A stretch of 20,833 bases of DNA from positions 1 to 20,833 of the IMG/VR virus record IMGVR_UViG_3300007345_000376. One strand, written 5' to 3'. Shown piece after piece: positions 1 to 20,833 of this stretch. The notes beneath the pieces were generated by a model. That model saw only the letters and a list, made by a program, of their open reading frames with translations, was not told where the DNA came from and did not search any database. Positions within the stretch are counted from its first letter, which is position 1. Each line of letters starts with the position of its first letter. Position numbers and translations under genes: made by a program. The stretch is from a virus.

Positions 1-1332
1 CGCATCGTTGAGTTCACGTCGGCGACGGTCGTCAAGGCCTACGTCGAAGTGCCGTTCTTTGACACATCTGCGATTGCGTCAGGTGATTGGGAACTGGAGA
101 GCGGCTACGAGGACGCCTGGTCAACGCTGCGCGGCTGGCCCCGCACTGCGACATTCCATGAAGGTCGGCTATATCACGGCGGGTCGAAGGCGTTGCCATC
201 TACCGTGTGGGGATCCCGCGTCGGCGAGTTCTTCAATCACGACCAGGGCGAGGGATTGGACGACGCCGCAGTTGAGGCGACGATCGATACCAACCAGTTA
301 AACGCTGTTGTCGAAATCTTCTCTGGACGCGACTTGCAATTTTTGACTACCGGTGGTGAATTTTATGTCCCGCAGACCACGCTTGAACCTATTACGCCGT
401 CAAACTTCGTCGTCCGTCTTGCATCGCGCAATGGCACTAAGGAAGGTGTGGGCGTTCAAGGTCTGGATAGCGGAACACTTTATATCCAACGCCAGGGCAG
501 AGCGTTAAACGAATTTGTCTATACCGATGCCCAGCAAACTTATGTGTCTGCGCGGGTATCAGTGTTATCATCGCATCTTCTCAAGACGCCGACGCGGATG
601 GCTCTGCGGAAGGCAACATCGACTGATGAGGGCGACTTGCTGCTCATTGTTAATGGTGACGGCGGCACCATGACGGCCTACACGCTGTTGAGATCACAGA
701 ATGTGGTCGCCGCTTCCGAGTTTATAACGGACGGCACATTCATCGATGTCTCTGTGGATATCGACACGATCTACGCTGTCGTTAAGCGGGTCATCAATTC
801 CGTCGATACTTATATGCTTGAGGCCTTCAATTCATCGTACACGTTGGACAGCGCGGTTGCCGGTGGTGTGGCGTCATCCATCGCCGGCAATCACCTGGCG
901 CTAGAGGATGTGCAACTGCTTCTTGATGGCGCGGTGCAGGTCGAGCAGACGATGGATGCATCCGGCGACCTGACATTCCCCCGCGCTTCGACGTCCAGCT
1001 ATCAATTGGGCCTAAATTACACGGTGACGGTTCAGACGATGCCAGTCGATCCGCGCCAGGCCGGCGGCACTCGACAAGGGATGAAACGTCGCGTCCTTCG
1101 CGTTGACGTGATTTGCGACAGTACGCAGTCTCTGACGATCAACAATATCGACATCCCGTTCAGGGAATTTGACGTGTCATTGCTGGGCGACCCGGTGGCT
1201 GAGTTCACAGGCATAAAAACGCTGCATAGCATACAGGGATTTTCCCAAGATGCTGCGGTGTCGATCGGGCAGTTAACGCCCCTTAAATTTACGGTACTCG
1301 GATTAGAGTATCGTGTAAGCGCGGGAGCATAA
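1..1332 (+). CDS. Tail tube nozzle protein (T7 gp12-like), 5'-truncated by window edge
   Basis: The reading frame is open from base 1 to the TAA at 1330-1332, so about 443 C-terminal residues are visible and the true start lies upstream. The GTG at 49 is internal and should not be taken as the start. The stretch around residues 40-85 (WPRTATFHEGRLYHGG, then TVWGSRVGEFFN) matches what I recall from phage nozzle/tail tubular protein B families, where a WP-R-x-xF-x-GRL-xxGG strand precedes a VWGSR-x-GxFFNF strand. In T7 gp12 is about 790 residues and closes the tail tip until DNA ejection. The rest is beta-rich and ends in a short segment typical of a tail barrel. It is followed 4 bases later by the gp14-like gene, the same order as T7 (12, then internal virion proteins). 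The assignment rests on motif recall and gene order; no alignment was run. Confidence 0.8.
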   Translation, partial: RIVEFTSATVVKAYVEVPFFDTSAIASGDWELESGYEDAWSTLRGWPRTATFHEGRLYHGGSKALPSTVWGSRVGEFFNHDQGEGLDDAAVEATIDTNQLNAVVEIFSGRDLQFLTTGGEFYVPQTTLEPITPSNFVVRLASRNGTKEGVGVQGLDSGTLYIQRQGRALNEFVYTDAQQTYVSARVSVLSSHLLKTPTRMALRKATSTDEGDLLLIVNGDGGTMTAYTLLRSQNVVAASEFITDGTFIDVSVDIDTIYAVVKRVINSVDTYMLEAFNSSYTLDSAVAGGVASSIAGNHLALEDVQLLLDGAVQVEQTMDASGDLTFPRASTSSYQLGLNYTVTVQTMPVDPRQAGGTRQGMKRRVLRVDVICDSTQSLTINNIDIPFREFDVSLLGDPVAEFTGIKTLHSIQGFSQDAAVSIGQLTPLKFTVLGLEYRVSAGA

Positions 1333-1336
1333 TGCG

Positions 1337-1885
1337 ATGATGGCAATGGCAGTTGCTGGCCTCGCACAGTCGGCAATATCAGCAGTCGGCCAATACAAAG
1401 CCGGGAAAGCTGCAGAGGCAAATTATAAGTCGCAGGCGAATATGGCCGAGTTCCAGGGCCGGTCGCAGGCGATTGCCTACAAGCAGAAGGGCGTTGAGGC
1501 GCTTGACGGATTGGTACGGTCAAATGCATCGATCAATGCGGCTGCCGGTGCCGGATTGGTGCAAGTCAATCTGACCGGGTCGGCGGCCACGATCAAGACC
1601 GCCAACCAGCGTTTTGGCGTATCTAATTTTAACACTGCCAAGCGTAATGCGGTTATGGCAACCGAGATGGCTGGAATGCAGGCGAACATCTACCGGGCCG
1701 CCGGCAAGTCGGCCGCACAGGCTGGTCTGTATAGCGCCATCGGGACTCTCGGTAAGGGGTTCATGATGTTTGCTGGTAGCGGGGCGATGGGTGGCGGGGG
1801 CGGTGGCGGCACTCTTAATACATCAGGTTTATCATCCGCTGGACAGGCACAGTATGGTGTCGGCGCACACCCGGGGTCAATATAA
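1337..1885 (+). CDS. Internal virion protein, T7 gp14-like (182 aa)
   Basis: The 182-residue product has an N-terminal hydrophobic/amphipathic helix (about residues 1-20, Met/Ala/Val/Leu rich), a long helical Gln/Ala-rich middle with repeated AxxANxxAxxA patterns, and a Gly-rich low-complexity tail (seven Gly around residues 152-158). This architecture and length fit the small ejectosome component (T7 gp14, 196 residues), which goes into the outer membrane at infection. It sits between the nozzle gene and two large helical proteins, exactly where gp14 sits. Two ATGs occur in a row at 1337 and 1340; either could be used. The stop overlaps the next start by one base (TAATG at 1883-1887), so translation is probably coupled. 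Function is inferred from position and composition. Confidence 0.65.
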   Translation: MMAMAVAGLAQSAISAVGQYKAGKAAEANYKSQANMAEFQGRSQAIAYKQKGVEALDGLVRSNASINAAAGAGLVQVNLTGSAATIKTANQRFGVSNFNTAKRNAVMATEMAGMQANIYRAAGKSAAQAGLYSAIGTLGKGFMMFAGSGAMGGGGGGGTLNTSGLSSAGQAQYGVGAHPGSI

Positions 1886-3654
1886 TGGCTGAAAGATTTA
1901 CCAATTATCGCGGCGGCGGCATCGCACACGCACAGCCTCGCAATATCGATTTTGCTGATCTGCGCGAAAGCCAGAAGTCATCTTTGGCGATGGCAGACAG
2001 TGCCGATCGGCTGGGTAGTTTTTTTAATAAGATTGCCGACGAGCAGGCCGCGATCGAGGGCGCCAAGTATTATGCTGAGAACCCGATCACACTAAAGCAA
2101 TTGGAAGATGCCAAGGCGCTGGGCAAGGATCCAGAAGAATTATTTGCCGGTCAGTTGACGACGTTCGACAAGGCTGGCCGTAAGGTGCAGATGCAGCAAA
2201 TTGCGTCTGAGATCGACCTGCAGGCCCGTACAGAACTGACGATGATGCTGGCCGATATTAAACTGGGCAAGGCTGACCTGTCGTCCCTCACAGATATGTC
2301 GTCTGGATCCCCTCGCCCCGGCGGCAAGTTGGCCGACCTGGTGGATGGGCTGTCGTCGGTTGTCAAAGACGCCGCGCCGGAACTGTATTCAACAATCCGC
2401 GCCAGCTTGTCGCAGATGGCTAACAGCACCCTGTCATCGGCAATCAGCGAAGAAGCCACCCGCACCTTGAAAGAGAAAAAGGTCAAAGCTCAAAAGGGTG
2501 TGCAGTCGATCATCGAAGCGACCCCGCAGATCATTGCTCGCGGCGACATGATTGACCAGACGACTGGGCAGACCATAACCGTCGATCAGCAGTTGGATGT
2601 TCTTCGTCAGTCGATCGACAATTATGCTGTTTATGCGAATGATCCGACAATGCAGAAATCCGGCCGCGAGGATTTCAATAAGGCGGTGACAACGGCGCGA
2701 AAGGCGGCCCTTGAAGATTGGGCAGACCAGCATCCCGAGGGGATTACGGCGGCACTCGCTCAAGCGAAGGCGGGACGGTTTGACAGCCCCGCGATGCAGA
2801 ATGCCTACGACGCCCTGGATGAGAACGAAAAACTGGACGTGCGCGGCGCGATGCGAAAACTCCGCAGTGAGCGGGTTGCAGATAAGAATGCTGAACGTGC
2901 GGCACGGACGGCGGCGCGTGATGATGCAGATTTGGAGGCAGTCGATCGATTCAGTCAGGCGCGTCGCGATGGCGATCTGGCGGGAATGAAAAGTGCAGTC
3001 GCATCGATGTCGCCGAAAATCAGGCCAATATATGAAGAGACAGTGCGCGAACACCCGACCGGGTTTAAGTCTGGCGATGCTGTCGGCTTGGGAGAACTGA
3101 AGCGGCAGATCACGATTGGCGGCGCACCAACGTCGGAATACTTCCGCAAGATCGACGCATCATTGGCGGCCGGTAAGATCGTGCAGACCGAGGCCACACA
3201 ATTGACTGAATTGGTCATGCAGCAGCGTGATAAATCGGTGACAAGGGCTAAAGCGATCATCTCGGCAAAAGTGCGCTATGACCCACAGGCTGACACGGCT
3301 GGCCTTGATAAAGAAGAAGTGGCACGTCGCAAGGCTGTATATGAAACTACGATCGGCGATTTTAACGAGGCGTTGACGCTCAATCCTGCGATGGACGTCA
3401 ATAAATGGGTTAAGGATAATCTGGTCGAGATTGAGCGGCGTGAGACAGAGAAGGCTTATGCAGAGGCGCAATCCAACTTGGAGACAAAAGCAAAATATCT
3501 TGAGAAGCAAGGTATCGACGCGACAGCAGACCGAAATACTCTAGTCGGCCTGATCCCGAGTGCGAATGCCACTAATAAAAAAATTATCAACGACATCCTC
3601 GACATCCGCAGCGCGATCGAAGGGTATGAGCGCAGGCTGGGAGTGCAGAAATGA
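1885..3654 (+). CDS. Internal virion protein, T7 gp15-position (589 aa)
   Basis: A 589-residue, highly charged and almost entirely helical protein without a signal peptide or membrane segment. The N-terminus is Gly/Arg-rich and then turns into continuous helix. Asn, Lys and Glu-rich coiled-coil-like stretches occur around residues 190-210 and 480-560. In T7 the second ejectosome protein, gp15 (747 residues), is a helical rod that spans the periplasm; the present protein has the same position and character but is shorter. The start is fixed by the one-base overlap with the preceding stop, and the stop overlaps the next start as ATGA (3651-3654), so the internal virion genes form a coupled block. 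I see no enzymatic motif. The gp15 label is by synteny, not by recognised sequence similarity. Confidence 0.6.
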   Translation: MAERFTNYRGGGIAHAQPRNIDFADLRESQKSSLAMADSADRLGSFFNKIADEQAAIEGAKYYAENPITLKQLEDAKALGKDPEELFAGQLTTFDKAGRKVQMQQIASEIDLQARTELTMMLADIKLGKADLSSLTDMSSGSPRPGGKLADLVDGLSSVVKDAAPELYSTIRASLSQMANSTLSSAISEEATRTLKEKKVKAQKGVQSIIEATPQIIARGDMIDQTTGQTITVDQQLDVLRQSIDNYAVYANDPTMQKSGREDFNKAVTTARKAALEDWADQHPEGITAALAQAKAGRFDSPAMQNAYDALDENEKLDVRGAMRKLRSERVADKNAERAARTAARDDADLEAVDRFSQARRDGDLAGMKSAVASMSPKIRPIYEETVREHPTGFKSGDAVGLGELKRQITIGGAPTSEYFRKIDASLAAGKIVQTEATQLTELVMQQRDKSVTRAKAIISAKVRYDPQADTAGLDKEEVARRKAVYETTIGDFNEALTLNPAMDVNKWVKDNLVEIERRETEKAYAEAQSNLETKAKYLEKQGIDATADRNTLVGLIPSANATNKKIINDILDIRSAIEGYERRLGVQK

Positions 3655-5681
3655 CCGACCTGACCCAAGAATATACCGACCGCCTGACTTACCAGAAGCA
3701 CGGTCTGCCGGATGGTTTTACATTACAGCGTGGCAGGGATGGCATGGTGCGTTATGCAGCGCCGCCCAGCCTAGTTGATCAATACCTCGTCAAACCCGAC
3801 ATATCAGGAGACATCGTTACACCAGACGCTGCTAGTGCGATTGACAGCGCGGTAAATTATATTGCCGACATGGGGCAAGGCCTGCTGCATGGCGCGGCTC
3901 GCGGGGCGCATGAAATCAATAGGATGATCCCCGGCGCCCCAGTGATTGAGGCGATGGGTGGTGCGGCACTTGATGCTGTAGGTGTAGACCCCACCATTGA
4001 CCCGCCGACCACCCTTCCCGGTCAATTGGCGTCAGGTCTGGGCCAAGCACTGCCGGGGATGATCCCCGCTATGAGGGCGCTGAAAATGGCTGGTTATGGC
4101 CCTGCTGTCGCTGACATTGTCGGTGGTGTCATCGGTGATTTCGCCACGTCAGGCAAGACTGAGGCCGACGGCATCGCGCAGATGATCGCCATGATCCCTA
4201 GCGACAAGGCACAGGAAGTATCACAGATCGTCAGCGACTTTGTGACCAGTGATAATGCGACAATCCAAGACTTCAACTCGCGCTTAGTCGGGGCGCTGCC
4301 GGGGGCTGTCTTAGGGCCGCTCGTTAATGGATTGGGCAGCTTGGTTGCTATGGCAAAGAATAGCGGCGCGGCACAGGATATTGTGACGATGATCAGCAGC
4401 CGATGGGCCGATGGCAAGTCGCCAATCCCTGTGGGGATGTCGATCGAGGATGTTGGTAAATTTGATCTAGCCCCAGATATGTCTGTCACTCCAGACATGA
4501 AATTTACCGACGCGGCAGCCCCTGACACCACTCTCCCGACGATGAAGGAAGTGCTGGATATTCGGTCGCAGCAGATGAAATTAAAGGCGGCCGACCGCGT
4601 TAGCCCATCAGGCGACAATATGTTTGATACAACGCCGGAGGGGTATAACAAATCACATGCCGCGCAAACGCCTGTGCCTGTGCCACGCGCCCCCGACGGC
4701 GTTAAACTTCCGCTTGGAAATCGAGCGCGGCCTGTCGCTGATATGACTGATCTTATCGCGGCGCGTCTGGCTGAGAGAATGACGCCATACCTTGGCACTG
4801 CTGCACAGTATTTTTATCATACCGGACCATTGGTCGATAAGGCAGTCGCACTGGGCATCCCAGAGGCGACGGCGCGTCAGCAACTCAAAGACTTCGCTCT
4901 TTATTATGCAGCGACCAGCCCCCGCACGATGACGGAACAGAACCTCAGAAATGCGTCACTGGCGGCGGCAAAAAGCAAAGCCGGTATTGATATAGCCGAG
5001 GTCGTCGGCCCTGGCAGTGGCGGCATCAATGAGCATGGATATCCGATGATGATCGGCGACAGCGGGATACACGGCAAGTTACTCAAAGATATAAAAGGGA
5101 ACCAAGGCATCAGCAATGATACCAACCCGAAGCCATACACATTTGCTGAGAACGTCGCCGGCAACTTTGACGGCGTGACGGTAGACACACATGCGATCAG
5201 GGGCGCCCTTGACGCGATGAACGAGATACAGCCGGGGTCAATCCCTGACGGGTTTATCAAGCCGGAATATCTCAAGGAATATAAAGCGGACCCGTCGAGG
5301 CTGAACCCAGCCACATGGCTGAACGACACATTGGGAAGCCAGAAGATCGCCGGCAAGGATATGCAGACGGAATATGCGGTATTCTCTGACATTTATCGCA
5401 AAGCTGCTGAGATACTTGGCGTGTCTCCGGCCGAAGCTCAGTCTCTCGGTTGGTTCGGTTCTGGCGATCGCACTGGCCTCGCGTCAGAATTCAAAACTGT
5501 GGTTGAACTAATCAATGATCGTATTGACGTCACGGCGCAACTGACCGGCCGAGACAAAGACACGATCTTTAAAGGGTTTATGGAAGGGAAGACACCCCTG
5601 CTGTCGATCGGTGGCGCGGGGCTATTGGCCGCCGGCGCCGACCAGCCTGAACTCAAGACGGGCAAGGAGGGCGTTAAATGA
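3651..5681 (+). CDS. Large internal virion protein with C-terminal VDTHxxR domain (676 aa)
   Basis: The 676-residue product begins with a short polar segment. Residues 55-140 are Gly/Ala/Pro-rich and hydrophobic (possible membrane-interacting helices), and residues 150-360 form a polar linker. From about residue 365 it changes to a compact domain: YAATSPRTM near 419, FAENVAGNF then VDTHAIR near 500-515, YAVFSDIYRKAAEILGV near 575-590, and WFGSGDRTGL soon after. I recall the same VDTH/Q-W-x-G-x-x-xTG pattern from domains of unknown function in phage polyvalent and internal virion proteins (DUF7178-like). The VDTHxxR string also resembles the catalytic Asp loop of endonuclease III-type DNA glycosylases. 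It starts inside the ATGA overlap with the preceding gene, and its own stop overlaps an ATG at 5678 as ATGA. It is probably ejected with DNA; its biochemical role is unknown. Confidence 0.6.
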   Translation: MTDLTQEYTDRLTYQKHGLPDGFTLQRGRDGMVRYAAPPSLVDQYLVKPDISGDIVTPDAASAIDSAVNYIADMGQGLLHGAARGAHEINRMIPGAPVIEAMGGAALDAVGVDPTIDPPTTLPGQLASGLGQALPGMIPAMRALKMAGYGPAVADIVGGVIGDFATSGKTEADGIAQMIAMIPSDKAQEVSQIVSDFVTSDNATIQDFNSRLVGALPGAVLGPLVNGLGSLVAMAKNSGAAQDIVTMISSRWADGKSPIPVGMSIEDVGKFDLAPDMSVTPDMKFTDAAAPDTTLPTMKEVLDIRSQQMKLKAADRVSPSGDNMFDTTPEGYNKSHAAQTPVPVPRAPDGVKLPLGNRARPVADMTDLIAARLAERMTPYLGTAAQYFYHTGPLVDKAVALGIPEATARQQLKDFALYYAATSPRTMTEQNLRNASLAAAKSKAGIDIAEVVGPGSGGINEHGYPMMIGDSGIHGKLLKDIKGNQGISNDTNPKPYTFAENVAGNFDGVTVDTHAIRGALDAMNEIQPGSIPDGFIKPEYLKEYKADPSRLNPATWLNDTLGSQKIAGKDMQTEYAVFSDIYRKAAEILGVSPAEAQSLGWFGSGDRTGLASEFKTVVELINDRIDVTAQLTGRDKDTIFKGFMEGKTPLLSIGGAGLLAAGADQPELKTGKEGVK

Positions 5682-5711
5682 CCTTTCACAAACCAGTACA
5701 ACTTTGGTACA

Positions 5712-5912
5712 ATGCTGATCATGCAAAAGATGCAGCAACCATTTCGCCCGTCGCATCTGCCGCCCATACCCAACGAGGTATGGGCGCAAAAGATGATCGA
5801 CGCCTGCAAGAAGCACAACGATGCTTTGGAGCGGCTCGGTTACGAGCGCGAGCAACCAGAGACAATGGAATACTGGTTGGCGCACTTCGACAAGCAAGAC
5901 AAACCCGATTAA
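5712..5912 (+). CDS. Small virion-region protein, start uncertain (66 aa)
   Basis: The frame 5712-5912 encodes a protein-like, helical, charged sequence (IPNEVWAQKMIDACKKHN then ERLGYEREQPETMEYW). The ATG with a good ribosome site (AAGGAGG at 5664-5670) and an ATGA overlap is at 5678, in another frame that runs to 5947. That other frame encodes a plausible first 25 residues and then an Arg/Ala-rich sequence that looks non-coding. Starts in the 5712 frame are ATGs at 5712, 5721 and 5730, none with a clear ribosome site. Options are re-initiation, a +1 frameshift joining the two frames between 5712 and 5760, or a one-base sequencing error. A perfect 10-bp hairpin at 5761-5786 lies inside the gene. 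No family recognised. Confidence 0.5.
   Translation: MLIMQKMQQPFRPSHLPPIPNEVWAQKMIDACKKHNDALERLGYEREQPETMEYWLAHFDKQDKPD
5761..5786 (+). repeat. Perfect 10-bp inverted repeat (RNA hairpin) inside a short gene
   Basis: CGCCCATACC (5761-5770) pairs without mismatch with GGTATGGGCG (5777-5786) around the six-base loop CAACGA. It is not followed by a T-run, so it is not a terminator on the plus strand. It lies about 85 bases after the well-placed ATG at 5678 and within the 5712-5912 reading frame, where it could act as a pause element, a frameshift stimulator or an RNase site. This is seen directly; the function is inference. Confidence 0.7.
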
Positions 5913-5939
5913 CAGGCGCCACGCGCCGGGAGAAGGCGC

Positions 5940-8816
5940 ATGGTTGAGAACATCCTAATACCTCAAGACGAGCCGCAATTGGAAATGCTGACGACGGCAA
6001 CGCCGCCTATTGACGTGCCGCCGGAAGATATTGCCCCGCTCGATGCCCCTGCTCCAGATCCCGCAGATAATATTGAAGTGGCTAGCATTGTCGATGTTGT
6101 AAAGGCTGGCGCGAAGGCTGTCATGGATAAAGGCAAGTCTGCCCTCGATGCTGTCGATAATGCAAAGCCGATCGGCCGCGACATCATCGATCAACCCGTC
6201 GAAAGGCGTGGCGATTTTTTCGTCATCCGCGACCCGTCAGACGCCGAGATGGCGACGTTTAATAACATCATTGACGTGATGTCGACCGGTGTTCCTTCGC
6301 CATCATCGGCGCAACGTGCCGCCGGAGTTCCTGTGGCGCGTATCAATTTTGAGCGGGTCAATACAGCCCAAGATGAAAAAGAGTTAATGGATCAGATACT
6401 GCAGACGTATAAAGATTATGTCGCGCAGCAGAAGCGGGGGTCAATTTCGTTTGACCAGATGATCCAGACGGCATCGGAAAAGAACCAGGATGGCGTATTT
6501 GACCTGATCCTCAATCGTGCTGTCGGGCAGCCGCTCGCCGCCGAGGATATCATCGCCGGCCGTATGGCATTGTGGTCACTGAATGCTGAAACTACCCGCC
6601 TCAACCAGTTGGTTCTCAATGGCACTGCGACGGCGGCAGACCGCCGCAATTTCATGGTGGCGATGTCGCTTGAAGGCAAGATGGCGGCCAACCTTCTTGG
6701 CGGTCAGGCCGAGGCCGCCAGGGCGACGGCTGCCAGCCGTATCGGCATCAACATCGACCCTGCCCGTGTAGAAGGCATCCAGAACGCCCTGTACGGGGCC
6801 ACAGAGGCCGATATCGACTATCTCGCCCACCAGTATGCCGTCTTGCCGACACAAGAAGCCAAGGCGCAATTTAGCCGTGGCATCTTGGGCAAGACCATAG
6901 ACGTGTGGCAAGAGGTATGGATGAATAGCCTGTTGTCAGCATTTACCACCCATGCCGTCAACGTAGGCGCCAACCTGGCCTTTGTCGGGGTGCAGATACC
7001 GGAGCGGTTCATTGCCGGCGCGATCGGGTCGGTCAGGCGCGGCATTACCAAGTCGACGGAGGGTGTGCGGATGGGCGAGGCCCTTAGTCTAATGCACGGC
7101 ATTCGCCAAGGGTTGCTGGAAGGCCTGCTATTTGCTGCCAAGGCATTTAAGGATGAGTCGCCGATCTCGGGTGGATTAAAGACGAAACTTGAGGCGCGAC
7201 AAAATAAGGCGATCACTGCCGAGAACTTTGGCCTTGATCCGGTCAGCACCGCCGGCAGGGCGACGGATCTGCTTGGTGTCGCCGTGCGGTTGCCGGGGCG
7301 GTTCCTTGTCAGTGAAGATGAGTTCTTCAAAGGTCTGTCTGGCCGGATGCAGCTTCATGCGCTGTCGTATCGTCGCATGATGGACGCCATAGATGGCGGG
7401 ATGCCGGTCGACATGGCCAAACGCCAGTATGAAATGAATATGCGTAATCCCGGCCAGGATTTGATCGATGAGGTCGGCAAGTTCTCCGAGATGGTGACCT
7501 TCCAGAAGGATCTTGAAGGTTTCTTGGGCAATATGCAGACGACGATGTCGCACCCTCTCGCCAAGATATTTGTGCCGTTCTTCAAAACACCGTCCAACAT
7601 TGTTAAGGCGGTGTCGGAGCGTTCACCATTAGCACTGATGATGCCGTCGTTTTACAAGGCTATCAAAGCCGGTGGCGCCGAGGCCGATGCAGCTTTGGCG
7701 AAGATCGCCCTTGGCACATCGGTCATGGCGACTTTTGCCACGTTTGCCGGCGGCGAGGCAGGCGATGACGTGATCATTACTGGGTCTGGCCCGACGGCGC
7801 CGGGGTCTATACAGGCGTTCCAACGTCAAGGCCTGCAACCGTATTCGTTTAATTTCAAACAGGACGATGGCACATACAAGTCAGTCAGTTATTCCCGGTT
7901 CGACCCGATATCGGGCGTGTTGGCAATCGCTGCCGACTATGCTGAATATGCCAAGTATGAGGATGACCCGTCAAAACTGGAACAGTTGACGATGGGCGCA
8001 TCGCTGGCGGCCGCCAACTATCTCGGTCAATTGCCAATGTTGCAGGGTATGGCGAACGTGTCAGAGATCATGGGGTCGTCGTACACCAGCACGGCAGAGC
8101 GGATGCAGGCGGCTATGAACCTCGTATCAAAGCAGGCAACTTCCACGGTTCTGGGGCCGATGTTCGGCGGATCTATGATGGCGAGTATCGAGCGGTATAA
8201 TGACCCGACGATCAACGATACTCGCGTCAACCCAGATACACCACCTATCATCAAGGGATTTTACGAAGCGCTGAACCAGGCGAAGTCGCGTAATCCCCTC
8301 TTCGCCAAAGATCTGCCGCCAAAACTCAACTTGTGGGGTGAGCAGATGCAGGCCGGCTATGGCGAGGCATGGGAGATGGTGTCGCCGATCCGCATCAAGG
8401 ATGCCGCATATAATGCCGTCGATCAGGAAATCGAGCAACTGTCGTTTGTCTTGGGTTCATCCCTGACCATGCCGTCACGAAAGATTGATGGCGTGGGCCT
8501 CGAGCCGGAGCAATACAACCAGCTTATTACGCACATGAATATTGAAACGATCCACGGCAAGACGATGAAGGAAGAGATGCTCGATACTGTCCTGTCTGCG
8601 GATTATCAGCGCATGGGTGTGGATGACAAGGTTAAGGAACTGCGCGACATCATGTCAGAATACCGGGATAAGGCCGAGGCAATCGTTATCAGATCAAACC
8701 CCGGCTTGGCGGCCGACGTCGAGATTAACAAGCTGCCATACGAGGAACGGAAAATGATGAAGTCGGGCGGGAATAGCGATGGACTGCTGGGCAAAATCCA
8801 GCAAATGGTGGAATAA
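5940..8816 (+). CDS. Large ejected internal virion protein with LPD38-like region, T7 gp16 position (958 aa)
   Basis: A 958-residue protein in the place of T7 gp16, just before the tail fibre. The first 70 residues are Pro/Asp-rich and disordered. Residues 100-330 are helical and polar. From about 330 there are amphipathic and hydrophobic helices (e.g. LLSAFTTHAVNVGANLAFVG). The region 540-670 reads FVPFFKTPSNIV, then a hydrophobic helix, ITGSGPT, LQPYSF and YSRFDPISG. I recall this FxRTPxNI ... ITGxGP ... QPYS ... YxRxDP signature from large polyvalent protein-associated domain 38 (LPD38), common in ejected podovirus proteins. The C-terminus is helical with many Met and Lys. No lytic transglycosylase motif like that at the N-terminus of T7 gp16 is apparent. 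The start at 5940 has a GGGAGAAGG ribosome site at 5928-5936. A role in the trans-envelope DNA channel is inferred. Confidence 0.7.
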   Translation: MVENILIPQDEPQLEMLTTATPPIDVPPEDIAPLDAPAPDPADNIEVASIVDVVKAGAKAVMDKGKSALDAVDNAKPIGRDIIDQPVERRGDFFVIRDPSDAEMATFNNIIDVMSTGVPSPSSAQRAAGVPVARINFERVNTAQDEKELMDQILQTYKDYVAQQKRGSISFDQMIQTASEKNQDGVFDLILNRAVGQPLAAEDIIAGRMALWSLNAETTRLNQLVLNGTATAADRRNFMVAMSLEGKMAANLLGGQAEAARATAASRIGINIDPARVEGIQNALYGATEADIDYLAHQYAVLPTQEAKAQFSRGILGKTIDVWQEVWMNSLLSAFTTHAVNVGANLAFVGVQIPERFIAGAIGSVRRGITKSTEGVRMGEALSLMHGIRQGLLEGLLFAAKAFKDESPISGGLKTKLEARQNKAITAENFGLDPVSTAGRATDLLGVAVRLPGRFLVSEDEFFKGLSGRMQLHALSYRRMMDAIDGGMPVDMAKRQYEMNMRNPGQDLIDEVGKFSEMVTFQKDLEGFLGNMQTTMSHPLAKIFVPFFKTPSNIVKAVSERSPLALMMPSFYKAIKAGGAEADAALAKIALGTSVMATFATFAGGEAGDDVIITGSGPTAPGSIQAFQRQGLQPYSFNFKQDDGTYKSVSYSRFDPISGVLAIAADYAEYAKYEDDPSKLEQLTMGASLAAANYLGQLPMLQGMANVSEIMGSSYTSTAERMQAAMNLVSKQATSTVLGPMFGGSMMASIERYNDPTINDTRVNPDTPPIIKGFYEALNQAKSRNPLFAKDLPPKLNLWGEQMQAGYGEAWEMVSPIRIKDAAYNAVDQEIEQLSFVLGSSLTMPSRKIDGVGLEPEQYNQLITHMNIETIHGKTMKEEMLDTVLSADYQRMGVDDKVKELRDIMSEYRDKAEAIVIRSNPGLAADVEINKLPYEERKMMKSGGNSDGLLGKIQQMVE

Positions 8817-8859
8817 TTTTTGTTTTTAATGTACATTTCCCAATAGGAGGGATTGAATA
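8817..8859 (+). promoter_or_regulatory. AT-rich leader of the tail fibre gene with strong ribosome site
   Basis: The 43 bases between the gp16-position gene and the tail fibre are AT-rich (ATTTTTGTTTTT), contain the palindrome AATGTACATT (8828-8837), and end with AGGAGGG at 8846-8852 spaced for the ATG at 8860. It is the largest gap in the rightward virion block, so a promoter or processing site could lie here. I cannot identify sigma70 or phage polymerase promoter boxes with confidence. Confidence 0.4.
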
Positions 8860-10809
8860 ATGGCCGACTATAGTATCAATGCTGTGACCAGAAAGGTGGT
8901 CTATACCGGGTCGGCCGGCTTGGGGCCGTATTCGTTCTCCTTTGAGGTATTGGTAAATACCGATATTGCTGTGTACTTTAACACTACCCTGCTGACATTG
9001 ACGACCGACTACTCGGTGACGATCAATGCCAACGGGACCGGATCCGTCACCATCGTGACCGGCACCGGTGTGCCGACGACGCCGGACGGTGACGATACCA
9101 TCACGATCGTCGGCGCCAGAGACATCGAGCGAACCACGGACTTCTCTGTCGGCGGCGATCTCTCGGCGACGGCTCTTAATGAGCAACTCGACGCGGAGAT
9201 TATTTTCATTCAGCAGATCGATGAGCGGGTTGACCGCGCCATCAAGGCGGCGGTTACCGACCCGACGTCAATCAATATGGAATTACCGGTCATCGCGACC
9301 AGGGCAAATAAGGTATTGGCGTTTGATGCGAACGGTGATGTGACGGTATCGACCGAGAATGTGTCACAGATCGAGGGCGCAGCGACAAGTGCAACTGCTG
9401 CGGCCGCCTCTGCGGTTGCTGCTGCAGCTTCGGCCGCTGCTGCCAGCACGGATGCAGATGACGCTGCCGCTTCTGAGGCTGCTGCGGCTGCGAGTGCGGC
9501 TGATGCGGCGGCTTCAATCGGCGGGGTCAAGGTGTCGAGCGATGATACGACGCCTGACGACCTGGAGACGAAAGTCTTGGCGTCCGGTCTTGTTGGTCTG
9601 ACAACGCAGAATGGCGGCGCAAACGAAACTTTCACGGTCGATGTGCCGATTGCTTCTCAGGCCCAGGCCGAAGCCGGGACGGACAATGCCACGGCGATGA
9701 CGCCGCTTCGCGTCTCCCAAGCTATCACGGCACTGGCGTCAAGTTCTGACCAAGTTGCGAGGGATATGGCGGCGTCTGCTCTTGCGTATGTTCTGGCGCA
9801 GAACGATGCCACGTCTATCGCGGGTTCTCTTGGTGCCTTCTGGCTCTCCGATGACTTTGAGAGCGACAGCCTCGCGGTCAAGACAAATGCGACCTATGAC
9901 GCGACGAACGACAAATACCACAATCCGGGGGACCGACTGCCCACCGCTACCGATTTCACGGGAGGGACAAGCAGTGTTACGCTGACGCCGGATGGTACGG
10001 TGACACCGACTGCAAGTAACTGGTCGATCTACGATAACACCAATCTTATCTCCGGTGATTTTGACTGTTACTTCACTTGGACAACGAAAGGTTCAACGGG
10101 CGGCACGACAGGTATAGGTATCGGGTTTATCTTGGATAGTGCCACAGGTTCGTTCTCAAGCGGTGGCGTTGGCTTTGGGCTGAGTGGTTCAAACATTCCG
10201 TTCAACCTGATAAACACGGTCAATACCATCGAAGCACGTGGCGACGATTCCGCTGAAGCCACAATAACAGTGAGCAATGGTAATGTGGTCCGTATCACGC
10301 GAGAAAGCGGGACGTTCAAAGTTTATGTAGGCGCAAGTTACGCGGCGGCGACACTTCAACGAACCATGACGGCGACCACTACCGCAGACCTTCGGCTTGC
10401 AATCGGGTGTAACTCGCCGGGTTCTTATGATGACATCGACGCATTTACCTTTGTTGGTACGGTCGGTGACATGACGCTGGAACCGAGTGACGCAACGCTC
10501 ACGACAGCAAATCCAACCGATCTTCTCGCTTACTTCGTAATCGACCCCGGCACAGCAGACTTCGATACGAATGGGGATGCCGGTGCCGGTGACGACATCA
10601 TCGGCAAGATGTCCATCGATAGCGGCTCTACTCTTGCGACCGGGACATGGACAAAGGTCGGCGATATTGGATCGAGTGGTGAGGAACTATGGCGTCTTGA
10701 GGCTGACGTCTCTGGACAGACAGGTTCCGCACTCATGTACCAAATCACGACACAGAACACCGAGACGGTCGAGCTGCACGACTGCGTCGGCGTTGTCGCA
10801 ATTTATTGA
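8860..10809 (+). CDS. Tail fibre / receptor-binding protein with T7-type N-terminal anchor (649 aa)
   Basis: Residues 1-150 (VVYTGSAGLGPYSFSFEVL, then DYSVTINANGTGSV and LNEQLDAEIIFIQQIDERVDRA) match the T7 gp17 N-terminal domain family that fixes the fibre to the tail. Residues 174-220 are an Ala/Ser-rich run of short repeats (9382-9520) expected to form a trimeric coiled coil. Residues 265-288 hold the AQAEAGTDNATAMTPLRVSQ motif often seen in phage fibres. From about 327 to 550 there is a Thr/Ser/Gly-rich beta domain (YDATNDKYHNPGD, then GIGIGFIL and GLSGSNIPF) that looks like a lectin-type jelly roll and probably contacts the host surface. The last 100 residues form another beta-rich unit. 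T7 gp17 is 553 residues. No chaperone or self-cleaving C-terminal domain is recognised. The start is set by the AGGAGGG ribosome site. Confidence 0.85.
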   Translation: MADYSINAVTRKVVYTGSAGLGPYSFSFEVLVNTDIAVYFNTTLLTLTTDYSVTINANGTGSVTIVTGTGVPTTPDGDDTITIVGARDIERTTDFSVGGDLSATALNEQLDAEIIFIQQIDERVDRAIKAAVTDPTSINMELPVIATRANKVLAFDANGDVTVSTENVSQIEGAATSATAAAASAVAAAASAAAASTDADDAAASEAAAAASAADAAASIGGVKVSSDDTTPDDLETKVLASGLVGLTTQNGGANETFTVDVPIASQAQAEAGTDNATAMTPLRVSQAITALASSSDQVARDMAASALAYVLAQNDATSIAGSLGAFWLSDDFESDSLAVKTNATYDATNDKYHNPGDRLPTATDFTGGTSSVTLTPDGTVTPTASNWSIYDNTNLISGDFDCYFTWTTKGSTGGTTGIGIGFILDSATGSFSSGGVGFGLSGSNIPFNLINTVNTIEARGDDSAEATITVSNGNVVRITRESGTFKVYVGASYAAATLQRTMTATTTADLRLAIGCNSPGSYDDIDAFTFVGTVGDMTLEPSDATLTTANPTDLLAYFVIDPGTADFDTNGDAGAGDDIIGKMSIDSGSTLATGTWTKVGDIGSSGEELWRLEADVSGQTGSALMYQITTQNTETVELHDCVGVVAIY

Positions 10810-10820
10810 GGAGCAGAAAC

Positions 10821-11009
10821 ATGCCATCAGATAAACTACAGGCGCGGCAGTCACTCGGGCGAGAACGCCCCTTGTCGACAGACGAGTTCGACGCGGCATG
10901 TCTCCTCGCTGACATTATTGAGGCCACTCCACAGGGGCAACGTACGCAGCGAATGCAAGACCACCTAGCTCGCGTACGCGGGGTCGTGTCAGCAGAAGTC
11001 AGCGGTTAA
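10821..11009 (+). CDS. Hypothetical protein (62 aa)
   Basis: Starts at the ATG at 10821, preceded by GAGGAG at 10808-10813. An upstream in-frame TTG at 10806 would overlap the fibre stop but is less likely. The product is 62 residues, charged, Arg/Gln-rich and probably helical (STDEFDAACLLADIIEAT, then RTQRMQDHLARVRGVV), with no membrane segment or Cys cluster. It lies between the fibre gene and the membrane/lysis genes. I do not recognise a family. It could be a small virion or lysis-control protein, but nothing in the sequence says so. Confidence 0.6.
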   Translation: MPSDKLQARQSLGRERPLSTDEFDAACLLADIIEATPQGQRTQRMQDHLARVRGVVSAEVSG

Positions 11010-11015
11010 TCAGCA

Positions 11016-11363
11016 ATGGCCGACAACAGCTACCAGAAGCTCGCTGACAACGCCAAACTCAAGGCGTGGCACCAGGTCATGACGGTCGTCGGCTTGCCCG
11101 CCGTCATGGCGATCTCCAGCTTCGCCGGTTTGCAGCTTTGGGAAATAAACAAGACAATCGCTCGCTTTGAGGACATTCCTCGCAGGGTCGAAGTTCTGGA
11201 AAAATTCAAGGACGATCAATACGTCCAGCTTATCCAGCGCCCGCGCTTCGACAAGTCGGATGGTGAAGCTCTTGAAAAGAGAGTGACCGTCCGTATTGAC
11301 CGGAACAGCGAGCGCATCACCCGAAACGCCGAAGCGATTACGGCGAACATGCGGCGCAATTAA
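11016..11363 (+). CDS. Small membrane protein with one transmembrane helix, lysis region (115 aa)
   Basis: One hydrophobic helix occupies about residues 21-42 (VMTVVGLPAVMAISSFAGLQLW) after a short charged N-terminus. The remaining 70 residues are polar, with heptad-like Leu/Val/Ile spacing (IARFEDIPRRVEVLEKF) and an Arg-rich tail. One N-terminal membrane segment followed by a coiled coil is the layout of inner-membrane spanins and of several small phage membrane proteins next to lysis genes. It is the first of three membrane-protein genes placed directly before the endolysin, which supports a lysis or envelope role. The ribosome site is weak; the next gene begins immediately after the stop (TAAATG at 11361-11366), so translation is probably coupled. 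No family assigned. Confidence 0.65.
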   Translation: MADNSYQKLADNAKLKAWHQVMTVVGLPAVMAISSFAGLQLWEINKTIARFEDIPRRVEVLEKFKDDQYVQLIQRPRFDKSDGEALEKRVTVRIDRNSERITRNAEAITANMRRN

Positions 11364-11693
11364 ATGGAAGCCCTCGCCAGCATCAAGGACATCTGGTTCA
11401 TGCTGGTCGCGTTGGTCGCGGTTGTGGTGTGGCTCGTTCGTCTTGAAAGCCTGGCTGGCATCGCCAACAAATCATCCGACAAAGCCGACGCCAAGGGCGC
11501 TGCGGCTCTCGCGAAGATCGACAATATCAACGAAGAATTGCCGGTGCTGCGAAGCAAGCTGAATGTCCTGTCCGATATGATGCGCCCCGACAAGCTGGCT
11601 GAACACTATACCACGTCAGCAACCTTCCAGGCTGAAACCAAAAAAGATATTGAGCGGCTCATGGATGCCGCACGAAAGGCCGGTGCAATATGA
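11364..11693 (+). CDS. Small membrane protein, possible inner-membrane spanin-like (109 aa)
   Basis: The N-terminus carries one strong membrane helix (about residues 8-26, DIWFMLVALVAVVVWLVRLE). A long Ala/Lys/Asp-rich helix with coiled-coil character follows (KIDNINEELPVLRSKLNVL), then a polar tail. This N-in single helix plus periplasmic coiled coil is like Rz-type i-spanins and like Mu-type small membrane proteins. I found no embedded or downstream lipoprotein gene with a lipobox that would serve as the outer-membrane partner, so the spanin idea is only a possibility. The start directly abuts the preceding stop and the end overlaps the next start as ATGA (11690-11693), so three membrane genes and the endolysin appear to be translated as a unit. 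Confidence 0.65.
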   Translation: MEALASIKDIWFMLVALVAVVVWLVRLESLAGIANKSSDKADAKGAAALAKIDNINEELPVLRSKLNVLSDMMRPDKLAEHYTTSATFQAETKKDIERLMDAARKAGAI

Positions 11694-12253
11694 TTGCCCT
11701 TCTCTCTCTTATCAGCGGGTTTGTGTCGCCGTATATCGGCAGCATCATCGGCTATTTCCAAAGCAAGCAAGACAACGCTCACGAATTGGCGATGCAGATA
11801 GAGAGCAACAATGCCGTGAGGGATACGACCTTCATGCAGGGACAGGCCAGCATGGCCGAGTTCGATGTGAAGGATTCGGTGTCTGCCCGAAAGGCTCAAC
11901 CGTCCTATGGGATCAAGCTGCTGGATGCGCTGGATGCAAGCGGCGGGTGGCTTGTTCATCTGGTCAAGCCGATCCTTGTTGCGGCCTTTACCATCGTCGA
12001 AGTCGCCAACGGGTTCATGCGGCCGTACACGGTATATATTGTCGTGAACCTCTGGGCCGCGGTGAAGATCGGAACCTTCTGGCTGGCACTGTCATCGAGC
12101 GGCACGGAGTTCGCGCTGGACATCGACACAGCCAACGCCATCGCCAAGGCGCTGATCGCCGTATGGGACGAACACGACTGGATCGTATTCGATTACGTTC
12201 TGGGCTTTCTATTCGGGTCGCGGCATAAAATGAAGGAAGCTGCCAAGCGATGA
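11690..12253 (+). CDS. Probable holin-like protein with about three membrane segments (187 aa)
   Basis: Hydrophobic segments are at about residues 1-23, 86-106 (WLVHLVKPILVAAFTIVEVA) and 112-133 (YTVYIVVNLWAAVKIGTFWL), with a further short hydrophobic stretch ending FGSRHKMKEAAKR at the C-terminus. Between the first and second is a polar helix rich in Gln and Met. The central W-x-x-KP-x-x-x-x-x-F pair of helices and the C-terminal F-x-F/G-x-R ending resemble what I recall of three-TM phage and gene-transfer-agent holins, and it immediately precedes the endolysin with an ATGA overlap (12250-12253). Holins open the inner membrane to release endolysin at a set time. The holin call rests on topology and position and not on a verified family match. 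Confidence 0.55.
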   Translation: MIALLSLISGFVSPYIGSIIGYFQSKQDNAHELAMQIESNNAVRDTTFMQGQASMAEFDVKDSVSARKAQPSYGIKLLDALDASGGWLVHLVKPILVAAFTIVEVANGFMRPYTVYIVVNLWAAVKIGTFWLALSSSGTEFALDIDTANAIAKALIAVWDEHDWIVFDYVLGFLFGSRHKMKEAAKR

Positions 12254-12723
12254 GCGCGTTGCAGATCGCAACGGCGCTGGCAAGCCAGCCTTGGTTCGAT
12301 GGATTGCATGATCCAGACAAGACCACAGCCCTGATAGAGCCATATCACGATCCTGTGGGGTATCCGACGCAAGGATATGGCAGATTGCTCTCCACAGTGA
12401 TATTTGAGCCGCTGGATAAGTATCCAGCCATTACGGTGGCCCAGGCTTACGCTGACTTGACGCAAGATATTGCCCGATCACAAAAATTTGTGCGGGCTTA
12501 CATCGATGTCGATCTGAATGATAATCAGGAAGCGGCCTTGATTGACTTCGCTTTCAACTGTGGCCCTGCCAATCTGAAAATCTCAACGCTGCGGAAGGTG
12601 ATTAATCGGGGCGATCTGGATCAGGCACCGAAACAGCTTATGCGGTGGGTGTTTGCGAAGGGGCAGCGATTGAACGGACTTGTGCGCCGGCGTCAGGCCG
12701 AAGCGGATCTGTGGGTCGTTTAA
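12250..12723 (+). CDS. Endolysin, GH24 lysozyme-like, with unusual catalytic region (157 aa)
   Basis: The region ALIEPYHDPVGYPTQGYGRL (residues 27-46) matches the active-site loop of phage T4-type lysozymes, and LNDNQEAALIDFAFNCG (about 93-110) plus LVRRRQAEADLW at the C-terminus match later family motifs. Length 157 is usual for a single-domain GH24 endolysin that cuts peptidoglycan glycan strands. In T4 lysozyme the triad is Glu11, Asp20, Thr26 with fixed spacing. Here Asp34 and Thr40 keep the D-x5-T spacing, but the position nine before the Asp is Thr25 instead of Glu. Glu30 is the nearest acidic residue on the same strand, and Asp21 and Asp23 lie just before. No signal peptide or SAR segment is seen, so release would need the holin. 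It starts in the ATGA overlap with the holin-like gene. Confidence 0.8.
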   Translation: MSALQIATALASQPWFDGLHDPDKTTALIEPYHDPVGYPTQGYGRLLSTVIFEPLDKYPAITVAQAYADLTQDIARSQKFVRAYIDVDLNDNQEAALIDFAFNCGPANLKISTLRKVINRGDLDQAPKQLMRWVFAKGQRLNGLVRRRQAEADLWVV

Positions 12724-12733
12724 GGCTCCAAAA

Positions 12734-12760
12734 CGGGCGGCAGTCACCGACCACCGCCCG
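12734..12760. terminator. Candidate two-way terminator hairpin between convergent genes
   Basis: CGGGCGG (12734-12740) pairs with CCGCCCG (12754-12760) around a 13-base loop that itself contains a short GTC/GAC pair. It sits between the endolysin stop at 12723 and the leftward gene ending at 12767. On the minus strand four Ts follow the stem (TTTT from 12733 with its neighbour); on the plus strand the following GATTGTTATTTCTT is only moderately T-rich. The position between converging transcription units supports a terminator role, but the T-runs are weak. Confidence 0.5.
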
Positions 12761-12766
12761 CGATTG

Positions 12767-12910
12767 TTATTTCTTGTCGGCTTGCTTCGTGTCGACCATC
12801 ACGCGCTCGGCGTTGGCAGCGTTAAGCGCCGCCTGTGCATACTGCATCGCGTGTAACGGGTCGTCGGCGTCACCAGCTTTCTTAATCAATGCTTCGATGT
12901 TGGTACTCAT
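12767..12910 (-). CDS. Hypothetical small phage protein (47 aa)
   Basis: Starts at the ATG at 12908-12910 with GGAG about ten bases upstream. Longer upstream readings in the same frame run through a Cys/Arg-rich segment that looks non-coding. The 47 residues are helical and Ala-rich (IEALIKKAGDADDPLHAMQY, then AQAALNAANAERVM). I recall short phage proteins of this AxxAL/AQAALN type annotated as hypothetical in many alphaproteobacterial phages. It is the last gene of the leftward small-gene cluster, 71 bases after the previous one and just before the convergent terminator. Function unknown. Confidence 0.65.
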   Translation of the reverse strand: MSTNIEALIKKAGDADDPLHAMQYAQAALNAANAERVMVDTKQADKK

Positions 12911-12981
12911 GGGTTCTAACTCCATTGAATGTGTCGTCGGCTTGTCTTGCGGTGCGACAACGTGACCGCTTAAACGCTCGT

Positions 12982-13068
12982 TTACGGAAGCGCCAACGGC
13001 ACCGCTATTGCGAACAACGCAGCAGCAGCCAAGGCGCATAAAAGTGTGGTTTTTGTTTTCTCGTTCAT
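12982..13068 (-). CDS. Microprotein with one membrane helix (28 aa)
   Basis: Reading left from the ATG at 13066-13068 gives a 28-residue product: a charged start (MNEKTKTT) followed by a hydrophobic helix (LLCALAAAALFAIAVPLALP) to the end. The positive-inside start suggests an inner-membrane anchor with the N-terminus in the cytoplasm. The start is only 17 bases after the stop of the upstream gene, with CGAGG at 13080-13084 about 11 bases before it as a weak ribosome site. A longer in-frame version from further right would overlap the 79-residue gene and has non-coding composition. The role is unknown; superinfection exclusion or lysis control are generic possibilities for such proteins. Confidence 0.5.
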   Translation of the reverse strand: MNEKTKTTLLCALAAAALFAIAVPLALP

Positions 13069-13084
13069 GTGTCTCTGAGCCTCG

Positions 13085-13324
13085 TTAATCTGCGGCCATA
13101 TCTGGCGCTTTATGCTTCGTCCAACTGTCCATTGCATCAGCTTGGCGGCGCGACTGAGTGACAATTTCAATGTCACCTCCTGCGGCCTCCACGGCATCAG
13201 CGTAAAACCGAACAGTTGCCGCCGCGTGCTGATCTTGCCCACGCAGCAAAAACACCGGCTCATTGTCCGGTATCAGCCCGGCAGGGTCTTGGATGCGGTT
13301 ATAATCTGGTCTTGCGTGTTTCAT
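13085..13324 (-). CDS. Hypothetical phage protein (79 aa)
   Basis: Starts at the ATG at 13322-13324, preceded by a strong GGAGGG site (13331-13336). The product (MKHARPDYNRIQDPAGLIP, EPVFLLRGQDQHAAATVRFY, then VTQSRRQADAMDSWTKHKAP) is soluble and mixed alpha/beta. This DYNRIQDP ... EPVFLLRGQD ... SR-x-x-ADxMxxW pattern is familiar to me from short hypothetical proteins in many alphaproteobacterial phages, where the strand EPVFLLRG is followed by a helix. The biochemical role is not known. It sits in a row of small genes whose spacers share the TAA(A)CGAG junction; here the stop reads TAACGAGG. Confidence 0.75.
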   Translation of the reverse strand: MKHARPDYNRIQDPAGLIPDNEPVFLLRGQDQHAAATVRFYADAVEAAGGDIEIVTQSRRQADAMDSWTKHKAPDMAAD

Positions 13325-13345
13325 TTCATGCCCTCCAAAGGCTCG

Positions 13346-13432
13346 TTAGTGCGCTACAAAAAGATGAATGACCATGACAAGAAATGTCAGCCATAGAGAT
13401 AAACCTATAATTTTATTCGGTGTCCATCGCAT
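13346..13432 (-). CDS. Microprotein with one membrane helix (28 aa)
   Basis: A short leftward frame from the ATG at 13430-13432 to a TAA at 13346-13348. GAGGG lies about 8 bases upstream (13441-13445), a good ribosome site. The product has a basic start (MRWTPNK) and then a helix of about 20 hydrophobic residues (IIGLSLWLTFLVMVIHLFVA) ending in His. The gene fills the spacer between two better supported small genes on the same strand and uses the same stop-plus-CGAG junction. The clear membrane helix, ribosome site and fit support a real gene, although the frame is very short. No family recognised. Confidence 0.6.
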   Translation of the reverse strand: MRWTPNKIIGLSLWLTFLVMVIHLFVAH

Positions 13433-13447
13433 CGTCTGGTCCCTCAT

Positions 13448-13690
13448 TTACGGACGCAGCCCAGCGGCGTTCAATGTCGCCAAGGCGTCCTCGTTGGTGT
13501 CGTGGGGTTTAGCTTCGACTTCGGACAACAACACATGGGCAGCGGCGAAGCGGCGGCCTTTCTTAAGGCCAAGGCGCTCAAGAAGATACGCGGCTTGCTC
13601 AACTCCAGCGCGGTCAGGATGCGGGCCGTCGATCAGGCTGGCGTTGCCGTACTGATCTAATTCCGCCAGCCAGTGTTGTTCTGTGCCCAT
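13448..13690 (-). CDS. Hypothetical phage protein (80 aa)
   Basis: The ATG at 13688-13690 has GAGGG (13697-13701) about seven bases before it; an in-frame TTG at 13693 is less likely. The product (HWLAELDQYGNASLIDGPHP, then AGVEQAAYLLERLGLKKGRR and FAAAHVLLSEVEAKPHD) is soluble and mixed alpha/beta. It resembles short hypothetical proteins in tailed phages that start xxWLAELDxYGNxxLxDGPH and contain a GRRFAxAxVxLxEV strand. Those are not functionally characterised as far as I know. Its stop reads TAAATGAGGG, a one-base variant of the junction motif found in neighbouring spacers. Confidence 0.75.
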   Translation of the reverse strand: MGTEQHWLAELDQYGNASLIDGPHPDRAGVEQAAYLLERLGLKKGRRFAAAHVLLSEVEAKPHDTNEDALATLNAAGLRP

Positions 13691-13704
13691 CAATTAGCCC
13701 TCGT

Positions 13705-13875
13705 TTATTCGGCTACAGACGACAGGGCTTTATTCGCCTCATCGTATGCCCGCTGCTTCATCCCCATATCGTAAGGGTCTTTGGGGTTTAGGCGATCCCA
13801 TGGTGGTCGGCCTGACACCTTGCGCCGGGATGCCTCGTAAAACTCTTTTGCCGCCGCTTCTAATTCATCACTCAT
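13705..13875 (-). CDS. Hypothetical protein (56 aa)
   Basis: The ATG at 13873-13875 follows GCGAGGAA (13883-13890) at good spacing; a longer version from 13905 would overlap the methyltransferase stop and lose this ribosome site. The 56 residues begin with a helix (MSDELEAAAKEFYEASRRK) followed by a PPWDRLNPKDPYDMGMKQRAY segment and an Ala-rich end. The WDxLxP...xRxxYxxxAxxAL arrangement is seen in small phage proteins of unknown role that overlap or adjoin helicase/methyltransferase genes. No catalytic or metal-binding motif is present. Its stop is TAAACGAGGG, a full copy of the local junction motif. Confidence 0.65.
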   Translation of the reverse strand: MSDELEAAAKEFYEASRRKVSGRPPWDRLNPKDPYDMGMKQRAYDEANKALSSVAE

Positions 13876-13894
13876 TGTCCGTTCCTCGCTCGTT

Positions 13895-14578
13895 TTAGAT
13901 GTCACCTTCTAGCTGTGCGATTGCACGTAATTCAGGGTTCATTTGTGTTCTCATGCGGTAAGCGGCCACACGTTGAGGCCGGTTTGCTTCAAACACCGCC
14001 CTGGCAAATCCCATAGGCGTTGCACTCCTGAAATTCGCCCGTTCCGGTCCAGGCGCAGCCTTGTGAATGCGGTCGTCCGGGGCCACATCGTCGGGATGTT
14101 GTGGTGGCGGCATCACAAAACCGCCGCCTGTCCAAAGGCACGTTTTCTTGGTGTATTCATCGGCCCGCTCAAGCCCGCAATAATGCCACGGATGGAAGGT
14201 GTGGTCTGCCTTCCGCCAGTAGCTTGAAATCGTGCTGACAGGGTTTTCAATACAGTACGGAGCGCCAAACCACTCGCACCAAAATGCAGCCCGCTCAAAT
14301 AGCTGTATGGAGTGAGCCAGAGCGCCAAGGCCCTTGCCAGCGAACCACCGCGCACCTGATACGGCCAGATGATCACACGGCGGGAAGGCGGCAACGAATA
14401 CGACGCCATCTTCAACGACAGACCGATCAGGCACCCATGTTCTCATGTCAGATTTGATAAACCGGATGCCGTCGCGCACCTCGTCGCCGTCATGCTGTAA
14501 ATCAACGCAGATTGCATCATATCCAGCATCAACCCAGGGCCGCGCCATTACTCCGGTTTTATCGAAAAGGCTGATCAT
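13895..14578 (-). CDS. Small C5-cytosine DNA methyltransferase-like protein (227 aa)
   Basis: From the ATG at 14576-14578, which overlaps the upstream stop as ATGA; an ATG two codons earlier (14584) is an alternative. Residues 3-9 (SLFDKTG) and 16-28 (VDAGYDAICVDLQ) fit the SAM-binding motifs I and II, AAFPPCDHLAVSG (63-75) holds the Pro-Cys pair of motif IV with Cys68 as likely nucleophile, and IENP (110-113) is motif VI with Glu111. KKTCLW and TPMGFARAVFEAN near the C-terminus are familiar from short phage members of the Dcm family. At 227 residues it is much shorter than the 320-400 residues usual for sequence-specific enzymes, and no separate target-recognition domain is obvious. It probably methylates phage DNA to evade restriction; sequence specificity is unknown. 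Confidence 0.75.
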   Translation of the reverse strand: MISLFDKTGVMARPWVDAGYDAICVDLQHDGDEVRDGIRFIKSDMRTWVPDRSVVEDGVVFVAAFPPCDHLAVSGARWFAGKGLGALAHSIQLFERAAFWCEWFGAPYCIENPVSTISSYWRKADHTFHPWHYCGLERADEYTKKTCLWTGGGFVMPPPQHPDDVAPDDRIHKAAPGPERANFRSATPMGFARAVFEANRPQRVAAYRMRTQMNPELRAIAQLEGDI

Positions 14579-14706
14579 GTGCATTTCCGATTTCCCAACC
14601 GTTTCTGACCAACATTACTCGACACCGGAATCCGGCATCGCACTGGACGCAACACATTCAATGCCGCCTGTTTATCAAGGATGCGCTGCAAGCCTCCGGC
14701 GCTCAT
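14575..14706 (-). CDS. Hypothetical small basic protein, coupled on both sides (43 aa)
   Basis: The ATG at 14704-14706 overlaps the upstream stop (ATGA), and its own TGA at 14575-14577 overlaps the methyltransferase ATG at 14578 (ATGA). It therefore exactly fills the gap between two better supported genes. The 43 residues are basic (MSAGGLQRILDKQAALNVLR, then an Arg/Lys-rich end). The first half is helical and plausible; the second half is less protein-like. The case rests mainly on the double overlap. No family recognised. Confidence 0.45.
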   Translation of the reverse strand: MSAGGLQRILDKQAALNVLRPVRCRIPVSSNVGQKRLGNRKCT

Positions 14707-15002
14707 GCGTCACCGCCTTGCGACTTGTCGGACGGATGAAATTCACCGCATAGCCCATAACAAGCGCCGTTGTATGAGTGTTCCTTTCGGTCCCAACCAC
14801 ACGCGACACACCGATCTGCAATGGGGATTTCATCGCGCCTGTCTCCGTGTCTTTGAACGGACGGAATGTTGGTGGTGTTCACCCTGATAGGGCCAAATAA
14901 TATGGTCGCCAGCTTTATCCCGGCCCATACGCCCATCGTCGCGGCCACCGAAAGCAAAAACCACCGCGTCAGTTCGCCCATGAAAAACCCAAGCCATTCC
15001 AT
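14703..15002 (-). CDS. Membrane-anchored Cys-rich (zinc-finger-like) protein (99 aa)
   Basis: The ATG at 15000-15002 shares a base with the upstream TGA (TGATG), with CGGAG about eight bases upstream. Residues 13-37 form a hydrophobic segment (RWFLLSVAATMGVWAGIK, then LATILFG), likely one membrane helix. The C-terminal half has Cys65, Cys68, Cys81 and Cys85 with His74 and His89 (CVACGWDRKEHSYN, CYGLCGEFHP), a C-x2-C ... C-x3-C arrangement that could bind one zinc ion. The combination of an inner-membrane helix with a small zinc-finger-like tail is unusual for such a short phage protein. No family recognised; the Cys motif resembles those in several uncharacterised phage proteins. Confidence 0.65.
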   Translation of the reverse strand: MEWLGFFMGELTRWFLLSVAATMGVWAGIKLATILFGPIRVNTTNIPSVQRHGDRRDEIPIADRCVACGWDRKEHSYNGACYGLCGEFHPSDKSQGGDA

Positions 15003-15397
15003 CACGTTTCTCCGTCTGAGATTGGGGACGTTTCCTGACTGGACACCCTTCGTTCTGCGATTGCGAGGGCTTCGTTAAACCCACCATCCCCCATAAGCCC
15101 CAAAACAGCCACCGCCAGCGTGTCGGCTTCGGTGCGCTCCTCGCCAAGCGTGGTTTCGATCATATTCTTTTCCGCGAGCGCCACATGCAGCGACCGCTCT
15201 AGCTCCTTGATGCGGTCGGTCTGTTCTTGAAGCCACTCCGGCGTTGGCAAGTGGTGATAGACACCTGTGTTTGCATCGGCGATAAACTGCCAACCTGGAC
15301 ATGGATCAAGCACCGTTGCGGGCGGGTGTATGATTGCCGCTTGGGGTTTGCTGAAAGACACGCTCACCAGTTCGTCGCTGTCTGTGCTGTCAGTCAT
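15002..15397 (-). CDS. Hypothetical protein with central coiled coil (131 aa)
   Basis: Starts at the ATG at 15395-15397, which overlaps the stop of the 48-residue gene upstream (ATGA). The N-terminal half has a compact beta-like stretch (CPGWQFIADANTGVYHHLPT). The middle is a helix with heptad spacing (RIKELERSLHVALAEKNMIE), and the tail is acidic and helical. It is soluble. The WLQEQTDRIKELE...LEE organisation is like many phage early proteins with a coiled coil of unknown partner. The stop shares its last base with the next start (TGATG). No function assigned. Confidence 0.65.
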   Translation of the reverse strand: MTDSTDSDELVSVSFSKPQAAIIHPPATVLDPCPGWQFIADANTGVYHHLPTPEWLQEQTDRIKELERSLHVALAEKNMIETTLGEERTEADTLAVAVLGLMGDGGFNEALAIAERRVSSQETSPISDGET

Positions 15398-15540
15398 CGC
15401 CGGGTCACCATTGCAAAGGTTTTCGGATGGACACGAACATTTCTGGCGTATGGACTGATAAAACTCACACCAACGGGGCGCAGATGAAAATCCCCGTCAT
15501 CCCCGCACTTGAACGATTTAACGCGGATGAAGAACAACAT
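15394..15540 (-). CDS. Small basic hypothetical protein (48 aa)
   Basis: A short leftward frame linked at both ends: its ATG at 15538-15540 overlaps the upstream TGA (TGATG), and its TGA at 15394-15396 overlaps the next ATG (ATGA). It fills the 142-base space between two larger genes. The 48 residues look like one small beta-rich domain (MLFFIRVKSFKCGDDGDFHL, then VSFISPYARNVRVHPKTFAM). The amino-acid usage is protein-like. I do not recognise a family with certainty; function unknown. Confidence 0.65.
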   Translation of the reverse strand: MLFFIRVKSFKCGDDGDFHLRPVGVSFISPYARNVRVHPKTFAMVTRR

Positions 15541-16307
15541 CACTCCCCCTCCTGTGCTGCGGTGAGCATGGCTTTGTAGATGTCCCGCATGATGTTGTAA
15601 TCAGAGCCGTCGGCGTCAGGAAGGCGATCACCGCCCGTACTGTTCTCGTATTGGCTTATCCCTCGCGCCAAAACCGCATCTGTCGGCTCCCTCCGCACGG
15701 CGACGTATGTGGCGGGGTTGTAATGGGGGCTGAGTGCTTCCTCGCGCAGCAATTCGTATTGATTGACTTCAACAACAACGTGACCAGAGGGCAACGCATC
15801 TACGCGGCCCTTGTCATACGCTATCTGTGTTATTGTGGCTTCACGTTCTCGCAGCATCTTGTTCTCGGCTAGGAGGGTTTCGAGGAGGGTGGCGGCGCTC
15901 GAGAAGCGGATTTGGTGAAGCGCGTCAAATTGCATCACAAGATCAGGTGTGCGTCGAAGCCACCTTGCAATCTCTCGCACACTCTCCTCTGTGGGTTGTT
16001 GTTCCGGCGTTCTGTCTAAGATTGCTTTCCGACGCTCTATGGCACGCTCTGCGGCAATGTCGGCCCGCTGCACGTATTCGCTTATGTCGTCTCTGGGCTT
16101 CAACAGGTCATCCGCCTGTGCGGCGCGGTCGATGCCCTCAAGGGCGAGATTGCGGGTCGTGCATTCCTTACATTCGCGGCGGCGCTTGTGACCGTAGAAA
16201 TCCCCACCACAATCTTGGCAACGGTTCAGGTATTCCCCGTTCTCATGGTCGAAATCTTCCGTCCAATCGCGGGGGCTTTCGCCGGGCTGGTGCCATTGCT
16301 CAGTCAT
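15540..16307 (-). CDS. Zinc-ribbon-like phage protein of unknown function (255 aa)
   Basis: The ATG at 16305-16307 has GGGAG (16314-16318) about seven bases upstream. Near the N-terminus Cys30, Cys33, Cys46 and Cys49 (RCQDCGGDFYGHKRRREC, then KEC) make a C-x2-C ... C-x2-C knuckle with the GHKRR loop that I recall from many phage hypothetical proteins. Residues 55-160 are helical and charged (RRKAILDRTPEQQPTEESVR). Around 175-200 there is a small beta segment (GHVVVEVNQYELLREEAL), and the last 20 residues (SDYNIMRDIYKAMLTAAQE) are a helix commonly seen at the end of phage early proteins. It may be a composite of modules. Nucleic-acid binding through the ribbon is plausible but unproven. Confidence 0.7.
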   Translation of the reverse strand: MTEQWHQPGESPRDWTEDFDHENGEYLNRCQDCGGDFYGHKRRRECKECTTRNLALEGIDRAAQADDLLKPRDDISEYVQRADIAAERAIERRKAILDRTPEQQPTEESVREIARWLRRTPDLVMQFDALHQIRFSSAATLLETLLAENKMLREREATITQIAYDKGRVDALPSGHVVVEVNQYELLREEALSPHYNPATYVAVRREPTDAVLARGISQYENSTGGDRLPDADGSDYNIMRDIYKAMLTAAQEGE

Positions 16308-16377
16308 TGGTGGACTCCCGATCCAGTTCCCTGCTGCCTTCCGTTGCTGCTTCCAGTTTGGATATGAGGTCAGTCAT
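16300..16377 (-). CDS. Very short protein, possible N-terminal remnant of a common phage protein (25 aa)
   Basis: From the ATG at 16375-16377, inside the end of the upstream gene, to a TGA at 16300-16302 that overlaps the zinc-ribbon gene start. The product MTDLISKLEAATEGSRELD plus six residues matches what I recall as the first 20 residues of a widespread phage protein family (LIxxLExATGPxRELDxxI), whose members are usually 80-150 residues. Here it stops right after RELD. It may be a truncated copy kept because its reading couples translation of the neighbours, or a decayed gene. Confidence 0.5.
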   Translation of the reverse strand: MTDLISKLEAATEGSRELDRESTND

Positions 16378-16582
16378 CGTTCTGTTCCTTTTCCCATGCT
16401 TCGGTCATGGCGGTGTCGATGCGCTCCACATCACTCGGAAAGTTCGGCTCATATAGGCAAACTGCCGCAGCCTTCTCCATACCATCCGTCGCCTCTCGCG
16501 GCCTTACGATGTAGCCAGAGGATTCAAGTGCGGTGAGGGCGGCTTCACCGATTAGGGCGATGATTTGTTCGCGCGGGGTCAT
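16370..16582 (-). CDS. Hypothetical protein (70 aa)
   Basis: The ATG at 16580-16582 overlaps the upstream stop (ATGA). Residues 1-30 form a helix and turn (MTPREQIIALIGEAALTALE, SSGYIVRPRE), followed by a helical, acidic second half ending EAWEKEQNDD. The AL-x-x-SGY-x-x-x-P pattern followed by a short second helix is common in phage proteins of unknown function; there is no metal or catalytic motif. It belongs to the coupled leftward gene chain. The stop overlaps the 25-residue gene. Confidence 0.65.
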   Translation of the reverse strand: MTPREQIIALIGEAALTALESSGYIVRPREATDGMEKAAAVCLYEPNFPSDVERIDTAMTEAWEKEQNDD

Positions 16583-16782
16583 TTCGTTTCATCCTTAGGG
16601 CAATACACGCCGCCGCACTCTTGGTATATCTCGCTGCACTCAGCCATCTTTTTATCGATGGCGTTAAACACGAGGATCCAGCAAACGACTACGCCGGCCA
16701 TGAACACAAAAAACGGCAACAGGTACTTAATCAAGAACCGCGATGCCACAGCGGCGCCGTACCCGATCCAATAAAAGACCAT
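16579..16782 (-). CDS. Small membrane protein (67 aa)
   Basis: The ATG at 16780-16782 shares one base with the upstream TGA (TGATG). A strongly hydrophobic helix covers about residues 20-42 (YLLPFFVFMAGVVVCWILVF), preceded by a weaker segment (VFYWIGYGAAVASRFL) that could be a second helix. The tail is polar and has three Cys residues (Cys49, Cys56 and Cys61). Topology is uncertain. Its place is in the middle of the early leftward chain and not near the lysis genes, so it is more likely a host-takeover or exclusion protein than a holin. No family recognised. Confidence 0.65.
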   Translation of the reverse strand: MVFYWIGYGAAVASRFLIKYLLPFFVFMAGVVVCWILVFNAIDKKMAECSEIYQECGGVYCPKDETK

Positions 16783-16979
16783 CACCCCTGCCCCTCTTCA
16801 CGTTCACTATCATCAACGCACATCGACAGCATCACGTCGGCTATACCGATGACGACCAACTCTGCCGTGTCCTGGCGCATGAACGCGCCAGGTACGGTCT
16901 GATTTGTGTGTAATTCAACAAGAAACTGTCGCAGCAGACGCGCTGTATCTTGTACAGTTCTCAAAGTTCTGGGCGACAT
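16782..16979 (-). CDS. Hypothetical protein containing a strong internal hairpin (65 aa)
   Basis: The ATG at 16977-16979 follows the YqaJ-like gene stop (16981-16983) after a single base. The 65 residues have a basic helical first half (RTLRTVQDTARLLRQFLVEL) and a hydrophobic helix (ELVVIGIADVMLSMCV) before an acidic end. The DNA holds a perfect 8-bp inverted repeat (16871-16892) whose loop carries an in-frame ATG, so a shorter product could be made. A 15-base stretch near the start (16951-16965) is repeated exactly in the divergent control region at 19722-19736. No family recognised. Confidence 0.6.
   Translation of the reverse strand: MSPRTLRTVQDTARLLRQFLVELHTNQTVPGAFMRQDTAELVVIGIADVMLSMCVDDSEREEGQG
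16871..16892 (-). repeat. Perfect 8-bp inverted repeat in a small gene
   Basis: CCTGGCGC (16871-16878) and GCGCCAGG (16885-16892) flank a six-base loop. On the coding (minus) strand the loop is GTTCAT and an in-frame ATG straddles loop and stem. No T-run follows, so it is not a terminator. It may slow translation or shield the internal ATG. Confidence 0.6.
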
Positions 16980-16980
16980 A

Positions 16981-17934
16981 TCAGGACACTTTCTTGATCG
17001 TGAGGGTTGACTGCCGCTTGGAATAAGCCGGCTTGGCTGGCGTCACTTTTTCAGGTTGCGCCTGGTAGTGACGCATCGGCCATTTCACCTCGTAGTCGCC
17101 GATGCGACCAGTTTCATGGTTGCCCAGCAGTTCCTTCAGCACCAACTCAACGTCATCCTTAGTGGCATCACACGCTTTCTTCGCCTGCGATGCGGCGTGG
17201 TGCGCCTCTACCAGTTCCAAAATATCGACATCATCGATGGCGGCCGGCAGATTAATCACCGGCTCGCTATTATCGACTGTCGGCCAGATAATATCGCAGT
17301 CGGCTGAACTCTCGGCGGGGTAATATTCCCGCTCTTCCAAGCGCCGCTCGAAATCCAAAACGGCGTCGGCAATCTGTGTCATCAGCTTGGGGTTGGTGGG
17401 ATAGACGAAGATCCGCAACTCGACGCCGCCATACAGCACCCCGATCGCGGCATACGACAACCCGGTACACATCATGCAACCCTGCACCTGCACCGGGCCA
17501 CGGAACGGCGCCGGCACCAACTCAGCATCGGCGCGGGTCAGCTTGCTCTCCATCACAATGTCGCTGTTGAGCGTGACCGCGTCGGCCCCAATGACATAGA
17601 TGCCATTGGCAGGGTCATGCTTGATGACCTGACCACTGGCATGCCCTACCCCATCGAGGCTGGCGGCCAGCGGCAGCGTCGGGTGACTGAACCCCTGCTT
17701 TGGCTCGTACCATCCGTCCAGCCCCAGACGGTCTGCCATCTCTTGCATAATGACCGGCTCGAGGCGGTTGCCCCAACCCGTGGCCTCGTTGCCTTCCCAA
17801 TCAATCGGGGTGCCATCCCGCTCCATCAGGCACCGGTTCAATGCATCGTTTCTCGTTGACCATGGCGATACGCCCATGATTGCGGGTAGCACGGAACATG
17901 ATGCGTGACGACCATCTGTTAGTTTACCTACCAT
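16981..17934 (-). CDS. YqaJ-type viral recombinase / lambda-exonuclease-like nuclease (317 aa)
   Basis: The protein has the motifs of the YqaJ family (PD-(D/E)XK fold 5'-3' exonucleases): SVLPAIMGVSPWST (14-26), GNRLEPVIMQEM with Glu58, LAASLDG with the metal-binding Asp93, VMESKL with Glu128 and Lys130, and PVQVQGCMMCTG with Gln148/Gln150. A basic C-terminal extension (about 240-317) ends KRQSTLTIKKVS. Such enzymes resect DNA ends for recombination with an annealing protein or process replication intermediates. No annealing partner (RecT/Erf/beta) is seen in the window. The ATG at 17932-17934 has AGGAG about ten bases upstream and lies inside the end of the preceding 57-residue gene, so translation is coupled. 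Length is normal for the family. Confidence 0.88.
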   Translation of the reverse strand: MVGKLTDGRHASCSVLPAIMGVSPWSTRNDALNRCLMERDGTPIDWEGNEATGWGNRLEPVIMQEMADRLGLDGWYEPKQGFSHPTLPLAASLDGVGHASGQVIKHDPANGIYVIGADAVTLNSDIVMESKLTRADAELVPAPFRGPVQVQGCMMCTGLSYAAIGVLYGGVELRIFVYPTNPKLMTQIADAVLDFERRLEEREYYPAESSADCDIIWPTVDNSEPVINLPAAIDDVDILELVEAHHAASQAKKACDATKDDVELVLKELLGNHETGRIGDYEVKWPMRHYQAQPEKVTPAKPAYSKRQSTLTIKKVS

Positions 17935-18097
17935 TAATTTTTCGCTCCTGTAGGTTTGTGGAACTGTGGACGTGATTATCTTTCAGTCGATATGCCAACT
18001 CGGTCGCAATCTCTAAACGACTAGCCGGCGGGTAGTTAGGTGACGCCAAGGCGGCACGAAGGTCTGCCTCTGTGAATTTTTGAAGATCGTGGGTCAT
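17924..18097 (-). CDS. Small hypothetical protein (57 aa)
   Basis: The ATG at 18095-18097 overlaps the upstream stop (ATGA), and the TAA at 17924-17926 lies 11 bases inside the exonuclease gene. The product is soluble and helical (LQKFTEADLRAALASPNYPP, then ASRLEIATELAYRLKDNHVH), with acidic first and basic last parts. A sequence of this size and position directly before a phage exonuclease could be a small partner or just a coupled early gene. The composition and double overlap support a real gene. No family recognised. Confidence 0.65.
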   Translation of the reverse strand: MTHDLQKFTEADLRAALASPNYPPASRLEIATELAYRLKDNHVHSSTNLQERKINGR

Positions 18098-18261
18098 GAC
18101 GGCACCCGCCCGGTGATGATCTGTTGATCGAGTTCAAAGAGGCGGTCGCGGATCTCGCGGAACCTTTCCCAGAACGGGTGGTCATGGAAGTAGTGCGTGG
18201 GATCGGCCTGCATATCTTGCAGTTTTTGCCAGAACTGCGCCCGGTAGCGGTGCAGATCCAT
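18094..18261 (-). CDS. Hypothetical protein (55 aa; could start at TTG 18375 for 93 aa)
   Basis: The first convincing start is the ATG at 18259-18261, giving 55 residues rich in aromatic and charged groups (HRYRAQFWQKLQDMQADPTH, then YFHDHPFWERFREIRDRLFE). The frame is open further right to a TTG at 18375, but that stretch is AT-rich with different codon use and includes two adjacent Cys; it reads more like a regulatory gap. The ribosome site before 18261 is weak (AAGG about 12 bases away). The helical, acidic/basic pattern is typical of an uncharacterised early phage protein. The stop overlaps the next gene by ATGA. Confidence 0.6.
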   Translation of the reverse strand: MDLHRYRAQFWQKLQDMQADPTHYFHDHPFWERFREIRDRLFELDQQIITGRVPS

Positions 18262-18437
18262 CAGATCGACAGCCTTATCTGCCCCTTTTGCCGAGGCACA
18301 ACATGCTGATATTGCTGTCGATTTATCTGAATATAAATTATGCGACTTTAACGGATATGCTTGTATTTTTATCAAGGCCTTGCCCCCAAGTATTGATAAT
18401 CAACTTCTCAAACGGTTGAGATTATTCTACCACAAGA
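18262..18437. promoter_or_regulatory. AT-rich gap with three inverted repeats, probable control region
   Basis: This 176-base space, between two leftward genes, is the AT-richest part of the cluster. It holds the inverted repeats ACCACA/TGTGGT (18429-18446, spanning the upstream gene's stop), TCTCAA/TTGAGA (18406-18421) and the palindrome TTGATAATCAA (18393-18403). TTGATA at 18370-18375 on the minus strand could be a -35 box, but I see no convincing -10 at the right distance. An internal leftward promoter with operators is the best guess. If the TTG at 18375 is used, part of it is coding. Confidence 0.4.
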
Positions 18438-18692
18438 TTATGTGGTCTTGCCCTTGTATTTGCTGCCGCGCTTCAGATCCATCGAGGCCCATGTGCAGTG
18501 CATTCTGGCCTCGAGGATCTTCGCCGTAATCCGCTGCTCATGTGCAGCGATCTCGGCCAGATCGTCAGCAAGTTTTCGTAGGATGATTGCGGCTGAGTGG
18601 ATATCGTCCAAGCAAACCATCGGCACGGTGATGCGGGTGCATTCGCTCTGGAAATACACAGCACTGTTCCGTTTAGGCACATCGTGATGCAT
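18438..18692 (-). CDS. Hypothetical protein next to recombinase (84 aa)
   Basis: Starts at the ATG at 18690-18692, four bases after the recombinase stop, with AGGGGGA about 12 bases upstream. The product has a beta-like start (SAVYFQSECTRITVPMVCLD), a helical middle (AAIILRKLADDLAEIAAHEQ) and a basic end (LKRGSKYKGKTT). It is soluble and has three Cys. A different frame beginning at the ATG that overlaps the recombinase stop (18697-18699) has poor protein character and is rejected. It is close enough to the recombinase to be co-translated, but no functional link can be shown. Confidence 0.6.
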   Translation of the reverse strand: MHHDVPKRNSAVYFQSECTRITVPMVCLDDIHSAAIILRKLADDLAEIAAHEQRITAKILEARMHCTWASMDLKRGSKYKGKTT

Positions 18693-18695
18693 ATA

Positions 18696-19370
18696 TCATG
18701 TCCCCCTTTTCATTATATTTGACACCTGTGACGGATGCCACACCTCGCCGCCCCTCGGTGTCTTGATGCCCCTGTTCTGCAATGCTCTCGCAATTTCGCG
18801 CAGTGTTGTAGCAGCACCGCTTTCAATCAGTGAAGAAATAATAGGTTTAACGTTAGAAGCATATTTGTCGGCCTTTTGAACCTTTACCTTATTCCCGGCC
18901 TTACTGCCGATCTCTGGGGTTGGTGAGCCGAGTTCCGCGCCCCGCGCTTTGAGGGCGGCCAAGGCCGCCTTTGTACGCTCCGAAATAACCTCGCGCTCAT
19001 GCTCGGCGACGGCCGCCAGGATATGGATCGTCAGCTTGTTCGCTTCAGGCATATCGCAGCAGATGAAGTCGATACGATCTTCCATCAACTTGGTGACAAA
19101 GTGAACATTGCGGTATAACCGATCGAGCTTGGCGACGATCAATGTTGCCTTGTGTTTCTTACAGGCGGCGATCGCTGCTTCCAATTGCGGCCGGTGCTTT
19201 TTGCCAGATCCGCTTTCGACTTCGACAAATTCTTCGACCAATGACCAGTTCCCGCCGTTCAGATATTCAGCCACGGTCTTGCGCTGGGCATCGAGGCCGA
19301 GGCCTGACTGTCCCTGCCGCAAGGTGCTGACCCTGTAATATGCTACGAACTTACCATTGTGCTGTGCCAC
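18696..19370 (-). CDS. Serine site-specific recombinase / resolvase family (224 aa)
   Basis: The N-terminal catalytic domain has YYRVSTLRQG (11-20) with nucleophile Ser15, LDAQR (26-30), AKLDRLYRN (80-88) with Asp83, Arg84 and Arg87, and the long helix AEHEREVISERTKAALAALK. The C-terminal part (about 165-224) has TTLREIARALQNRGIKTPRG followed by W-HPSQVSNIMKRG, the DNA-binding helix-turn-helix seen at the end of many phage and transposon serine recombinases. At 224 residues it is longer than a simple resolvase (about 185) and much shorter than a large serine integrase (over 400). Likely roles are resolution or inversion; attachment by this enzyme alone is unlikely but not excluded. The GTG start at 19368-19370 has AAGGGTG upstream. 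It is the second gene after the divergent control region. Confidence 0.85.
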   Translation of the reverse strand: MAQHNGKFVAYYRVSTLRQGQSGLGLDAQRKTVAEYLNGGNWSLVEEFVEVESGSGKKHRPQLEAAIAACKKHKATLIVAKLDRLYRNVHFVTKLMEDRIDFICCDMPEANKLTIHILAAVAEHEREVISERTKAALAALKARGAELGSPTPEIGSKAGNKVKVQKADKYASNVKPIISSLIESGAATTLREIARALQNRGIKTPRGGEVWHPSQVSNIMKRGT

Positions 19371-19382
19371 GATCGGTCACCC

Positions 19383-19598
19383 TTAATTTGAAAATGCCAA
19401 AACGACGATCTCTTTAATTTCCTTCAGCCGGAGATTTTTACGGCTGTTGATCTTCTGCACGATCTCTTCAGATATTGTCTGGCTGAAGTGCGGCTTGAAG
19501 ATCCATCCCTTGCGACTGCTGAACAGCCAGCCAACCTGGTGAAAGTTTACAATCACCTTGTGCATCCCGACGTCTGATCTTTGAAATGCAATGGACAT
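19383..19598 (-). CDS. Small basic protein, first gene of the leftward operon (71 aa)
   Basis: The ATG at 19596-19598 has GAGAGGAG (about 19606-19613) upstream, and the leftward promoter-like elements lie 29-58 bases before it. The product is basic and mixed alpha/beta (KVIVNFHQVGWLFSSRKGWI, then EEIVQKINSRKNLRLKEIKE). It is 12 bases from the recombinase start and probably in the same transcript. As a small basic protein before a serine recombinase it could be a recombination-direction or DNA-binding factor, but it has no recognised helix-turn-helix and I cannot assign a family. Confidence 0.6.
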   Translation of the reverse strand: MSIAFQRSDVGMHKVIVNFHQVGWLFSSRKGWIFKPHFSQTISEEIVQKINSRKNLRLKEIKEIVVLAFSN

Positions 19599-19626
19599 TT
19601 AATCGCTCCTCTCTCGGTATGCCCAT

Positions 19627-19656
19627 CTTGTACCAATCTTGTACCATCACTGTCAA
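19627..19656 (-). promoter_or_regulatory. Leftward promoter candidate for the recombinase operon
   Basis: Reading the minus strand, TTGACA (19651-19656) is a perfect sigma70 -35 box, and TACAAG (19627-19632, four of six matches to TATAAT) lies 18 bases downstream; spacing 17 gives GTACAA. The -10 overlaps the tandem 11-base repeat ATCTTGTACCA (19625-19635, 19636-19646), so a protein bound there would block it. It reads toward the 71-residue gene. Confidence 0.6.
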
Positions 19657-19726
19657 GTACCCAAATGGTACTAAAATAGTACAAGTCGGTTCTTGACAAA
19701 AAAATCGTCCTCGTCCATAGATGTAC
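19630..19726. promoter_or_regulatory. Operator array: six GTAC-centred sites, several exactly 11 bp apart
   Basis: GTAC occurs at 19630, 19641, 19657, 19668, 19679 and 19723. The distances are 11, 16, 11, 11 and 44 (four times 11) bases. Flanks extend the sites toward T(T/A)GTACCA in either orientation: TTGTACCA at the first two, TAGTACCA and TTGTACT on the minus strand at the fourth and fifth, AAGTACCC at the third. The third and fourth form GTACC-5-GGTAC; the fourth and fifth form GTACTA-3-TAGTAC. They cover both promoter candidates. Chance alone would give less than one GTAC in this length. The array looks like binding sites for a ribbon-helix-helix repressor, whose gene begins at 19768. 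Confidence 0.65.
19693..19721 (+). promoter_or_regulatory. Rightward promoter candidate for the regulator/RuvC operon
   Basis: TTGACA (19693-19698) is a perfect -35 box. A weak -10-like CATAGA (19716-19721, three of six matches) lies 17 bases downstream. One GTAC site (19723) overlaps the likely start of transcription. The divergent leftward -35 is only 36 bases away, so both promoters share one control region. The -10 match is poor, so an activator or a different consensus may apply. Confidence 0.5.
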
Positions 19727-19767
19727 AGTTCTCAAACGGACCCACACACAACATCTAGGAATTTGAC

Positions 19768-19962
19768 GTGGCAAAAAAGATCCAAACCCAACTCTGGTTA
19801 TCGGCTTCGACACACGCCGCGCTAAAAAAAGTCGCGGCCAGAGAAGGTTTGTCGATGACGCAACTGGCCGACGACATCCTGACCCAGTATCTGCCGCAGC
19901 GTGACGCTGACGCCATCGATCGGCTCAAGCGGATCGCCCAGCTTGCGGGTCAGACAGCATGA
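19768..19962 (+). CDS. Ribbon-helix-helix regulator, Arc/CopG-like (64 aa)
   Basis: The GTG at 19768 follows TAGGA (19756-19760) at 7 bases. The short product has a likely beta strand (KKIQTQLWL, residues 3-11), a helix (THAALKKVAAREG), the turn LSM and a second helix (TQLADDILTQYL), the standard ribbon-helix-helix arrangement of dimeric phage and plasmid repressors. Residues on the strand contact DNA in such proteins. The last 20 residues form a charged helix. It lies directly downstream of the GTAC array, so autoregulation and control of the divergent operon are likely. The stop overlaps the RuvC-like gene by ATGA. The family call is from pattern, not from alignment. Confidence 0.75.
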   Translation: MAKKIQTQLWLSASTHAALKKVAAREGLSMTQLADDILTQYLPQRDADAIDRLKRIAQLAGQTA

Positions 19963-20432
19963 GCGGCGTGATCGGGATCGACCCCGGCCTCAGTGGCGCG
20001 ATCGCTCATTACTTTGATGGCGTCATCGCCACCTATGATATGCCGACCTTCGCTGTTACCAAAGGCAAGAAGATCCGACGCGAAGTCGACGCGGTGCAGA
20101 TGGCAACTATCATCGCAAATCATCAACCGGATCATCTAATCCTCGAGCAGGTCAGCGCGATGCCGGGTCAAGGCGTCACGTCGATGTTTAACTTTGGCAG
20201 GTCGTATGGCGCCGTCGAAGGCGTCGTTAGTGCGCTTCGCATTCCCCTCACCCGCGTCACGCCGCAGCGGTGGAAGTCGGCCATGCACCTGTCGTCCGAC
20301 AAGGGCGAGAGTCGCCGACGCGCCACGCAATTATTCCCAGACTATGCAGATCAATGGTCCCGCGTAAAAGACGACGGCCGGGCCGAGGCGGCGCTGCTCG
20401 CATTCTATTTGGCAAAAGGTTTTAACCAGTGA
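19959..20432 (+). CDS. RuvC-like Holliday junction resolvase / phage crossover nuclease (157 aa)
   Basis: The protein starts VIGIDPGLSGAIAHY (4-18), with the first acidic residue Asp8. LILEQVSAMPGQG (60-72) contains the second (Glu63), and DDGRAEAALLAFY (138-150) contains the third pair (Asp138/Asp139 and Glu143) of the RuvC/RNase-H fold. SMFNFGRSYGAVEGVV and VTPQRWKSAMHL are typical of phage and bacterial RuvC-like proteins. Such enzymes cut four-way and branched DNA to help packaging or recombination. Length 157 is normal. It begins in the ATGA overlap with the regulator and ends in a GTGA overlap with the next gene, so it is in the same operon. Confidence 0.88.
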   Translation: MSGVIGIDPGLSGAIAHYFDGVIATYDMPTFAVTKGKKIRREVDAVQMATIIANHQPDHLILEQVSAMPGQGVTSMFNFGRSYGAVEGVVSALRIPLTRVTPQRWKSAMHLSSDKGESRRRATQLFPDYADQWSRVKDDGRAEAALLAFYLAKGFNQ

Positions 20433-20701
20433 ACCGCTCCGACATCCTGGCGCAAGCCGACGAACTCATCACAGAGACACGCGCCGCGCAGCATGGTGAC
20501 GCGGCAAAGCAATTCCATAAGATCGCAGACCGATGGGCAAATATCCTTGGCGTCGATGTCAGCGCCGAGGAAGTCATCCTGATGCTGATCGACCTCAAGA
20601 TTGTCAGAACTATTCACGCACCCAGACGCGCCGATAACTGGCGCGACATCATCGGCTATGCCGCACTGGGCGCAGAGATTGCAAAGGCAACAGACGAATG
20701 A
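20429..20701 (+). CDS. DUF6378-like phage protein (90 aa)
   Basis: The GTG at 20429 overlaps the RuvC-like stop (GTGA). The product (MNRSDILAQADELITETRAA, QHGDAAKQFHKIADRWANIL, EVILMLIDLKIVRTIHAPRR, then DNWRDIIGYAALGAEIAK) matches the pattern I recall for DUF6378: an RxxxYG/QHGDA motif followed by an IADLW/RWANIL helix, VxLMLxxLKxxR and DNWxDxxGYAALG. The family is widespread in phages and may be related to MazG-like helical folds, but no reaction is established. Catalytic residues cannot be assigned. The stop overlaps the next start (ATGA at 20698-20701). Confidence 0.8.
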   Translation: MNRSDILAQADELITETRAAQHGDAAKQFHKIADRWANILGVDVSAEEVILMLIDLKIVRTIHAPRRADNWRDIIGYAALGAEIAKATDE

Positions 20702-20833
20702 ATGAACGAAACGTATCTACTAAATGGAAAAATGATGACACCGCCTACCTGTCGTTCGCCCTGGCGCACGCCCCGACCAAAATGTTCTTCGACATCGAGG
20801 GCGAGATCCTCATCGAAAAGACAACGGACGGCA
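20698..20833 (+). CDS. Hypothetical protein, 3'-truncated by window edge
   Basis: The ATG at 20698-20700 overlaps the preceding stop as ATGA, and the frame is open to the end of the window (about 45 residues). The visible part (MNERNVSTKWKNDDTAYLSF, then ALAHAPTKMFFDIEGEILIE) is soluble with a beta-like second half. A second ATG at 20702 in another frame gives a sequence with poor protein character and is rejected. The gene belongs to the coupled rightward early operon. Too little is visible to name a family. Confidence 0.6.
   Translation, partial: MNERNVSTKWKNDDTAYLSFALAHAPTKMFFDIEGEILIEKTTDG

Follow-up and report, generated by a model that had tools for sequence, protein, structure and literature searches.

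The whole stretch of DNA analyzed here, referred to as the window, is a 20,833-base viral contig that represents a fragment of a podovirus-type phage. The genes of the window diverge at a single place, an AT-rich junction that is occupied by an array of six GTAC-centred sites (Table 1). The left arm begins with the gene of a 71-aa orphan protein; it is followed by the gene of a short serine recombinase, by several small genes and by the gene of a YqaJ/RecE-like exonuclease. The right arm begins with the gene of a 64-aa ribbon-helix-helix (RHH) protein, after which come genes for a RuvC-like Holliday junction resolvase and a DUF6378 protein. An overlapping contig (L001) extends this arm by a 200-aa protein and then a 703-aa protein with an AAA_25 domain. 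In a third contig of the phage the right arm runs on via terminase-like genes to the structural genes, in one direction throughout. The right (replication) arm also encodes an HTH_36 protein.

Table 1. Position of genes, putative promoters and GTAC sites in the window.
Feature	Position	Strand	Remarks
YqaJ/RecE-like exonuclease, left arm	16981-17934	-	Anchor for locating relatives
Short serine recombinase (resolvase domain), left arm	18696-19370	-	PF00239 E=7e-29; partial PF07508 match
71-aa orphan, first left-arm gene	19383-19598	-	No family
Putative leftward promoter	19627-19656	-	By eye; TTGACA (19656-19651), 18-nt spacer, TACAAG (19632-19627)
GTAC site 1 (CTTGTACC)	19630-19633		Over leftward -10 TACAAG
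GTAC site 2 (CTTGTACC)	19641-19644		In leftward promoter spacer; 11 bp from site 1
GTAC site 3 (AAGTACCC)	19657-19660		Abuts leftward -35 TTGACA
GTAC site 4 (TGGTACTA)	19668-19671		11 bp from site 3
GTAC site 5 (TAGTACAA)	19679-19682		11 bp from site 4; ~12 bp before rightward -35
Putative rightward promoter	19694-19722	+	By eye; TTGACA (19694-19699), 17-nt spacer, weak -10 CATAGA
GTAC site 6 (ATGTACAG)	19723-19726		Between rightward -10 and presumed start; follows site 5 by 44 bp (4 x 11)
RHH protein, 64 aa	19768-19962	+	GTG start preceded by AGGA; would bind the array and repress its own gene
RuvC-like Holliday junction resolvase, second right-arm gene	19959-20432	+	phrog_1770 E=9e-37
DUF6378 protein, right arm	20429-20701	+	PF19905 E=5e-26

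The GTAC array and the promoters of the junction

The six-site array is real and not a product of chance. All positions and the spacings of 11, 16, 11, 11 and 44 bp are exactly those claimed in the initial annotation, and the tandem repeats reported there (CCCATCTTGTA/CCAATCTTGTA and ATCTTGTA) are present as well. Over the window as a whole GTAC is not frequent, with 34 copies found and 39 expected. Six copies within 97 bp were never attained in 1000 Markov resamples of the window, the maximum being five; these resamples contained 0-2 pairs of GTAC at a distance of exactly 11 bp, as compared to four in the window. When the AT-rich junction was resampled alone, six or more GTAC occurred in 13 of 20,000 cases. 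The pattern GTACN7GTAC is found four times in the window versus an expectation of 0.06, and three of these four copies lie inside the array. The direct repeat with a lag of 11 bp reaches a z of 8.1 at the junction. The array furthermore contains a 21-nt imperfect inverted repeat (19627-19647 versus 19665-19685, 81%), and its sequence is identical in three contigs of one phage, namely the window, L001 and L002. A search of the window against Rfam gave no match.

The fourth GTACN7GTAC (GTACAACTTTGGTAC, 5696-5710) is found where two overlapping reading frames of 89 aa and 66 aa begin (window 5678-5947), in a region that is identical in a second contig. It was set aside as an operator and left out of the operator count because it is located in a coding start, with a chance expectation of 0.06.

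Inspection of the junction by eye suggests one promoter in each direction. Sites 1 and 2 fall within the putative leftward promoter, which borders on site 3; the putative rightward promoter is preceded by sites 3-5, and site 6 lies between its -10 element and the start. Neither of them was among the candidates of a consensus promoter scan, because the rule of the scan is too strict for their -10 elements. The scan instead contained another rightward candidate within the array (CTGTCA-16-TAAAAT at 19650-19677). For both reasons we treat the placement of the promoters as provisional. With the promoters placed in this way the array has the arrangement of an Arc-type operator, in which a promoter is associated with half-sites that are palindromic or paired and separated by about 11 bp.

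The ribbon-helix-helix protein and its relatives

The gene at 19768 had initially been read as encoding an RHH protein, and this identity is borne out by profile, fold and family context. The Pfam search returned a FitA-like RHH (E=6e-5) with 23.3 bits, which is below the curated cut-off of 27, and PHROGs returned an Arc-like repressor (E=0.002). Profile matches in the PDB were EndoAI and CopG. The Pfam family Arc (PF03869) did not match the protein of the window and matched 4 of the 39 aligned members. An AlphaFold model, built from the alignment of 39 sequences, has a pLDDT of 92.5; it comprises an extended N-terminus and helices 13-26 and 30-63, the strand being formed only in the dimer, which is outside the model. 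The top Foldseek matches of this model included the CopG-DNA, SvtR and Arc-operator (1par) complexes with probabilities of 0.94-0.99, despite E-values above 0.05 for this short fold. Judged from the model the assignment of the predicted fold is sound; we do not claim membership in a named Pfam family. Homologues of the 64-aa protein were found in IMG/VR only in the same phage, and none were found in phages, plasmids or genomes.

Relatives of the phage were located through the exonuclease. A first scan yielded 59 loci; a second yielded at least 586 viral contigs, and 80 of these were retained. An RHH gene is encoded opposite the exonuclease strand in all 39 loci that extend 4.5 kb or more upstream, according to a profile search in which the profile was iterated on the same loci and a first pass from ten seeds already recovered most of them. 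In 65 of the 72 measured loci the RHH gene directly borders the divergent gap, which has a median length of 165 bp. Hence the junction, which had been described for this phage as divergent with the RHH gene beside it, has this gene as a fixed neighbor across the phage group. The closest cultured relative by exonuclease is the Methylophilales phage MEP301 (L010). Its gp52 (32729-32890), annotated as hypothetical, is an RHH protein according to the group profile and, as in the window, is located opposite the exonuclease strand; however, MEP301 lacks a GTAC array, and its RHH gene does not border a comparably compact junction. The study of MEP301 reported no PF07508 recombinase domain in this phage (PMC8024684), in keeping with the lytic appearance of the group described below.

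A comparison of GTAC spacing across relatives had been proposed as a check, and the array was kept by no relative examined; the GTAC motif is therefore specific to the phage of the window. The initial annotation had counted a gene kept without its GTAC sites as evidence against its proposal. This is literally what the relatives show, but their RHH proteins are only 14-33% identical to that of the window and differ in the predicted DNA-contacting strand, so that a change in the motif is expected. In a tree of the RHH proteins the copy of the window is not firmly placed.

The 11-bp spacing, on the other hand, extends to the group. The lag of 11 bp was set beforehand from the window and then applied to the relatives. 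Direct repeats with this lag are enriched in their junctions with a combined Z of 7.7 (32 loci), the next best lag being 18 with 4.3; over 24 subfamily representatives the combined Z is 7.0. The enrichment is also evident when compared with other positions in the respective contigs (P 0.0002), and neither the stretches upstream of starts nor the AT-matched windows of these contigs exhibited an 11-bp signal. The junctions of the relatives had a mean z of 1.34 versus 0.11 for divergent junctions of unrelated phages (Mann-Whitney p 0.0012), the control contigs having originally been fetched for GTAC patterns and junctions with GTACN7GTAC having been excluded. The signal originates mainly from two RHH subgroups with a mean z of 2.6, versus 0.7-0.8 in the others, of which the largest is weak (Mann-Whitney p 0.002; the split was made post hoc, after the data had been seen). 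Inverted repeats were not significantly enriched in the junctions of the relatives (Fisher p 0.40), and palindrome pairs in them showed no preference for 11 bp. Since many of the repeated units resemble TATA or GATAT, e.g. TATCAATAAGA/TATCGATTGGA in L127, promoter elements may contribute to the signal.

Other motifs are present in individual junctions. In the largest RHH subgroup (L316, L296, L327, L331, L335) an inverted repeat TAGGG-N5-CCCTA is located between the presumed promoters; it is possibly the operator of this subgroup. A near-perfect 30-bp palindrome, TGCTATCAGTGTTATATAACATTGAAAGCA, occurs upstream of the RHH gene in L314 and L301 (p 0.005 for L314).

Function of the array

The data suggest that the array is probably a multi-site autoregulatory operator of the adjacent 64-residue RHH protein, with half-sites that are specific to the lineage, and that binding of this protein would tune both early arms. 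In this scheme each site, palindromic and centred on GTAC, would be contacted by one RHH dimer through the N-terminal strand of the protein; dimers on neighboring sites would be separated by one helical turn (11 bp) and bind cooperatively. Since sites 1-3 cover the putative leftward promoter, binding there is expected to shut off the recombination arm with the 71-aa gene, the recombinase and the exonuclease. Sites 3-6 flank the putative rightward promoter, with sites 3-5 just upstream of it, and for this reason the RHH protein would limit its own transcription as well as that of the rightward replication arm. Its role would be the control of timing and dosage of the two early arms in a lytic infection.

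The initial annotation had envisaged a switch without a CI-type repressor. Understood as a lysogeny switch this is not supported: the exonuclease is found in at least 586 viral contigs versus three matches, all of them MAG contigs, in 84,980 bacterial and archaeal genomes, which were scanned non-exhaustively with short peptide patterns, so that the related prophages of a temperate immunity switch were not seen in these genomes. The short length of the recombinase and the lack of any recognised integrase-type gene point the same way. Because only these three genome contigs carry the exonuclease, the phage group looks lytic, although collections of this kind fall short of proving a lifestyle.

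It is unlikely that the array is bound by another regulator of the phage, the RHH gene being an unrelated neighbor. The 71-residue protein would be one candidate for such a regulator; its gene is the first in the left arm, equally near to the array, and like the array it is found only in the phage of the window. However, a single-sequence model of this protein is composed mostly of strands (four strands and two helices) with no clear HTH or other DNA-binding fold. Furthermore, no counterpart was found in the relatives, whereas the RHH gene occupies the junction there. The other candidate is the HTH_36 protein of the right arm, but HTH_36 proteins beside helicases are usually replication proteins.

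GTAC arrays also occur in other elements. A scan of viral contigs for the GTAC pattern produced 115 stretches of mixed nature, including arrays in initiator-like genes, simple 11-mer tandem repeats and others; a scan for TGGTACAA pairs produced 93 stretches, again of mixed kinds. An enrichment of RHH genes beside the arrays was not shown systematically among the 115 stretches, with one RHH-like neighbor detected by eye (L027), and none was seen in the 21 of the 93 TGGTACAA-pair stretches that were read by eye. In L027 five GTAC-containing 11-bp tandem repeats (GGTACTCGTTA, 1865-1912) are positioned directly upstream of the RHH-like ORF 1920-2333. In unrelated elements, 11-bp GTAC arrays are found inside initiator-like genes as well as beside integrases or primases. 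Because of these unrelated settings the GTAC motif alone cannot identify its binder.

Iteron-like GTACCGAATCGGTAC arrays with about 10-13 GTAC were found in other phages (L014, L016, L031, L036, L040, L064, L065, L077, L097, L101, L112), mostly within the reading frame that immediately precedes a gene for a DnaB-like helicase; they are likely replication origins. In L213, L214 and L251 a TGGTACAA array, which may be an origin, is flanked by a primase-helicase-like gene and by an ORF similar to DnaA domain IV.

The recurrence of GTACN7GTAC arrays in other phages, inside initiator-like genes that precede genes for DnaB-like helicases, argues for an iteron-like replication origin also in the window, where an initiator would bind and the overlap with the promoters would be secondary; the junction does face the replication arm. 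We nevertheless consider this interpretation quite improbable. The array is intergenic, on the putative promoter elements, and no initiator gene adjoins it; the junctions of the relatives do not keep it; and the GC skew turns near 12.7 kb, tracking gene direction, and not at the array.

An even poorer explanation, which we judge very unlikely, is that the array is the resolution site of the neighboring serine recombinase, which would at the same time regulate the promoter of its own gene. This gene is only 0.25 kb from the array, and resolvases often bind beside their own gene. Known resolvase sites, however, are longer inverted repeats and not 4-bp cores at 11 bp, and the 71-aa gene intervenes between array and recombinase. 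Moreover, some relatives have serine recombinases that are 50-55% identical to that of the window and yet have no GTAC array. Binding of a host regulator such as LexA is scarcely credible: the 11-bp spacing is shared with the LexA box of alphaproteobacteria, GTTCN7GTTC, which differs by one base per half-site, but this box, which may not be that of the host, is absent from the window, and six sites exceed an ordinary LexA box.

Taken as a single locus, the autoregulatory RHH operator is most likely an ordinary kind of phage control element in an unusually elaborate form. A broader view is possible, although we hold it with considerable doubt. A very large and mostly uncultured podovirus-type group might maintain a fixed RHH gene at the junction and the 11-bp spacing, while half-site and contact strand are re-invented in each lineage; the array of the window, the most elaborate one seen, might then exert a graded, concentration-reading control over the opposing arms. 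The abundant uncultured group in any case gains a candidate for a master regulator that escapes annotation, its MEP301 equivalent being labeled hypothetical. It also offers natural pairs of RHH protein and operator for the study of joint changes in repressor and operator.

Comparison with known systems

The ParR-parC systems of plasmids R1 and pB171 resemble the junction in that an RHH protein acts on arrayed direct repeats of 10-11 bp situated close to a promoter (PMC9426499). ParR of R1 requires two 11-bp repeats, while a clostridial ParR uses 8-bp repeats that are 3 bp apart (PMC9426499). In contrast to parC, the site in the window is a divergent early junction of a phage. No gene for a ParM-type ATPase or filament was recognised in the surveyed arms; the neighbors are the RuvC-like, DUF6378, recombinase and exonuclease genes.

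Dimers of the RHH protein RelB bind to adjacent 12-bp palindromic half-sites, which contain TTGTA, and repress their own promoter (PMC2812701). Adjacent palindromic sites are common to both systems, as is the autoregulation that we propose for the protein of the window. Unlike in the case of RelB, no toxin gene was recognised beside the RHH gene, the next gene being the RuvC-like resolvase.

Arc of phage P22 is likewise a small RHH protein of a phage, and its operator complex 1par is among the fold matches of the protein from the window. Arc operators have half-sites about 11 bp apart, and Arc binds to a single operator with two half-sites. The window differs from this in having six sites over two divergent promoters, and its protein has no Pfam Arc score. 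A symmetric dimer on each GTAC site, with its neighbors one turn apart, would fit with these examples, because RHH proteins are known to act on phased short sites.
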